Positions 1 through 64,000 of a stretch of DNA of 64,000 bases are shown in pieces. The stretch lies in the NCBI RefSeq assembly GCF_901538265.1, contig NZ_LR593886.1, positions 2,650,843 to 2,714,842 on the forward strand, written 5' to 3'. Source of the stretch: Gemmata massiliana. Lineage in GTDB: Bacteria; Planctomycetota; Planctomycetia; Gemmatales; Gemmataceae. The notes under the pieces were generated by a model, which searched no databases, was not told where the DNA came from, and was given only the letters and a program-made list of their open reading frames with translations. Each line of letters begins with the position of its first letter. The stretch's first letter is position 1. The translations under genes and the position numbers were made by a program.

Positions 1-1
1 C

Positions 2-1111
2 AAGGAAGTCCTCACCGGCGCGAGCGGGAGTGTCGTCGTGCGGCTCTACGGCCCCGATACGGCGGTGCTGCGCGCGAAGGCGAAGGACGTGGAGGGGGCG
101 ATGAAGGACGTGCCCGGGGTCACGAACCTGAAGGTCGAACCACAGGTGCTGGTCGCCCAAATCGACGTCCAGTTGCGCCCCGAAGACCTCCGCAAGTTCG
201 GCCTGACGCCGGGCCACGTGCGCCGCGCTTCGACCGTGCTCCTGAAGGGACAGAAGGTGGGTGAGGTGTTCGACGGGCAGAAGAAATTCGACGTGGTGGT
301 GTGGGGCGCAAACAACCTCCGTTCCGACCTGGGAGCCGTTCAAGAGTTGCCGATCGACGTGCAGAACGGCACCCAGGTGCGGTTGAAGGACGTGGCCGAC
401 GTGCGCATCGTGTCCGCACCGAACGAGGTGCGACGCGAGAACACGAGTCGGCGCCTGGACGTGACGTGCAACGTGTCCGGGCGCGACCTCGGATCGGTCG
501 CGCGCGAGGTCGAGGAGAAGGTGAAACAGATCCCGTTCGAGCGCGAGTACCACCCGGAGTTCCTGGGTGAGTACCAGGCGCGCCAGGAATCGACGCGGAA
601 GCTGTACGCGCTTTCCGCGCTCGCACTGGCCGGGATCGTGCTGCTGTTGTTCGTGGACTTCGGCGCGTGGCGGCCGACGCTCCTCGTCGCGCTCACGATC
701 CCGTTCGCGCTGGTCGGCGGGGTGTTCGCTGTAACGATCACAACGAGTGTCGTGTCACTCGGTTCGATGGTGGGCTTCGTCACGGTGCTGGGAATTGCGG
801 CGCGGAACGGGATCATGCTGGTGAGCCACTTCCGGCACCTCGAAACCGAGGAGGGGGTGCCGTTCGGCGTGGGCCTCGTCCTGCGCGGCGCGGAGGAGCG
901 GCTCGTCCCGATCTTGATGACCGCGCTCGCAACGGGCTTGGCCCTGCTCCCACTCGCGATTACCGGGAATAAACCCGGCCAGGAGATCGAGTACCCGCTC
1001 GCGGTGGTCATCCTCGGCGGGCTCGTCACCTCGACCCTCTTGAATCTGCTCTTGCTCCCACCACTGTATTTGCTGGTTGGTCGACCCGTTTCTACAATTA
1101 ATTATCAATAG
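2..1111 (+). CDS. CzcA/CusA-type heavy-metal RND efflux pump, C-terminal fragment (5' end outside window)
   Basis: The reading frame is open from the left edge, so the gene starts outside the window and about the last 370 residues are visible. The fragment opens with [19 protein letters not shown], matching the late porter-domain region of CzcA/CusA proteins. It then shows porter and docking sequence followed by about five hydrophobic helices: [39 protein letters not shown], a helix carrying [12 protein letters not shown], one after RLVPILMTA, and the last ending [10 protein letters not shown]. The [11 protein letters not shown] helix and the order of membrane segments are typical of proton-driven heavy-metal RND transporters of the inner membrane. 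The tail is short and the stop is at 1109-1111. The exact metal cannot be judged because the N-terminal half is missing. It is unrelated in position to the RND pair at 10.7-18 kb. Confidence 0.9.
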
Positions 1112-1467
1112 AAGTAATGATGCAAGGTGTTGTCTTGTTTATCTGCAAGAGTACCGCCTGCCAAAGCAAGCCTACCACGTTCGCTATTCTGGCACTGCAT
1201 TCAGAACCACATTCACACCGGCCACGCCCGGCGGGACCTTTCCTCCCCGCGCCGATCTAAGCAAGTACCATAGTTTCGTGTGGAACGATTGCTGAGGAAA
1301 ATCGCGTCCGAAGTGCCAATAGGAATTTGTCGGCGCTAAAGTGGATTAGGCTTGCGCTGACGGCGCGACTTGAGTTCCGGCATCAGTCACGTGATCTGCG
1401 AGCACAAGTGTAGCGACAGTCGTTTGCTGCGTGAGCGTTCGGTTATCTGGTCGCTCGGAGCGCTCTT
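1112..1467. other. Intergenic, no gene seen
   Basis: About 356 bases between the metal pump and the broken fucose-synthase gene. Short open frames exist here, but none has a convincing ribosome-binding site or protein-like composition. No strong hairpin follows the pump gene. It may hold the promoter of the former gene at 1468, but I could not identify one. Confidence 0.5.
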
Positions 1468-2424
1468 TTGACATCGGTCCTTCAAGGTAAACGGGTTCTG
1501 GTCACCGGGGGCTCCGGCTTCCTCGGTAGGTACGTCTGCCGAGAACTCGCGGCGTATTCCCCCGGTATCATCATTACACCGGCCGGGCCGAATACGACCT
1601 GCGAGAGCAAGCCGATGTGCGCCGCCTATTCGCTGAGACCTGTCCCGATGTGGTCGTCCACTTGGCTGCCGTGGTCAGTGAGATCGGTGCGAATCGCGCG
1701 AATCCCGGCCGCTACTTCTACGAAAATACGGTCGTGGGCCTGCACTTGTTGGAGGAATCCAGGCTAGCCAGGGTCGAGAAAGTTGTCACCGTGGGAACCA
1801 TCTGTTCGTACCCCAAGAACACCCCGGTCCCGTTCAAGGAAGAGGCCCTTTGGAACGAGTACCCGGAGGAAACTAATGCTCCCTACGGTTTGGCCAAGAA
1901 GATGCTGCTGGTCCAGACCCAAGCGTACCGGACACAGTACGGTCTGAACGCTGTGACACTTTTACCGGTCAATCTGTACGGCCCTGGGGACAACTTCGAT
2001 CCCGAAACCAGCCACGCCATCCCGGCGCTGATTCAAAAAGCGATAACAGCCCGCGATTCTGGAGCCCCGGTGATTGAAGTATGGGGAACCGGAAGCGCGT
2101 CCCGGGAGTTCCTGTTCGTTCGTGATGCCGCTCGCGCAGTGGCTCTCGCGACCGTGTATTACAACGCACCAGAGCCGGTCAACGTAGGGTCCGGGCGTGA
2201 AGTGTTAAATTCGCGAACTCGTTGAAACGGTGTGCGATCTGTGCGGGTTTCGAGGAGAGGTCCGGTGGGACTCGACCCGGCCCGATGGTCAGCCGCGCCG
2301 GTGCCTGGACGTTTCCCGAGCCCAAACCGCGTTTGGGTTCACCGCGACGACGGCACTGCGCAGTGGGTTGACCGAGACTGTCGATTGGTACACGCGCACA
2401 CGGCTCCTGGAAGACACGCGATGA
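1468..2424 (+). pseudogene. fcl: GDP-L-fucose synthase (NAD-dependent epimerase family), two frameshifts
   Basis: Three pieces in two frames join into one protein of about 318 residues, the normal length of GDP-L-fucose synthase, the last step of GDP-L-fucose biosynthesis. Piece 1 (frame of 1468) has the Rossmann start KRVLVTGGSGFLGRYVCREL. The frame changes near 1555-1590. Piece 2 carries EYDLREQADVRRLFAE, VVVHLAAVVSEIGANRANP, VGTICSYP and the YxxxK site in APYGLAKK, then LYGPGDNFDPE and ASREFLFVRDAA. A second change near 2203-2210 returns to the first frame, which continues IRELVETVCDLCGFRGEVRW and PDGQPRRCLD and ends at 2422-2424. The apparent start is TTG at 1468 with no clear Shine-Dalgarno sequence. 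Two offsetting shifts in a zone of other broken genes suggest a true pseudogene. A run of C near 1560 makes sequencing error at the first site possible. Confidence 0.85.
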
Positions 2425-2464
2425 GTGCCTCACCGGACTTGGCCGAGGATGACTCAAGGAGGAG

Positions 2465-2534
2465 CAATCGCTTTTCGCGATGAGCGCCTGACAGTAGGCG
2501 CTCATCAGGCGAGTGCCTTCCCTCAAAGCGATTG
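2465..2534. repeat. Nested double inverted repeat downstream of the broken fcl
   Basis: Two perfect 10-bp stems sit one inside the other. The outer arms are 2465-2474 and 2525-2534 (caatcgcttt / aaagcgattg). The inner arms are 2479-2488 and 2497-2506 (gatgagcgcc / ggcgctcatc) around an 8-nt loop. There is no long T tract, so it is not a textbook terminator. It could be an end remnant of a mobile element, since a degraded IS630-type transposase follows directly. Confidence 0.7.
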
Positions 2535-2535
2535 C

Positions 2536-3409
2536 GTTTTGCTTGGGCCGTGACTGTCCAGCGCACCCCAGGCGCCGTTGTGACGCTTGTGGAGGAACTC
2601 GGTCGGCATCTGCCCTGACGACCACAGGATGCTCAACGCTCCGGGCGTGGCAACGACCTGACCCAACTCAAACTTTGGCATTACGCACCCTCTCGTGGGG
2701 TCCGGTTCCACCCGAGCGACCTGCGCGAGTGGCTCTCGGCGCGCAACGACTCCCCGCAAAAGCCCGCGCGCCCGGCCCGGCAACGGGACCAATCGGGGAT
2801 CGACCGGTGGGTGGCCCGGGACCGGGAGCGGATTCAAAAAAGGCCCGGGCCGAGTGCCCACCTGGTCCCGATCGATGAGACCGGGTTGTTCCTCAACCCG
2901 CTGGTGCGCCGGAGCGGGGCCCCGCGCGGGCGCACCCAACGATCCGCGGGGACGGTGGGCGGCGCCACAAGGTGTCGGTGCTCGGGGCCGTGACCGTGTC
3001 GCCCCGGGCCCGGCGCCTCGGGTCGTACTTCGCCAACCGCATCGACGGGTACTTCGGGGCCGGTGAGGTGGTCGCGTTCCTCCGGAACCGACTGCGGTCG
3101 GTCCCGGGGAACGTGCTCGTGGTGTGGGACGGTGGCCCGCTCACGAGGGCCCGGTGATCCGCGCGCTTGCGCCGCAACACGCGGTTGCACTCGGACCGGC
3201 TCCCGCCCGACGCACCCGCGTTGAACCCGGTCGAACTCGGGTGGAGCGGGTTGAAGTACGCCCAGCGGTCCGACTTCGTTCCACGGGACACGGACCATCG
3301 GAACGACCGGATCCTCGACCGGCTCATCCGATTGAAGTGTAACGCCACCTTGTTGAGAGCGCTCTGGGACGGATCCGAACTCCCGTTCCCAGAACCTCCA
3401 AACGGGTAG
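2536..3409 (+). pseudogene. IS630-family DDE transposase remnant, at least three frameshifts
   Basis: Scattered pieces in different frames align in order with an IS630-type transposase, which cuts and joins element ends. An N-terminal piece near 2670-2800 reads GVRFHPSDLREWLSARN, the usual DNA-binding linker. The next holds the first catalytic Asp in HLVPIDETGLFLNPLVRR (about 2859-2912). Another frame from about 2955 carries HKVSVLGAVTVSPRARRLG and the second Asp in VLVVWDGGP. A third gives the short link HEGPVIRAL. The last (from about 3165) has the catalytic Glu in NPVELGWSGLKYAQ and ends at 3407-3409. No intact terminal repeats were recognised. The gene cannot encode a functional enzyme. 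Confidence 0.85.
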
Positions 3410-3739
3410 CTTTACTTACCTTACGGACCGTAGATCCGCTGGGGCAAAGACAATATTGCCCCAGCCCCGCAGCAAACCTTTCGCGTACTGGACGGCAACG
3501 GAATCTCCCGGCTGACTCTTAAAGACGTTGCGCCTTGCCTCCATCAGGTCATTGACGGTCAAATACCTTGCCTGCGCGCCCTGCGCTGCTTTGCCTCAAG
3601 ATCTCTCTGCCTTTGCGCATCCTCCGCCTTTGCCGCCGGAGCATTTTGTTCTACTTGCAACCGCCTGAGCACCTATTTGATATAAAATTAAATTTCATAA
3701 GAATAAATTTTATTATAATTATTTGTTATAAATATTATA
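3410..3739. other. Non-coding stretch with a hairpin and an extreme AT-rich block
   Basis: No gene is supported here. A perfect 8-bp stem (3439-3446 with 3457-3464, ctggggca / tgccccag) lies just after the transposase relic, without a T tract. From about 3672 to 3782 base composition switches abruptly to roughly nine-tenths A+T, with runs such as ttattataattatttg and a near-palindrome gtctattatagac around 3746-3758. Everything around it is GC-rich. The last codons of the giant minus-strand pseudogene lie inside this block, so its present 3' end may be an artificial junction. It may be a small foreign insertion or a deletion scar. Confidence 0.7.
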
Positions 3740-4290
3740 TTATAGTCTATTATAGACATAATTTTCTATTATATTAGATGCTACTTTCAGCTCCACGTGT
3801 CGGTTAAACAGCGCAGCGTGCTCTGCTTTTTTCCCTTCCACATCGATTGACGGGTTCTCCGCCGGAGGAGGCAGGAGTTCGAGCCCATGTTGAGCTCGTC
3901 GCACATTCTCCTCGGCCCACTTAACCCTCGCGTCGAGCGCACGTAGCGTAGCGCGCTCCGGCCCCTCGTCTTTGGGCACATTTTTCAATTGGGCTTCGAT
4001 CGCCAAACCCTTCTGCCGTACGGCGTGGTCCTCGACGTCGACCGCCCCTTGCTGGCTACGGAGTTGGCGCCAAGCGGCGACATCGGCGGGACCGGGGTCT
4101 CGAAACGGCAGGCCGTGTCCGTGGAACGTAACGTTCTCCGGGCTCGTCCCGGCGGTCGTGTTGGACACGTTGTCGAATCGGTCGACCAGGTGGTATCGGT
4201 CGGTTCCGGTGGCTGTCTCCCCAAAGGCTCCGGCCAACGCGTTTCCCGTCGTCGTTAACGTATAACTGTTCGTCCCGCCCCCGCTTGTCA

Positions 4291-4300
4291 GGGTCGCTCC
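4291..4300. repeat. Target-site duplication, left copy (10 bp)
   Basis: The sequence gggtcgctcc abuts the left end of the ISAs1-type element and is repeated exactly at its right end. An exact 10-bp duplication fits the 8-10 bp usual for this family and marks the insertion point. Confidence 0.92.
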
Positions 4301-4315
4301 CAGGGTTGGCGCACT
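4301..4315 (+). repeat. ISAs1 left terminal inverted repeat
   Basis: cagggttggcgcact; 13 of 15 bases match the complement of the right end. The CAGGG terminus is family-typical. Confidence 0.9.
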
Positions 4316-4350
4316 ATGAACCCGTGACGGCAGCCGCATTTACGTCTATA

Positions 4351-4376
4351 TCGGGGTTGTTATGGAGGAACCCCGA
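4351..4376 (+). promoter_or_regulatory. Hairpin enclosing the transposase ribosome-binding site
   Basis: Arms 4351-4358 (tcggggtt) and 4369-4376 (aaccccga) pair perfectly. The loop 4359-4368 holds the GGAGG Shine-Dalgarno sequence and the right arm ends on the A of the start codon. In RNA this would hinder ribosome access. Structures at transposase starts are known in other IS families as a guard against read-through expression; that role here is inferred. Confidence 0.6.
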
Positions 4377-5491
4377 TGAGTATTCCGCTGCTGGCGGTGT
4401 TTGCGGATGTGCCAGACCCGCGCCGCGAAACGAAGAACAAGTTGCATGAGCTGGTGGATATCCTCACGTTGGCCACGTGTGCGGTGATCGCCGGGGCCGA
4501 CGGGTGGGACCAGGTGGCCGCGTTCGGTCGGGCCAAGCAAACGTTGTTCGCCCCGTACCTGCGGTTGCCCCACGGGGTTCCGAGCCCGGACACGTTCGAG
4601 CGCGTGTTCGCCAAGCTGGACCCGGACGCGTTCGCGGACCGGTTCGGGCGCTGGATGGCAGCCGCATGCGAGAGTACCGGCCTGGTGCACGTGGCGATCG
4701 ATGGTAAGAGCGCCCGGCGGTCCACCAAGAACACGTTCACCGGGTGCTTGCATCTGGTCGAGGCGTGGGCCGTGGAGAACCGGTTGATCCTGGGCCAGCG
4801 GTCCGTGCCCGAGGGCGGACACGAGATCACCACGGCCCCAGATCTGTTGGGCGCCCTGGATCTGACGGGCGCGGTGGTGACCGTCGACGCGGCCTTTTGC
4901 CAGAAGGAGTTGGTGTCCCAGATCCGCACCCAGGGCGGGCATTACGTGGTGTGCGTGAAGGGGAACCAGAAGGGGTTGCGCGGCGCGGTGGCGGAGGTGT
5001 TCGCGCGGGCCGGGGAGGACGCGTTCGCCGGGTGTGACATGGGGTCCGCGGTCGAGGACGGGCACGGGCGCGAGGAAGAGCGGTACGTGACGGTGGTTGA
5101 AGATCCGGAAGGGCTACCGAGCGGGTGGGCCGATGTTGGGGCCGTGGCCCTGGTGTGCCGGGAGCGGGTGGTGAACGGGAAGCCGAATGAGAGCACCGCC
5201 CATTACTACCTCACCAGCTTGCGGATCGGGGCGGTCGAGCTGGCGGGGTACATCCGCAACCATTGGGGCATTGAGAACGGGCTCCATTGGTGTCTGGACA
5301 TCGCGTTCCGGGAAGACGACAGCCGGGCTCGGGCCGGACACGCCGGGGCCAACCTGGGCATGATTCGCCGGGTTGCCCTGTCCCTGCTCCAGCGGGCGGA
5401 CACCAAGGGCAGCATTCGTACTCGACGCATGAAGGCCGCCTGGGACGATCAATACCTGCTCAAAGTGCTTAAGATTCTGACGACTAAATGA
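4376..5491 (+). CDS. ISAs1-family transposase, intact
   Basis: The 371-residue DDE transposase would catalyse excision and insertion of the surrounding element. The N-terminus FADVPDPRRETKNKLHELVD is characteristic of ISAs1 (H-repeat-like) transposases. The catalytic residues are visible: first Asp in HVAIDGKSARRS, second Asp in GAVVTVDAAFCQKE, and Glu in the C-terminal RNHWGIENGLHWCLDIAF, which precedes REDDSRARAG. Length is normal for the family and no frameshift is seen. The start at 4376 is chosen because GGAGG lies 8 nt upstream and the family N-terminus begins there. The stop at 5489-5491 touches the right inverted repeat. Because its strand is opposite to the interrupted gene, host read-through would be antisense to it. 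Confidence 0.95.
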   Translation: MSIPLLAVFADVPDPRRETKNKLHELVDILTLATCAVIAGADGWDQVAAFGRAKQTLFAPYLRLPHGVPSPDTFERVFAKLDPDAFADRFGRWMAAACESTGLVHVAIDGKSARRSTKNTFTGCLHLVEAWAVENRLILGQRSVPEGGHEITTAPDLLGALDLTGAVVTVDAAFCQKELVSQIRTQGGHYVVCVKGNQKGLRGAVAEVFARAGEDAFAGCDMGSAVEDGHGREEERYVTVVEDPEGLPSGWADVGAVALVCRERVVNGKPNESTAHYYLTSLRIGAVELAGYIRNHWGIENGLHWCLDIAFREDDSRARAGHAGANLGMIRRVALSLLQRADTKGSIRTRRMKAAWDDQYLLKVLKILTTK

Positions 5492-5506
5492 AGTGCGCCG
5501 GCCCTG
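5492..5506 (-). repeat. ISAs1 right terminal inverted repeat
   Basis: Complement of the left end with two mismatches; directly follows the transposase stop codon. Confidence 0.9.
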
Positions 5507-5516
5507 GGGTCGCTCC
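5507..5516. repeat. Target-site duplication, right copy (10 bp)
   Basis: gggtcgctcc, identical to 4291-4300. Confidence 0.92.
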
Positions 5517-6519
5517 CGTCCCTGATGCCGTTCGCGTCCATGCCCCCGCTGGTCGCTGTCTCGCTGTCGGTTTGGGCCTGCTCGTTCCCCACGTCTACCG
5601 ATGAATAATTGTCCGTCCCGATCACAGTTTCGGTTAGCGGTTCGGTGCCCGTGCTCCCGGTCTCGCCCAGCGTGTAGCGATCAACGCCGATCTCCGTTCG
5701 GGTGAATGCGCCAGTCACGTCGTCGGCGATTTCCGGCGCAGTCAGCCCGTCTGTACCGGTCTCCGTCAGGGTGAACGGGATCGCTCCGCTAACGGTCCCT
5801 GTCGCGCTGTACGTCGTCGGGTTCGCTTCGGTCAGCGTCGTCTCCCCGGTCTCCTCGTCCCCAACCGTCGTGTCGGTGTAGCTCCCGTGACTCCCCTCGG
5901 TCACCGTGTACGTGCCCGACGCGGCCGCTCCGGTGTCCCGGAAGTTCGCCGTCCGCGTCCCCGTCTGGCTGAGCGTGTAACCCCGGTCAGCACGTTCCCC
6001 GATCCGGTCTGCGTTCCGCTGTCGATCAGGATCTCGGTGAACGTCGCTGCTACGGCCCCGCGTGTGTTCGTCTCGATCGCCGTTGACGTCGCCCCGGTCG
6101 TGCCCGTGATCGTATACGTCCCGGCCCCAGGGGCCGCGGTCTCGGTCGTCGTCGCCGATCCGGTCGTCGTCTTGCCCAGGGTGTACGACCCCGACCCGCT
6201 TGTTCCCGTCTCGTGCAAGCTCTGGCTCGACATCTCGGAGTGGGTGGTGGTCACCACTCCGGTCCCGGGATTGGTCGAGGCCGCGTCGGTCGATGTCACT
6301 CCGGCGACCAGTGCCAACGCGTAGTTCGCCCCGGACCCGACCTCGGTCGTGGTCGATGAAGACGTGTTAGTAACTGTCTCATTGTCGGCTCCGGTCAGCC
6401 CGTTGTAAACGTCCGTGTCCGTCGACCCGGTGGTAACGTTGACGGTGTCGGTGTACGTAGCGGTCACGCTCCCGCCGGACTGGACGATGGTCTGGGCCTC
6501 CCGCGGTCACCGTTGTGTT

Positions 6520-8810
6520 CGCGCTGCCGGTGTACGTGTTCCCCGTCCGGGTGGTGGTCTCGGTCGCGTGGTCGGTGGTTGTGCTCGTGTACGGCCCGCG
6601 CGCGTCCGACCCGGTGTCCGGTGTTGTTGAATCGGTCGTCCCGGTTACCGTTTGGGTGTACGCTCCGGTCAACTCGTTCCCGGTCAGCGTACTCGTCGCG
6701 GCGCCGGTTTCGGTCACCGTCCCCGGGTCCACAATTCCCTGGCCGGTGTACGCGTCGGTCGCCCGGCTCGTCTCGGTGTAGTCGCCCGCGTACATGTTCC
6801 CCGAGCCGGCCACCGTATCGGTGGCGGATGCCGTTACCGTATCCGACCCGAATTCGGTAGCCGTCGCACCGCCCAAGACCTGATCAGCCGACGACACGTC
6901 GGCGTCGGTCTCGAGAGTTGTGGCCCGCGACGTCTGGGTATAGCCCCCGCTCAGCACGTTGCCGATAACGGTATCGGGCTCGATCGCCGTGGCGGTCGAC
7001 GACAGGGCATCGGTCGTATCGTCTTCTCCAACCAGCGCGTCCCACGCGTCGTCGGTCACCCAGTCGGTTTCGGTCGTCGTCGCGGTATCGGCCGTGGTCT
7101 GGCTGTAGCTCCCGGTCAGTTCGTTGCCCGTCGCACTCGACGAGTCGGCATAGGTCTCGATCAGTGTCGTCGTATCGGCCCCGGCGTCCGTCCCGTGATC
7201 GATTTCGATCGTCCCGATCCAATCGGCGCTCGACCCGGTGTCCGTTTCGGTCGCGTATTCGGTAAGCGCCTCGCCCCGGACGAGGACAGACTGTACGCCC
7301 CGGTCAGTTCGTTCCCGGCGGCTCCGGAGGTGGCCGACCCGCTGTCGGTCTCGGTCGACGACCCGGTCGTGGAACCGGACGAAGTGGCCGATCCGTTAAC
7401 CAGATCGGTTGTTGCCAGCGCATCGGTCGATCGATCATACGCTGTCGACTGTTCGGTGTCCGTCTCGCCCTGTGTGTAGCTCCCGTCGACCTCATTCAGC
7501 GTTCCCGACGACGAGGCCGTGTCGGTGGCGAACTCGGTTGCCGTGTCCGACCCGGAATCCGAGCCGGTCCCATTCACAACCGTACCGATCCGGTCGGATT
7601 CCGATCCCGCGTCGGACGCGGTAGAGTAATCGGTCACGGTCGTGAACTCGGACGACGAGAACCGGAAGAAGCCCGTCAACGCGTTGCCGAACGCACCCGA
7701 AGTGGCCGAACTGCTGGCGAGCTCGGTCGCCCGTCGGTCGCGATGTCGGTCCCACCGACCAGGTTGGTGGCCGTCGAGTTGTCGGTCGAACGGTCATACA
7801 GTGTCGACTGCTGGGTCTCCGTGTCAGTTTCGCTGAACGTCCCTACCGCTTCGTTTCCGGTCACGCCGGACGAGGCGGTGTCGGTCGCGTAGTGAGTCAG
7901 TGTGTCCGATTCGGTGTCCGATCCGGCCGCGGTCTCGACCCCGCTCACGATATCGGATTCGGACCCGGACCCGGTCCCGGTTACGTACTCAGTTTCCGTC
8001 GCGCTTTCGGAAGAAGACAGGCTGTATACCCCAGTCAGCACGTTCAGCGACGCGCCGGATGTGGCCGACGCGGTGACGAAATCGGTTTCCGAAGCCGTCT
8101 CGCCATCAATTTCCGTGTCGGCCCCGCCGACCAGATTGGTGTCCGTCGAACTATCGGTCGAGCGGTCGTAGTCGGTCTCGGTCGTCCGGTCCGGTTCGGA
8201 CGTGCTGTACGTCCCCGCGATCGCGTTCCCGCTCTCGCTTGTCGAGAGCGTATTGGTCACGTACGCCGTGCGCGTGTCGGAAGCGTGATCGGTGCCCGTG
8301 TCGGTCAGAGTCGTGGTGAGGCCGACGGATACTGCGTCCGACTCGGACTCGTCGTCGACGAGTGTCGCCGTATCGGCCGACGTAATCGTCCCGGTTTCGG
8401 TCGTGGCGAAGGCTCCGGTCAGTAGGTTCCCGGTTTCGGTCGTGGTGATCGCCCCGGACGATGTCTCGAAGTCGCCTCCGCTTCTGTCATCGACCGCGGT
8501 GTCGGCCCCTCCGATCAGGTTCGTCGCCGACACGTCGTCGACCCAGGTCTCTGTCGATGATCCCGTAGCAGTGTCAATGGCCGTCTGAGTGTACGGCCCA
8601 CTGGACAGGTTCCCGGACGCGGTCGCGGCTACGGTGTCCGTCTCAGCTACTGTGGACGTGTCGGAAGCGGACTTAGCTTCCGACTCGACTACGGACGTAC
8701 GGGCGGTTTCGGCGTCCGACTCGATGTCTGAATTTGTTGCAGTCTCGACCGTGGTGGTCGTCCCGGTCGAACTCAGGGTGAAGACCCCGGTTATCATGTT
8801 TCCGGTGGCG
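6520..8810 (-). repeat. Degenerate ~160-190 bp tandem coding repeats inside the giant pseudogene
   Basis: On the plus strand a recurrent segment like gtacgcCCCGGTCAGttcgttcccgg (complement of codons for GNxLTGxY) begins near 8781, 8593, 8408, 8209, 8025, 7836, 7667, 7477, 7293, 7105, 6939, 6778 and 6657. Spacing is mostly 184-199 bp, shortening to 120-170 bp toward the 3' end. The repeats are divergent at DNA level and conserved mainly as protein, so this is an old amplified domain array. Confidence 0.75.
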
Positions 8811-9174
8811 GTCTCCGTCACCGTTCCGGTCGCGCACGGCGAGTGTTCGAGGTAACTGGGGCCGGAGATACTACGGCCGCGATCTTTGTTCTGGGGCTAG
8901 CCGCGGTGCTGTCAGTTGAGACAGCCGCCCGATTGGGCACCGCTGTGGTTACCCCGGACGAGCTTGTTGGGGCTCTTGTCGAGGCGGCGCAATTTACTCC
9001 CGCTGACTGACGACCTCGTCTAGTTGAGGCCGGAGATTCGCGATCTAAGGTCGTTCGATGTGGTGTTCGCCGACGTGTGGTAGTTGTTGATGGACGGTTC
9101 GGTGTCTAGACACAAGGCCGGGAAGGGCGGGTGACTACAACTCGGGAAGTTGCGCCAGTGAGGGATTAATCGTT

Positions 9175-9207
9175 GGCGTATTTTACCCCAGGAGACGAAA
9201 ATACGCC
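9175..9207. promoter_or_regulatory. 10-bp perfect inverted repeat (operator or terminator) upstream of the RND operon
   Basis: Arms 9175-9184 (ggcgtatttt) and 9198-9207 (aaaatacgcc) flank a 13-nt spacer. The AT half-sites facing inward and the location about 200 bp before the operon suit an operator or activator site. The T tract lies inside the stem rather than after it, so a terminator is less likely. Confidence 0.45.
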
Positions 9208-9307
9208 GGCCTCAGCGCGCGAAATCGGCGCCTCGCTCACCTGCACTCACTTCTTCGATCCGGTCACAATTCCTTTCACAGTTGGTGTTTGTGCCATAGC
9301 GCTCGGC

Positions 9308-9324
9308 TTGGCGTGATTCGGGCA
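9308..9324 (+). promoter_or_regulatory. Possible sigma-54 (-24/-12) promoter of the RND operon
   Basis: ttggcgtgattcgggca has GG (9310-9311) and GC (9322-9323) exactly 10 nt apart, as sigma-54 promoters require. TGGC is a good -24 element but the -12 box GGGC is poor against TTGC. The match is weak on its own. It is strengthened because the locus encodes a GAFTGA-containing sigma-54 activator at 19800-21218. Confidence 0.3.
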
Positions 9325-9401
9325 CAGTGATTGCCTATGACGGGTTAACGGTACGCGACTGCCACTCGTGTCGTTGAACGCTCCCGACGAAGGACACCCC
9401 C

Positions 9402-10673
9402 ATGTCCGCGCGATCTCCCGGAACACGCCATCGCTTCCGCCTCTTTGGTTTGCTCGTTCTCGGCACACTCGCCGGTGCCCTTGTGGGGTGCCAGCGAAAG
9501 CCCCCACAAGCCGCTCCCGCGGTGGTGCCGACCATCCCCGTGAGCCACCCGATCGAGCGCGAGGTCACGGACTTCGCCGAGTACACCGGGCGGACGGACG
9601 CGGTCGAGTCCGTGAGTGTTCGGGCGCGGGTGACGGGCGAACTGCAAGCGATGCCGTTCGGCGAGGGGACCGAGGTGCGGGGACCGAAACGGCTCGGGTG
9701 GATCACGCTCTATCCGGGTGATCTGCTGTTCCGGATCGACCCAGAACCATATCGCGCGATGGTCGATCAGGCGGAGGGGCAGCTTCAACTCTACAAGGCC
9801 CAGCGGGTACTCGCGGGGCTGAACTACGAGCAGAACAAGCAAGCCTACGACGTGGGGGCCGGGAGCATCTCTCAGCTCAATCTGGACAAAGCCAACATCG
9901 ATTCGGCCGACGCCCGTATCCGAACCGCCGAAGCCGCACTTAAGAGCGCCCGGCTGAACCTCGCGTACACCGAGATCCGTGCCCCGATCAGCGGGCGCGT
10001 GAGCCGGTACTACTACACCCCCGGCAACCTCGTGAGCGAGAACCAGACGCTACTCACCACGATCGTCTCGATGGAGAAGATGTACGGCTACTTCGACGTC
10101 GAGGAGCGCACCTTCCAGCGCCTCCTCGGGGGTTCCACCGGCACGCTTTCCACGGTCATCGTCCGAATGGCGATCGAGGGCGAAACCGGGTTCCCGCACC
10201 GCGGTAAGCTCGACTTCATCAACAACCAGGTGAACCCGTCCACGGGTACGATCGCGCTCCGGGCCGTTTTTGACAACGAGCGAGCCAAGAACGGGATGTG
10301 GAAGCTACTCCCGGGGATGTTCGTCCGCGTGCGACTCGAGCTTGGCGGATCGTACCAGGCGGCGCTGGTTGTGGATAAAGCGATCGGCTCGGACCAGGGG
10401 CTGAAGTTCGTGTACGTGGTTGATGCCGAGAACAAGGTGCAGTACCGCCGAGTGAAAACCGGCGCGCTGCAGGAAGACGGATTGCGGGTGATCGACCCGT
10501 ACAAGCCCGGGACCGACAAGGAGCCGGAATCCGGGGTGAAGCCGACCGAGTGGGTCGTCGTCGGTGGGCTACCGCAGTTGCGCCCGCGGTTGGAGATCAA
10601 GCCCGAACAGGGCGCGATGCCCACGGCCACCTCCGGCGGCGACGCACCTCCGCGCCGCCCGAAGAAGCAGTGA
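9402..10673 (+). CDS. RND efflux periplasmic adaptor (membrane fusion) lipoprotein, AcrA/MexA family
   Basis: The 423-residue adaptor would bridge the inner-membrane RND pumps encoded next to an outer-membrane channel. The N-terminus is a lipoprotein signal: Arg-rich start, hydrophobic LFGLLVLGTLAGALVGC, with Cys30 as lipid site. Next come the TDAVESVSVRARVTGELQ lipoyl-like half, a long alpha-hairpin (EGQLQLYKAQRVLAGLNYEQ through AALKSARLNLAYTEIRAP) and the second lipoyl half ISGRVSRYYYTPGNLVSENQ. The beta-barrel segment contains FINNQVNPSTGTIALRAVFD, and the C-terminus is low-complexity. AAGGA sits 10 nt before the ATG. The first RND gene follows after 10 nt, so they are cotranscribed. No outer-membrane factor is encoded in this cluster. 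Confidence 0.93.
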   Translation: MSARSPGTRHRFRLFGLLVLGTLAGALVGCQRKPPQAAPAVVPTIPVSHPIEREVTDFAEYTGRTDAVESVSVRARVTGELQAMPFGEGTEVRGPKRLGWITLYPGDLLFRIDPEPYRAMVDQAEGQLQLYKAQRVLAGLNYEQNKQAYDVGAGSISQLNLDKANIDSADARIRTAEAALKSARLNLAYTEIRAPISGRVSRYYYTPGNLVSENQTLLTTIVSMEKMYGYFDVEERTFQRLLGGSTGTLSTVIVRMAIEGETGFPHRGKLDFINNQVNPSTGTIALRAVFDNERAKNGMWKLLPGMFVRVRLELGGSYQAALVVDKAIGSDQGLKFVYVVDAENKVQYRRVKTGALQEDGLRVIDPYKPGTDKEPESGVKPTEWVVVGGLPQLRPRLEIKPEQGAMPTATSGGDAPPRRPKKQ

Positions 10674-10683
10674 GGGCGCGGCC

Positions 10684-13600
10684 ATGATCTCGCGCTACTT
10701 CATTGACCGGCCGATCTTCGCCACCGTGCTGTCGATCGCGATCTCGCTCACGGGGGCGATCTCGCTGCTGTACCTGCCGGTGGCGCAGTACCCGCGTGTC
10801 ACCCCGCCGGGCGTGTCCATCTCGATCAGCTACCCGGGCGCCAGCGCGCAGGAAGTAGCAGACTCCGTTGGCGCGCCGATCGAGCAGCAGGTGAACGGCG
10901 TCGAGGGCATGCTGTTCATGTCCTCGCAGTCCGGCAACGATGGTAGTTACAGCCTGACCGTGACGTTCGACGTCGGGACCGACATCAACGCCGCACTCGT
11001 GATGGTTCAGAACCGCGTCGCGTTGGCGATGCCACAACTGCCCAGCGCGGTGCAAAACCAGGGGATCACGATCCGGAAGCGCACCCCGGACATGCTGATG
11101 ATCGTGAGCTTCATTTCCCCGGACGGGCGCTACGACGACAAGTACCTGAGCAACTTCGCCACGATCAACGTCAAGGACGAGTTGCTCCGCGTGGACGGGA
11201 TCTCGGACATCAACGTCCAGGGGCAGCGCGACTACAGCATGCGCATCTGGCTCGACCCGCAGCGGTTGGCGGCGCGGAACATGACGCCGATCGACGTGGC
11301 CAACGCGATCCGCACCCAGAACGTCGACGCCCCGGCCGGGCGCATCGGCCAACCTCCGGCCCCGACGGGACAGGCGTTCCAGTTCCCGCTCGACACGCTC
11401 GGGCGCCTCGCCGGCCCCGAACAGTTCGGTGGAATCATCGTCAAGGCGAGCGGTTCGCCCCAAATCCTCTCCGCCGACGGGCGCCTCATCGAACCGGCTC
11501 GCACCTCGAAGCCGAAACCCCGGATCGTGAAGCTGCTCCCCAACGACTCCGCTAGTGACCCGACCGCGCCGCCGACCGTCGACGACGTCGTCACGGCTGC
11601 CCCGGCCACGGGAGTTGCCCCATCCGATTCGTCCGCCGACGCGAGCACGGACCCGGCCAGTGATCCCGCAAACAGCGGGAACCCGACCACGGCGTCGGTG
11701 CCCACACCAAGCAGCTCAGGCGCATCGGCCGCGCTCACGTCGACCGGCCCAACGGCCGGCGGGACCGTCGGGAGCGGTGCGCTGGGAGGCGGTGCGCTGG
11801 CTTCGGGCGGGCCGTCGCCGTCGACCGGACTCGTGCGACTGCAAGACGTCGCGCGGATCGAACTCGGGGCGCAGAACTACAACACGATCTGCTCGTTCGA
11901 CGGGCGCCCGTCGGTCGGCCTTGGGCTGTATCAACTCCCGGGGACCAACGCACTCGACGTGGGCGACCGCGTGCGCGAGAAGATGCAGGAACTGAAGGCC
12001 GGGTTCCCGGACGGCGTGGACTACCAGATCGCTTACGACACCACGCCGTACATCCGCGATTCGGTGCGCGACGTGATCCACACGCTGCTGGAAGCGATCG
12101 GGCTGGTGGCGATCGTGGTGCTGGTGTTCCTCCAGAGCTGGCGGGCCGCGCTGATCCCGCTGCTCGCGGTCCCGGTCGCCGTGCTGGGCACGTTCGCGGT
12201 CATGGCCGCGATGGGCTTCAGCCTGAACAACATCTCCCTGTTCGGGCTGGTGCTCGCGATCGGGATCGTGGTGGACGACGCCATCGTGGTGGTCGAGAAC
12301 GTCGAGCGCTGGATGGACCGCGGGCTGGCGTCGCGCGACGCCACGTACAAGGCGATGGAAGAGGTGACGGGGCCGATCATCGCGGTCGCGCTCGTGCTGT
12401 GTGCCGTGTTCGTGCCGTGCGCGTTCATCCGCGGGATCACCGGACAGTTCTTCCGGCAGTTCGCCATCACGATCGCAGTGTCCACGATCATTTCGACCAT
12501 CAACTCGCTCACGTTCAGCCCCGCGATGGCCGCGATCCTGTTGCGCCCGCGCCACGAGCGCCCGGACCTGCTCGGCCGGGCGCTCAATGTCTCGTTCGGG
12601 TGGTTCTTCTGGCTGTTCAACCGAGCATCCGGGTTCGGTACCTCGGCTTACGCCTGGATAACGGGCCGGCTCATGCGGCTCTCGCTGCTCGTCCTGCTCG
12701 TGTACGCGGGGCTCCTCGTGCTCACCGGCTGGACGTTCGAGGACGCCCCCAAGGGGTTCATCCCGCAGCAGGACCAGGGACGGTTGATCGTCAACATCCA
12801 GTTGCCTGATGCCGCGTCGCTGGAGCGGACCCACGAGGCTGCACTCGAAGTCGAGCGCATCGCACGCGACGTACCCGGGGTCGCGCACACGGTCACCAAC
12901 TCCGGGATGTCGTTCTTGCTCCAGGCGAACAGCCCCAACTTCGCCTCAATGTTCATCGTCCTCAAACCGTTCGGGGAGCGCCAGCAGCCCGATTTGACCG
13001 CCAACGCGATCATGGCGAAGCTCCGCAAGCGCTGGGCCGAGAAGGTGCCGGACGCCCAGGTGACCGTTTTCAGCGCGGCGCCGGTTCCGGGGCTCGGATC
13101 GGCCGGCGGGTTCAAGTTCATGGTCGAGGACCGTGGCGGGTTGGGTGTGCGCTCGCTCGAACAACGCATGGACGACCTCGTCGAGCGCTTCAAGAAGATG
13201 CCGCACCTGACCGACGCGCGAACGCAGTTCCGGTCGCGCATCCCGCAACTGCGCCTGGACGTGGACCGCGCCAAGGCCGCGGCCCTGGGCGTCTCGCTCC
13301 AGGATCTGAACCAGACCATCAGCTTGTACCTCGGGTCGCTGTACGTGAACAGTTACAACGACTTCGGGCGGCACTGGCAGGTGACGGCCCAGGCGGACGG
13401 TGACTTCCGCACCCGGCCCGAGCAGATCCACTTGTTCCAGGTCCGAAGTAAATCCGGGCAGATGGTCCCGCTGAGCACGCTGGTTCAGGTGCGCGACCTC
13501 GCCGGTCCGATCTCAGTCACGCGCTACAACCTGTACACCGCGGCTCCGATCAATGGGAATGTTACGCCCGGGGTGAGTGACGGCGACGCGATCAGCGCGA

Positions 13601-14430
13601 TCAACCAGGAAGCCGACGCCACGCTCCCGCTCTCGATGCGGGTAGAGTGGACCGACCTGATGTTCATGCAGATCCGGGCCGGGAACACCGCGATCTACGT
13701 CTTCCTGCTTTCCGTGGTGAGCGTGTTCCTCGCGCTGGCAGCTCTCTACGAGAGCTGGGCGCTACCTCTTGCGGTAATTCTCGTCGTCCCGCTGTGCCTG
13801 TTGTGCTCCGTTGCGGGGGTACTGTTCACCAATCGCGACGTGAACATCTTTGTGCAGATCGGGCTAGTGGTGCTGGTGGGGCTGGCGTGCAAGAACGCGA
13901 TCCTCATCGTCGAGTTCGCCAAGCACCTCCACCAACAAGGAATGACGTGCTTCGATGCGACCAAAGAAGCGAGTCGATTGCGCCTGCGCCCGATCGTCAT
14001 GACGAGCTTCGCGTTCATCTTCGGCGTGCTGCCGCTGATGGTCGCGTCCGGGGCCGGGGCCGAGATGCGGCGCTCGCTAGGCGTTGCGGTGTTCAGCGGG
14101 ATGCTTGGGGTCACGGTCTTCGGCATCTTCCTGACCCCCGTTTTCTTTTACGTCGTTCAGGGCGTGAGTGAGATCCGGATGTTCCAGTCGCCGCGGCTGC
14201 GCTGGGTGCTCTCACACATCGCGGGCGCGGCACTCGGCGCGGTCCTCGGGTTCCTGCTGGCGCGCCTGGGCGTCGGGCACATGTTGTGGGGACCGATCGT
14301 GGGCGCGTGCGCGGGCGTGCTCCTGATCCGCGGCGCACGCGGGCTTCACGCGCGCCGGCGCGCTCGGCCGGGAATCATCCCGTTCCGCGGACCCGCCCCG
14401 GTTTCCACGAACGGAGGACCGCCCTCGTGA
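10684..14430 (+). CDS. RND multidrug-type efflux pump (AcrB/HAE1 family) with porter insert and extra C-terminal helices
   Basis: The 1248-residue inner-membrane transporter is longer than the ~1040 usual for AcrB. It starts MISRYFIDRPIFATVLSIAI, the classic RND N-terminus, so ATG 10684 is preferred over an upstream alternative. Typical segments include GASAQEVADSVGAPIEQQVN, the DD-bearing helix IGIVVDDAIVVVENVERWMD and GLACKNAILIVEFAKHLHQQ. Two oddities stand out. Residues ~255-382 form a Ser/Thr/Ala/Pro/Gly-rich low-complexity insert inside the first porter half, just before LVRLQDVARIELGAQNY. After the normal final helix there are two more hydrophobic segments (HIAGAALGAVLGFLLARLGV and MLWGPIVGACAGVLLI) and a basic tail. 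The next gene overlaps its stop by 4 bp. Substrate unknown; organic compounds are likelier than metals by family. Confidence 0.93.
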   Translation: MISRYFIDRPIFATVLSIAISLTGAISLLYLPVAQYPRVTPPGVSISISYPGASAQEVADSVGAPIEQQVNGVEGMLFMSSQSGNDGSYSLTVTFDVGTDINAALVMVQNRVALAMPQLPSAVQNQGITIRKRTPDMLMIVSFISPDGRYDDKYLSNFATINVKDELLRVDGISDINVQGQRDYSMRIWLDPQRLAARNMTPIDVANAIRTQNVDAPAGRIGQPPAPTGQAFQFPLDTLGRLAGPEQFGGIIVKASGSPQILSADGRLIEPARTSKPKPRIVKLLPNDSASDPTAPPTVDDVVTAAPATGVAPSDSSADASTDPASDPANSGNPTTASVPTPSSSGASAALTSTGPTAGGTVGSGALGGGALASGGPSPSTGLVRLQDVARIELGAQNYNTICSFDGRPSVGLGLYQLPGTNALDVGDRVREKMQELKAGFPDGVDYQIAYDTTPYIRDSVRDVIHTLLEAIGLVAIVVLVFLQSWRAALIPLLAVPVAVLGTFAVMAAMGFSLNNISLFGLVLAIGIVVDDAIVVVENVERWMDRGLASRDATYKAMEEVTGPIIAVALVLCAVFVPCAFIRGITGQFFRQFAITIAVSTIISTINSLTFSPAMAAILLRPRHERPDLLGRALNVSFGWFFWLFNRASGFGTSAYAWITGRLMRLSLLVLLVYAGLLVLTGWTFEDAPKGFIPQQDQGRLIVNIQLPDAASLERTHEAALEVERIARDVPGVAHTVTNSGMSFLLQANSPNFASMFIVLKPFGERQQPDLTANAIMAKLRKRWAEKVPDAQVTVFSAAPVPGLGSAGGFKFMVEDRGGLGVRSLEQRMDDLVERFKKMPHLTDARTQFRSRIPQLRLDVDRAKAAALGVSLQDLNQTISLYLGSLYVNSYNDFGRHWQVTAQADGDFRTRPEQIHLFQVRSKSGQMVPLSTLVQVRDLAGPISVTRYNLYTAAPINGNVTPGVSDGDAISAINQEADATLPLSMRVEWTDLMFMQIRAGNTAIYVFLLSVVSVFLALAALYESWALPLAVILVVPLCLLCSVAGVLFTNRDVNIFVQIGLVVLVGLACKNAILIVEFAKHLHQQGMTCFDATKEASRLRLRPIVMTSFAFIFGVLPLMVASGAGAEMRRSLGVAVFSGMLGVTVFGIFLTPVFFYVVQGVSEIRMFQSPRLRWVLSHIAGAALGAVLGFLLARLGVGHMLWGPIVGACAGVLLIRGARGLHARRRARPGIIPFRGPAPVSTNGGPPS

Positions 14431-17400
14431 TCGCACGCTTCTTCGTGGACCGCCCGATCTTCGCGACCGTCATCTCGCTGGTCATCATGCTGGCGGGGGC
14501 CGTGGCGTTCGGCACGCTCCCGATTGCACTGTACCCGGACGTGGCGCCGGCCACCGTGCAGGTGTCCGCTGTGTACCCCGGGGCGAACGCTGGTACGGTC
14601 CGCGACACAGTGGCCGCGCCCATTGAGGAACAGGTGAGCGGCGTCGAGGGGATGATGTACATGTCCTCGCGCTGCACCAACGACGGCGCGTACACGCTCA
14701 CGGTGACGTTCAAGCCGGGCACCGACTCGGACATGGCTCAGGTGCTCGTGCAGAACCGCGTGAGCCTCGCGCTTCCGGTCATTCCGGCCCTCGTGCAGAA
14801 CAAGGGCATCAGCGTGAAGAAGCAGTCGCCGAGCACGCTGATGATCGTGAATCTCATCTCCACCGATGGCAGGTACGACGACCTGTTCCTCAGCAACTAC
14901 GCGACGATCGACGTGAAGGACGAATTGGGGCGGCTCCCCGGGGTCGCGGGTGTCAGCTACTTCGGGCAGCGCGACTACAGTTTGCGCGTGTGGGTCGATC
15001 CGGACAAACTCGCCGCACTCAACCTGAGTGGGATGGACGTGGTTTCGGCCGTCGCCCAGCAGAACGTGCAAGTCGCGGCCGGGCAGATCGGTCAGCGCCC
15101 GGTTCCGAAGGGACAGCAGTTCCAACTGACCGTGAACACCCTCGGTCGGCTGATCGATCCCGAACAGTTCGCCAACATCATCGTGAAGGGCGGTCAGGAC
15201 AGCGCGACCGCCACGATGAACAGCACGGGAGTGACGACCACCGCCGCTGCGCCCACCATGACAACGGGCACGACTGGTCAGGGGGCAATGTCCGCGGGGC
15301 CGGCAACCGCTATCGTCCGGCTGCGCGACGTGGCCCGCGTCGAACGCGGCGCGCAGCAGTACGACCAGTCCTGTACTCTGAACGGCCGGCCCTCGGTCGC
15401 TCTGTGCGTCTACCAACTCCCCGGCTCGAACGCGCTGGAAACGGCCAACGCGGTGTACGACAAGATGCGGGAGCTGAAGACCCGGTTCCCGGACGGGCTC
15501 GACTACCAGATCGTGTACGACACCACTCCGTTCGTGCGGGAGTCCGTGAACGAGGTGTTCCACACGCTCCGCGACGCGGTCATCCTGGTGGCGATCGTCG
15601 TGCTGCTGTTCTTACAGGACTGGCGCGCGATGATCCTGCCCATGATCGACGTGCCCGTCTCGCTGATCGGTACGCTCGCGGTCATGTCGCAAATGGGGTT
15701 CACGCTGAACAGCCTGACACTGTTCGGGCTGGTGCTCGCGATCGGGATCGTGGTGGACGATGCCATCGTGGTGCTGGAGAACATCGAGCGCCAGATGGCG
15801 ACGGGATTGGACGCCCGTACCGCGACGATCAAAGCAATGGAAGAGATTACGGGGCCGGTGCTGGCGATCACGCTGGTACTCAGCGCCGTGTTCATTCCGT
15901 GCTGCTTCCTGGGCGGGATCACCGGCTCATTCTTCCGCCAGTTCGCCGTCACAATCGCGGTATCAACGCTCATTTCGGCGGTGAACGCGCTCACCATGAC
16001 CCCGTCGCGTGCCGTGCTGATCTTCAAGGCGGATGCGAAGAAGCACGGTCACGGCCACCACCGTGAGGCGCTGCCGTGGTGGATCTTTGCGGTCCTGGGT
16101 GGGGTTCTGACATACGAGTTGGGGCCGGACCTCTTCGGCCGATTCATCCAACTCCCCTCAGCACCGGAACACGGCGGCGAGTCGTGGGCGGCTCTGGGGC
16201 TGAAGGTCGCGTGCTTCGCGCCGCCCGGCATACTCGTTGGTGCGATCCTGGGTTGGGTATTCATCCGCCCAGTGAACGCGGTCCTCGGAGCGTTCTTCCG
16301 CTGGTTCAACCGGGTGTTCGACCGCGTGACTGATGTCTACGGCGCGGTGGTGAGTCGGGTGCTGCGCGTCAGCGTAATCATCCTGCTCGCTTACGGCGGG
16401 CTGTTGGTGCTGACGTACACCGAGTTCGTGAGCACGCCCACCGGGTTCATCCCGCAGCAGGACAAGGGCTACCTCATACTCAACGTGCAGCTCCCGGATT
16501 CCGCGTCCGTGGAGCGGACCGAAACGGTGATGGCGGAGATCGAGGCGATCGCACGCGAGACGCCCGGCGTGAAGCACACGCTCGGCATCTCGGGCCGATC
16601 GGTGATCCTGAACGCGAACGCCCCGAACCTCGGCTCGATGTACGTGATGCTCGACGGATTCGACCAGCGGAAGGGGACCGATCGGACCGCGGACGCGATC
16701 GCTGCCGCGATCCAGCAGCGGTGCAAGCGCGATGTCGACGACGCGATCGTGGCCGCGTTCGGCGCGCCGCCGGTCGATGGTTTGGGGACGACGGGCGGGT
16801 TCACGCTCATGGTCCAGGTGCGCGGGAGCACGGATCTCACTCAACTCGACCGGGTGGCGGGGAGTGTGGTTCAGCGGGGCAACGAGACGCCGGGATTAAC
16901 GGGGATGTTCACGAGCGCGGGTGCGGACACGCCCTGGCTGTACCTGGAGATCGACCGGGACAAGTGCCGCTCACTGGGCGTTCAGGTGAGCGACATCTTC
17001 AACGCTCTCCAGGTGTATTTGGGTTCGTACTACGTGAACAACTTCAACGAGTTCGGCCGGACCTGGGAGGTGAACATCCAGGCCGACCCGAACTTCCGCG
17101 GCGACGCTTCGGACATCTTGCAGTACCAAGTGCGGAACGCGCAGAACCAGATGGTCCGGCTCGGGACCGTCATGACCGTGCGCGACGCGAGCGGGCCGGT
17201 GGTGGTGGTGCGGTACAACATGTATTCGGCCGCTGCGGTGACCGGCAATCCGGCGGACGGGACCGGCTCCAGTCAGGCGATGGAGCTGATCCACGGGATC
17301 GCGACCGAGGAACTCGCCCGGGGAATGAAGACCGAGTGGACCGAACTGGCGTACCTCCAAAGCCAGGCCGGGAACTCGGCGATGTGGTTCTTCGCGCTGG

Positions 17401-17999
17401 CGGTCGTGTTCGTGTTTCTGGTGCTCGCGGCGCAGTACGAGAGCTGGAAGTTGCCGCTCGCGGTGATTCTGGTCGTTCCGATGTGTCTGCTGTGCTCGAT
17501 CATCGGGGTTCAGGTGGCCGGGATCGAAGTAACCGTGTTCACGCAGATCGGGTTCGTGGTGCTGGTGGGACTGGCGTGCAAGAACGCGATCCTCATCGTC
17601 GAGTTCGCTCGACAGCGCCAGGACGCCGGGGAATCGCGGCGTGCCGCGACACTGGAAGCGTGTAAGCAGCGATTGCGACCGATCGTGATGACCAGCTTCG
17701 CGTTCATTTTCGGCGTGCTGCCATTAGTGTACGCGCAGGGCGCCGGGGCCGAGATGCGGAGTTCGCTGGGGATCGCGGTGTTCGCGGGGATGCTTGGGGT
17801 CACACTCTTCGGAATCTTCCTCACACCGGTCTTCTATTCGGTCCTCCAGTGGTTTGGGACCACACCGCCTCCCGCGCCGGCCAATGGTCGCCCGCCAGAA
17901 GCACGGGTGCATTTGGAGCCCGTCGGCCACTTGGACAGTTCCGGCGAACAGGGTACGGTGACAGTTGGGGCGCACGCGCCGGGCAATCACCGGGAATAA
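14427..17999 (+). CDS. Second RND efflux pump (AcrB/HAE1 family) with two extra mid-protein helices
   Basis: This 1190-residue paralogue starts at GTG 14427, overlapping the previous stop by 4 bp (GTGA), so translation is probably coupled. Its N-terminus VIARFFVDRPIFATVISLVI is canonical. Family motifs include IGIVVDDAIVVLENIERQMA and LACKNAILIVEFARQRQDAG. A 41-residue Thr/Ala-rich insert (about 255-295) sits exactly where the neighbour has its longer one. Residues ~534-614 add a His-rich stretch (KKHGHGHHRE) and two extra hydrophobic segments (LPWWIFAVLGGVLTYELG and FAPPGILVGAILGWVFI) between the usual sixth and seventh helices. Two adjacent RND genes served by one adaptor recall heteromeric MdtBC-type pumps; that the two assemble together is inference. 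Confidence 0.93.
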   Translation: MIARFFVDRPIFATVISLVIMLAGAVAFGTLPIALYPDVAPATVQVSAVYPGANAGTVRDTVAAPIEEQVSGVEGMMYMSSRCTNDGAYTLTVTFKPGTDSDMAQVLVQNRVSLALPVIPALVQNKGISVKKQSPSTLMIVNLISTDGRYDDLFLSNYATIDVKDELGRLPGVAGVSYFGQRDYSLRVWVDPDKLAALNLSGMDVVSAVAQQNVQVAAGQIGQRPVPKGQQFQLTVNTLGRLIDPEQFANIIVKGGQDSATATMNSTGVTTTAAAPTMTTGTTGQGAMSAGPATAIVRLRDVARVERGAQQYDQSCTLNGRPSVALCVYQLPGSNALETANAVYDKMRELKTRFPDGLDYQIVYDTTPFVRESVNEVFHTLRDAVILVAIVVLLFLQDWRAMILPMIDVPVSLIGTLAVMSQMGFTLNSLTLFGLVLAIGIVVDDAIVVLENIERQMATGLDARTATIKAMEEITGPVLAITLVLSAVFIPCCFLGGITGSFFRQFAVTIAVSTLISAVNALTMTPSRAVLIFKADAKKHGHGHHREALPWWIFAVLGGVLTYELGPDLFGRFIQLPSAPEHGGESWAALGLKVACFAPPGILVGAILGWVFIRPVNAVLGAFFRWFNRVFDRVTDVYGAVVSRVLRVSVIILLAYGGLLVLTYTEFVSTPTGFIPQQDKGYLILNVQLPDSASVERTETVMAEIEAIARETPGVKHTLGISGRSVILNANAPNLGSMYVMLDGFDQRKGTDRTADAIAAAIQQRCKRDVDDAIVAAFGAPPVDGLGTTGGFTLMVQVRGSTDLTQLDRVAGSVVQRGNETPGLTGMFTSAGADTPWLYLEIDRDKCRSLGVQVSDIFNALQVYLGSYYVNNFNEFGRTWEVNIQADPNFRGDASDILQYQVRNAQNQMVRLGTVMTVRDASGPVVVVRYNMYSAAAVTGNPADGTGSSQAMELIHGIATEELARGMKTEWTELAYLQSQAGNSAMWFFALAVVFVFLVLAAQYESWKLPLAVILVVPMCLLCSIIGVQVAGIEVTVFTQIGFVVLVGLACKNAILIVEFARQRQDAGESRRAATLEACKQRLRPIVMTSFAFIFGVLPLVYAQGAGAEMRSSLGIAVFAGMLGVTLFGIFLTPVFYSVLQWFGTTPPPAPANGRPPEARVHLEPVGHLDSSGEQGTVTVGAHAPGNHRE

Positions 18000-18022
18000 C
18001 ACGTCGCGTTCGGGGGAGGTTC

Positions 18023-19519
18023 GTGGCCGTGACGCTGAACCGACAGGTTCTCTTTCAGGTGACCGCACCCGCGCTGCTCGTCGCGCTGGCGATGCTCGGC
18101 ACGAGTTTGCTGGGCATTCGCTCGATCAACCACCTCCAGGCGGACCAGGACAAGATCGTTTCCGAACACGTCCGCAGCCTGGAGGCGGCGCAGGATCTGG
18201 AAACCGAGCTGCGCCACATCCGGTTCCACAGCTTCCTGTACGTCATGGACATGACGCCGACACGCTGGGCCAAAGTCGCACGCGATCAGGCCGCGTTCGA
18301 GCGCATCCTCGGAGAGATTCGGGACCGCGCGGGTTCTGATGAAGAACGCGAGGTTCTGGGCGAGATCGAAACCGGCTACACGCGGTACCGCCAAGAACTC
18401 GAAGCCACGACCCGCTCGCCGGTCGGCCCGACTAAGGAGGATTCCTTGGTTTGGTCCGATGCGCACCCGATCCGTTACATCGTGGTTCCGTGCGAACAGT
18501 TGCTCAACTTGAATCGCAAAGCGATGCAGGAAACGGTCGATCAAAGTGCCCAACAGGGCCGGCGCGCACGCACGTGGATGATCCTGCTTGGTGTGCTCGG
18601 GGCCGTCGGGGGATTGGTCGGTGGATTCGGTATGGCGTGGGGGTTAAGTCGGTCCATTACCCGACTGAGTGTCCGGCTCCGCGACGTTCACGCGCACTTG
18701 GATCAAGAAGTCGGATCGCTCCGGTTAACGGCCGAGGGTGGTGATCTCCAGCGAATGGAAAAGCAGGTAGGGACGATTCTGGAACGCGTGCGCGACGTGG
18801 TGAGCCAGCTTCAGCGCCAGGAGTGTGAAGCGCTCCGGGCCGAGCAACTGGCGGCGGTAGGTCAACTGGCCGCGAGTGTCGCACACGAGGTCCGGAACCC
18901 ACTGACTAGCATCAAACTCCTGGTTGGAGCCGCACTCAGCGGTCGGTGCCCGCGCGGGTTGTCTGAGACTGACCTCCAGGTCATTCACGATGAAGTTGGG
19001 CGGCTCGAACGGAAGGTTCAGTCGCTCCTCGATTTCGCGCGACCGCTGGAAATCGGGCCGGAACCGCAGGACATCGCTGGAGTGGTTCATCAGGTCATCG
19101 ACCTCGTTCGCGAGCGCCTTACGCGACAGACCGTGTGCTTGACACTTGATCTCCCGCCCGGTCCGGTCGCGGCCGAACTCGACGCCGATCAGTTCAAGGG
19201 CGTGCTGGTCAACTTGATCTTCAACGCGCTCGACACGATGCCCGGCGGCGGCGGACTCGATGTGCAACTCGCGCGGGAAACGGGCGGTGCCGTGCGACTG
19301 ACGGTCGCGGACACGGGGCCGGGGATCGACGACCGCGTGGCCGATCGGCTGTTCACTCCGTTCTTCAGCACCAAGCCGACCGGAACCGGATTGGGTCTGA
19401 GCGTCTCGCGCCGGATCGTTCAAGCCCACGGTGGGACACTAACTGCGGCGAACCGCACCGCTGGAGGCGCCTGTTTCACGATCACTCTCCCGGGCGGAAG
19501 GACGAAAAGCACAGTGTGA
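18023..19519 (+). CDS. Membrane sensor histidine kinase (NtrB/ZraS-like)
   Basis: The 498-residue kinase probably phosphorylates the response regulator encoded next. GTG 18023 is chosen because GGGAGG precedes it by about 5 nt and the signal-anchor follows (LFQVTAPALLVALAMLGTSL). A periplasmic four-helix-type region (HLQADQDKIVSEHVRSLEAA) leads to a second membrane helix (MILLGVLGAVGGLVGGFGMA) and a HAMP-like linker. The dimerisation domain contains AASVAHEVRNPLTSIKLLVG, with His288 as phosphoacceptor. The ATPase domain shows N (NLIFNALDTMPGG), G1 (DTGPGIDD), F (LFTPFFSTK) and G2 (GTGLGLSVSRRIV) boxes. It lies 23 nt after the RND pair, on the same strand, which suggests it senses pump substrate or envelope stress. 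Confidence 0.92.
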   Translation: MAVTLNRQVLFQVTAPALLVALAMLGTSLLGIRSINHLQADQDKIVSEHVRSLEAAQDLETELRHIRFHSFLYVMDMTPTRWAKVARDQAAFERILGEIRDRAGSDEEREVLGEIETGYTRYRQELEATTRSPVGPTKEDSLVWSDAHPIRYIVVPCEQLLNLNRKAMQETVDQSAQQGRRARTWMILLGVLGAVGGLVGGFGMAWGLSRSITRLSVRLRDVHAHLDQEVGSLRLTAEGGDLQRMEKQVGTILERVRDVVSQLQRQECEALRAEQLAAVGQLAASVAHEVRNPLTSIKLLVGAALSGRCPRGLSETDLQVIHDEVGRLERKVQSLLDFARPLEIGPEPQDIAGVVHQVIDLVRERLTRQTVCLTLDLPPGPVAAELDADQFKGVLVNLIFNALDTMPGGGGLDVQLARETGGAVRLTVADTGPGIDDRVADRLFTPFFSTKPTGTGLGLSVSRRIVQAHGGTLTAANRTAGGACFTITLPGGRTKSTV

Positions 19520-19610
19520 ATTGGGCCGGAATTTACGCTTCGATTTCCGCTGGTCTCTTCGTTATTCGCATGTTCTGAAACGATCGGTTCAGGCCCTGCA
19601 GACCGCCGGA

Positions 19611-19728
19611 ATGTTAGCCGTTTGGGAGCGGTCCATCACGCGGAATGAGTGCGTAACTCTTTTGTGGAACAGGAGTTGTCGGCAATCTGCGGCATTCCAT
19701 AAGGCCGGAAACGTTAGCTAAAGTTAGC
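19611..19728 (-). repeat. GCTAAC-motif intergenic block 1
   Basis: Read on the minus strand, 19728-19709 is gctaactttagctaacgttt, two 10-nt GCTAAC units in tandem. A further unit, aaacggctaacat, ends at 19611. The same layout occurs at 34024-34150, and related units at 60713-60760. It lies between the sensor kinase and its response regulator. Confidence 0.6.
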
Positions 19729-19799
19729 AAAATGGATTAAGTCGATTCTGGTGAACAATTTGTGTCGCTAACGAATATCTCTCGCTCCGAACGATCACG

Positions 19800-21218
19800 A
19801 TGCCAACGCTTCTCGTAGTGGACGACGAACCGAGCGTGTGTTACTCGATCGCGCGGCTGTTCGGCGACGAAACGACGCGGGTCGTCACCGCGGGTACGGT
19901 GGCCGAGGGCATTCGCGCGTTTCGGTCCGAGCGCCCGGAAGTGGTGGTGCTCGACCTGCTCCTGCCCGACGGTACCGGGTTGCAAGCGTTCGAGGCCATT
20001 CGCGCGATCTCCCCGAAGCAACCGGTCGTCTTCATCACGGCTCACGGCACGACGACCACCGCGATCGAGGCCATGAAGCAGGGGGCGTTCGATTACCTGA
20101 TTAAGCCCCTCGATTTCACCCGAGTGGCGAACATCCTGCGGCGCGCGTTCGAGGCCGCGCACCTGATGCAAGTGTCCCCGGTGGTCCCCGTGCTAGAGCC
20201 GCGCGAGCAACTCGTCGGCCGCGCGCCGGTCATTCAGGAGGTGTGCAAGCAGATCGGCCGCGTCGCGCCGCAAGACGTGAACGTGCTGATCCTCGGCGAG
20301 AGCGGGACTGGCAAGGAACTGGTTGCGCGTGCGGTCTACCACCACAGCAAACGATCGGACAAGCCGTTTCTCGCGATCAACTGTGCCGCACTCCCCGAAT
20401 CACTGATCGAGAGCGAACTGTTCGGTCACGAGCGCGGCGCGTTTACGGGTGCGGACCGCGCGCGCATCGGGAAATTCGAGCAGTGCCAGGACGGGACCAT
20501 TTTCCTCGACGAGATCGGGGACATGCCGCTCGCGGCCCAGGCCAAAGTGCTGCGGCTGTTGCAGGACCAGACGTTCGAGCGAGTCGGCGGGCGCGAGAGC
20601 ATCCGGACGCACGTCCGTGTGATCGCGGCCACGAACCAGAATCTGGAAAAGCGGATCGCCGCGGGGCTGTTCCGGGCGGACCTGTTCTACCGGCTTCAGG
20701 GGGTTACGATCGCGCTGCCCGCGCTGCGCGACCGGCCCGAGGACATTGCCGAACTCGCGCACCACTTCCTGTTTTTGTTCAACCAGGAACTGGGGCTGAA
20801 CGTTCAGGGCTTCGACCCGGCCGCCCTGGACTGCTTGCGTGCCCACCGGTGGCCGGGAAACATCCGCGAGCTTCAGGCCGTTTTAAAGGAGACGATGCTA
20901 CGAGCCACCGGCGCGATTCTCTTACCAGAGTTCTTGCCTCCGGCCCTTCGCGGACAATCGATCGTGCGCGCCACGGCTCCAGCAACGTCCGGAGAAATGG
21001 ACGTGTCGAAGCTGATCGAGGATCTCGTCGCACGCGGTGAGAACGATCTGCATGCTAGGGTCGTGACGGCTGTGGAGCGGATCTTATTTGACCGAGTGCT
21101 GCACGCGACCAACGGGCACTTGGGCAAAGCGGCCGAGCGGCTCGGGCTTAACCGCTCGACGCTGCGTTACAAACTACGAGATACCGGGCTCTCGGCAGAG
21201 AGCCCGCACGCGGAGTGA
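19800..21218 (+). CDS. NtrC-family sigma-54-dependent response regulator
   Basis: The 472-residue activator has three domains. The receiver (1-120) has acidic pocket DDE at 8-10, phosphoacceptor Asp52 in VVVLDLLLPDG and Lys in DYLIKPLD. The AAA+ domain (about 142-370) has Walker A GESGTGKE (from 166), sigma-54-contacting GAFTGAD, Walker B TIFLDEIGDMP and the arginine-finger region FRADLFYRLQGVTIALPALR. The C-terminal Fis-type helix-turn-helix is LGKAAERLGLNRSTLRYKLR. All key residues are present, so it should hydrolyse ATP and open sigma-54 promoters. The 280-bp gap from the kinase suggests its own promoter. The likely target is the RND operon upstream of 9402. ATG 19800 fits the receiver start, though the ribosome-binding site is weak. 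Confidence 0.95.
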   Translation: MPTLLVVDDEPSVCYSIARLFGDETTRVVTAGTVAEGIRAFRSERPEVVVLDLLLPDGTGLQAFEAIRAISPKQPVVFITAHGTTTTAIEAMKQGAFDYLIKPLDFTRVANILRRAFEAAHLMQVSPVVPVLEPREQLVGRAPVIQEVCKQIGRVAPQDVNVLILGESGTGKELVARAVYHHSKRSDKPFLAINCAALPESLIESELFGHERGAFTGADRARIGKFEQCQDGTIFLDEIGDMPLAAQAKVLRLLQDQTFERVGGRESIRTHVRVIAATNQNLEKRIAAGLFRADLFYRLQGVTIALPALRDRPEDIAELAHHFLFLFNQELGLNVQGFDPAALDCLRAHRWPGNIRELQAVLKETMLRATGAILLPEFLPPALRGQSIVRATAPATSGEMDVSKLIEDLVARGENDLHARVVTAVERILFDRVLHATNGHLGKAAERLGLNRSTLRYKLRDTGLSAESPHAE

Positions 21219-21243
21219 GCGATAGGTCGTCGCGGATCGCAAT

Positions 21244-21293
21244 CGCGTTCCCCTCTCGACACTTCTCGTCGGCGGCCCGGTTGCGGGAACGCG
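21244..21293. terminator. Possible terminator hairpin between convergent genes
   Basis: Perfect 9-bp arms 21244-21252 (cgcgttccc) and 21285-21293 (gggaacgcg) enclose a long 32-nt loop, between the ends of the NtrC-type gene and the opposing cytochrome gene. There is no T tract, so the call rests on position and stem strength. Confidence 0.35.
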
Positions 21294-21339
21294 CTCCCCC
21301 GCTGTGAAATCGAGTTGCCCGTGGCCGCGCGTTCGCGGA

Positions 21340-23262
21340 CTACTTGCCTTTCGGCGGAAGATATTTTTCGCGCAGGTCGGAGAGCGGCTTGCGGCGCTCG
21401 GCGCTCGTCATGTAGAACCGGTACCCCGTGTCCGTAAATCGTGCGCCGAGCATCTCTTCCAGTCCCTTCGCTGCGAATTGCCGGTTCAACAGGAACGGGT
21501 CATCGAGCGCGCTGAGAAGCTGCGGGAGCGCGGCGCGGTCCTTCGCCCGCACGAGCGCGTCGGCCGCGACGAGCCGGACCGATTCCTCGCCGCTCGCCAA
21601 CCAGCCGAGCGCCGCCGGTTCGGTGCGTTTGGGGTACTTCTGGGCGATCGCGCTCTCGTCGTAAGTTTTGCCGTACCAGTCCTTCAATCCCTTGAGGGTC
21701 CAGTCGATCGGCTTGTCGGTGTGACACAGGTTGCACGCGTTCGGGTGGTTCGCGTGGATCATGTCCGGGCGCGTCGGTGAGTAGATCATGTGCGTGCGCA
21801 CCACGTCGTTCAGCCCCTCGTTAATCCGTGGCATGTGGCAGTTCAGGCACCGGTCGCCCGAACTGCCCGGTGCATGGTGCGTGTGCTCGCGCCGGGCGGC
21901 GGGCGCCCCGAACTTGGTGTGGCACTTGAGGCACACCGCGTCGTCTTTCTCCGGCGGCGGGGTCCACACCGCCCCGAGCGCTTTATGGGGGGGGTGACAG
22001 TCGATGCAGCGCAGTTGCGAGTAGCAGCTCCCCTTTGCAGCGTCGGAGTATTCCACCGAGTTCCACGTGGACATCCCGCCCGCGAACGCGGGGCGCCCGC
22101 CCGTGTGACAGCGGGCGCAGCTCCAGTTGAGGTTGTCGTGGGTGCGGCCGGGGTCCGGGGCGCTTCGCGCTTCGACGAGGAGCAGCGGGTCTTCGGGGAA
22201 GAACCGCGGCGGCGTCTTCCCGTCACTCGCGACGTGTTCCTTGCACCCGAGGTGACACGCCTCGCAGCTCACACCAAAGGATGCCGCGTAGTGCGCCGAA
22301 TCCCAACTCGAGATCGGGCTCTGCACGGGGGCGCCCTTCGCGGAATCGCGCATCGCGCCGAGGGCCGCCTTGAAATCGGCCGGACGGGACTGTTCGAGGT
22401 ACCCGCCGACCGACCAGTGCAACGGAACCGGGGCGTGTTCGCCCACTTGGTGCGGTCGGCGCGCCATCAGATCGCCGAGCGCGAACGTCGTGTGGCAGTA
22501 GTTGCAACTGGCCGCGTACTCGGCGTAGTGCTGCCCCCGGTCCGGCGGGTGGTACGGGTCCGGGCGGTCGTCGTCCGCCTTCTCCGGTCCGATGTGAACG
22601 ACCGGTACCCACTCCTTCTTCGCCAGCCAGTAGCCGAACGGGAGCACGTGGTCCTTGTGGTAGAAGTGGTGGGTCCGCGGTTCCGGGCCTTCGGTCTGTT
22701 TGCCCACGTAGTACTGGTAGAAGCGCGAACCGATAGTTTGTGTCACTTCGTAAACGCGGGTGGCACCGTCGCGCACCAGACGCATGAAGTGCTTACCGTC
22801 GCGCGCCTCGAAGGTTCCTGTCCCGCCGCGGTAGCTGATTGCCGCTTGGGGAGAGAAGTCGCCACGAACGGTTCCGGCACCGGCGGGAACGTTCATCCAC
22901 CGGTGCGGGTGCGCGGACCAGTCCGCGTGGGTGCCCGGGTGACACCGGGCACAGGTATCCGGTCCGGTGTAGTCGGTGTGACGGATGTTGCTCGTTGTGC
23001 CCGCAACCGTGCGGAGTCGGAGTAAATCGGGCGGGCCGTCCCACCACACGGTCAAGTGCCGACCGGTCGCGAGCTTCAGGTGCGGCGGGAGGCGCGGTTC
23101 CGATTCGCGCGCGGCACCCGGACCCGGTTCCTTTGGGGGTTCTTCGGTCGGCCGGAGGAGCTGTGATGCGACGAGGGCGAATACTACCCCCACCAGCGCG
23201 ACGAGAACCGCCAGGAACCGGCGCGGCGCCGGAGAACGGGGCGGGGGTGGCTGCTCGCTCAT
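21340..23262 (-). CDS. Multiheme c-type cytochrome (eight CXXCH) with helical-repeat C-terminus
   Basis: The 640-residue protein has an N-terminal anchor (RRFLAVLVALVGVVFALVAS) after a Pro-rich cytoplasmic stretch, then a large extracytoplasmic part. Eight heme-binding motifs lie between residues ~104 and ~514, in order CARCH, CNYCH, CEACH, CARCH, CIDCH, CLKCH, CLNCH and CNLCH. The region after the last heme (ESVRLVAADALVRAKDRAAL and on) looks like HEAT-type helical repeats, a usual place for protein contacts. The role is extracytoplasmic electron transfer or catalysis; no specific enzyme is recognised. Start 23262 has AAGGGGA about 7 nt upstream and gives a plausible signal-anchor; a longer upstream frame looks non-coding. 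It is divergent from the M16 protease gene. Confidence 0.88.
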   Translation of the reverse strand: MSEQPPPPRSPAPRRFLAVLVALVGVVFALVASQLLRPTEEPPKEPGPGAARESEPRLPPHLKLATGRHLTVWWDGPPDLLRLRTVAGTTSNIRHTDYTGPDTCARCHPGTHADWSAHPHRWMNVPAGAGTVRGDFSPQAAISYRGGTGTFEARDGKHFMRLVRDGATRVYEVTQTIGSRFYQYYVGKQTEGPEPRTHHFYHKDHVLPFGYWLAKKEWVPVVHIGPEKADDDRPDPYHPPDRGQHYAEYAASCNYCHTTFALGDLMARRPHQVGEHAPVPLHWSVGGYLEQSRPADFKAALGAMRDSAKGAPVQSPISSWDSAHYAASFGVSCEACHLGCKEHVASDGKTPPRFFPEDPLLLVEARSAPDPGRTHDNLNWSCARCHTGGRPAFAGGMSTWNSVEYSDAAKGSCYSQLRCIDCHPPHKALGAVWTPPPEKDDAVCLKCHTKFGAPAARREHTHHAPGSSGDRCLNCHMPRINEGLNDVVRTHMIYSPTRPDMIHANHPNACNLCHTDKPIDWTLKGLKDWYGKTYDESAIAQKYPKRTEPAALGWLASGEESVRLVAADALVRAKDRAALPQLLSALDDPFLLNRQFAAKGLEEMLGARFTDTGYRFYMTSAERRKPLSDLREKYLPPKGK

Positions 23263-23659
23263 GCCGTTTCCCCTTGTGAACCCGCGAAACCGGAATCGGT
23301 CTCGCACTGGTCGATTTGATCGGCACCGGATCACTGACGAGGGCGCCGTTCGTTCCGGGATCGCGCCTTGCGTCTTTGATTGATTTGCGGAGTGCCCCCG
23401 GCCTCGCCAAGGGCAATCACAAGCGCCCATCGAGTAACCCGCACTTTGGCAATGTCACTCATTCTCTCTGCCCCTCGGGTCGAGCCACCACGATTTGGTA
23501 ACACACGAGAGGAAAAAACGCTTCCGGACGTATCGCGGTCACCAAAGGTCGCGGAGGGATCGCGCGGTGCTCGTGCCGACGAGCGGGCACCGGGAACCCG
23601 TCGGTGGCGGGCGCGGCTCCTTTTTAGGCTCACCTTTTTACCCGAGAGGTCCGGAACCG
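23263..23659. other. Divergent intergenic region, no gene seen
   Basis: 397 bases separate the cytochrome (minus) and the M16 protease (plus). Promoters for both must lie here. I found no convincing operator, strong hairpin or small gene. Confidence 0.5.
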
Positions 23660-26404
23660 ATGCTCACGAAGTTCTTGTACCCGTTCGCAGCAGGCGCGCT
23701 GGCCGTCGCGCTGTTGTTCGGCTCCCCGGCCACCGGTCGGGCCGCTCCTCCGCCGAGTCCCCAGAAGGTCACGTCCGTCGAGGGCGTAACCGAGTATCGG
23801 TTCGAGAACGGGTTCCGCGTGCTCCTGTACCCGGACCACTCGACGCCCAAGGTGTCGGTCATCAACACCGTGTTCGTCGGCGCGCGGCACGAGGGCTACG
23901 GCGAGACCGGTATGGCCCACTTGTTGGAACACATGAATTTCAAGGGCACCCCGACGCACAAGGACGTCAAGAAGCTCCTCAGTGAGCGCGGGGGCGATTA
24001 CGGGGCCACGACCACGCTCGACCAGACATGGTACCACGAGACCCTGGCGGGCACGGACGAGAACCTGGAATTCGCGATTCGCCTGGAGGCCGACCGGCTG
24101 GTTAACAGCTTGCTCGAGCGCGAGACCCTGGCGTCGGAAATGACGGTCGTCCGCAACGAGTTCGAGATGAACGAGAACAACCCCCACACGATCCTCACCC
24201 AGCGCGTGATGAGCGCCGCTTACGAGTGGCACAACTACGGGCGCCCCACCATTGGCAACCGCAGCGACATCGAACGGGTCGCGGCCGAACCGCTCCGGGC
24301 GTTCTACCAGAAGCACTACCGCCCGGACAACGCCATGCTCATTGTGGCGGGCAAGTTCGACGAGCAAAAGGCCCTGGGGTACGCGGCGCGCTACTTCGGG
24401 GGGCTGAAGAACCCGGCCGGGAAGCTCGACCGGCCCAGGACGGAGGAGCCGGCCCAGGACGGGGAACGAACCGTGACCCTGCGCCGCGTCGGTACAACGG
24501 GGCTCGTCGAACTGGCGTACCACGTCCCCGCGGCCGCGCACCCGGACCACGCTCCCCTCGCGGTGCTCGCCCAGGTTTTCGGAACCGAGCCGCGGGGCCG
24601 GCTGTACAAGGCCCTTGTCGCGGCCAAGAAGAGCTCCAGCGTCGCGGCCACGGCTTGGCAGATGCACGACCCGGGGCCCTTCTTCATTGCGGCTCAGGTG
24701 GACCGCGGCGGTTCGCCCGACGAGGTCCGGCGAGTACTTCTCGACGTGGTGAACGCGCTCGGGACCGACAAAGTGACCGCGGACGAGGTTCGCGCCGCGT
24801 GCGCCGAGCTGACTAACGGCTGGCACCTGAAGAGCAGCCACACTTTGGCGGACGAGTTGCGCGCGTGGGCCGGGTGCGGGGACTGGCGGCTCCTGTTCTA
24901 CCACCGCGACCGGTTGGAGAAGGTTACGGCCGACGACGTGAACCGGGTCGCGGCCAAGTACCTAGTGCGCCACAACCGGACCGAGGGCACGTACACCCCG
25001 ACCGAGAAGCCGGAACGGGCCGACGTTCCCAAGGCCCCCGATCTCGCCGAGATGCTCAAGGACTACAAGGGGAGTCGAGCGATCGCGGCGGGCGAGGAGT
25101 TCGACCCGACCCCGGAGAACATCGAGCAACGGTTGCGCCACCTGACGCTCAAATCCGGCGTCAAGGCCTCGCTCCTGCCGCGCAAGACGCGCGGTGAAAC
25201 GGTGATCCTGAAACTGGCGCTCCGGTACGGTGACGAGCGCTCCCTCACGGGCCTGAGTGCGGCGTGCCGGTTGTTGCCCGAGGTCATGTTGCACGGAACT
25301 CGCGAGTACGATTTCGCCGCGCTCGATCGCGAACTCGTGAAACTGGACAACGCCGGTATCGTCGCCACGGGGGAGCTCGGGGCCATACAGTTCCTGGTCC
25401 AGTGCAAGCGCCAGCACGTGCCGCAGGCGCTCAAATTGCTCGGCGCGGTGCTCCGCGAGCCCACGTTCCCCAAGGACGAGTTCGAGACGCTCCGGCGCGC
25501 GAAGATCGAGTCCCTGCGCGGCGCGCTGAAAGACCCGGAGAGCCTCGCGATCCGGGCGCTCGTGCGGAAATTGCAGCCGCACCCCAAGGGCGACCTGCGC
25601 TACACGCCGACGATCGAAGAGGCGATCGCCCGCTACGAGTCGGTCACGCTGGAGCAGGTGCGCAAGGTTTACACGGAGCAGCTCGGGGGCACGAGCGGTG
25701 AGCTGGCCGTGGTCGGCGACTTCGACCCGGAGCCGACCGTCCGTCAGGTGCAGGAACTGTTGGACGGGTGGAAGACGGGCACCCCGTACCAGCGCATCGT
25801 GAACGCGATTGGGGCTCGAGCGGATGGGGGAACTGAGGTCATCAACACGCCCGATAAGGAGAACGCCGTGTACCTCGCGGGGCACATGTTGACCGTGCGC
25901 GACACCGACCCGGATTACCCCGCGCTGATGGTGGGCAACTACATCCTGGGGAACCCAATGGCCTCGCGGTTGTGGAACCGGATCCGCGAGAAGGACGGGC
26001 TCTCGTACCACACGCAGTCGATCTTCTCTCCCGGCGATCTGGACCCGGTCGCCACCCTGGAACTCGTGGCCATCTGCAACCCGGCGAACATGCCCAAGGT
26101 TCGGCGCGCGATGACCGAGGAGATCGAGAAGGTTCTCAAGTCCGGTGTGGCCCGGGAGGAACTGGACGCGGCCAAGACCGCGATCCTGACCAACCGGCGC
26201 ACGTTCACTGATGCAGAGATCGTCGTGAAGCTTATGGACGACCTGTTTACGGGGGACAGCTTCAAGGCGTTCGCCGGCCGGAGCCGGAAGGTCCGCGAGC
26301 TGACGGTCGAGGACGTGAACGCGGCGCTCCGCAAACACATCGATCCGAAGAAACTCGTCGTTGTGGAAGCCGGCGACTTCCGACCAGCAGAGAAACCGCG
26401 CTAA
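23660..26404 (+). CDS. M16-family zinc metallopeptidase (pitrilysin/insulinase-like), duplicated-domain form
   Basis: The 914-residue secreted protease has a signal peptide (FLYPFAAGALAVALLFGSPA, probable cut after GRAA). The N-terminal M16 domain carries the inverted zinc motif HLLEH at 87-91 (His87, Glu90, His91) within GMAHLLEHMNFKGT, followed downstream by ENLEFAIRLEADRL, which supplies the distal Glu ligand. An inactive middle domain follows. A second M16 pair (from about residue 500) lacks HXXEH, as is usual for the non-catalytic half. Near the C-terminus is the family segment GNYILGNPMASRLWNRIREK. The family degrades peptides in the periplasm or processes proteins. ATG 23660 is chosen for the signal peptide and a GAGAGG site upstream. 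Confidence 0.93.
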   Translation: MLTKFLYPFAAGALAVALLFGSPATGRAAPPPSPQKVTSVEGVTEYRFENGFRVLLYPDHSTPKVSVINTVFVGARHEGYGETGMAHLLEHMNFKGTPTHKDVKKLLSERGGDYGATTTLDQTWYHETLAGTDENLEFAIRLEADRLVNSLLERETLASEMTVVRNEFEMNENNPHTILTQRVMSAAYEWHNYGRPTIGNRSDIERVAAEPLRAFYQKHYRPDNAMLIVAGKFDEQKALGYAARYFGGLKNPAGKLDRPRTEEPAQDGERTVTLRRVGTTGLVELAYHVPAAAHPDHAPLAVLAQVFGTEPRGRLYKALVAAKKSSSVAATAWQMHDPGPFFIAAQVDRGGSPDEVRRVLLDVVNALGTDKVTADEVRAACAELTNGWHLKSSHTLADELRAWAGCGDWRLLFYHRDRLEKVTADDVNRVAAKYLVRHNRTEGTYTPTEKPERADVPKAPDLAEMLKDYKGSRAIAAGEEFDPTPENIEQRLRHLTLKSGVKASLLPRKTRGETVILKLALRYGDERSLTGLSAACRLLPEVMLHGTREYDFAALDRELVKLDNAGIVATGELGAIQFLVQCKRQHVPQALKLLGAVLREPTFPKDEFETLRRAKIESLRGALKDPESLAIRALVRKLQPHPKGDLRYTPTIEEAIARYESVTLEQVRKVYTEQLGGTSGELAVVGDFDPEPTVRQVQELLDGWKTGTPYQRIVNAIGARADGGTEVINTPDKENAVYLAGHMLTVRDTDPDYPALMVGNYILGNPMASRLWNRIREKDGLSYHTQSIFSPGDLDPVATLELVAICNPANMPKVRRAMTEEIEKVLKSGVAREELDAAKTAILTNRRTFTDAEIVVKLMDDLFTGDSFKAFAGRSRKVRELTVEDVNAALRKHIDPKKLVVVEAGDFRPAEKPR

Positions 26405-26510
26405 CGGGTACGGCCGAAGGGCGCCGGAACGGTGTAAGATGGGTCGTTCCCGATTCTTCGATTGGAGGCAAATGCCTGTCGAGGGAGAAAGCTCTTTAAC
26501 TTCCAAAATC

Positions 26511-26557
26511 AGCCGTTCGGGTGCGGAGAAGCTATGCCTCTCCGCACCCGAACGGCT
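26511..26557. terminator. Strong bidirectional terminator (19-bp perfect stem)
   Basis: Arms 26511-26529 and 26539-26557 are perfectly complementary around a 9-nt loop. Minus-strand transcripts reach a short gatttt after the stem; plus-strand transcripts reach only tta. It sits between the convergent M16 and rhodanese genes, so it probably serves both. Confidence 0.8.
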
Positions 26558-26592
26558 TTACGTGATCTACGGCTCACCGCAGCCGCTTTTCC

Positions 26593-27516
26593 CTATTTCT
26601 TGGGCGCGTCTTTCTCTGCGGGGAATTGCTTGAGTGAGGCGTACTCTTTCCACGACCCTTCATAGAGGCGCACGTTGGGGTACTTGGCAACGTGCTTGAG
26701 GTAGAACCGGAGCAGGCTCCCCTCGCGCGACGTACCGCAGTACACGTAGATCTCCGCGTCCGCCTTCAGACCGGCCGCTTCGAGGTCCGCCTTGACCTTC
26801 TCGAACGCGAGGAACTTGTGGGTGTTGTCCTTCTCCATGAGGCGCGCCCAGTGGAAACTGATGGCCCCCGGGATGTGCCCCTTGCGGAGCCAGATGTCGT
26901 CGTCGCCCACGTACTCGTTGTGGGGCCGCGCGTCCACGAGCACGGTACCGGGCTTGCGCTTGAGCACGTCATCCACGGTCAGTGCGATCTCGGGCTTGCC
27001 CTTCTCGGGGAGCGTGCCCTTCGGGTTCCCGAAGTACTCCTGGGTCACCGGGAGCTTCTGCTTGGTCCACTCGGGTAGCCCCCCATCCACGATCCGGATG
27101 TTTTCGACCCCGTACTTCTCGAGCACGTAGGCCACCATGCTGGCGCTCAGGATCTCGTCGTTGGGGAGCTTGTCTCCGGTCGCGTAGATCAGGTGCAGCC
27201 GGTCCTTGTTCACCCCGGCCCGGACCAGTAGGGCTTTCGTCAGGTCGTCCGGGAGGTACTGCACGGGAACCCCGTTGTCGGTCCCGCGCAGGGTGTCGAA
27301 GTTCAGGTGGTGCGCGCTGGGCAGGTGCCCGCGGAAGTAGTCCTTGTACCCGCCCCGGGTGTCGAGCACGATCGGGCGCTTGGCCGGGTCCGCGTCCTCG
27401 ATCAGCTTCTTTGCCTCGGCGGGGGAAATGATCCCGATATCGGCACGAGCCATGTTTGGCGTCGAGAGTGCGAACGCCACGAGCAGGCACGAGACGCGCA
27501 GTTGGAATGGGTTCAT
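26593..27516 (-). CDS. Secreted two-domain rhodanese (thiosulfate/3-mercaptopyruvate sulfurtransferase type)
   Basis: The 307-residue protein has a signal peptide (LRVSCLLVAFALSTPNMARA) and two rhodanese domains. The N-terminal one contains PIVLDTRGGYKDYFRGHLPS, but its active-site loop reads YATGDKLPND without Cys and is structural. The C-terminal one has VLVDARPHNEY, GHIPGAISFHWARL and the catalytic loop YCGTSREGS with Cys260. The enzyme would move sulfane sulfur from thiosulfate or mercaptopyruvate to an acceptor in the periplasm. The loop CGTSREG differs from the classical CRKGVT of rhodanese and CGSGVTA of mercaptopyruvate enzymes, so the donor is uncertain. ATG 27516 has GAGGG about 12 nt upstream. 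Confidence 0.9.
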   Translation of the reverse strand: MNPFQLRVSCLLVAFALSTPNMARADIGIISPAEAKKLIEDADPAKRPIVLDTRGGYKDYFRGHLPSAHHLNFDTLRGTDNGVPVQYLPDDLTKALLVRAGVNKDRLHLIYATGDKLPNDEILSASMVAYVLEKYGVENIRIVDGGLPEWTKQKLPVTQEYFGNPKGTLPEKGKPEIALTVDDVLKRKPGTVLVDARPHNEYVGDDDIWLRKGHIPGAISFHWARLMEKDNTHKFLAFEKVKADLEAAGLKADAEIYVYCGTSREGSLLRFYLKHVAKYPNVRLYEGSWKEYASLKQFPAEKDAPKK

Positions 27517-27861
27517 AGTGTCGAACGCCCTCTAAATATAGACGTGCAGTCGGTCAACCCAGGTGCCAATGTAGGGCTGTGCCGAACCGCGTCCAAGCGG
27601 TCGGCAGGGTTTGGCGAGCCGATCTTCGCAATCACCTTTTGTCACCTATAAGAATGCCGTGAAGTGATGGTGTGCTCGGGTGCCTTCACTCGGACGACGC
27701 GCCGTCTCGTACCTCGTTTCGAGGTTCCTCCGGGCCTCTACTCCACAAATTCTTTCCGGCTTCTCATTTGACCGCGGTCGGCAATCATTAAATCATGAAG
27801 ACGCGACTGCCCGAGTCTCGCCGGGTGGCGCTGCCCACTTCGCTCGCACTGGGGGACCGTC
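27517..27861. other. Divergent intergenic region, no gene seen
   Basis: 345 bases between the rhodanese (minus) and the S9 peptidase (plus). GC falls moderately near 27700-27800. No small gene or strong hairpin was found; promoters for both neighbours are expected here. Confidence 0.5.
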
Positions 27862-29970
27862 GTGAAGATGCCGGGCCAGACGATTCCGTTTGTTTTGTTC
27901 GGGGCCATTTCTGTTTCTCTCGCGTGTAGTTCGCTTACGGCCCAGGACCGGCTCGTGACGATGCCGGGGTACGAGAACTACCAGAAGATGAGTAAGGAGC
28001 TGCCGGGCGCGGTCAAATCCGGCGCGGTCTCGGTCACCTGGAAGGACGAGGGGAAGGCGTTCGAGTACCGGCACGACGGTAAGCTGCTCCGGTTCGATAT
28101 CGCGACCGGGAAGACCGCGCCGGTCGGCGACGCGAAGGACGGGCCGAAGGGACCGGGCGGGCGCGGGCCGTTTGGGGGCGCGCAACAGGGCGGGGCGCCG
28201 CGCGGTCGACAGGCCACTTCGACCACGTCACCGGACGGTCAGTTCAAGGCGTTTTACCGCGACCGGAACCTTTGGTTGTCGGACGCCAAGGGGCTGATCG
28301 AAATGGCGGTGACGACCGACGGGAGCGAGAAGTCCCGCATCAAGAACGGTTCGGCGAGCTGGGTGTACGGCGAGGAGCTGTTCCAGCGCTCAGCTATGTG
28401 GTGGTCCCCGGACAGCAAGAAGATCGCGTTCTACCGGTTCGACGAAACGAATGTCCCGGATTACTATTTGGCGCTCGAACAAACGGCACTCATGACGAAG
28501 CTCGACGCCGAGCCGTACCCGAAGCCGGGCGCGGCGAACCCGGTCGTTGAGGTGCTCGTTTACGACCTCACCACCAAGAAGACGACGAAGCTCGACTTGC
28601 GCGACGGCAAGCCGTTCGCTAACGACGTGGTCGGGCACTATGCGTACCGCGTTTCCTGGTCGACGGACGGGAAAGAGGTACTCTTCGAGCGGACGAACCG
28701 GCGCCAGAACGTGCTGGAATTCGTCGCCGCGGACCCGGCAAGCGGGAAGTGTCGGGTTGTGGTTCGCGAAGAGTGGCCGGCGAGCTGGGTCGAGAACCTG
28801 CCGCCGATGCGGTTCCTCAAAGACGGGCGCCGGTTCATCTGGACCTCGGAACGCACCGGGTGGCGCAACCTCTACCTCTACGACCTCCATGGAAAGCTCG
28901 TAACCACACTCACGAACCACCCGTTCGAGGTGGCGAACGTCGTCCGCGTGGATGAAGAGGCGGGCGTGCTCTACTACACCGCCCGCAGCGGCGACAACCC
29001 GATGAAGCTCCAGCTCCACCGCGTAGGACTCGACGGCGCGGGCGATACGCGGTTGACCGATCCTGCGTTCAACCATGCCATCGATTTCGCCCCGGACGGC
29101 AAATACTTCATCGATGTGTACCAGACGCACGCCGTTCCCCCCGCGAGCCGGCTCGTCTCCGCGGACGGGAAGGTGGTCACGGACCTGGCCAAGAGCGACA
29201 CCACGAAGTTAGAGAAGCTCGGGCTTCGGGCGCCGGAACTGCTGAAATTCAAGGCCGGGGACGGTACCACGGACCTGTACGGGTTGTTACACTTCCCGTC
29301 GAATTTCGACCCCGCAAAGAAGTACCCACTGCTCGTATCGGTGTACGCGGGGCCGGGTACGAACGGTGCCCGGGAAACGCACTCCGTGCCGCCGGCGCTG
29401 GCCGAGTACGGGTTCCTGGTCGCGTCGTTCGACTCGCGCAGCGCGGGCGGCCGAGGGAAGAAGTTCCTCGACGCGATCTACGGCAAACTCGGCGTGGTCG
29501 AGATCGACGATCAGGCGGCCGGGGTGAAAGCTTTGTGGGAGCGCCCGTACCTCGACAAGACCCGCGTGGGCATTTACGGCGGTTCCTACGGCGGGTACGC
29601 CTCGATCATGTGTCTGTTGCGGCCCCCGGACGTGTTCCAGGCCGCGTGCGCGTCGTCTCCGGTCACCGATTACCGCCTGTACGATTCGATCTACACGGAG
29701 CGGTACATGGGGCTCCCGCAGGACAACAAGGCGGGGTACGATGCGGGTAGCGCGGTGGTCCACGCGGCGAAACTAAAGGGCCGGTTGATGATCTACTACG
29801 GCACCGCGGACAACAACGTTCACCCGTCGAACTCGCTGCAACTGATCCGCGCGCTTCAACGGGCGGGTAAGAGTTTCGACCTCCAGGTCGGTCCGGACGC
29901 GGGGCACTCGGGGATCTCACAACCGCGGATGATGGAGTTCTTCATCGAGAATCTGGTACTTCGCAAGTAA
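27862..29970 (+). CDS. S9-family prolyl oligopeptidase (dipeptidyl-peptidase IV-like)
   Basis: The 702-residue secreted serine peptidase cleaves after proline or similar residues in short peptides. The N-terminal signal ends in SVSLACSS, so it may be a lipoprotein. A DPP-IV-type beta-propeller covers about residues 40-450, with the recurring SWVYGEELFQRSAMWWSPD, typical of the family and including the Glu pair that binds the substrate N-terminus. The alpha/beta-hydrolase domain has the nucleophile in GIYGGSYGGYAS (Ser575), Asp in YYGTADNNVHPSNS and His in DAGHSG. The start is GTG 27862 or ATG 27868; GGGGGA upstream fits either. A strong terminator follows at 29993. Confidence 0.93.
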   Translation: MKMPGQTIPFVLFGAISVSLACSSLTAQDRLVTMPGYENYQKMSKELPGAVKSGAVSVTWKDEGKAFEYRHDGKLLRFDIATGKTAPVGDAKDGPKGPGGRGPFGGAQQGGAPRGRQATSTTSPDGQFKAFYRDRNLWLSDAKGLIEMAVTTDGSEKSRIKNGSASWVYGEELFQRSAMWWSPDSKKIAFYRFDETNVPDYYLALEQTALMTKLDAEPYPKPGAANPVVEVLVYDLTTKKTTKLDLRDGKPFANDVVGHYAYRVSWSTDGKEVLFERTNRRQNVLEFVAADPASGKCRVVVREEWPASWVENLPPMRFLKDGRRFIWTSERTGWRNLYLYDLHGKLVTTLTNHPFEVANVVRVDEEAGVLYYTARSGDNPMKLQLHRVGLDGAGDTRLTDPAFNHAIDFAPDGKYFIDVYQTHAVPPASRLVSADGKVVTDLAKSDTTKLEKLGLRAPELLKFKAGDGTTDLYGLLHFPSNFDPAKKYPLLVSVYAGPGTNGARETHSVPPALAEYGFLVASFDSRSAGGRGKKFLDAIYGKLGVVEIDDQAAGVKALWERPYLDKTRVGIYGGSYGGYASIMCLLRPPDVFQAACASSPVTDYRLYDSIYTERYMGLPQDNKAGYDAGSAVVHAAKLKGRLMIYYGTADNNVHPSNSLQLIRALQRAGKSFDLQVGPDAGHSGISQPRMMEFFIENLVLRK

Positions 29971-29992
29971 TTCGACACAGCACTAAAAACGA

Positions 29993-30020
29993 CAACCGCC
30001 GGAGCGAACCCCGGCGGTTG
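29993..30020 (+). terminator. Rho-independent terminator of the S9 peptidase gene
   Basis: A perfect 10-bp stem (29993-30002 with 30011-30020, caaccgccgg / ccggcggttg) is followed by tttgttt on the plus strand. The A-rich run before the stem lets it serve the convergent gene too. Confidence 0.85.
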
Positions 30021-30041
30021 TTTGTTTCTATCGCGGATCAC

Positions 30042-30470
30042 TTACCGACAAAACAACCCCGTGCGCGCTTTCCCGTGGAAGATCGAGGTGCGCGCAACCG
30101 GGCCGACCGGTGCGGCCGCTTCGGTCGCTGGTGCTTCGGGGAAGACCATCGTGAACGCACCGCTCTGGCGCGTCGTGCCGTCGGTACCCCCGAGCAGCCA
30201 GTGGCCGGAGTCGTAGGGGTACAGGCCGTACACGCCGACGGCCAAGCCGCCGCTCTTGTAAAAGGGGATCGCCGGTCCGGGAGGTGTGCCCGGGGGGACG
30301 AACACGTTTGGCGCGGGCGAACCGATCGCCGGCGCCACGAGGGTCGGGTAAACCCCAACCGGTGGGGCCGGCGGAGGTGGGGTTGTAGGCTTTTGGGGCG
30401 GTGGGGGGTGCGCGCCGGCCGAAAGGCCGAACGCTGCGACCATAACGGCCGCAATCACGAATCGCTTCAT
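30042..30470 (-). CDS. Small secreted Pro-rich protein, unknown function
   Basis: The 142-residue protein has a clear signal peptide (MKRFVIAAVMVAAFGLSAGA) followed by a Pro-rich stretch (HPPPPQKPTTPPPPAPP). A globular part follows with GLAVGVYGLYPYDSGHWLL and a short Cys-containing C-terminus. ATG 30470 is chosen because the signal begins there and GAGG lies about 10 nt upstream; a longer frame adds Arg-rich non-coding-like sequence. I do not recognise the family. Pro-rich exported proteins of this size are common in planctomycetes and may be envelope components. Confidence 0.7.
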   Translation of the reverse strand: MKRFVIAAVMVAAFGLSAGAHPPPPQKPTTPPPPAPPVGVYPTLVAPAIGSPAPNVFVPPGTPPGPAIPFYKSGGLAVGVYGLYPYDSGHWLLGGTDGTTRQSGAFTMVFPEAPATEAAAPVGPVARTSIFHGKARTGLFCR

Positions 30471-30626
30471 TGGGTGCGTCCTCACAGGTGAAGCAGACTC
30501 TTCCAGTCTGCGCGCGACTCGCGTTCCGAGCGCACCCGATCTCCATTCACGCGGCCGGTCCGTGAACGGGCTCGCCGTGCGATCCCGCACCACCGGCACA
30601 ATCGCGCGCGCCGAACCATCATTTTC

Positions 30627-32495
30627 TCATGAATTCTGCCACGGATACGATACCGCACCAACGACGGGCAGGCACTTGGTTCCGCACGCCCGGCACGGGG
30701 TCACAAACGGCGCGAGCAAGCGACTTGTGTGAGGTGTGTCGCTCTCAAGGAACTCCGTCGGGTAGCTCATGAGCACTTCGTCGCGGAACCGGAGCCATTC
30801 CTGTAACTCTTCCGGGTACGTTTCCGAAAGGCGCCCGCTGACGCGGAGAGAATATCGGCCGAAAACGAGCACGCGCCCGTTCGATTCGAGGTACACGTCG
30901 GCCTCGGGATCGCTGGTCAGCACGCCCCCCACGGCTACGCCCCCGAGTGAGATCAGAATGGGACCGAGTTCGGCTTCCGCACCCGGGTCCGTTTCGCCCA
31001 TGAGCAGGAGGCCGGGTTCGTGGGTCAATAACTTGCCCGCAGTCGCTGGGGAGGCGACCACGGCGTCGAACATCGTTCGGGCATAGCCGACACGTTCCCA
31101 CGGGCGCTTCGTGCGGTTCACCCACACGCCGTACATCATCGCGATGTAGTTCGGCGAAATCTGCACCGCGGTCGCTACGTGCGGTGCGACGTCGCACAAG
31201 TCCAGGACGTCCCGGGCCGTCAACTCGGCGCGGAACGCTGCCAGGAGAATTAGTACCCGGAGCCGCCCGCGTTCGGCCGGATCGCGTGGTACGCGGAGGT
31301 AAACGGCTAGCACGAACTCCGCGAAATCGGCCGGCTGGTCGCCGCGAAATACGGGAGCGAGGAGCTCCGCGATGCCCGTCGCGCGATCGCGGCCGAGACG
31401 CCCGCCGTCGTCTATTTGCAGCGCGAGGGCCGTCGCCAGGAGCTGGCGCTCGGTGGCGTTCCCGCGGGCACGTGCGATTACAGCACTCAGGGCACTCGCA
31501 CGCTCGAACGGGTCACCGAGGCCGACGCTCGTGAGGCACAGCCGTGTCAGGAGCCGGGCCGAGTCGCGGCGGTCCACTAACTTCCACGCAAGCTTTCTCC
31601 ACCCGGCGTCGACGGCGCGGTCGGCGGGTGTCGTTTTCGTGCCGAGGAACACGCGAGTGAGAACGTAAGCGATCAGGGACACAATGAGCGCGAACCGCAC
31701 AGGCATTAGCAGCGAGAACGCGATGAGTGCGGTTCCTGCAGCGAGAGTCGCCCGCGCGCGTGCCGGTGACACCCGTCCCCCTCGGGCAACGAACCCGTCA
31801 CCGGCGAGTCGGCCGTTGGCCATCGCGAGCGCGGGTGGTGGCGGCGGCACTTGGGGAACCACGTCCGCGAGGCACGTTGGGCACAGCCCGGCTCCACGTT
31901 CGCGTGCGGCCGTTCGGAGCGGAACGGTTTCGTCCTCGGTGGCCGTTTCCGCGGTCAAAATCCGCACCGCGCGCTCGCCGTCGAGTGCGCCCGCGCGGTC
32001 GATGAGATTTGGTTCGCCCGTTACTGCGTGCTCGCGCCGGATCGCTTCAACTGCCCGGGTACGCGAACGGGTCTTACTTTTAACGAGCATGAGGCCGTGC
32101 TCGTGCCACAAGTGCTTTGCCATTTCCGGGCGCGACAACCGCGCGTCGCACCGGGGGCAGCTCATTTTCACCTTCCGCTCGCGGCGCGCGATGATCGCGT
32201 CGAGCGCGTCCGATCGCTCCGTGAGGCGCTGAAGGTGCCGGAGCCGAGCCAGCCCGCGCGACGGCGAAACGCGCCCCGTGAGTGCCCGCACCACCCGCTG
32301 AACGGCCCGCTGCGTATCGGGGAGCGCGTCCAGGGCGCGCCCGGCTGCTGCGGACCGGACCGTCAGCGGAACGCGGGGGCTGGCCAGAAACGGCAGTAGC
32401 TCACCAACGATCCGCGTGCGGGCCGCGGGCGGCGCCGCGCGCAGGCGCACCACGAGTTGCGCGAGCGCGGCACGCGGATCGTTAGTTGGAGTCAT
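30627..32495 (-). CDS. Membrane protein with zinc-binding motifs, unknown function
   Basis: A 622-residue protein I cannot assign to a named family. The N-terminal ~100 residues are helical and Arg/Ala/Leu-rich. Residues ~110-135 read MSCPRCDARLSRPEMAKHLW then HEHG, giving a C2-H2 arrangement like a zinc finger. A second cysteine pair, LCPTCLADV, lies about 90 residues later. Two hydrophobic helices follow (TLAAGTALIAFSLLMPVRFA and the adjoining VSLIAYVLTRVFLG). The rest is a soluble helical region, then a beta-rich part with DVYLESNGRVLVFGRYSLRV. The C-terminus has CRACGTKC, possibly a further metal site. The short spacing to the gene upstream (32528) suggests cotranscription. Confidence 0.75.
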   Translation of the reverse strand: MTPTNDPRAALAQLVVRLRAAPPAARTRIVGELLPFLASPRVPLTVRSAAAGRALDALPDTQRAVQRVVRALTGRVSPSRGLARLRHLQRLTERSDALDAIIARRERKVKMSCPRCDARLSRPEMAKHLWHEHGLMLVKSKTRSRTRAVEAIRREHAVTGEPNLIDRAGALDGERAVRILTAETATEDETVPLRTAARERGAGLCPTCLADVVPQVPPPPPALAMANGRLAGDGFVARGGRVSPARARATLAAGTALIAFSLLMPVRFALIVSLIAYVLTRVFLGTKTTPADRAVDAGWRKLAWKLVDRRDSARLLTRLCLTSVGLGDPFERASALSAVIARARGNATERQLLATALALQIDDGGRLGRDRATGIAELLAPVFRGDQPADFAEFVLAVYLRVPRDPAERGRLRVLILLAAFRAELTARDVLDLCDVAPHVATAVQISPNYIAMMYGVWVNRTKRPWERVGYARTMFDAVVASPATAGKLLTHEPGLLLMGETDPGAEAELGPILISLGGVAVGGVLTSDPEADVYLESNGRVLVFGRYSLRVSGRLSETYPEELQEWLRFRDEVLMSYPTEFLESDTPHTSRLLAPFVTPCRACGTKCLPVVGAVSYPWQNS

Positions 32496-32527
32496 CGGTT
32501 ACGAATGCCAACCTGGTTCTCTCGTCT

Positions 32528-32872
32528 TCAACCGATTTCGTGAATCGGCTCGTCGCCCCGGGGTTTTGCCACAATGGGCCGGAGCAAAAACGGTCCGGTG
32601 TAGTGCTTCCCGATCGACCACGTTCCCTGAATGCTCCCCTCGCCGTCCGACTGGCCGACGTACAGCACGCGGTGCTTGCCGTGGTACTGCTTCACCATCA
32701 CCACGTTTCCGGTCGCTTCGTCGTAAGTGCCGCTGAACGCGAAGACTCCCACGATATCGCGTCCGCTGCCAGTTACTTCCCCACCGGCAAATGCCAGCGT
32801 GAACGGCGTCATCGCTTGCCGGCCCACGTGGTCTTGAAACCAGAACCCGTCCCACCGGCCCGACGGATACAT
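32528..32872 (-). CDS. Small conserved-looking protein, unknown function
   Basis: A 114-residue protein starting MYPSGRWDGFWFQDHVGRQA. ATG 32872 is chosen for the GAGGGAG site about 7 nt upstream; an alternative start 39 nt earlier lacks one. It is rich in Gly and aromatic residues and alternates like a beta-barrel or sandwich (FALAFAG-type strands, GVFAFSGTYDEATGNVVMVK). It resembles small proteins that describe a beta-sheet response to a ligand, but no function is evident. It sits 32 nt upstream of the zinc-motif membrane protein and is probably in the same operon. Confidence 0.65.
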   Translation of the reverse strand: MYPSGRWDGFWFQDHVGRQAMTPFTLAFAGGEVTGSGRDIVGVFAFSGTYDEATGNVVMVKQYHGKHRVLYVGQSDGEGSIQGTWSIGKHYTGPFLLRPIVAKPRGDEPIHEIG

Positions 32873-32988
32873 CGCTGCTCCCTCACTCCGCGCGAATCGT
32901 CGCTCCGACACGCGACCGTAGCGCCGATTGTAGCTGAAGCCGGCGCGGACCGCCTACCCGGTTCGCCGACGCGCTCTAAGGTTCCTGA

Positions 32989-33990
32989 ATGAACCAGTCC
33001 GATGCGCGACCGTATGTGTGGATGCTGTGCGGCTCGTTTGCGTTCGCGGTGATGGCGGTCCTGGCCGAGTACCTCACGCGCAAGCCCGACACCTTCTGCG
33101 ATTGGCAGACCGTGGTCGTGTTCCGCGCCGCGCTGGTCACGATGTTCGCCGCGGCGCTCGCGTGGCAGGCCGGAGCGCGTCTTGTGTGGTTCCGCCCGTG
33201 GCGCCTGTGGGTGCGGAGCATCTCGGGCAGTTGCAGCATGGTCGGCACGTTTTACGCCTTCGGCCACCTGCACGCCGAAGACGTGGTGACGCTTTGCAAC
33301 ACGTTCCCGCTCTGGGTCGCGCTCCTTTCCTGGCCGCTGTACAGTCAAGCACCGGGCTGGAAGACGATGGCCGCGATTCTGGTCGGAATCGCGGGTGTGG
33401 TGCTGGTCGAGCAACCGCACATTGAGGCCGGTAACCTCGGAGTGTTTGCGGCTCTTGCGGCGGCATTGTTCACCGCAATCGCGATGCTTGGATTGCACCG
33501 ACTCCACGACGTGGACCCGCGCGCCGTTGTGGTCCACTTCTCCGCGGTGGCCACGATCTTCTGCTTCGTCGCGTTCCTTGTGACCCCGCGGACGCAGCCG
33601 CTGACCCGCGTGTTTGAATTCGGCGTGTTCCTGCGACTCATCGGTATCGGCGTCTCGGCAACGATCGGCCAAGTGTTCCTCACGCTGGCGTTCGGACGCG
33701 GGGCACCTGCCAAGGTGTCCGTGGTCGGGTTGATGCAGATCGTGTTCGTGATGGTCATGTGCGTGTGGGCCTTCGATCGCACTGTCAACACGACCGCATT
33801 GATCGGAACCGGACTCGTGATCGCGCCGACCGCGTGGCTCCTGACGCGGCCCAAAGCCACGAGCGCCGTGAAGCCCAGCCCCGCGCACACACTTCCACCC
33901 GCCACGCCTCAACCCGCTCCCAATCGTACCCCAGTTTCCGGGAGCAACAGCGAGAACACTCCGCTCGCGACGCCGCAATTGCGTCCGTGA
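32989..33990 (+). CDS. DMT-superfamily (EamA-like) membrane transporter
   Basis: The 333-residue protein has about ten hydrophobic helices arranged as two EamA repeats. They start with YVWMLCGSFAFAVMAVLAEY and include GTFYAFGHLHAEDVVTLCNT, a family-like segment in which a metabolite-binding helix is followed by TFPLWVALLSWPLY. The second half ends MQIVFVMVMCVWAFDR and TALIGTGLVIAPTAWLL. The C-terminal ~45 residues are a Pro/Thr-rich cytoplasmic tail. By family it exports or imports small metabolites or nucleotide sugars; the substrate is unknown. ATG 32989 gives the first helix directly. Confidence 0.88.
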   Translation: MNQSDARPYVWMLCGSFAFAVMAVLAEYLTRKPDTFCDWQTVVVFRAALVTMFAAALAWQAGARLVWFRPWRLWVRSISGSCSMVGTFYAFGHLHAEDVVTLCNTFPLWVALLSWPLYSQAPGWKTMAAILVGIAGVVLVEQPHIEAGNLGVFAALAAALFTAIAMLGLHRLHDVDPRAVVVHFSAVATIFCFVAFLVTPRTQPLTRVFEFGVFLRLIGIGVSATIGQVFLTLAFGRGAPAKVSVVGLMQIVFVMVMCVWAFDRTVNTTALIGTGLVIAPTAWLLTRPKATSAVKPSPAHTLPPATPQPAPNRTPVSGSNSENTPLATPQLRP

Positions 33991-34023
33991 TCTCCGATGA
34001 AGCCCAACCCGTTCCGGCACGCG

Positions 34024-34150
34024 GCTAACATTTGCTAACGTTTCTCGGGAGCGGGGTACCACGCGGTGCGGACAGCGTGTGTTAAATGTTAGCTTTTCCG
34101 GTGTTTTGTGCCTTCGTAATGCTTTGTGCGATGCCGCAAACGGCTAACAT
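34024..34150 (+). repeat. GCTAAC-motif intergenic block 2
   Basis: Two tandem 10-nt units at 34024-34043 (gctaacattt then gctaacgttt), an inverted unit at 34084-34093 (aaatgttagc) and a further unit ending aaacggctaacat at 34150. The surrounding 33991-34397 region (407 bases) contains no supported gene and has lower GC than its neighbours. The same tandem unit plus a terminal aaacggctaacat occurs in reverse orientation at 19611-19728. Confidence 0.65.
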
Positions 34151-34397
34151 AGCTCCAAAACTTCGCCTTTCTGAGCACATTTTGGCACCGAAAGACAACC
34201 AGATGCACGCGCATCTTGCGCCTGTTCATTCACTTCAAAAATACCACAAGCAAAGAACGCCTACAATCATATTTGTGGAAGTTTGAACAGTGCTTCTCAT
34301 TCGCGAGCAGCCCCTTGCGGTTGCTCGAAATCGGTGGTAGCGTGCGATATAGCCTCGCGAATGACCTCTCCGCCGCCGGGCGCTGGGGGTACCGCAC

Positions 34398-34874
34398 ATG
34401 CCACGCGCGCCGATCCCGACTTGGTGCTTCGCCCTCGTTGTTGTGCGTAGGGGCGACCACTTCTTAATCGTGCAAGAGAGCAAATACGGGCAGCCCTGGT
34501 ACGTGCCGGCCGGGCGCGTGGAGCAGGGCGAATCGTTCGCGAGCGCCGCCGTGCGCGAAACGCTCGAAGAGGCCGGTATCCCGGTCCGCGTGACGGGCAT
34601 TATTCGCGTGGAGCACTCGCCCAGCCCGGCCGGGGCGCGAATGCGCGTCATCTTCCTCGCCGAGCCGACCGACGACACCCCGCCCAAGACCGAACCCGAC
34701 GACGAGTCGCTCGGGGCAACGTGGGTCACGCTCGACGAACTCGCGAACTACACACTGCGCGGCGACGAAGTCACGGAACTGTTCTCCTTTGTTGCAAATG
34801 GCGGTATCATCCACCCGCCCGATATCATTCAGGCCGAAGGGGTGCCGTACTGTGCCGCGGGCCGAAGTTCGTAA
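34398..34874 (+). CDS. NUDIX hydrolase
   Basis: The 158-residue protein shows the full Nudix box GX5EX7REUXEEXGU at residues ~39-61: GRVEQGESFASAAVRETLEE followed by AGI. This binds the metal and hydrolyses nucleoside-diphosphate-linked substrates. The fold is otherwise typical (N-terminal strand CFALVVVRRGDHFLIVQESK, C-terminal ATWVTLDELANYTLRGDEV). Length is normal. The substrate cannot be read from sequence; candidates are NDP-sugars or oxidised nucleotides. ATG 34398 fits the family start. It is followed after 93 nt by the sugar ABC operon. Confidence 0.92.
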   Translation: MPRAPIPTWCFALVVVRRGDHFLIVQESKYGQPWYVPAGRVEQGESFASAAVRETLEEAGIPVRVTGIIRVEHSPSPAGARMRVIFLAEPTDDTPPKTEPDDESLGATWVTLDELANYTLRGDEVTELFSFVANGGIIHPPDIIQAEGVPYCAAGRSS

Positions 34875-34967
34875 ACGTGTCATTTCTCTGGTTCTTCGCG
34901 CTTGCCACTTCGGGCGCACCCGGTAATTTGTAAACACCCTTTACGAAATCCGTCACTCTCCATCGAA

Positions 34968-36068
34968 ATGGGTGCAACCGTGTCTGTGCTCCTTCGCACT
35001 TCGGTCGTTGTGGCCCTCGCGGCCGTGCTCGCGTGCCTCCCCGCGTGCGGGAAGAAAGATGGCGACGGCAAGATCAAGATCGGTGTCGTTACCAACTGCA
35101 CCGCTGACTTTTGGAGCATCTGCGAGGCCGGCGCGAACAAGGCGGCCAGCGAGAACGGCGTTGAGTTGCAGTTCCGCCAGCCGGAAAAGGCGTTCGACGC
35201 GGCCGTTCAGATGCCCATCGTCGAAGCCTGGGCGAAACAGGGGCTCAACGGGATCGCGGTGAGTGTCATCGACCCCGACGGGCAAACCGAAGACCTCACG
35301 CGGATCGCCAAGAAGGTTCCGCTCCTCACGATGGACAACGACGCTGACAAGACCGGGCGACTGTGCTACGTCGGCATCGACAACTACGAGGGCGGCAAAG
35401 CGGTCGGGCGCCTGGTGAAGAAGGCGCTGCCCAACGGTGGTACCATCGGGGTCTTCATCGGCAGCACCAAATCGGCTAACGGCAAGGCCCGTACCCAGGG
35501 CGTGCTCGACGAACTCGCGGGCCAAAAGGACGCGCCGGGCGTGAAGGGCACGCACCCGCAAAAGGGCGATCTCGAAGTGCGCACTTACGGGAAGTACCAC
35601 CTCGTGGACGGCGCCGCGAAGGAAGACAACGGCCCGGATAACGCTCAGAAGACTGTCGGGGCGGTTCTGGCCCGCGTGAAGGGGCTGCCGAACCTCTGCA
35701 TGGTCGGCCTCTACGCCTACAACCCGCCGGCGATCCTCAACGACGCCAAAGCCAAGTCGATGGCGAAGGATATCAAGATCATCGGCTTCGACGAGGACTG
35801 GGAAACGCTCAAGGGGATTGCTGCGGGCGAGATCGAAGCTACGGTCGTGCAAGACCCGTTCGCATACGGCTACAAGTCCGTGGAGGCGCTCGCGGCGAAC
35901 GCGAAGGGCGATACCTCGAAACTCGTGAAGGAACCGATTCCCTACCGCATCGTGACGAAGGACGGCGCGGCGGACGAAGCGGTCAACGGGCTGGTCGTGA
36001 AGTTCCCGAAGGTCGCGGAATTTGAAGCGAAATTGCGTTCCGACATCGCTTCCGTGCCGAAGAAATAA
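34968..36068 (+). CDS. Sugar ABC transporter substrate-binding lipoprotein (RbsB/periplasmic-binding type I)
   Basis: The 366-residue protein captures a sugar or related ligand outside the cytoplasmic membrane and hands it to the permease. The signal VVVALAAVLACLPACGKK offers lipidation at Cys23 or Cys27. The body has the two-lobe pattern of the ribose/galactose-binding family: IGVVTNCTADFWSICEAGAN, VSVIDPDGQTEDLTRIAKKV, PLLTMDNDADKTGRLCYVGI, GTIGVFIGSTKSANGKARTQ and IIGFDEDWETLKGIAAGEIE. ATG 34968 precedes the signal; a downstream GTG is possible. The ATPase and permease follow, forming a complete uptake system. The ligand is unknown. Confidence 0.92.
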   Translation: MGATVSVLLRTSVVVALAAVLACLPACGKKDGDGKIKIGVVTNCTADFWSICEAGANKAASENGVELQFRQPEKAFDAAVQMPIVEAWAKQGLNGIAVSVIDPDGQTEDLTRIAKKVPLLTMDNDADKTGRLCYVGIDNYEGGKAVGRLVKKALPNGGTIGVFIGSTKSANGKARTQGVLDELAGQKDAPGVKGTHPQKGDLEVRTYGKYHLVDGAAKEDNGPDNAQKTVGAVLARVKGLPNLCMVGLYAYNPPAILNDAKAKSMAKDIKIIGFDEDWETLKGIAAGEIEATVVQDPFAYGYKSVEALAANAKGDTSKLVKEPIPYRIVTKDGAADEAVNGLVVKFPKVAEFEAKLRSDIASVPKK

Positions 36069-36201
36069 CAACAGAGCAACGGGTGCTCTTCTGGGTGCCC
36101 GCTCGGATATCACTTAACGAGTCGTGCCCGCACGAGTGCGCCCAGTGGCGCTCGTGTGGGTGTGGTTCGCCCGTCCGGTCTCGCACCTCCCGCACACGCT
36201 T

Positions 36202-37716
36202 ATGCCCACACCCCGGATCGCAGTCACGAACGCCCGCAAGCAGTTCCCCGGCGTCCTGGCGCTCGACGGCGTTTCGCTCACGCTCGCTCCCGGCGAGGTG
36301 CTCGCGGTCGTCGGCGAGAACGGGGCCGGTAAGTCCACGCTCATGAAGATCGTCGCGGGCGTTTACACGCCGGACGACGGCGAGGTGCGACTGGACGGCG
36401 AGCCGATCCGGTTTCGCGGCCCGGCCGAAGCGATCGCCGCAGGCGTCAGCCTCATTCACCAGGAACTGAACCTCGCCGAGAACCTCACCGTCACGGACAA
36501 CCTGTTCCTCGGGCGCGAGGCGACGCTCGCCGGGGCGCTCCGCGTGCTCGACCGGCGCTCGATGAACGAGCGCGCCGTAGGGCTTCTCTCGCGCGTCGGG
36601 TTGCCCGAGTCCCGCGCGCACATGCGGGTGGAGAGCCTCCCGCCGGGCGAGAAACAGCTCGTCGAAATTGCCCGCGCGCTCGGGACCGATGTCCGCGTCC
36701 TCATCATGGACGAACCGACGTCGAGCCTCACGCAGAAGGAAACCGAGCAACTGTATCTGGTCATCGACGCGCTCAAAGCGGCGGGCGTGTCGGTGCTGTA
36801 CATCTCGCACCGGCTCGCAGAAGTGAAACGCGTCGCCGATCGAGTTACCGTGCTGCGAGACGGGCGCAATGCGGGCGAGTTGGCGAAATCCGAGATCACG
36901 CACGACAACATGGTCAAGCTGATGGTCGGCCGCGATCTGAAGCAATTCTACCCGAAGGTCCACCGCACCGGGACCGGGGGCGCGCCGGTGCTCAGCGCAC
37001 GCGGCGTGCGCTTCACCGGTGGCCCTGCAACTCCGGCAGATTTTGAGGTGCGCGCCGGTGAAATCCTGGGCATGGCGGGGTTAGTTGGCGCCGGGCGCAC
37101 CGAACTTTCGGAAGCCGTTTTCGGCGTGCGGTCGCTCGTTGCGGGCGAGTTGTTGCTTAACGGCGGGCCGCTGCGCGTGCGCTCCCCTCAAGACGCGATC
37201 GCCGCGGGCATCCTGCTCGTGCCCGAGGACCGCCGGCTCCACGGGCTGGTTCTGGCCGAGGGCGTGGGATTCAATTTGAGCCTCCCGAACCTGGACAAAC
37301 TCGGTTCGGTTCTCGGCGTAAACCGGCGCGAAGAGGCTCAACTGCACCGCACCTGGATCGACCGGCTCCGCGTGAAAACGCCGAGCGCGGCCCAACCGGT
37401 CGGGCTGCTCTCCGGCGGGAACCAGCAGAAGGTCGTGTACGGCAAGTGGCTCGCACGCGGGCCGAAGTTGCTCATTCTCGACGAACCGACCCGCGGCGTG
37501 GACGTCGGCGCGAAGGCCGAGATCTATGCCCTGGTCGACGAACTCGCGGGGAAGGGCGTCGCGGTGTGGATGATTACGAGCGACATGGAAGAACTGCTCG
37601 GCATGTCCGATCGCGTGGTGGTGATGCACGAGGGGCACGTCGCCGGGGAACTGGCGGGCACGAAGTTAACGGAGGAAGCGGTGATGCGACTCGCGACCGG
37701 GGGACCAGCGACATGA
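36202..37716 (+). CDS. Sugar ABC transporter ATPase with two nucleotide-binding domains (RbsA-like)
   Basis: The 504-residue protein powers uptake through the permease encoded next. The first half has Walker A GENGAGKST from residue 38, signature SLPPGEKQLVEIARALG and Walker B VLIMDEPTSSLT. The second has a degenerate Walker A, GLVGAGRTE (no GKS/T), but good signature LSGGNQQKVVYGKWLA and Walker B LLILDEPTRGVDVG. This asymmetric pattern is normal for the RbsA/MglA family. ATG 36202 is preferred because the alignment begins at TPRIAVTNARKQFPGVLALD; an upstream GTG at 36124 would add 26 unusual residues. The stop overlaps the permease start by 4 bp. Confidence 0.92.
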   Translation: MPTPRIAVTNARKQFPGVLALDGVSLTLAPGEVLAVVGENGAGKSTLMKIVAGVYTPDDGEVRLDGEPIRFRGPAEAIAAGVSLIHQELNLAENLTVTDNLFLGREATLAGALRVLDRRSMNERAVGLLSRVGLPESRAHMRVESLPPGEKQLVEIARALGTDVRVLIMDEPTSSLTQKETEQLYLVIDALKAAGVSVLYISHRLAEVKRVADRVTVLRDGRNAGELAKSEITHDNMVKLMVGRDLKQFYPKVHRTGTGGAPVLSARGVRFTGGPATPADFEVRAGEILGMAGLVGAGRTELSEAVFGVRSLVAGELLLNGGPLRVRSPQDAIAAGILLVPEDRRLHGLVLAEGVGFNLSLPNLDKLGSVLGVNRREEAQLHRTWIDRLRVKTPSAAQPVGLLSGGNQQKVVYGKWLARGPKLLILDEPTRGVDVGAKAEIYALVDELAGKGVAVWMITSDMEELLGMSDRVVVMHEGHVAGELAGTKLTEEAVMRLATGGPAT

Positions 37717-38690
37717 TGCGGATTCTGGGCGTGCTGGGGCTGGTGTTGGTGCTGTACGGCGCACTGTTCGCCTCGCACGACAAGGCCGGCGAGGTCGGCA
37801 ACCTGATCGACGTGGCGAACTACCAGGGGCAGTACGGCATCATCACGCTCGGCGCGGCGCTCGTCATCATCACCGGCGGCATCGACTTGTCCGTCGGCTC
37901 CGTCGTCGCGTGCGGCGCGGTCCTGTTCGGCCTACTGACGACCCGCGGCGTCCACCCGTACCTCGCAGTGCCGATCGTCGTCCTGTTCGGTACGGGCGTC
38001 GGCCTTACCAACGGGTTGCTCATTACGCGGCTCCGGCTCCAGCCGTTCTTAGTCACGTTGTGCGGGATGTTCATCTTCCGCGGGGTGGCTCGCCTGCTCG
38101 GGGACACGGTGAGCATGTCTCGCGTGACCCAGGCCCAGCCCGAGTTCGGCCCGGCGCTCCGTAATCTCCGCTACGTCCTCGTTGGTAAGAGCCCGGCCGA
38201 CGGCGAACTCGTGTTCCCGGCCCAATTCGCCCTGCTTTTGATTCTCGCTGCTGTGATCGGGTTCTTCCTGCACCGGACCGCCTACGGGCGCTACTGGTAC
38301 GCCATCGGGCACAGCGAACTGGCCGCGAAGTACGCCGGGGTGAACGTAAACCGGCACCGCTTGTCGGTGTACGTCGCGTGCTCGGCGCTCGCGGCTCTAG
38401 CGGGGACGCTCCTGTTCCTCAACTCGCCCTCGGTACAGTCCGACAACGCCGGGCTTGGTTGGGAACTGTACGCGATCCTCGGGGCCGTGCTCGGCGGGTG
38501 CAGCCTGCGCGGGGGCGAGGGCACGGCCGTGGGCATGGTACTCGGCGCGATGGTGCTGCCGATCATCGAGAGCATCGTCAATTTCCGGGGCGACAAGAGT
38601 GACGTGATCCCGGCCGTGGTCGGCGTGACGCTCCTCATCGGTACCGTTGTGGACGAACTGATCCGCCGGCGCTCGCGGGTCCACAGGTAG
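37713..38690 (+). CDS. Sugar ABC transporter permease (RbsC/BPD_transp_2 type)
   Basis: The 325-residue inner-membrane protein has about ten helices and family landmarks: NYQGQYGIITLGAALVIITG, the GGIDLSVGSVVACGAVLFGL loop, TLCGMFIFRGVARLL and the ATPase-contact region AYGRYWYAIGHSELAAKYAG. The C-terminal segment NAGLGWELYAILGAVLGGCS with GGEGTAVGMVLGAMVLPIIE is also typical. It starts at 37713 within the ATGA overlap with the ATPase gene (another ATG follows at 37716), so the two are translationally coupled. Together the three genes form one importer. Confidence 0.93.
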   Translation: MMRILGVLGLVLVLYGALFASHDKAGEVGNLIDVANYQGQYGIITLGAALVIITGGIDLSVGSVVACGAVLFGLLTTRGVHPYLAVPIVVLFGTGVGLTNGLLITRLRLQPFLVTLCGMFIFRGVARLLGDTVSMSRVTQAQPEFGPALRNLRYVLVGKSPADGELVFPAQFALLLILAAVIGFFLHRTAYGRYWYAIGHSELAAKYAGVNVNRHRLSVYVACSALAALAGTLLFLNSPSVQSDNAGLGWELYAILGAVLGGCSLRGGEGTAVGMVLGAMVLPIIESIVNFRGDKSDVIPAVVGVTLLIGTVVDELIRRRSRVHR

Positions 38691-38713
38691 CGGCGCCATG
38701 CCCGAGAACCCGT

Positions 38714-39067
38714 TTGCCGGCGATTTGCGCGGCTCGCGGAGCAGGAACCTGTGAACTGGGCGGCCTCGCGCTGGTCTTCGCGGAAGCGTCCGGTTGCCGC
38801 GCCGAATGGGAACTCGGGCTGAAGGGGTGGAACGTGAGAGAGTCAATGGTGGTCAACGGGTGGAAGGCCGAGGGACGTGCCGAAGGGCGCACGGAGGGGC
38901 GTGCGGAGGCTCTGCTCGCGGTGCTGGAGGAAAAGTTCGGAAGCGTGCCACAAGATCTAGTCGACACCGTTCGTGCCACGACCGACGCGGACAAGCTCCG
39001 GCAGTGGGTCGGCGCGGCCGTTCGCGCCGAGACATTGGAGGCGTTCCGCGCGGCGATCGGTGGGTGA
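38714..39067 (+). pseudogene. 5'-truncated remnant of a Rpn/DUF4351-like planctomycete protein
   Basis: The frame encodes ELGGLALVFAEASGCRAEWE, then GWNVRESMVVNGWKAEGRAE, then GRTEGRAEALLAVLEEKFGS and a helical end, AVRAETLEAFRAAIGG. This resembles only the C-terminal third of a large family in which a nuclease-like or hypothetical body is followed by an Arg/Glu-rich EGRxEGR linker. The expected N-terminal part is missing, and an upstream ATG (38698) reads 18 codons into a stop. Codon use is high-GC like its neighbours. It is probably a deletion scar adjacent to the ABC operon. Family naming is from memory and uncertain. Confidence 0.5.
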
Positions 39068-39354
39068 CACCGGGGCCGGTTCCCGCTTCTAGTGACACCG
39101 CGTTGTCACTTCTCAAGCCGCGCCGCTCGCGCCCTGCCTCAATTCGCTCGATTTCTTGTGAGTCCGTGCGGCGAACGCTTGCTTTCCCCGTGCGCCGTCC
39201 CTACCATCATGCCCATATCACCACGGCAGTTCGGCGTGGGAGGTCACACGTAGCGGGCGCCCCGAGGACGACGGTGCCCGCGGGTCCGCGGTCGGGATCA
39301 CCCGGCACCACGCACGGACGGCGGCCCCTCCCCGCACCAGGACGGAGGCGACGT

Positions 39355-39744
39355 ATGGGGAGAAAAAAGGTGGACGCCTCCGCGGTTTCGCTCACCTCGC
39401 TCCGGGCGGCACGCCTGTACCGCCTGCTCACTCTGCTCCGCAACGGCCCCCAAACGCGCGCGGCGCTCCTCCGGCGGCTCAAACTCGACGTCCGCGGATT
39501 CTACCGCGACCTCGAATCGCTCCGCGCGCTGGGCATCGAGGTGAACGTCGGCGACGACACCAAGTACACGCTGGTGGGCGAGGTGGACGACGCGCTCGCG
39601 AAACTGCCGTTCCCCGACCCCGGGCTGAACGTGCGCGACGCGCTTCAGCTCTCGATCGGTAACTCTTCCGCCCACCGCAAGTTGAAACAGCGGGTCAATT
39701 CGTTCCTGAACGGTCCGCGTGGCGGGCCGAACAAGCCGCGCTGA
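39355..39744 (+). CDS. Small winged-helix transcriptional regulator
   Basis: The 129-residue protein begins MGRKKVDASAVSLTSLRAAR. A helix-turn-helix follows: LYRLLTLLRNGPQTRAALLR then LKLDVRGFYRDLESLRALGI, a layout common to HTH_11/DeoR-like helices (compare YafY-type regulators). The wing is EVNVGDDTKYTLVGEVDDAL. No ligand-binding WYL domain follows, which would make it a DNA-binding-only protein. GGAGGCG lies 5 nt before ATG 39355, a very good site. The next feature is a perfect palindromic terminator. Targets unknown; the convergent neighbour encodes a secreted protein. Confidence 0.75.
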   Translation: MGRKKVDASAVSLTSLRAARLYRLLTLLRNGPQTRAALLRRLKLDVRGFYRDLESLRALGIEVNVGDDTKYTLVGEVDDALAKLPFPDPGLNVRDALQLSIGNSSAHRKLKQRVNSFLNGPRGGPNKPR

Positions 39745-39760
39745 GCAAGTGATGTGAACG

Positions 39761-39802
39761 AAGCACAGCGGCCCCGGTCAATTGACCGGGGCCGCTGTGC
39801 TT
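39761..39802 (+). terminator. 42-nt perfect palindrome with T-rich tail
   Basis: The complement of 39761-39781 is exactly 39782-39802, so both strands fold into a 21-bp stem with practically no loop. The plus strand continues ttgttctt after the stem. It is placed 17 nt after the regulator's stop and is a plausible terminator, possibly for both directions. Confidence 0.8.
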
Positions 39803-39815
39803 TTGTTCTTCGCTT

Positions 39816-39887
39816 CTGTAGCCGGCCTCTGCGAGGCCGGGGAGCCATAGACATGAGACTCCCCGGCCTCGCAGAGGCCGGCTACAG
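39816..39887. repeat. Compound palindrome (29-bp stem), REP-like
   Basis: Arms 39816-39844 and 39859-39887 are perfectly complementary around a 14-nt loop. Each arm is itself a smaller palindrome (ccggcctc-tgc-gaggccgg), so several alternative folds exist. It lies between the ends of convergent genes. A separately built palindrome of the same logic lies at 55731-55816. Confidence 0.75.
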
Positions 39888-39903
39888 AATACCATTCGCG
39901 CGC

Positions 39904-40782
39904 TTACTTCTTCTTGAACTCCTTGCGCATGGTGCGGACGTTGTCTTGCACCACGAGCGGCAGCTTCGAGCGGAGCAGGTTCGCGCCGTCGAACCACCCG
40001 GTCGGTTCGGCGAACACGATATGCTGTTCGACGAACAGCGCGCCGGCTGGTTCCGCGAGCTTGGTGATCTTCAGGTACATCGCGGCCCCGCCCCACGGGT
40101 TCGGGTTACCGACTTTCGTCTGCCCCCCCGTCTTCGTGATCGAGCGCCACTCGTTCGGGAACTCTTTGTCGTCGCGGAACCGGGGATCGACTTCCGCCGC
40201 GGCCAGGACCGAGTCCCCGTTGCGGCTCCACATCGCGTGTCCGGTCGCCCGCAGGCGCACTTTTTCCAGGAAGTCGAACTCGATGGTCCCGTAACCCTCG
40301 CGCTTCTCGTCGCCCTTCTTGATCTCGATGTTCCGCTTAGTCAGTTCGGCCGCGGGCAGCGGGCCGCCCTTACCTCCACCGCTCGCCTTGCCCGCGCCGA
40401 TTAACTTGTCGAGGAACTTTTCGTCCTCCAGCAGTTTGAAGTCGCCGTACACGACGAACCACACGTCCACGGCCCGTGCCGGCGCGGTCTTGTCCGCCGG
40501 TTCGAGGTCGCGGATCTTCATCACCTGCGGCGCCACCACGGAGTCGCGGACGAACTCCTCGTAGTTGTAGTCGGTCCCGATCGCCGATTTGATGATCGCC
40601 TTCTGCTTGTCCGCGGCTAGCCCGTCGGCCATCGTCGGCGCCGGGAACTTGGCCTTCGCGTCGGTGCCGACCTCGAGTCCCGGGTCCATCAGGCGCTTGA
40701 ACAGCGGGTTCTGCTCGTCGTGCTTGTCGCCCGCGGGTTGAGCGGGCGCGAGCGCCAGGGCCGCGAGAAGTATTGTGCTCAT
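39904..40782 (-). CDS. Secreted hypothetical protein
   Basis: A 292-residue protein with a short signal peptide (MSTILLAALALAPAQPAG). The body has PLFKRLMDPGLEVGTDAKAK, DVWFVVYGDFKLLEDEKFLD, RLRATGHAMWSRNGDSVLAA and FVEQHIVFAEPTGWFDGANL. A Gly/Lys-rich linker (GAGKASGGGKGGPLP) divides it near residue 135. I do not recognise a named domain. Proteins of this style are common exported hypotheticals of planctomycetes. It precedes the end of the following gene by 19 nt on the same strand, so both may be cotranscribed. Confidence 0.7.
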   Translation of the reverse strand: MSTILLAALALAPAQPAGDKHDEQNPLFKRLMDPGLEVGTDAKAKFPAPTMADGLAADKQKAIIKSAIGTDYNYEEFVRDSVVAPQVMKIRDLEPADKTAPARAVDVWFVVYGDFKLLEDEKFLDKLIGAGKASGGGKGGPLPAAELTKRNIEIKKGDEKREGYGTIEFDFLEKVRLRATGHAMWSRNGDSVLAAAEVDPRFRDDKEFPNEWRSITKTGGQTKVGNPNPWGGAAMYLKITKLAEPAGALFVEQHIVFAEPTGWFDGANLLRSKLPLVVQDNVRTMRKEFKKK

Positions 40783-40801
40783 CGTGATTCTTCCTGAAAC
40801 G

Positions 40802-41752
40802 TTAGGGACGAGCCCCGGCCGTTAGCTTCCGCAAACCGGCTTCGAGAGCGCGGGCTTCGTCGGGGGTGAACTTGGTCCTCCCGACCAGTTCGCGCAGTTC
40901 GGGCGGGACCGCCATCTCTAACCGATACGGGGGCAACTTGTCCACCGCGAACGCGATTTCTGAGGGGACGCCGAATCGATTGAATTCTTCGCGATCAGGC
41001 ACTAGTTCCGCCTCGTCGATACAACTCGGTTCGAGCCACACTAGCCGTGTCAGGTCGCCGCATTCTCCGCGATCACCCAGGAGCTGCCAGAGCAGTACGT
41101 CGAGTGTGCCGGTCTTCGTGTCCACAAGCAACGCATAGCGGTAGCGGATCGTTTGGTGCTTGGTCCCGCAACGAACGGTAACCGGCGTATCGAGGAGAGC
41201 AAATGAGGGACCGTGTACCGGTATGATCGCCTGTTTCTGAATGCGGTAGCCCGTATCGAGAACTTGCTCCTCGATTTTGAGTACCCCTATTTCTACACCG
41301 TAGTGACGGGCGGTTTGTGACGTGACAATGGTATCGTGCCCGTTCGCTTTTGTACCCAGCCCGAGTCCGATTGCGCGCAATCGATATCGCGCGTATTCAC
41401 CTTGTCGCTCCTGCACTACATCCGCAACGAATGCAGTAAACATCCACCCGACCATGCGCACGACGCCCGCGCGCCCGAACTTGGGCATCAAGTTGTCCGG
41501 CACGCGCTCCACTTCGCTCGGGCGCACGCGCGGCAAACTCTTGATGACGAGGTGCGACCAGCCCTTCGGCGCCGCGCTCTCGATCACCGTTCCTGGGGCA
41601 ATGGTTTCGGGGGCGGACGCGGTCACGTCGTACTCGTCCACCCACGCGGGCGTCACGGGGTTCGGGCGCAACAGACGTATGGCCGCGCCGACCGTGGTCA
41701 GCACGGTGAGCGCGACGATGGTGAGAACCAGTAGCGCCTTCCGGACTCGCAT
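40802..41752 (-). CDS. Membrane-anchored hypothetical protein
   Basis: A 316-residue protein beginning MRVRKALLVLTIVALTVLTT, a signal-anchor, then a soluble region with WVDEYDVTASAPETIAPGTV, LMPKFGRAGVVRMVGWMFTA and TVRCGTKHQTIRYRYALLVD. The C-terminus (PPYRLEMAVPPELRELVGRT) resembles a small helical regulatory domain. ATG 41752 is chosen for the GAGGGG site about 5 nt upstream; an upstream extension is rich in Cys, Trp and Arg and looks non-coding. No family is recognised. It is probably transcribed ahead of the secreted protein gene at 39904. Confidence 0.7.
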   Translation of the reverse strand: MRVRKALLVLTIVALTVLTTVGAAIRLLRPNPVTPAWVDEYDVTASAPETIAPGTVIESAAPKGWSHLVIKSLPRVRPSEVERVPDNLMPKFGRAGVVRMVGWMFTAFVADVVQERQGEYARYRLRAIGLGLGTKANGHDTIVTSQTARHYGVEIGVLKIEEQVLDTGYRIQKQAIIPVHGPSFALLDTPVTVRCGTKHQTIRYRYALLVDTKTGTLDVLLWQLLGDRGECGDLTRLVWLEPSCIDEAELVPDREEFNRFGVPSEIAFAVDKLPPYRLEMAVPPELRELVGRTKFTPDEARALEAGLRKLTAGARP

Positions 41753-42307
41753 GTTCCCCTCGCACCAAGTGCGAGATTGAAGATACTCACACGCCGCGAA
41801 TCGAGAAGCACCTTTCTGCCCGTCGGCAAATCTGCCCCACAATCCGCATCTCTCCCAGCTTCAAATTGGCGCGCGGTTCGTGCGCGTTCAGCAATCGAAA
41901 ATCGTGCGGTCGAAATTGGCCGCGCCGCGGCAAGCTGCGTAGTTTGAGAGCCACAACGATTGGCCCGAAGTAGCACGGAAATCGACCCGGGACCGAGAAA
42001 ATTGTCAGTTCAGGAGCGCTCTGCGCTGGGTTCTGAGTACCCGGTACCTGACTATTGCGAAACCAATTTTCATTCACGTCAGATCACATCTACCGCGATA
42101 TTTCTGATGAGATAAAAAGCCGTTGGTGGCGGGGGAAGAAATCTCTTTCCACCCGTGAACAATGCTTTGAGAAAACTCGTATTTAAACAGAAATTCCACT
42201 AGTCAAGGAATTTGGATCGCGACAGAATCACGTGTAAGTTGACTCGCTGCCGGTTGGCTTGCTCGCCAGATGACCTCTGGCACCCCCCTCAATGCAGAAA
42301 GGTTTCC
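41753..42307. other. Long intergenic region, no gene seen
   Basis: 555 bases of relatively low GC between a divergent gene pair. Open frames here are short and lack coding character. Possible promoter-like A/T-rich patches occur near 42060-42200, before the small gene at 42308, but I could not settle a -35/-10 pair. Confidence 0.5.
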
Positions 42308-42520
42308 ATGAGCTTCCGCGCCCGTCTGTCGGTGTTCGCCCTCGAACAGCGCGAAAACCCGAGCGTGTCCGTTCTCGATCCGATCGGTGGCATCGCGCCG
42401 CCCCTGACCGAACCGGTCCCGCCGCCCCCGCCGACGACCCCGGTCGTTGTCGCCCCGACCACCCCGACCGATCCGCTGCTCGGCACCAACCCGATTTACC
42501 AGATCCCGCTCGTCCCGTGA
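42308..42520 (+). CDS. Small exported-type protein with planctomycete 'LEQRENPS' motif
   Basis: The 70-residue protein begins MSFRARLSVFALEQRENPSV, an N-terminal pattern (Arg-rich start, then LExRxxPS) found on many planctomycete exported proteins. A Pro-rich spacer (PPLTEPVPPPPPTTPVV) leads to a short C-terminus, LLGTNPIYQIPLVP. An AGAAAGG sequence lies 6 nt before ATG 42308 and a terminator follows at 42587, so it looks like a real single-gene unit despite its size. Function unknown. What remains may be just the leader of a formerly longer protein. Confidence 0.65.
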   Translation: MSFRARLSVFALEQRENPSVSVLDPIGGIAPPLTEPVPPPPPTTPVVVAPTTPTDPLLGTNPIYQIPLVP

Positions 42521-42586
42521 TGTGAACCCGCGCGGGCGCGCGGAACCGCTCCTCCCATCCGGGCGGTACGACGGGCCTGAAACGCG

Positions 42587-42621
42587 AACGGCCCCGACCA
42601 GAGGATCTGGTCGGGGCCGTT
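42587..42621 (+). terminator. Rho-independent terminator
   Basis: A 14-bp perfect stem (42587-42600 with 42608-42621, aacggccccgacca / tggtcggggccgtt) with a 7-nt loop is followed by tctttta. It is placed between the 70-residue gene and the convergent kinase gene and can serve both. Confidence 0.85.
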
Positions 42622-42656
42622 TCTTTTAGTTGAGTTTTAGTTGAGTTCGAGCGGGG

Positions 42657-45600
42657 TTACTTGACGAGGCGGTTGGCCGCGTAACTGATTCCCTCGAACT
42701 CCTTGGATTTTCGCACGGGTTCGAGGTCGGGGTCTAGTGCCAATCCCGGGAGGTTGCTGTACCCGTCGCGAACGGCCTGGCGCAAGAACTCCAGTGCCTT
42801 CGCCTTGTCTTCCGGGTTCGTCGCGGAGGTCAGCGAGTACACGCACGCGGCCTGGTAACTCACCTCAGCGTCGTCGGACAGGAGCAGGGCTTGTTCGATC
42901 TCTTTGTGCGCGCCGTCGCGATCCTTGAGGCGGGCGAGGAGGACCGCCCGGCCCGAGCGCCCGAGCGCGAACTCCGGGTAGAACTCGACCACCCGCGTCG
43001 CGACCTTGAGCGCCCCGCGCGGGTCCTTCTCTTTCAAGCGGTCGGCCAAAACGTGGGCCTGGTTCTGGAGCGCGACCAGGGACCGCGGGTTGAGTTCTTC
43101 GGCGCTACGGAAGTCCGCGAGTGAGCCCGTCGGGTTCTCAAAGACGCGCACCGTTCCGCGGACCAGGAAGTCCATTTCGGTCGTCGCGGTGAGTTTGCCG
43201 GCGGCCGCGCGGTCCGCCTTCGCGCCCACCGGGTCGCGCCCGTCGCGGGCCGCGGCGCGGAGCAAGTGGATGTGGAGCGGGGACGCGCCGCGCTCGAGGG
43301 CGCACGTGTAGTCCTTGTCCGCGGCCTCAAGTTGCGCGCGGGCGGCGGCGGCCCTGCCGGGGCGCGCCTCATCGGCTCTGGCGAGCCGGTAGCGCGTCAA
43401 CCCGCGTGCGCGGTACGCCTCGGCGTAGCCCGGGTCGAGGTCGATCGCCTTCGTGAACTCGGCCTCCGCCAGCGCCGGTTTCTTGCACAGGCCGTAGATC
43501 GCCCCGCGCTGGAGCGCCGGGCGCGGGTCCTTGGGGAGCAGCACGCGGGCCACGTCGTAGCGCTCCAGCGCCCGCGTGTACTGGCCGAGCTGCTGGCGGC
43601 AGTACGCGAGGCAGAACTGCGCCGCGCCGTGGGCGGGTTGGTCGGCGATCGCGCGGTCGAGGAGCGGGACCGCGGTGGCGTAGCGCCCGCTCATCAGTGC
43701 GAACGCGGCCTCGATGAATTCCGTGTGCGCGCCGGGCACTTTTGCGGGGTTGGGGACGTCGACCACCTCCCCGACCGCCGGGGCGATGAGCGCCGCCTGA
43801 CGGTCGAGAACGGCCGGGACCGCGTTCGCGTCGAAGCACGTGCGGGCCGCGCGGTTCAGTTTCCACGCTTGAGCCGCGCGCTCGCGGCGCTCCGATTCCG
43901 GGCGCGTCTCGAAGCCCTGCCACCGGGATTGAGCCAGTAGGAGCAGCAGTTCGCCCAGGTCCGCGGTCAGGGCGCTGCGCTCGATCTCGGTGAGCCGGCT
44001 CACTTCGGGACGCTTCTGCCAGTCCGCGTCGCCGGGCAGCCCGTAGGCCGCGAGCAGTTCCTCGGCGCGCTTCTCCCCGCGCTCGTGGGTGGTTTTGTCG
44101 CCGTACAGGATCAGGTCGAGGCGCACCGTGTCGAGCGCGGCGCGCGTGGTGCGAGCCTGTTCGACGGCGCCGACCCGGGCCGTTGCCTCCGCGCGCTGGT
44201 GGAGGATGCCGCCCAATCCGAGGGCCAGCCCGATGAGGCACGCGGCCATCAGGCGCAGGGTCAGCCCCGGGTTGCGCCGGCGCCACTTTCCGAGGCGCTC
44301 GGTGACCGAAGTTTCACGCGCGTACCGGAGCGGCTGGTCGTTCAACTGGCGCTCGAGGTCGGTCCGGAGCTGCTCGGCGCTCTGGTACCGGTCTTCGGGT
44401 TCCGCGGCGAGCAGCTTCCGCACGATCGCTTCGACCGCGGGCGTCACCGCCGGGTTCAGCGGGCGCAGTGCGGGCGGCCCCTGGCGCCGGAGCGCCACTT
44501 GGCCGTCGATGTCGCGCAACCCCTTCGCGGTCGGGGCGAACGGTACCCCGCCCGTGAGCATCTCGAACGCCATCGCGCCGAGCGCGTACAGGTCGGTGCG
44601 CTGGTCGAGGGTACCCGTGCCGCGGTTCCGCATGTCGAGCAACTGCTCGATAGCCATGTACGGCATCGTCCCGCCGACGAGTTCGCGGTCCGGGCGGGCG
44701 GCGTCGAACGACAGGTTGAAGTCGAGGAGCATCGGCTCGCCGGTGTCGGCGAGGAGCACGTTGGCGGGCTTCAGGTCGAGGTGCAGGATGCCGCGCTCGT
44801 GGGCGTGCGCGAGCCCCTCGGCGAGTTGCACGAGCGCCTGCACAACGGCCCGCGGGTCGCCCACAATGGGCGGCGGGTCCGCGGAGTCCCAGGTCCAGAC
44901 GGGCACCCGCGGGGCGCCCGAGCGCCCGTTGGAGGCCGGGACCGATTTGCTGTCGGTGGTCAATGTTGTGCGAGCGGCCCGCGCCACGGTGCTCCGGCGC
45001 CCGGCCACCCGCGAGGGATCGGACCGGTACACCCGGAGCAGGTCCGCGATCGTGACCTTGCCCAGGAACGGCATGCAGAGCACCTGCACGGGGCCGTCGT
45101 TGTGGACCGAGTACACGGGCACGATGTTCGTGTGCTGGAGCCGGGCGAGGCGCTCGGCCTCGTGCGTCGGGCGCAGCGTGACTTTGAGCGCGACGGGCCG
45201 GTTCGCGAGGCTCTCCTGGTGCGCGAGGTACACCCGCGCGAACGCCCCGCGCCCGAGTTCCCCAACGAGCTTGAACCCGAGAACCGTGTCGCCGACGCGC
45301 GGGGCGCGTCGAGAGCCCGGAAACGGAGACTCGCCGTCGTCGTCCCATTCCGAGCTCCAGTCGGAGCCCGAGAGGTTCGCGATCCCGAGCGGTGCGCTCG
45401 AGAGCGGCGCGAGGCGCCCGCGCGGCGGCGGGGTCACGGCCGGGAACGGCTCGGCCGGTGCCGGGAGGGCCACGGGAACCCGCATCGTCGGCAGGTTCTC
45501 GGACCCGGGCGCTGCGCGCGCCGGTTCCGGTTCGGGCACGAACCTGGGGTCGTTGCTCGGAAAAACCGTCGTGGAATGCACGGGCAACTCGGGCGAAACG

Positions 45601-45671
45601 GTATGGGCGGCGGTCGGATTTCCACCGACCGGAACGACCCGCGCTTGGGGCACGGGTTGTAACGAATACAC
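42657..45671 (-). CDS. Ser/Thr protein kinase with transmembrane helix and TPR-like repeats; altered catalytic motifs
   Basis: The 1004-residue receptor-like kinase has a Pro-rich N-terminus (~125 residues) followed by the kinase domain. The G-loop is GELGRGAFARVYLA, the ATP Lys is Lys163 in VALKV, and the catalytic loop HLDLKPANVLL (His297, Asp299) has Leu where HRD kinases have Arg. The metal-binding motif reads DFN (Asp317) instead of DFG, and APE is AIE. A low-complexity insert lies around residues 210-245. One membrane helix (LRLMAACLIGLALGLGGIL, about 470-490) leads to a Arg/Ala-rich part and a C-terminal TPR-like region with AEAEFTKAIDLDPGYAEAYR. The catalytic Asp, ATP Lys and metal Asp are kept, so activity is likely. 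HLD and DFN variants occur in planctomycete kinases to my knowledge. Confidence 0.9.
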   Translation of the reverse strand: MYSLQPVPQARVVPVGGNPTAAHTVSPELPVHSTTVFPSNDPRFVPEPEPARAAPGSENLPTMRVPVALPAPAEPFPAVTPPPRGRLAPLSSAPLGIANLSGSDWSSEWDDDGESPFPGSRRAPRVGDTVLGFKLVGELGRGAFARVYLAHQESLANRPVALKVTLRPTHEAERLARLQHTNIVPVYSVHNDGPVQVLCMPFLGKVTIADLLRVYRSDPSRVAGRRSTVARAARTTLTTDSKSVPASNGRSGAPRVPVWTWDSADPPPIVGDPRAVVQALVQLAEGLAHAHERGILHLDLKPANVLLADTGEPMLLDFNLSFDAARPDRELVGGTMPYMAIEQLLDMRNRGTGTLDQRTDLYALGAMAFEMLTGGVPFAPTAKGLRDIDGQVALRRQGPPALRPLNPAVTPAVEAIVRKLLAAEPEDRYQSAEQLRTDLERQLNDQPLRYARETSVTERLGKWRRRNPGLTLRLMAACLIGLALGLGGILHQRAEATARVGAVEQARTTRAALDTVRLDLILYGDKTTHERGEKRAEELLAAYGLPGDADWQKRPEVSRLTEIERSALTADLGELLLLLAQSRWQGFETRPESERRERAAQAWKLNRAARTCFDANAVPAVLDRQAALIAPAVGEVVDVPNPAKVPGAHTEFIEAAFALMSGRYATAVPLLDRAIADQPAHGAAQFCLAYCRQQLGQYTRALERYDVARVLLPKDPRPALQRGAIYGLCKKPALAEAEFTKAIDLDPGYAEAYRARGLTRYRLARADEARPGRAAAARAQLEAADKDYTCALERGASPLHIHLLRAAARDGRDPVGAKADRAAAGKLTATTEMDFLVRGTVRVFENPTGSLADFRSAEELNPRSLVALQNQAHVLADRLKEKDPRGALKVATRVVEFYPEFALGRSGRAVLLARLKDRDGAHKEIEQALLLSDDAEVSYQAACVYSLTSATNPEDKAKALEFLRQAVRDGYSNLPGLALDPDLEPVRKSKEFEGISYAANRLVK

Positions 45672-45801
45672 TGCCGTACTTGCCCTGTAGAACGTAACTG
45701 CCTGGCTGCTGGGGGAAGCTGGGCAATTTCCGTAAAATTTTCTTTCGCCAGAAATGAAAAAAACGCCGTTGTTGCGCTCGGAGCCAAATTCGCGTGGCGC
45801 G

Positions 45802-47715
45802 TTACACTGCGGGCCGGTCGAGCACCTCGCGAACGAGTCGCGTGAGCACTTCGGCCGTGAAGGGCTTGTGTAGGAACGCCGCGGTCGATTCCGCGAGCCC
45901 GCGCTCGACGAGCGCGTCCTCGGTGTACCCGGATACGAACATCACCTTGATCCCCGGGCGCACCGGGACCACGGCCTGGGCCAGTTCGCCGCCGCTCATC
46001 CCCGGCATCACCACGTCCGTGAGGAGCATGTGAATTGGTCCCGCGTGCGCGCGGGCCAGTTCCAGGGCCTCCGGTCCCGAAGAGGCGTCGATAACCACGT
46101 ACCCCTTTTGCGCCAGGAGCATCGTGATGACGCGCCGCACCCCGGCGTCGTCGTCCGTGACCAGGATCGTTTCGGTCCCGCGGTCCGAGGGCCGGCCGCC
46201 CTCGGCGGCACGCGGATCGGGGAGCGGTTCGGATACCGGGAGGTACACGCGGAACGTGGTTCCGCGCCCGGGGGCGCTGGCGACCTCGATATCGCCCTCG
46301 GACTGGCGCACAATGCCGTACACGGTCGATAGTCCTAACCCCGTTCCGTGGCTGCCTTTAGTGGTGAAGAATGGTTCAAAGATCTTGTTCTTTACTTCCT
46401 CCGTCATGCCCGACCCGGTATCGGTCATTTCGAGAACCGCGTACCGGCCCGGCTTCAACCCCGGGATCGGGGGCGCAGCTTCTTCGTCGAGTCGCAGGTC
46501 GGAGGTGCGAACGGTGAGTCGGCCCCCGCGCGGCATCGCGTCGCGTGCGTTCAGCGCCAGGTTCATCAGCACCTGAGTGATCTGCGTCGGGTCGGCCGTG
46601 ACCGGGCCGAGCAGCGGGTCGGCCTCGGTCGTGAACTCGATGTGGCTGCCGATGAGCCGGCGCACCATGCCGGCGGTGTCGCGCATGACGGCGTTCAGGT
46701 TGAGCGCGCACGGGAGCAGGATCTGCTTGCGGCTGAACGCGAGGATCTGCCGGGTGAGGGCCGCGGCCCGTTCGCTGGCCGCCTTCACCTCTTGCAGGTG
46801 CTCGCGGACCTCGCTCGGGGGCAGGATGCCGGAGAGGATCAGTTCACTGAACCCGCCGATCACGGTCATGATGTTGTTGAAGTCGTGGGCGATGCCGCCC
46901 GCGAGCCGGCCCACGGCTTCCATTTTCTGGGCCTGCCGGAGGTGCTCTTCGAGGCGCTTGCGCTCGGTCACGTCGCGGAACACCAGAACCGCACCGGCGA
47001 TGCGCCCGTTGGCGTCGCTAATCGGGGCCGCGCTGTCGTCGATCGGCAGCTCCCCGCCCGTGCGCCGGAGGAGCAGGGTGCCCTCGGCGATCGCGGCCGG
47101 CTCGCGGGTCCGCAGGGCCTCGAGCGCGGGGTTCGTGACCAAGGCGCGCGTGCGGTCGGAGACGATCGGGAACACTTCCTCGACCGGGCGCCCCTGGGCG
47201 TCGACCGCGGTCCACCCGGTCAGTTGTTCGGCCAGCCCGTTCATGAACCGGACGCGCCCGCCCTCGTCGATCGCGATCAGCCCGTCCCCGATGCTCCCGA
47301 GCGTGGCCGCGAGCCAGCGCTCGTTCTCGCGCAGCCGGCGCTCCATCTCGTGCTTGTACAGGGCCATCTCGATCGCGGTCTGCAGGTCGCGGTCCTCGTA
47401 GGGCTTGAGGACGTACCCGTAGGGCTCGGTGATCTTGGCCCGGCGCAGCGTTTCGGGGTCCGAGTTGGCCGTCAGGTACACGACCGGCAGTTCGAGCTGC
47501 CCGCGGACGCGCGCCGCTGCCTCGATGCCGTCCATCTCCCCTTCGAGCCGGATGTCCATGAGCACGAGATTCGGGCGCAGGTCCGTCGCCTTGCGCACGG
47601 CGTCGGGGCCGTTCGCGGCGAGCCCGGCGACCGAGTACCCCATGCTCGTCAGGCGCTTCTGGATGCCCAGAGCGATGATGCGCTCGTCTTCGACGATCAG
47701 TACACTGGCCGGCAT
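45802..47715 (-). CDS. Hybrid histidine kinase, REC-PAS-HisKA-HATPase-REC
   Basis: The 637-residue soluble protein has an N-terminal receiver (acidic EDE, phosphoacceptor Asp in LVLMDIRLEGEMDG, Lys in YVLKPYE), then a PAS domain with DGLIAIDEGGRVRFMNGLAE. The dimerisation domain shows GGIAHDFNNIMTVIGGFSEL with His277 as phosphoacceptor. The ATPase has the N box NLALNARDAMP, G1 DTGSGM, F FEPFFTTK and G2 GTGLGLSTVYG. A C-terminal receiver follows (LVTDDDAGVRRVITM, Asp in LLTDVVMPGMSGGE, Lys in FLHKPF). The double-receiver layout points to a phosphorelay hub, in which the N-terminal receiver takes input from another kinase. It is 27 nt downstream of the six-PAS kinase gene and probably in its operon. 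Confidence 0.93.
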   Translation of the reverse strand: MPASVLIVEDERIIALGIQKRLTSMGYSVAGLAANGPDAVRKATDLRPNLVLMDIRLEGEMDGIEAAARVRGQLELPVVYLTANSDPETLRRAKITEPYGYVLKPYEDRDLQTAIEMALYKHEMERRLRENERWLAATLGSIGDGLIAIDEGGRVRFMNGLAEQLTGWTAVDAQGRPVEEVFPIVSDRTRALVTNPALEALRTREPAAIAEGTLLLRRTGGELPIDDSAAPISDANGRIAGAVLVFRDVTERKRLEEHLRQAQKMEAVGRLAGGIAHDFNNIMTVIGGFSELILSGILPPSEVREHLQEVKAASERAAALTRQILAFSRKQILLPCALNLNAVMRDTAGMVRRLIGSHIEFTTEADPLLGPVTADPTQITQVLMNLALNARDAMPRGGRLTVRTSDLRLDEEAAPPIPGLKPGRYAVLEMTDTGSGMTEEVKNKIFEPFFTTKGSHGTGLGLSTVYGIVRQSEGDIEVASAPGRGTTFRVYLPVSEPLPDPRAAEGGRPSDRGTETILVTDDDAGVRRVITMLLAQKGYVVIDASSGPEALELARAHAGPIHMLLTDVVMPGMSGGELAQAVVPVRPGIKVMFVSGYTEDALVERGLAESTAAFLHKPFTAEVLTRLVREVLDRPAV

Positions 47716-47742
47716 GTGCCCCTCTGCTGACGTGCGTGAGCC

Positions 47743-50700
47743 TTACCCGCGGGCCGGGAACCGAATTGTGAACCGGGTTCCGCTGGTCCCGTCCAGAGCG
47801 ATGTCCCCGCCGAGTTGTTCGACCAGTGTGTTCACGAGCTGGAGGCCGAACGACGTCGTGTGCCGGAAATCGAACCCGGGCGGTAATCCCACGCCGTCGT
47901 CGGCGACGGTGAGGAGGTGCGTTCCGGGTTCTTCGGGCGCCAGGGATACCGCGATCATACCACCTTCTCGGTCCGCGAAAGCGTACTTTAAGCAATTCGA
48001 GATTAGTTCATTCACCAACAGCCCGCACGGGATCGCGATATCCAGCGGGACGGGCGGAACGGACACCGAAACCGCCAACCGGATCGCCTCGTCGTCGGCC
48101 CGGTACGCCCGGAACAGATCCTCTGCCAGGTTTCGGACATACGTCCCGAATTCGACGCTCGCGAGGTTCTCGGACCGGTACAGGCGCTCGTGGATCAGGG
48201 CCATCGACCGGACCCGCCCGCGGCTCTCGCGGAACGCGGCCAGGGCCGCGGGGTCGGTGATCCCGTCCGACTGCAAATCGAGTAGTGTCGAGATGATCTG
48301 GAGGTTGTTCTTCACCCGGTGGTGGATCTCCTTGAGCATCACCTCTTTTTCGTGGACCGATGCGAGCAACCGGACCTCGGCCCGCTTGCGTTCCGTGATG
48401 TCCTGGATCTGGGAGATGAAGTACAGTGGCTGCCCGCGCGCGTCGCGGACCAGTGAGACCGAGAGCAGCACGTCGATGACGTGGCCGGTCTTGTGGAAGT
48501 AGCGCTTCTCCATCTGGTACGACGGCAGCTCGCCGCGCAGCACCTGTTCGACCAGGGCGAGATCCGCTCCCAGGTCATCCGGGTGCGTGATCGTCTGAAA
48601 GTCGATAGTCAGGAGCTCGGCTTCCGAGTACCCGACCAGCGCGCAGACGGACTGGTTCACCTTGAGCCAGCGCCCGTCCGGGGAAACCAGCGCCACCCCG
48701 ATAGGCGCGGAATCGAACGCGCTGCGGAACCGCTCCTCGCTCTCGCGCAGCGCGTCGGCGGCCCGGATGCGGTCGGTGATGACCTGAGTGTAGAACACGA
48801 GGCCGCCGATCTCACCTCGAGCTTTGCGCCAGGGGCGGGCCTCCCACTGGAGCCATTCCATTCCGCCGTCGGCCCGCGGGAACGGGTCTTCGGAGCACAT
48901 CTCAACGGCCCCCGCGAGCACGCGCCGGTGCGCCTGCTTCCACCGCTCCGGGATGTCCGGGAACACCTCGTAGTGCGAGCGCCCGATGACGTTCTGCCCG
49001 GTGAGGTGATAGTCCGTCAGCCATCGGTCACTGGCCTGCACGTACCGCATCTCGGTGTCGAGCATGGCGATCGCGGCCGGGGCGTGCTTGATGAACTGGC
49101 GCAGCAGCGTATCGGCCGCTTCCAGGGCGTCGGCCGAGCGCTTGATCGCGGTAATGTCGCGCCCCTCGGGGATGAGCAGCGTCACGACCCCGTTCTCGTT
49201 GTGGAACGGTTTGAGCGAGAAGTCGACCCAGAGCAACTCGCCGCTCGCGGCACGGTGCGTGGTCACGAACCGCACCGTTTCCCCGCGGTTGGCCCGGGCG
49301 ACCGCGTCCTGCAACCGGTCCCGCTGAACCGGGTCGTGCGTCCACCAAGGGGTGTCCCAGAACGGCTTGCCCAACACCTCCGCTTCAGACAGTCCGGCCG
49401 CGGCCAGAGCGGTTCGATTCGCTTCGAGGAGGGTGCCGTCGGCGGCCATCAGCCCGATAAATTGGAACGTCTGGTCGAAGATCGCCCGGAACCGCTTCTC
49501 GCTCTCGCGCAGGGCGCTCGCGACGGCCCGCGTTTCCGACACGTTGCGGATCGCGATGACCCCGCCCTCGACCCCGCTGGGGCCGAGGATCGGGCGCCCG
49601 GTGACGCTGATCGGCACGCCGTCCGGGTGCGCGTTGCTGACGGTCATCAGCTCCACGTTGTCGCACGATTCGCCGCGCATGGCCCGGAAGATCGGGAGCT
49701 GGTCCGGGGGGCACGGCCCGCTCCCGTCGGCCAAGTACACCCCGTTGACGCGGGCGCGCTCGATGGGCGAGAGGTTCTCGGTCGGCTCCGGGTGCAGTTG
49801 CCGGAACGCCCGGTTCTGCATTAAGAATCTGCCGTTCTTGTCGACCACGAGTACGGCCTCGCCCAAACTGTCGAGGACGGTCTGGAGGAGCTGCTTCTGC
49901 TCGCGGAGCGCCTCGACCGCGCGCTGGAGCTCGGCGGTTCGGGCCTCAGCGACCGCGGTGCGCTCGGCGACGCGCTGTTCGAGTTCGGCGTTCAGCCGGC
50001 GCACCTCGTCCTGGGCGAGCTTCTGCTCGGTGACGTCCACCGAGAACCCGATGAGCCCGGTGACGCGCCCGGTCGCGTCGCGGTAGGGGAGCTTGGACGT
50101 CTGGAGCCACCGGGTGCCGGTGATCGTGTAGAGCGGTTCGATGGCCCCGCGCACCTCGCGGGCCTCGGTCATGATCGCTTCGTCGTCCAGGCGGTACTGT
50201 TCCGCGTGCGGGGAGCCGATTCCGGCGTCCGTGCGCCCCTGGAGAGCTTCGCGCGGCAGCCCAACCAACCGGACCAACTCGTTATTGACCCGCACCAAAC
50301 GGTGGTCCCGGTCCTTGTGAAAAATGAGGGCCGGAACGGTGTCGAGGATCAGTTGCAGGTCGGCTTGCTGCCGGACCATTTCCGACTGCGCGTGTTTCAG
50401 ATCGTCGATGTCCGTCGACGTCCCGATCCGGCCGGCCGGTGCCCCGTCGGGTCCGACTACGGGAACGGACCGCGCCAGGAACCACCGGTACTCCCCGCCG
50501 TGAACCGGGCGCATCCGGAACTCGTGCTGGAACACGGTTCCCAATTTGTGCGCCTCTGCGCCCGCGTCCCGCAGGCGCTTCAGGTCGTCGGGGTGAACAA
50601 CCCGGGCGAGATCGGTGGGACCGATCCCGGTCAGTCCGGTGTACTCGTGCCACTGTCGGTTCAGGTACGCGAGCGACCCGTCCGGTTCGCTCATCCACAC

Positions 50701-51678
50701 GATTTGGGGAACGGCTTCGGTCAGTTGCCGGAGCTTTGCCTCGCTCGCCCGGAGCGCGCGTTCGACGTCCTCGCGCTCCTGGAGGACCGCACAGGGTACC
50801 AGCGCCGTGACGACCGCGACCGCCAGGAAGATATCAAGCAGCAGCAGGGATTCGTAGACGTCCGCGCGAACGAACGGCCCGCTTCCCGAGACGGTCCCCC
50901 AGATCGCGAACGCCGCGATCACCACGACCGTCAGCGCCGACCCGCGCGACCCGAACCGCACGGCCGCCCACACGAGAAGCGGCAAACTCAGGTACGCGAG
51001 CGGGCTGGCACTCACCCCCGCGCGCCACCCGCCGAACACCAGCACACAAGCGCCTAAGAGCAGCGCGAACAGGCAGACCGTTTCGGCGTCGGTCGGGCGC
51101 GGCGCTCCGGGCGCGAGGGGGCGCACCCACGCCAGTAACACGGGCGCGACCACCAACACGCCGACCGCGTCGCCCAGCCACCACGTCCACCACAGCGTGC
51201 CGAACGCTCCCCACGGAACCAACCCGCTCGCACACAGTGCCGTCACCCCGAGCGTGGCGGCGATCAAACATACGACGGGCACAACCGCCACGAAGCGAAA
51301 CACGTTGCGGACGCGATCGAGCGGATACCCGGGGCCAATGAACCGGCGAACGAGGCCCGCTCCCGCGAGAGCCTGAAGGGTCGAGCCCGTTGCGATTACT
51401 GCCGATGCCCCAACGTGTGCGACAAACGTGCCACTATGTGCCGGGTCGAAGGCGTCCCACACGTTCGCCAGGAACGAGCCGAGCCAGATCCCGGGCCACA
51501 CGCGGAGGCCGAAAATGAGTAGGGCCGCGAACGCGATCCCCGACGGCGGCCAGATCGCCGTCACTTTGCGGTCCGGCGGGAGCCCCAGGGTGAACCCCAG
51601 CCGGGCGGTCACAATGTACGCGAGCGCTAGCCCGAGCACGACGGCCCACGGGCGCCAACGCGAAAGTTGTGATTCCAT
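47743..51678 (-). CDS. MASE1-type membrane sensor kinase with six PAS domains and HisKA_2
   Basis: The 1311-residue kinase begins with an eight-helix-like MASE1 membrane sensor (ALAYIVTARLGFTLGLPPDR, AIWPPSGIAFAALLIFGLRV, LWWTWWLGDAVGVLVVAPVL). Six PAS/PAC repeats follow, recognisable from SEAKLRQLTEAVPQIVWMSE, LILDTVPALIFHKDRDHRLV, TVLDSLGEAVLVVDKNGRFL, FRAIFDQTFQFIGLMAADGT, FIKHAPAAIAMLDTEMRYVQ and FRSAFDSAPIGVALVSPDGR. A coiled coil lies between PAS2 and PAS3. The dimerisation domain is of the HisKA_2 type (LKEIHHRVKNNLQIISTLLD, His1119/His1120), and the ATPase has LVNELISNCLKYAF and DDGVGLP. This class often transfers phosphate to receiver proteins directly. The REC-first hybrid kinase just downstream is an obvious partner; that pairing is inference. 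Confidence 0.93.
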   Translation of the reverse strand: MESQLSRWRPWAVVLGLALAYIVTARLGFTLGLPPDRKVTAIWPPSGIAFAALLIFGLRVWPGIWLGSFLANVWDAFDPAHSGTFVAHVGASAVIATGSTLQALAGAGLVRRFIGPGYPLDRVRNVFRFVAVVPVVCLIAATLGVTALCASGLVPWGAFGTLWWTWWLGDAVGVLVVAPVLLAWVRPLAPGAPRPTDAETVCLFALLLGACVLVFGGWRAGVSASPLAYLSLPLLVWAAVRFGSRGSALTVVVIAAFAIWGTVSGSGPFVRADVYESLLLLDIFLAVAVVTALVPCAVLQEREDVERALRASEAKLRQLTEAVPQIVWMSEPDGSLAYLNRQWHEYTGLTGIGPTDLARVVHPDDLKRLRDAGAEAHKLGTVFQHEFRMRPVHGGEYRWFLARSVPVVGPDGAPAGRIGTSTDIDDLKHAQSEMVRQQADLQLILDTVPALIFHKDRDHRLVRVNNELVRLVGLPREALQGRTDAGIGSPHAEQYRLDDEAIMTEAREVRGAIEPLYTITGTRWLQTSKLPYRDATGRVTGLIGFSVDVTEQKLAQDEVRRLNAELEQRVAERTAVAEARTAELQRAVEALREQKQLLQTVLDSLGEAVLVVDKNGRFLMQNRAFRQLHPEPTENLSPIERARVNGVYLADGSGPCPPDQLPIFRAMRGESCDNVELMTVSNAHPDGVPISVTGRPILGPSGVEGGVIAIRNVSETRAVASALRESEKRFRAIFDQTFQFIGLMAADGTLLEANRTALAAAGLSEAEVLGKPFWDTPWWTHDPVQRDRLQDAVARANRGETVRFVTTHRAASGELLWVDFSLKPFHNENGVVTLLIPEGRDITAIKRSADALEAADTLLRQFIKHAPAAIAMLDTEMRYVQASDRWLTDYHLTGQNVIGRSHYEVFPDIPERWKQAHRRVLAGAVEMCSEDPFPRADGGMEWLQWEARPWRKARGEIGGLVFYTQVITDRIRAADALRESEERFRSAFDSAPIGVALVSPDGRWLKVNQSVCALVGYSEAELLTIDFQTITHPDDLGADLALVEQVLRGELPSYQMEKRYFHKTGHVIDVLLSVSLVRDARGQPLYFISQIQDITERKRAEVRLLASVHEKEVMLKEIHHRVKNNLQIISTLLDLQSDGITDPAALAAFRESRGRVRSMALIHERLYRSENLASVEFGTYVRNLAEDLFRAYRADDEAIRLAVSVSVPPVPLDIAIPCGLLVNELISNCLKYAFADREGGMIAVSLAPEEPGTHLLTVADDGVGLPPGFDFRHTTSFGLQLVNTLVEQLGGDIALDGTSGTRFTIRFPARG

Positions 51679-51933
51679 CGTTCGTTCCGGTTGCCGTGCG
51701 AATCGAGAGCGCCGAACGAGCGCCGGATCGGTGCCATAATTATGGTAGAATCAAAATTGCTTCGGCGTGCGGATTCAGGATGAAGAGCGCGCACGTACTC
51801 GGCGAACCCGGCCAAGAATGGCGGGCACCGCGTCGGAAGAGATGGTTGAGGCAAGCAGCAGCACGGCAGTTTATTGCAGTAACAGCTCCAGAAGTTCACC
51901 AATTCGCAACACGGCCCTCGAAACAGTCGATCG

Positions 51934-52431
51934 TCACCCAACGCGGTTCCCAGCTCCCTGTGCGAAGTCGATACCGGTCCCGCTCGCCATTTGGCGCTCG
52001 GGTACCGTTTCCAGGTCGCCGAGCGCCTTGAGCTTCTCGGCGGTGTCCCGGCTCAGGACGTCCAGTAGTTCGAGCGTTTCCGTGGGCAGCACCCCTTCGC
52101 CCTCGATCCGGACGAACTGGAGCCCGTTCAGGAAGTTGTTGACGATGTCGTGAACGGTCCGCATGGTCGCTTTCAGCACCCGGAGTCGCTCGGCTTCGAG
52201 TTCGCGCTCCCGGCGCAGCCGGCCCGCGGCCATTGTGCGGTCCAACCCGAACGCGCCTACAAGTAGAATCAGGGCCAAACCGAGATCATCGAACTTGTGA
52301 ACCGGGCGCGTTTCTTCTGCGAAAAACTCCAAGTGTACGACGTCGGCGCCCGTAGCGAGCATGAACAGAGCGGCCCCGGCGCTGAGCAGGAGGGCGGCCG
52401 CAGTAAACGGGAACGTTCCGATAACGCTCAT
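51934..52431 (-). CDS. Short membrane protein with histidine-kinase-dimerisation-like helix, no ATPase domain
   Basis: A 165-residue protein with two hydrophobic helices (AAALLLSAGAALFMLATGAD and LGLALILLVGAFGLDRTMAA), a charged coiled linker (RLRRERELEAERLRVLKATM) and a helix RTVHDIVNNFLNGLQFVRIE. The HDxVNN arrangement recalls the phosphoacceptor helix of histidine kinases (compare HDFNN), and the second helix ETLELLDVLSRDTAEKLKAL completes a two-helix unit. No ATP-binding domain follows before the stop at 51934. ATG 52431 is chosen because it starts just before the first helix; an upstream alternative lacks support. It may be a phosphotransfer or scaffold partner for the neighbouring kinases. 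This is a guess. Confidence 0.6.
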   Translation of the reverse strand: MSVIGTFPFTAAALLLSAGAALFMLATGADVVHLEFFAEETRPVHKFDDLGLALILLVGAFGLDRTMAAGRLRRERELEAERLRVLKATMRTVHDIVNNFLNGLQFVRIEGEGVLPTETLELLDVLSRDTAEKLKALGDLETVPERQMASGTGIDFAQGAGNRVG

Positions 52432-52533
52432 GCCGGCCTCATGTGTCGAATCGGGACTCGTGTACCAAACGAAAACCTCTCGGGCCTCCGGCCCGTAACC
52501 GCACGTGCTGGAACCACGCACCGGGTTCGATCG

Positions 52534-52785
52534 TTAATAACGCTCTTGCGCTCGAATTAATCGCCGTACCAAGTATAGGTTGGCAACTTCTCGTGGGGAA
52601 TCAATCGAGAGGCGTTTTGTTTCGCGTTTGATTCGTGGCGCCTCGAAATTGAGGTCGCGGGTCAATTGGGCACGCGCAAGACGGTACAGAAACTCGCTTT
52701 TCGGCTCGAAAAAGCCTTTGACAAATTCTGTTAGGTCGGTGAGAGTGATGGCGTCACGTGACTCGTTCCAGCGCCCCTCACACAT
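52534..52785 (-). CDS. Possible small hypothetical protein
   Basis: An 83-codon frame with protein-like content (LTDLTEFVKGFFEPKSEFLY, VANLYLVRRLIRAQERY) and mixed codon use of lower GC than its neighbours. There is no clear ribosome-binding site and no recognised family. The rest of the intergenic 52432-52979 holds no other gene. Low confidence: it may be chance or an ORFan. Confidence 0.3.
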   Translation of the reverse strand: MCEGRWNESRDAITLTDLTEFVKGFFEPKSEFLYRLARAQLTRDLNFEAPRIKRETKRLSIDSPREVANLYLVRRLIRAQERY

Positions 52786-52870
52786 CGCGCGGTCCCGCGC
52801 GGCGGTCGACCGTCCCCTTTGATGACGTGTGACGACGCAACCTGCTGGAACGGCGCTCACCTCGATAGCG

Positions 52871-52898
52871 CCCGTGCGGTGCGGCCCGCACGGGTTTT
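52871..52898 (+). terminator. Terminator-like hairpin upstream of the glucosidase gene
   Basis: A 9-bp stem (52871-52879 with 52886-52894) with a 6-nt loop is followed by tttt, on the same strand as the glucosidase that starts 82 nt later. No plus-strand gene ends just before it, so it could act as an attenuator. A second small GC hairpin lies at 52937-52953. Confidence 0.4.
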
Positions 52899-52979
52899 CG
52901 TGGGAGGAACCCGTGTACCCGTCCACCGTCAACACGCGGCGCGCGACGCGCCGCCCACCTCGGACCGAGCGGAGGGACC

Positions 52980-55709
<2,730 letters not shown>

Positions 55710-55730
55710 TGCACCGTTGAGTTGATGTTT

Positions 55731-55816
55731 TTGGTCTTTAGTTTGGTGGCACAGGCCTCTGGCCTGTGCGAGCGCCTCCACAGGCCAGAGGCCTGTGCCA
55801 CCAAACCAAAGACCAA
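55731..55816. repeat. Compound palindrome (~38-bp stem), REP-like
   Basis: Arms 55731-55768 and 55779-55816 pair with one mismatch around a 10-nt loop. The inner part of each arm is a small palindrome (cacaggcc-tct-ggcctgtg). It lies between the convergent glucosidase and hydrolase genes, with the same compound design as 39816-39887 but a different sequence. Confidence 0.75.
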
Positions 55817-55878
55817 GCATCCAACACAGCAAAGGAGTAGCTAGTCGCGAACGGTCGCGACCATCACCTATTCGTCAC

Positions 55879-56571
55879 TCAGCCCGCGTAAGTGCCACCC
55901 CCGGTACCGAGGTGACGGACGAACCAGCCGGCCGCGAGGTGCGCGACCTCGTCCAACTTCCCCGGTTCCTCGAACAGGTGGCTGGCGCCGGGCACGACGA
56001 TCAGTTCTTTGACCGGCGCCCCGATTTGGGCGAGCGCGGCGCGGTTCAACTCTTCGATCATTTCGTCGTCCCCGCCCACGATCAGGAGCGTCGGGCAGAG
56101 CACGGCGAACAGGGCCGCGCCCGCGAGGTCCGGGCGCCCGCCCCGGGAGACTACGGCGCCGACCTTACCCGGTTCGTGGGCCGCGGCCACGGCTGCCGCG
56201 CCACCGCCGGTACTCGCACCGAACAGCCCCACGCGAAGCCCGTGCGTCCGCGGGTGTGCGGCGAGCCACTCGATCGCCCCGCACAGTCGGTCGGCGAGCA
56301 GGTCGATGTCGAAGCGGATGCGCCGCGTGCGCTCGTCGATGCGCTCCTCGTCGGCGGTGAGGAGGTCGATCAGGAGCGTCGCGAGTCCGGCCGATTGGAG
56401 CTGTTCGGCGACGAACAGGTTTCGTGGGTTGTGGCGCCCGCTCCCGGAACCGTGGGCGAACAGCACGACGCCGTTCGCGTCCTCGGGAACCGCGAGGATA
56501 CCTTCGAGCACGAGTCCGGGAACCTCGACGCGAACGGTCTGTTCGGTGACCCTGGTTGCGGTGCTGTTCAT
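55879..56571 (-). CDS. Alpha/beta hydrolase (dienelactone-hydrolase-like)
   Basis: The 230-residue protein has an alpha/beta fold: VVLFAHGSGSGRHNPRN near the oxyanion loop, nucleophile elbow GLFGASTGGGAA (Ser in GAST), Asp in LIVGGDDEMIEE and His in PGASHLFEEPGKL. ATG 56571 is chosen because an upstream extension is Arg/His-rich and non-coding-looking. No signal peptide. Family members split esters or lactones; the substrate here is unknown. It is convergent with the glucosidase gene, with the compound palindrome between them. Confidence 0.85.
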   Translation of the reverse strand: MNSTATRVTEQTVRVEVPGLVLEGILAVPEDANGVVLFAHGSGSGRHNPRNLFVAEQLQSAGLATLLIDLLTADEERIDERTRRIRFDIDLLADRLCGAIEWLAAHPRTHGLRVGLFGASTGGGAAAVAAAHEPGKVGAVVSRGGRPDLAGAALFAVLCPTLLIVGGDDEMIEELNRAALAQIGAPVKELIVVPGASHLFEEPGKLDEVAHLAAGWFVRHLGTGGGTYAG

Positions 56572-56757
56572 GGTGGTTCTCGGGTGGTGTCTCCTACCCA
56601 AGAAATGGGGCCGCAATCGGCGCGCCACGGCCGTGCCAATTGCGTGCGGATGAAGAGGCCCGCCGAACTTTCCGACACGTGAGTGTGGTGGCGGCCAAAG
56701 TGTTGGGCCGCCGAACCCGGAACAGAGCTGTGCGTGATGCGCTGAAAAGTTGCGTAC

Positions 56758-57318
56758 TCAGGACTTCTTGGAGTTGCGTTCGTCCTTGAGTTCCTTCACT
56801 TCGTGCTTCAGTTCCCTGACGTCCTGTTTGACCTCCTTGACCTCTTCTTTGACTTCTCTCAAGAGTTGCTTTGTTTGCCCGGCTAGTTCAACGTTTTGTT
56901 GGGCCAGTTCTTGCGTCTGGGTCGCGAGCTTCTTGATTTCCTCAATCACGGTTAACACCTCCAATAGTTCCTGTGTGTCGCTCGCCTTGGTGATCTGGTG
57001 ATCGAACCCGGCGTCCGCGGCCCGGCGCGCGTGCCCCGCGTCGGAGAACGCGGACAGCGCGACCAGCTTCGTCTCGGCCAGAGTCGGGTCCGCGCGAACG
57101 GCCCGCGCGAGCGCGTAGCCGTCGAGTTCCGGCATCTGGATGTCCGAGATCACGCAGTCCGGAACCCACTCCCGCGCGACGCGCAGCCCGTGGGTACCGT
57201 TGTAAGCCGCCCGAACCTCGTACCGGCGCAGTTCGAGGAGCATGGCCAGAGTGTCGGCCGCGTCCCGGTTGTCGTCTACGACCAGAACCCGGAGTGCGGC
57301 CGGGCGAAGCGTATCCAC
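56758..57318 (-). CDS. Single-domain response regulator with long C-terminal coiled coil
   Basis: The 186-residue protein starts at GTG 57318 (GAGG 5 nt upstream), just before RVLVVDDNRDAADTLAMLLE. The receiver has acidic DDN, phosphoacceptor Asp in CVISDIQMPELDGYALARAV and Ser/Thr and Lys positions in LVALSAFSDAGH and HQITKASD. After residue ~120 comes an uninterrupted charged heptad region (ATQTQELAQQNVELAGQTKQ, EVKEEVKEVKQDVRELKHEV). There is no DNA-binding or enzymatic output domain. Such an architecture suggests output through protein-protein contact or oligomer assembly. A longer frame upstream (to 57468) exists but looks non-coding. Confidence 0.85.
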   Translation of the reverse strand: MDTLRPAALRVLVVDDNRDAADTLAMLLELRRYEVRAAYNGTHGLRVAREWVPDCVISDIQMPELDGYALARAVRADPTLAETKLVALSAFSDAGHARRAADAGFDHQITKASDTQELLEVLTVIEEIKKLATQTQELAQQNVELAGQTKQLLREVKEEVKEVKQDVRELKHEVKELKDERNSKKS

Positions 57319-57620
57319 GATGACCTCGGCGGCGACAACGAACTCGGTTACGAAGAATAGTGAATAACCCGAGCGCCCGGCTCCGCCTAGTCCGAGTAAT
57401 GCGCTGGGATCAATAATGGCAAGTGAGCCGGTGCGGGGCGTCGCCCGTAACCATCCCACACCGGTCACCGCCGATCTACTGCTTTAGCAAGTCGTGTGCC
57501 GCTCTGGGCGAACTGGTTCCTTTGGCAGAAACTCTATGTGCTCTTGTGACGGCTGGACTTGTTGCGGACGTGTGTTTGGGTCATAGCGCCGACGGTTCGT
57601 ATCCCCCGTCGGAGGAATGT
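57319..57620. other. Divergent intergenic region, no gene seen
   Basis: 302 bases between the receiver/coiled-coil gene and the small secreted protein gene. No strong hairpin or small gene was found. Promoters for both are expected here. Confidence 0.5.
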
Positions 57621-57977
57621 ATGATCCCCACACTTCTGGTGATTGGCGTTCTCTCGTTCGCGCCGTCTGCCGAGGCTCCCAAGGTCGCCCAACAGCCGCA
57701 GTTACCGTTCACCGAGATATGCGCCGCTGGCGGTCGGGTCGTGGTTCGCGGGAAGGAATTTGAAGCGACCGCTCAACGGGTCCGCGTCTCCGCGGACGGT
57801 AAGTGCCTGGAACTGTGCGGCTCGGATTCCGAACCCGCGTGCCTGATTAGTCGGCCGAAGGATGCGCGGGCCAGAACAGAAGTGACCGGCACGCGCATCA
57901 TCTATTCGCCGAGCGACGGCACCATGCAGGTGACCGGCTCGGGAATACTCCGCACGTCGGTAACGAAAGAGAAGTAA
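57621..57977 (+). CDS. Small secreted hypothetical protein
   Basis: A 118-residue protein with a short signal-like start (MIPTLLVIGVLSFAPSAEAP) and a beta-rich body (CAAGGRVVVRGKEFEATAQR, GTRIIYSPSDGTMQVTGSGI) with three or four Cys (CAAGG, KCLELCG, PACLIS). The repeated strand pattern resembles a small beta-helix or OstA/LptA-like segment seen in planctomycete proteins, but this is only an impression. GGAGGAATG lies directly before ATG 57621, an excellent site. It is convergent with the lipoprotein gene at 57989. Confidence 0.75.
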   Translation: MIPTLLVIGVLSFAPSAEAPKVAQQPQLPFTEICAAGGRVVVRGKEFEATAQRVRVSADGKCLELCGSDSEPACLISRPKDARARTEVTGTRIIYSPSDGTMQVTGSGILRTSVTKEK

Positions 57978-57988
57978 CCGCGCCGGCT

Positions 57989-58468
57989 TTACGGCGTCAG
58001 GTCGCCATCCAGTGGGAAATCGAAGACGTTGTCGGTCTTGGCCACGACGTCGGCCGTGAGGCGGGACGTTTCCGGCGAGAAGTATTTCTTCGGGATCAGT
58101 GGTTTGCCCGGCATCCGGAGCGTTTCCGCCGCGGCCTCGGCCTTAGCCAGGTGTTCCGGGAGCGGCGGCGACGGACCAGTTAGCGAGATCGCCACGCGGC
58201 ACCGACCGACCGGGGCACCATCGCCGTTGCCGTAGGTGGACAGCGTGTAAGAGCCGTTCTCATCAGTCGTTGCCAGCGCCGGGACCGTGCCCGGCGTTTC
58301 GGGAATGAAGGACACGGCCGCTTTCGCGACCGGCTTTCCCTTGTACGTAATCGTTCCGCGGGCCTTCGCGACCGGGACACCGTTCGAGGAGCCGCAGCCG
58401 ATCAGTATCGCAACCACCAGAGCGGCGCCGACGACCGGCGCGCTACCACGAAGAGAGCCGAAACTCAT
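57989..58468 (-). CDS. Lipoprotein with carboxypeptidase-regulatory-like domain
   Basis: The 159-residue protein has a lipobox ending VVAILIGCGSS (Cys25). The fold after it is a beta-sandwich of the carboxypeptidase-regulatory type: ARGTITYKGKPVAKAAVSFI, ALATTDENGSYTLSTYGNGD and GRCRVAISLTGPSPP. The C-terminus PKKYFSPETSRLTADVVAKT with DFPLDGDLTP is typical of small planctomycete lipoproteins. It lies 20 nt downstream of the DUF1559 gene on the same strand, a pairing often seen in planctomycetes. The two are probably cotranscribed and act at the cell surface. Confidence 0.88.
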   Translation of the reverse strand: MSFGSLRGSAPVVGAALVVAILIGCGSSNGVPVAKARGTITYKGKPVAKAAVSFIPETPGTVPALATTDENGSYTLSTYGNGDGAPVGRCRVAISLTGPSPPLPEHLAKAEAAAETLRMPGKPLIPKKYFSPETSRLTADVVAKTDNVFDFPLDGDLTP

Positions 58469-58488
58469 TGACGATTCCTTGATAGGGA

Positions 58489-59535
58489 TCAGTAGTCCCC
58501 GACGACCTCGCCCCCGGCCCGACTGCCCAGAGCGTTGTAAGTGAACTGGTTAATGGAGTCCGGGATGAAGCGCACGGAGCCGTCTCCCAACGTCACCATG
58601 ATCCCACCCGTGTGCCGGCTCGCGAACCCGCGGCCCATCCAACTCGACGTGACCCCGCCGCACGCATCGACCGACATCCCGGCCGTCGACTGACAAACAC
58701 GCAGCTTCCAGTTCGGCGGAATGCTCGTGCCGTGAACCGAGCCGGTGCTGCTCATCCAGATGGAACTGTTCGACGAGGTGGACCAGTCGGTGTGCCCGAA
58801 GGCGATGGTGTTACTCAACCCGTCGGTGATGGACGAAAAGTTGATCGCCGGCGTGGTCCCGGTGTAATCGAAAAGCCCGCGGTGGTTGGCCCCACCCCCG
58901 TACCCCTGACCCGGTTGCGGGCACGCGGAGGTCGGGGTAACGGTGTTGTTGCTCCCACACCCGCCGCACCCGTAGGTGACCCGGGCGCCGTCCCCGCCGT
59001 AGGGGTCGATCGCGGGCGACGCAATGTTGTTGAACCCGTCGCCGTAGCTCCCGACGTAGTTGCTGTGCCAGCCGCGGAAGAAGCTCCCCGTCCCGTCTGG
59101 CGCCCCCGATGTGCCCAACTGCGGGCACCCCGCGACGGGCATCGTGCGGTTGTCGCTGATAGTCGAAGACCGCGGGTCACTGGGGCAGAGCAGCACGGGT
59201 ACTTTGGCCTGCCGGATGACCGCCATCGCCTCGCACGTGACGTTCACGTCGAACCGGATCTGCTTGTACAAGTTGTCCTGCTCGATGTACGGCAGGAGGC
59301 GCGGTAGGTGCCCCCAACCCAGGTTGAACCCGTCGATCTTTGGCAGGGCGTTGTAGGAATCGTGGTGATTGTGGAGCGCGAGCCCGAGCTGTTTCAGGTT
59401 GTTCGCGCACCGAATTCGGGCCGCGGCCTCGCGTACCTTTTGCACGGCCGGTAGCAACAACCCGATGAGGATCGCGATGATCGCAATTACGACCAGTAAC
59501 TCAATGAGCGTAAAGCCTTTGCGACGGCGGGACAT
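58489..59535 (-). CDS. DUF1559 protein with prepilin-type N-terminal cleavage/methylation domain
   Basis: The 348-residue protein has the class III prepilin leader [20 protein letters not shown], with the cut expected between G7 and F8. The hydrophobic helix and [20 protein letters not shown] follow. The body carries DUF1559 landmarks: [13 protein letters not shown] near the start, a Gly/Ser/Thr-rich middle with several Cys, [16 protein letters not shown] and a terminal [20 protein letters not shown], the H-x9-DG motif of planctomycete pseudopilins. ATG 59535 matches the leader. These proteins are extremely expanded in planctomycetes; a role in pilus- or secretion-like filaments or surface structures is likely but undetermined. 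Confidence 0.95.
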
Positions 59536-59795
59536 GTTGGGCCTTGCAAAGTGGGGCGCAGCCGACCGTTCGTAACGGCGGCCAATTGGGACGGAATTCG
59601 TTGCCAGGGGAGATATGTCGCGCGCGGGCCGTTCAACACTATTGAGCTGAACGGTCCGATCACGCTCGTGCCAAAGTTATCGAAATGCAAAATGAAGTGC
59701 AACACGAAATTTTCACGAATTCATCTTCTTAATTTCACAAATCATATCAATTGCACGCAGGTTTATGAAGGGATTATCGCTGATACGTTTGCTCT

Positions 59796-60578
59796 TCACT
59801 TACCCGGAGCCGCAGCGTTCTTTTCCAGCCACTTGATCCCGGATTTGATGTCGTCGTACAGCGGCCCGCGCCACCCGTGTCCGCCGTCGTAATCGACGAG
59901 TTTGACTTTAGCCCCGGCCTTCGTCAGATCCTTTTCCGCTTGCTCGGCCATGCGGTACGGGCACACGCGGTCGTCGGGGGAGTGGTACAGGTAGAACGGC
60001 TTTCCCTTGGCCGCTTTCAGTTCCGGCAACTGGTCTGGTTTGAACACCGACATCGCGATCAGTGATCCTGTTACTTTGGGGCTGGTGAGGGCGATCGAGT
60101 AAGCGGCCGGGCCGCTCGACGACCACGACAGCGTGAACACCTTTTGCGGGTCGAGTTTGTGCTTGGCCGCGACGTCCTCAATCACTGCCGCGACGAACGC
60201 CTCGGTCGTGAATTTCGCCCCTTCGACGTCCTTCTTGTTTCCCTCAGTGGGCCAGACGATTTGCTGCTTGTCGGTCCACTTCACCGCGACGGGTTGGGCG
60301 GCCAAATAGCCTTCCGGGATCGCGTTCTGGTAGATGCGTTTGACGAACGGGTGAAAGTCCGCGGAGCCGGGACCGCCGGGCATAATCACCACGAGTCCGT
60401 ACCCCTGCTTCGGCGCCTTCGCGTCCTTCGCCGGGCCGATGAGGAAGTACCTCTTCTTCTCGTCCGTACCGACCTTCAGGTCTTCCGAGGGGACGTCTTT
60501 AACGTCGTCCTGTGCCCGTACCGAGTTTGGTGCGCCGGCCAGCAGCGCGCCGACCGCGAGCAGTGTGAAGCGGATCAT
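59796..60578 (-). CDS. Secreted alpha/beta-hydrolase-like protein (esterase type)
   Basis: The 260-residue protein begins MIRFTLLAVGALLAGAPNSV, a signal peptide. An alpha/beta hydrolase follows: GYGLVVIMPGGPGSADFHPF (oxyanion loop), FTLSWSSSGPAAYSIALTSP (nucleophile Ser in the SWSSSG elbow), YLYHSPDDRVCPYRMAEQAE (Asp) and VDYDGGHGW (His). The elbow replaces the usual Gly with Trp and Ser, so activity should not be assumed. ATG 60578 has GGGGGTG upstream; an upstream ATG (60677) is less likely. Substrate unknown; polyester- or phospholipase-like predicted members act in the periplasm. Confidence 0.82.
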   Translation of the reverse strand: MIRFTLLAVGALLAGAPNSVRAQDDVKDVPSEDLKVGTDEKKRYFLIGPAKDAKAPKQGYGLVVIMPGGPGSADFHPFVKRIYQNAIPEGYLAAQPVAVKWTDKQQIVWPTEGNKKDVEGAKFTTEAFVAAVIEDVAAKHKLDPQKVFTLSWSSSGPAAYSIALTSPKVTGSLIAMSVFKPDQLPELKAAKGKPFYLYHSPDDRVCPYRMAEQAEKDLTKAGAKVKLVDYDGGHGWRGPLYDDIKSGIKWLEKNAAAPGK

Positions 60579-60712
60579 GAGCACCCCCATAATCGGGAAC
60601 CGTACCGCGAGCAGTTTACCGGGTGATTCTGGCAGCAGCAAAGCAGATCGCACCACGCGCAAGGGATCGTGTGCCAAAGTCCCAACAGGCTTTGGAGGGG
60701 ATGTGGGCGCAC

Positions 60713-60760
60713 GCTAACATTTGGTGGGGAACGTTGGCTTCATGCGGTCGATTTGTTAGC
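60713..60760. repeat. GCTAAC-motif intergenic block 3
   Basis: gctaacattt (60713-60722) and an inverted gttagc (60755-60760) flank a short segment containing aacgttgg. This is the same GCTAAC unit as at 34024-34093 and 19709-19728. It lies about 80 nt before the leucine-rich-repeat gene. Confidence 0.55.
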
Positions 60761-60840
60761 GTGTGAGTCGGTATTACGCGCCGAGATTCCTTGGCCGTGA
60801 AAACAGAGCAGGGCCGGATCGCGGATTAGGAGATATTTTC

Positions 60841-61869
60841 ATGATCGCCCAGGACGAACGCCCGTTTCTCGACGCCATTCTCGCGGCCCCGGACGACGAC
60901 ACGCCGCGATTGGTTTTCGCGGACTGGCTCGATGAACGCGGCCAGAACGATGACGCGGCGCGGGCCGCGCTCATTCGGGCGCAGTGCCAGTTGGAGCGCC
61001 TCGCGCCCGGGAGCGCGGCGCGTCGGGCGCTCGAACGGGCCGCGAAAGCGATCCTGAAGGAACACGGGGAGCGGTGGGCGCAGGAGCTTGCCGGCGCCAA
61101 GATCTGTCGCTCCTGGACGTTCCGGCGCGGGTTCCTGGACGGGGTCAGCATGTCCGCGACCACGTTCGCGCAAAAGGCCGAGCGCCTCTTCGAGATCGCG
61201 CCCACGGTCCGCACGGCCACGTTCCCGGACGCATCGAACGAGGTGACACGGCTCGCGCGGTGTCGGTTCCTCGCACGGCTCGCGTCGGTGGACATTCGCG
61301 ACATGTGCTCGTGCGGTTACTGCCGGATCGAGAACGACCTCCGCGCGTTGTTCGGCTCGAAGCACACGCAGAACTTGACCGCGCTCAACATCGCGGGCGA
61401 CCGAATGGACGCCGCGGGTGCGAAATCCCTCGCTGCGTCGGCGGCCCTCGCGCGGCTCACGGTGCTCGACGTTTCCGACAACCCGTTGGGCGCGACCGGA
61501 GTGCTCGCGCTCGCGAAATCGAAGCACTTGGGGAGCCTCAAGTCGTTGCACCTGGCGCGCACCGAACTCGGTTCCGCGGGCGCCGAGGCGCTCGCGAAAG
61601 TCAAAAACTTGCCCGCGCTCGAACACCTCTCGCTGTGCGGAAACGCGCTCAACGCGGACGCAGTTCGAGCGCTCTTGGCCGCGCCCGTGTTCGCGCAACT
61701 GAAGTCGCTCGACCTTTCCCAGAATCCCCTCCGCGCGCCCGGCGCGAAGTTACTCGCGGCCGTGCCCGCGGGCGCGAAACTGGAACACCTCGACGTGAGA
61801 AAGTGCCAGATCCCGGAAGGCGCAATTCGCACGCTCAAGAAACGGTTCGGGAAGGGAGTAAAGCTCTGA
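60841..61869 (+). CDS. Leucine-rich-repeat protein with N-terminal TIGR02996-type 'repeat-companion' domain
   Basis: The 342-residue protein opens with DERPFLDAILAAPDDDTPRL and VFADWLDERG, the short domain (TIGR02996) found in Gemmata before repeat proteins. A charged linker follows, then leucine-rich repeats of about 24-28 residues: NLTALNIAGDRMDAAGAKSL, RLTVLDVSDNPLGATGVLAL, SLKSLHLARTELGSAGAEAL, ALEHLSLCGNALNADAVRAL and QLKSLDLSQNPLRAPGAKLL. LxxLDLSxNxL repeats give a curved binding surface for proteins. TAGGAG is 8 nt before ATG 60841. No signal peptide, so it acts in the cytoplasm. The partner is unknown. Confidence 0.92.
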   Translation: MIAQDERPFLDAILAAPDDDTPRLVFADWLDERGQNDDAARAALIRAQCQLERLAPGSAARRALERAAKAILKEHGERWAQELAGAKICRSWTFRRGFLDGVSMSATTFAQKAERLFEIAPTVRTATFPDASNEVTRLARCRFLARLASVDIRDMCSCGYCRIENDLRALFGSKHTQNLTALNIAGDRMDAAGAKSLAASAALARLTVLDVSDNPLGATGVLALAKSKHLGSLKSLHLARTELGSAGAEALAKVKNLPALEHLSLCGNALNADAVRALLAAPVFAQLKSLDLSQNPLRAPGAKLLAAVPAGAKLEHLDVRKCQIPEGAIRTLKKRFGKGVKL

Positions 61870-62012
61870 TTGTTTGTGTCCCGAGCCAGATCGTAATTCG
61901 GGGTTCGCGCGAGACATGATCCGGGAGAGGCTTGAACCGGTCACCGAATCGGTCATGCTGGGGTACGCTGGCGCCCGCACGCGATTCCGAACTCTCCCAC
62001 TCCCGAGTTCCG

Positions 62013-64000
62013 ATGCCGAATCGATATCTCTTCGTTCTTGCCGTCTTGATGTTCTTGTCTCCGGCGCAGGTGGGTGCGGGGCCGCTTGTGGTTGACGCGC
62101 GCCTGCACCACCTCCGAGCCGGTACCCAGCGCGAGTGGGCAGATTTCCCCGCCGAGTCGGAGGGTGCGACACTCACAACCAAGTTCCGGGCGAAGGCGAA
62201 TGCGGGAGAACAGACGCTCCGGCTGCGCCAGCAGGACGTTAAACAGACCTGGAAGGTGCTTCTCAACGGAAAGGAATTGGGGCGCCTCGTCGCCGACGAG
62301 AACGATACGGAGATCGTCTTCCCGGTGCCCGCGGGCCGGCTCGTCGACGGTGAAAACGTGCTCGTTATCGAAACCGCGGGCCGCATCTCGGACGACATCC
62401 GCGTCGGCGAGATTGTGCTCGAAGACCGCCCGGTGAAAGCGTTTCTCTCCGAAGCGATCGTCGAGGTTACGGTGCGCGAAGAAGTGCGGCCCGGGGAGCG
62501 GGTACCGGTGCCTTGTCGCGTCACCGTACTGAGTGCTCGTGGAGCGCTCGCACCCACGAGCGCGATTTCGACCGACCGGCTCGCTGTGCGCCCCGGGGTG
62601 ATTTACACGGCCGACGGTGCGGCTACGTTCGGGTTACCCGCGGGCGAGTACACGATCCACGCCGGGCGCGGGTTCGAGTACGGACTCGATACGGTCCGCG
62701 TGTCGCTGAAGCCCGGAGACCGCGTGCGCAAGGAACTCACGATCCGGCGTGAGGTTCCGACCCCCGGGTTCGTCGCGTGCGACACCCACGTTCACACGCT
62801 CACGCACTCCGGCCACGGCGACGCGACCGACATCGAACGGGTCATCAGCGCTGCCGGCGAGGGGCTCGAACTGCTCGTCGCCACCGACCACAACGTGCAG
62901 GTCGATCACCACGCGGTCGCGGTCAAGGCCGGTGTGCGGAAGTACCTGACCCCGGTCGTTGGAAACGAGGTCACGACGAGCGTCGGGCACTTCAACGTGT
63001 TCCCGCTCGCGGTTACGGCTCCCACACCTGACTTCAAAGTGAAGGACTGGAAGGGCGTTGCCACGGCCCTCGGCGAACCGAAAGCGCCGCGGATTGTGAT
63101 CCTGAACCACCCGCGAGACTTGCACGCGAAGTTTCGCCCGTTCGGTCCGGAGCGGCACATCGCGCTAACGGGCGAAGATCTCGACGGTTGGGTGCTGCCC
63201 GCGAACGCGCTGGAAGTGGTGAATTCCGGCGCACAGCAGACCGACGTGATGTTGCCGGTGCGCGACTGGTTCGGGGCACTCAACCGCGGCACGTTCCTCA
63301 CGCCGGTCGGGTCGAGCGATTCGCACGACGTGAGCCGGTACATCGTGGGGCAGGGGCGGACCTACATTCGTTGCGCGGACGACCGGCCGGGCGCGATCGA
63401 TGTCAACGAAGCGATCAAGAACTTCGCCGCCGGGTGCGTCACGGTGAGTTGTGGGCTTCTGACCGAGATCGCTGTGGGCGCACACGGTCCCGGTGACCTC
63501 GCGCCGGTCAAGGGAGATGTCGAAGTCTCGGTCCGCGTTCTCGGGCCGGCTTGGGTAAAGGCCGACCGCGTGGAACTGTACGCGAACGGCGTGAAAGTTC
63601 ACGAGTCCGCGATCAAAGACGGGAACAAGGCCGGCGAGAAGTGGACCGGAAAGTGGACGCTCCCGCGCCCCGCGCACGACGTTCACCTCGTTGCCGTCGC
63701 GACCGGGCCTGGTGTCGAGGGGTTGTTCTGGCCCATTGGGAAGTCGTACCAGCCGGCGTCGCTGGTGGTGCGGAAGCGCGTGATCGGGTTGTCAGGGGCG
63801 GTGTGGATCGCGGGGGACGGCGACGGGAAGCGGTCGAGTGCCCGGGATTATGCGAAGAAGGTCGTCGCGGACGCGGGTACAGACTGGCAGAAGGCGGTGA
63901 AGGCCCTCGGCACTTACGACGAAGCGGTCGCTGCGCAAGCCGCCGGGCTGTTGCGCGGCGCCGGCATTTCGCCCTCCGATAAGGACGTGCGCGCATCAGC
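62013..64000 (+). CDS. CehA/McbA-family metallohydrolase with PHP domain, 3' end outside window
   Basis: The frame from ATG 62013 stays open to the right edge, 662 codons so far. A signal peptide (MPNRYLFVLAVLMFLSPAQV) precedes a beta-rich domain (VLLNGKELGRLVADENDTEI) and a middle part with the carbohydrate-binding-like YTIHAGRGFEYGLDTVRVSL. The PHP domain begins at FVACDTHVHTLTHSGHGDAT, has GLELLVATDHNVQVDHHAVA and PRIVILNHPRDLHAKFRPFG, and ends with LTPVGSSDSHDVSRYIVGQG. These supply the His/Asp metal ligands typical of CehA/McbA hydrolases. Members act on phosphoesters, carbamates or glycoside-like bonds; the substrate here is unknown. A Trp/Lys-rich tail continues past the window. Confidence 0.92.
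   Translation, partial: MPNRYLFVLAVLMFLSPAQVGAGPLVVDARLHHLRAGTQREWADFPAESEGATLTTKFRAKANAGEQTLRLRQQDVKQTWKVLLNGKELGRLVADENDTEIVFPVPAGRLVDGENVLVIETAGRISDDIRVGEIVLEDRPVKAFLSEAIVEVTVREEVRPGERVPVPCRVTVLSARGALAPTSAISTDRLAVRPGVIYTADGAATFGLPAGEYTIHAGRGFEYGLDTVRVSLKPGDRVRKELTIRREVPTPGFVACDTHVHTLTHSGHGDATDIERVISAAGEGLELLVATDHNVQVDHHAVAVKAGVRKYLTPVVGNEVTTSVGHFNVFPLAVTAPTPDFKVKDWKGVATALGEPKAPRIVILNHPRDLHAKFRPFGPERHIALTGEDLDGWVLPANALEVVNSGAQQTDVMLPVRDWFGALNRGTFLTPVGSSDSHDVSRYIVGQGRTYIRCADDRPGAIDVNEAIKNFAAGCVTVSCGLLTEIAVGAHGPGDLAPVKGDVEVSVRVLGPAWVKADRVELYANGVKVHESAIKDGNKAGEKWTGKWTLPRPAHDVHLVAVATGPGVEGLFWPIGKSYQPASLVVRKRVIGLSGAVWIAGDGDGKRSSARDYAKKVVADAGTDWQKAVKALGTYDEAVAAQAAGLLRGAGISPSDKDVRAS

Follow-up and report, generated by a model that had tools for sequence, protein, structure and literature searches.

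Dispersed intergenic units of one Gemmata clade, with a tandem GCTAAC block at one end and often a sigma70-like promoter at the other, are probably non-coding transcription units

Dispersed intergenic elements that carry promoters are a known kind, of which the Correia elements are the example. The Correia repeat enclosed elements of Neisseria are short, gene-free intergenic units that number at least about 100 per genome and hold a promoter and protein-binding sites. The Gemmata family described here is alike in these respects, its protein-binding sites being candidates. However, Correia elements have terminal inverted repeats and a TA target duplication, whereas in Gemmata the two ends differ and positions are kept between species. 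The BOX elements of pneumococcus are likewise modular, with constant ends and a variable middle; in Gemmata, by contrast, one end is a sigma70-like promoter. Sponge RNAs of the RsmY/RsmZ type repeat a short motif along a non-coding transcript, as is proposed here, but they have few copies per genome and carry their motifs in hairpin loops, whereas the Gemmata family has about 100 loci, the motif UGUUAGC and a putative transcript. The sites of Noc, SlmA and matS are also conserved at tens to hundreds of chromosomal positions. They are single short palindromes, unlike the multi-site units, many with a promoter, found here. The Gemmata family is set apart from the known kind by its ends, its positional stability and its interior types. 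To our knowledge, gene regulation and nucleoid organisation in the phylum are poorly known, and about 100 conserved non-coding units per genome, many of them apparently promoter-bearing, would represent a large hidden layer of the genome. No description of such an element was found in the open-licence literature searched, including passages of PMC10817699 and PMC4672568.

The window is the whole stretch of 64,000 nucleotides analysed (positions 2650843-2714842 of the single 10,135,216-base contig; G+C 61-70%). The initial annotation had reported a motif block common to three intergenic sites of the window, at 19.6, 34.0 and 60.7 kb. At 34 kb (locus L016), the tandem block gctaacatttgctaacgttt lies at 34024-34043 on the forward strand, at the far end of its unit, and reads AAACGTTAGCAAATGTTAGC on the proposed transcript strand. 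The ortholog L257 of a second Gemmata genome (G009) has the same block. An interior copy, GCTAACATTT, stands in the orientation opposite to the block at 34084-34093 (reverse strand), and a distal single copy, aaacggctaacat, at 34138-34150 (forward strand); the GTTAGC of the former and the GCTAAC of the latter are unchanged in G009. The approximate extent of the unit, 33942-34291 (no strand assigned), was taken from two blocks common to L016 and L024 (77% identity over 106 bp and 79% over 67 bp). At 19.6 kb, the tandem block gctaactttagctaacgttt occupies 19709-19728 on the reverse strand, and the distal single copy AAACGGCTAACAT lies at 19611-19623 on the same strand. The distance from the distal GCTAAC to the first base of the block is 119 nt at 34 kb and 110 nt at 19.6 kb. 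For these two sites the block sequences, their identity in 18 of 20 letters and the aaacggctaacat downstream of both were confirmed. The 60.7 kb site did not hold up as a third member. It has a single GCTAACATTT (60713-60722, forward strand) and an inverted single GTTAGC beside it (60755-60760, reverse strand), both doubtful members; the tandem partner is absent, and the promoter scan gave nothing convincing. Because only one half and no convincing promoter box are present, the site was left out of the family and is not a clear member. The gene at 60841-61869 encodes a leucine-rich repeat protein whose N-terminus may resemble the TIGR02996 domain, which is common in Gemmata. By Pfam, the 19.6 kb unit sits between genes for a histidine kinase and an NtrC-type sigma54 activator (18023-21218).

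GCTAAC alone was not enriched in the window, with 18 matches against 14.0 expected, and 16 of 100 shuffles gave 18 or more. A genome-wide search for GCTAACRTTT yielded 134 matches against 21 for the control. The tandem form GCTAAC-NTTN-GCTAAC (GCTAACNTTNGCTAAC) occurred 59 times in the 10.1 Mb genome and its reversed control not once. Chance origin of the tandem block was rejected, as reversed-pattern controls were zero or near zero. In an unselected contiguous region of 400 kb, with genes taken from our own gene caller, GCTAACRTTT was absent from the 271,981 bp predicted to be coding and present 10 times in the 128,019 bp between genes. The equal density in coding and non-coding DNA that the initial annotation had named as a refuting outcome was not found. 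Among the 53 of the 59 tandem occurrences that were read, none fell inside a predicted gene, and two (L005 and L275) overlapped a predicted start by 8 bp. The GCTAACNTTNGCTAAC sites are spread along the chromosome in any gene context, and large gaps exist, for example at 3.62-4.61 Mb. Replication-strand polarity was rejected, since both strands are present in both halves of the contig by eye. A protein-coding reading of ATGTTAGCAAATGTTAGC, on the other strand, was also rejected, because by eye neither its ATG nor the frame that follows is preserved between the own genome and a third Gemmata genome (G011). At L005 and its ortholog L365, one ATG within the block shares its reading frame with the adjacent gene, as judged by eye.

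The family is restricted to a small clade. Exact GCTAACATTTGCTAAC was found in 3 of 95 genomes of the family-level taxon, with 49 copies in the own genome, 45 in G009 and 22 in G011; among 392 genomes drawn from the phylum, only the own genome contained it. When up to two mismatches were allowed, these three genomes gave 126, 130 and 174 matches, respectively, against 4, 2 and 1 for the controls, and the other 16 genomes of the genus gave 0-2 (controls 0-4). The broader block AAANGTTAGCAANTGTTA with at most one mismatch occurred 99, 101 and 129 times in the own genome, G009 and G011, and was absent from the 16 others and from the controls. The letters between the two halves of the block vary (ATTT, AATT, ATTG and others). 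Upstream of nadB, the gap of the own genome (G000), G009 and G011 spans 494, 1049 and 543 bp, respectively; the first and the last contain a tandem block, and that of G009 contains a variant differing by one letter. Among the 16 other genomes of the genus, the gap was measurable in 13, where it was 22-376 bp long with the neighbour on the other strand, and the nadB loci of all 16 contained no block. The sharp limit of the family, 3 of 19 genus genomes, means that a putative recognising protein can be sought by presence and absence. The motif is distinct enough for this protein to be isolated by direct capture as well.

The block forms one end of a unit roughly 230-430 bp long. With position 0 set at the first G of the block, most further copies that share its orientation fall within +72 to +149, and 16 of these 33 fall within +115 to +129; among the 14 inverted copies, 11 are found between +34 and +107. 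Interior copies in the same and in the opposite orientation numbered 35 and 12 in the own genome, 29 and 16 in G009 (these two sets not being independent), and 25 and 5 in G011. Three types of central box recur, each with a favoured distance from the block. Of 38 elements with a type A box (CGCCGCAA, then GTTRCG), 25 have it at +44 to +46; the type C box (GGGAAAACGA) is at +53 in 5 of its 7 elements, and the type B box (CAACTGCTGGTATTTCAAG) is at +67 to +71 in 13 of its 17, with orthologs of the own genome and G009 counted apart. Simple rules typed 62 of 125 elements, and some of the other 63 are of type B by eye. The spacers had been described as unrelated. This is true of most pairs, but not of the recurring central boxes or of a few units that are longer diverged copies. 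Beyond the short boxes, no conservation of the interior was seen in the alignments of the own genome with G009 and G011. At about +150 to +230, L014 and L372 (G011) carry a separate palindromic repeat beside the unit, which reads GGGACCGCGGGCATCTTGCCCGC...GCGGGCAAGATGCCCGCGGTCCC in the own genome; the G009 alignment ends before reaching it. Related genes or repeats with 73-85% DNA identity over about 150-380 bp were seen downstream of the L025, L261 and L263 blocks and elsewhere in the 400 kb.

At the other end, promoter-like boxes point inward, towards the block. In the 125 elements, the region from +160 to +280 holds 76 TATAAT-like boxes on the reverse strand relative to GCTAAC and 44 on the GCTAAC strand. 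In 16 of the 125, GTnCACT stands no more than 8 bp ahead of a TATAAT-like box, always inward and never on the other strand; this combination was absent from both strands of the 400 kb. In 50 own loci, GTnCACT with a -10 box was found five times within the element zone and twice outside it (L275 and L278); the L275 promoter has a GTTAGC 392 bp downstream, and that of L278 (position 2034) has none within 400 bp. A strong -10 box with TTG at 16-18 bp occurred inward in 20 of 74 elements and outward in 1; the left side gave 1 and 0, and each of three shuffles gave 1-3. The strong -10 box alone was hardly enriched (43 of 74 inward versus 31 outward, and 29-35 in shuffles). When the box was picked from the own genome without regard to G009, 20 of 24 pairs had an unchanged -10 hexamer in G009, versus 49.5% of other 6-mers, and the TTG was unchanged in 13 of 13. 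The clearest copies read TTGtaAT-N17-TATAAT with the GTnCACT box inside the spacer. This box extends to TTCACTAGTG in promoter ends such as L398-L400, and to TTCACTAGTGAA in L025; going by its letters, the extended box looks as if it were the half-palindrome of a putative second regulator.

An independent search of whole genomes for the strict promoter pattern by itself gave 9 places in the own genome and 10 in G009, and none in the control or in the 17 other genus genomes, G011 included. GTTAGC follows within about 420 bp downstream at 18 of these 19 places, several of which are orthologs between the own genome and G009 and hence not independent. Twelve have a strict GTTAGC-N4-GTTA pair, five a degenerate pair and one a single GTTAGC, and one (L407) has none. 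Because a search for the promoter alone leads to GTTAGC in 18 of 19 cases, the two ends belong to one unit. The inward promoter was present in 5 of 30 elements in which the gene behind the block runs away from it, versus 5 of 20 in which the gene runs towards the block. This indifference to direction indicates that the promoter does not simply serve that gene. Sigma70-like -35 and -10 boxes at 16-18 bp are thus present in part of the units. The 34 kb unit has them weakly: its candidate inward -10 box, TATGAT (34266-34271, reverse strand), is weak and lacks a TTG at 16-19 bp, and its hexamer is intact in G009. The 19.6 kb unit does not have them, the promoter scan giving no convincing box beyond the distal copy.

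The flanks of own and G009 elements are mostly 87-96% alike where aligned. In 29 pairs, the two ten-base segments that make up the block were 99.7% and 97.6% identical, and identity over the next 180 bp was 80-89%, the block values being biased because the pairs were picked for a block in both genomes. In six pairs found by synteny (L001, L026, L028, L263, L267 and L277), the 16 letters were kept with 0-1 changes in G009, and L024 and L270 have exact matches there. Overall, the block was kept in 37 of 37 aligned pairs, 31 of which were chosen for an exact G009 block. For the remaining 16 of the 53 own entries, which include a second register of L022, no counterpart was located in the G009 sequence compared, which does not imply absence. 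Copies of GCTAAC/GTTAGC outside the chosen block were intact in G009 in 19 of 25 cases versus 49.4% of other 6-mers. In G011, 8 of 20 loci share a neighbour gene with an own element. In the eight alignments the block was kept in all (by choice) and much of the remainder was not kept; the distal GCTAAC was intact in two (L262 and L272), had one change in three (L001, L005 and L271) and was lost in three. Blocks hold their position between species while spacers diverge. The earlier proposal that the motif is kept and the spacer is not was thus borne out, both by the secondary copies and by the survival of the block across species. Judged by their sequence and its conservation, the GCTAAC/GTTAGC copies are likely a candidate recognition site for a protein.

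The two ends are found in company, conservation extends to both the block and the promoter boxes, and the unit is intergenic and confined to three genus genomes among those searched. We believe that these are probably about 100 intergenic, non-coding transcription units per genome, with the GTTAGC repeats as a candidate protein recognition motif. More specifically, a dispersed transcription unit some 230-430 bp long, peculiar to one Gemmata clade, would have the block as its downstream end and yield a short non-coding RNA, a reading we accept and doubt in equal measure. RNA polymerase with a sigma70-type factor would start at the promoter of the unit itself, cross a fast-evolving interior that often has one of the three central boxes and further GTTAGC copies, and arrive at the tandem AAATGTTAGCAAATGTTAGC. 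The putative product would be a short non-coding RNA with UGUUAGC repeats. It is known that the GGA repeats of Rsm RNAs are bound by CsrA/RsmA, and by analogy the UGUUAGC repeats may be bound by a putative clade-specific protein. Several points count against a transcription unit. Only 20 of 74 elements have a promoter by strict criteria, a strong -10 box alone is hardly enriched, G011 lacks the strict promoter pattern, and the promoters of L407 and L278 have no GTTAGC downstream in the span read. Nor is there an excess of terminators, a conserved RNA structure apart from one invariant stem, an Rfam match in the elements scanned or an interior conserved beyond short boxes, and several interior copies are inverted. 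We put forward tentatively, and with more doubt than confidence, that in this clade each chromosome has come to hold about 100 autonomous intergenic RNA genes alike only in their promoter, short central boxes and UGUUAGC handle, which would form a distributed RNA-protein system, either a sponge or an RNA-based chromosome organiser.

That several interior copies are inverted suits a DNA site no less well than an RNA motif. A clade-specific protein might bind the GCTAAC pairs spaced 10 bp apart together with the distal copies and bend or loop the intervening 100-150 bp, either organising the nucleoid or controlling the enclosed promoter, with transcription being incidental. We regard this as possible, though it is not the reading we prefer. 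The 10-bp spacing of the direct repeats, the favoured positions of the central boxes, the presence of copies in both orientations and the chromosome-wide spread in any gene context all suit such a site. So does the lack of covarying RNA structure and of a terminator excess. No covarying base pair was found in 14 type B and 27 type A sequences; one invariant stem, GUUAGC-AAAU-GUUAGC with two GU pairs, shows no covariation. A structured RNA family was accordingly rejected, Rfam giving no gathering-level match in the window and, in a looser scan of 12 element loci, no match within the element. Outside the element, L355:3963-4017 matched the Acido-Lenti-1 RNA below gathering score (E 0.028). An intrinsic terminator after the block was rejected as well, with 20 in 125 elements versus 13-18 in shuffles. 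A nucleoprotein site would, however, need a separate reason for the linked inward promoter, and the interior copies being mostly in one orientation and the large GCTAACNTTNGCTAAC-free gaps do not suit it.

An origin of the units as old, non-autonomous mobile elements of a MITE-like kind, comparable to Correia and BOX, is unlikely. Such elements would have spread in the ancestor of the clade, and the block and the promoter would be their two ends. The constant ends with a variable interior, and the presence of the family at about 100 copies in each of only three genus genomes, agree with such an origin. Long copies at different places agree with it as well. L268, L273, L237 and L253 have about 350-380 bp in common (about -40 to +340 of the block) at about 83-94% identity, and the flanks of L273 and L237 differ though these two are closest to each other among the paralogs; the 34 kb unit and L024 are a second such case. 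The four L268-type units also carry extra inverted and hairpin-like stretches. However, no target duplication was seen by eye in the L268-type copies, and the 34 kb unit, the one unit examined for this over the interval 33921-34310, showed no terminal inverted repeat. The inverted 8-mers in that interval comprise copies of the GCTAACAT type, a self-overlapping CGCAATTG and a single GCTCGCGA (33963 with 34301); a repeat search gave two further pairs, both GC-rich, with one arm in the left flank and the other in the interior. No empty site was seen among the 37 aligned own/G009 entries, all of which keep the block (31 of them pre-chosen for it), and there are the shared neighbours in G011. Moreover, the motif is conserved while the spacer decays, unlike in a dead repeat. 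An integron attC site was rejected, as its consensus misfits by eye.

The possible role as a regulon operator for the downstream genes (those at 19800, 34398 and 60841) was not supported. Of 51 elements, 32 lie in tandem, 11 in divergent and 8 in convergent gaps, and intergenic length predicts 60, 29 and 12%. No Pfam family of the flanking proteins recurred in more than 2 of 55 or 2 of 45 scanned, and a functional regulon of the neighbours was rejected on this diversity. An operator of the adjacent genes is therefore very improbable, intergenic, conserved and built of tandem half-sites as the block is, because the elements show no upstream preference, 8 of 51 even lying in convergent gaps, their neighbours have no common function or arrangement, and the promoter of the unit shows no dependence on which way the gene beyond the block is oriented.

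Relatives beyond the clade were also sought. A viral source was rejected: of 55 viral stretches with the AAANGTTAGCAANTGTTA-type left-end pattern, none had the upstream promoter box and one had a further GTTAGC within 200 bp, so these matches are probably due to chance. When viral contigs were searched with a neighbouring protein, no relative emerged. A scan of genome contigs for the motif in other taxa gave at least 120 stretches. Among the 80 matches listed, 18 are from Gemmata sp. IIL30, 11 of which have a further copy within 200 bp; the other 62 include 11 with a further copy within 200 bp, none of these with a promoter box. Six of these last 11 (L104, L123, L128, L154, L172 and L177) are near-identical Clostridia-type sequences with GCTAACATTTGCTAAC and further copies and no promoter box, and they probably represent a single conserved gene or a mobile element that is distinct from the Gemmata units.
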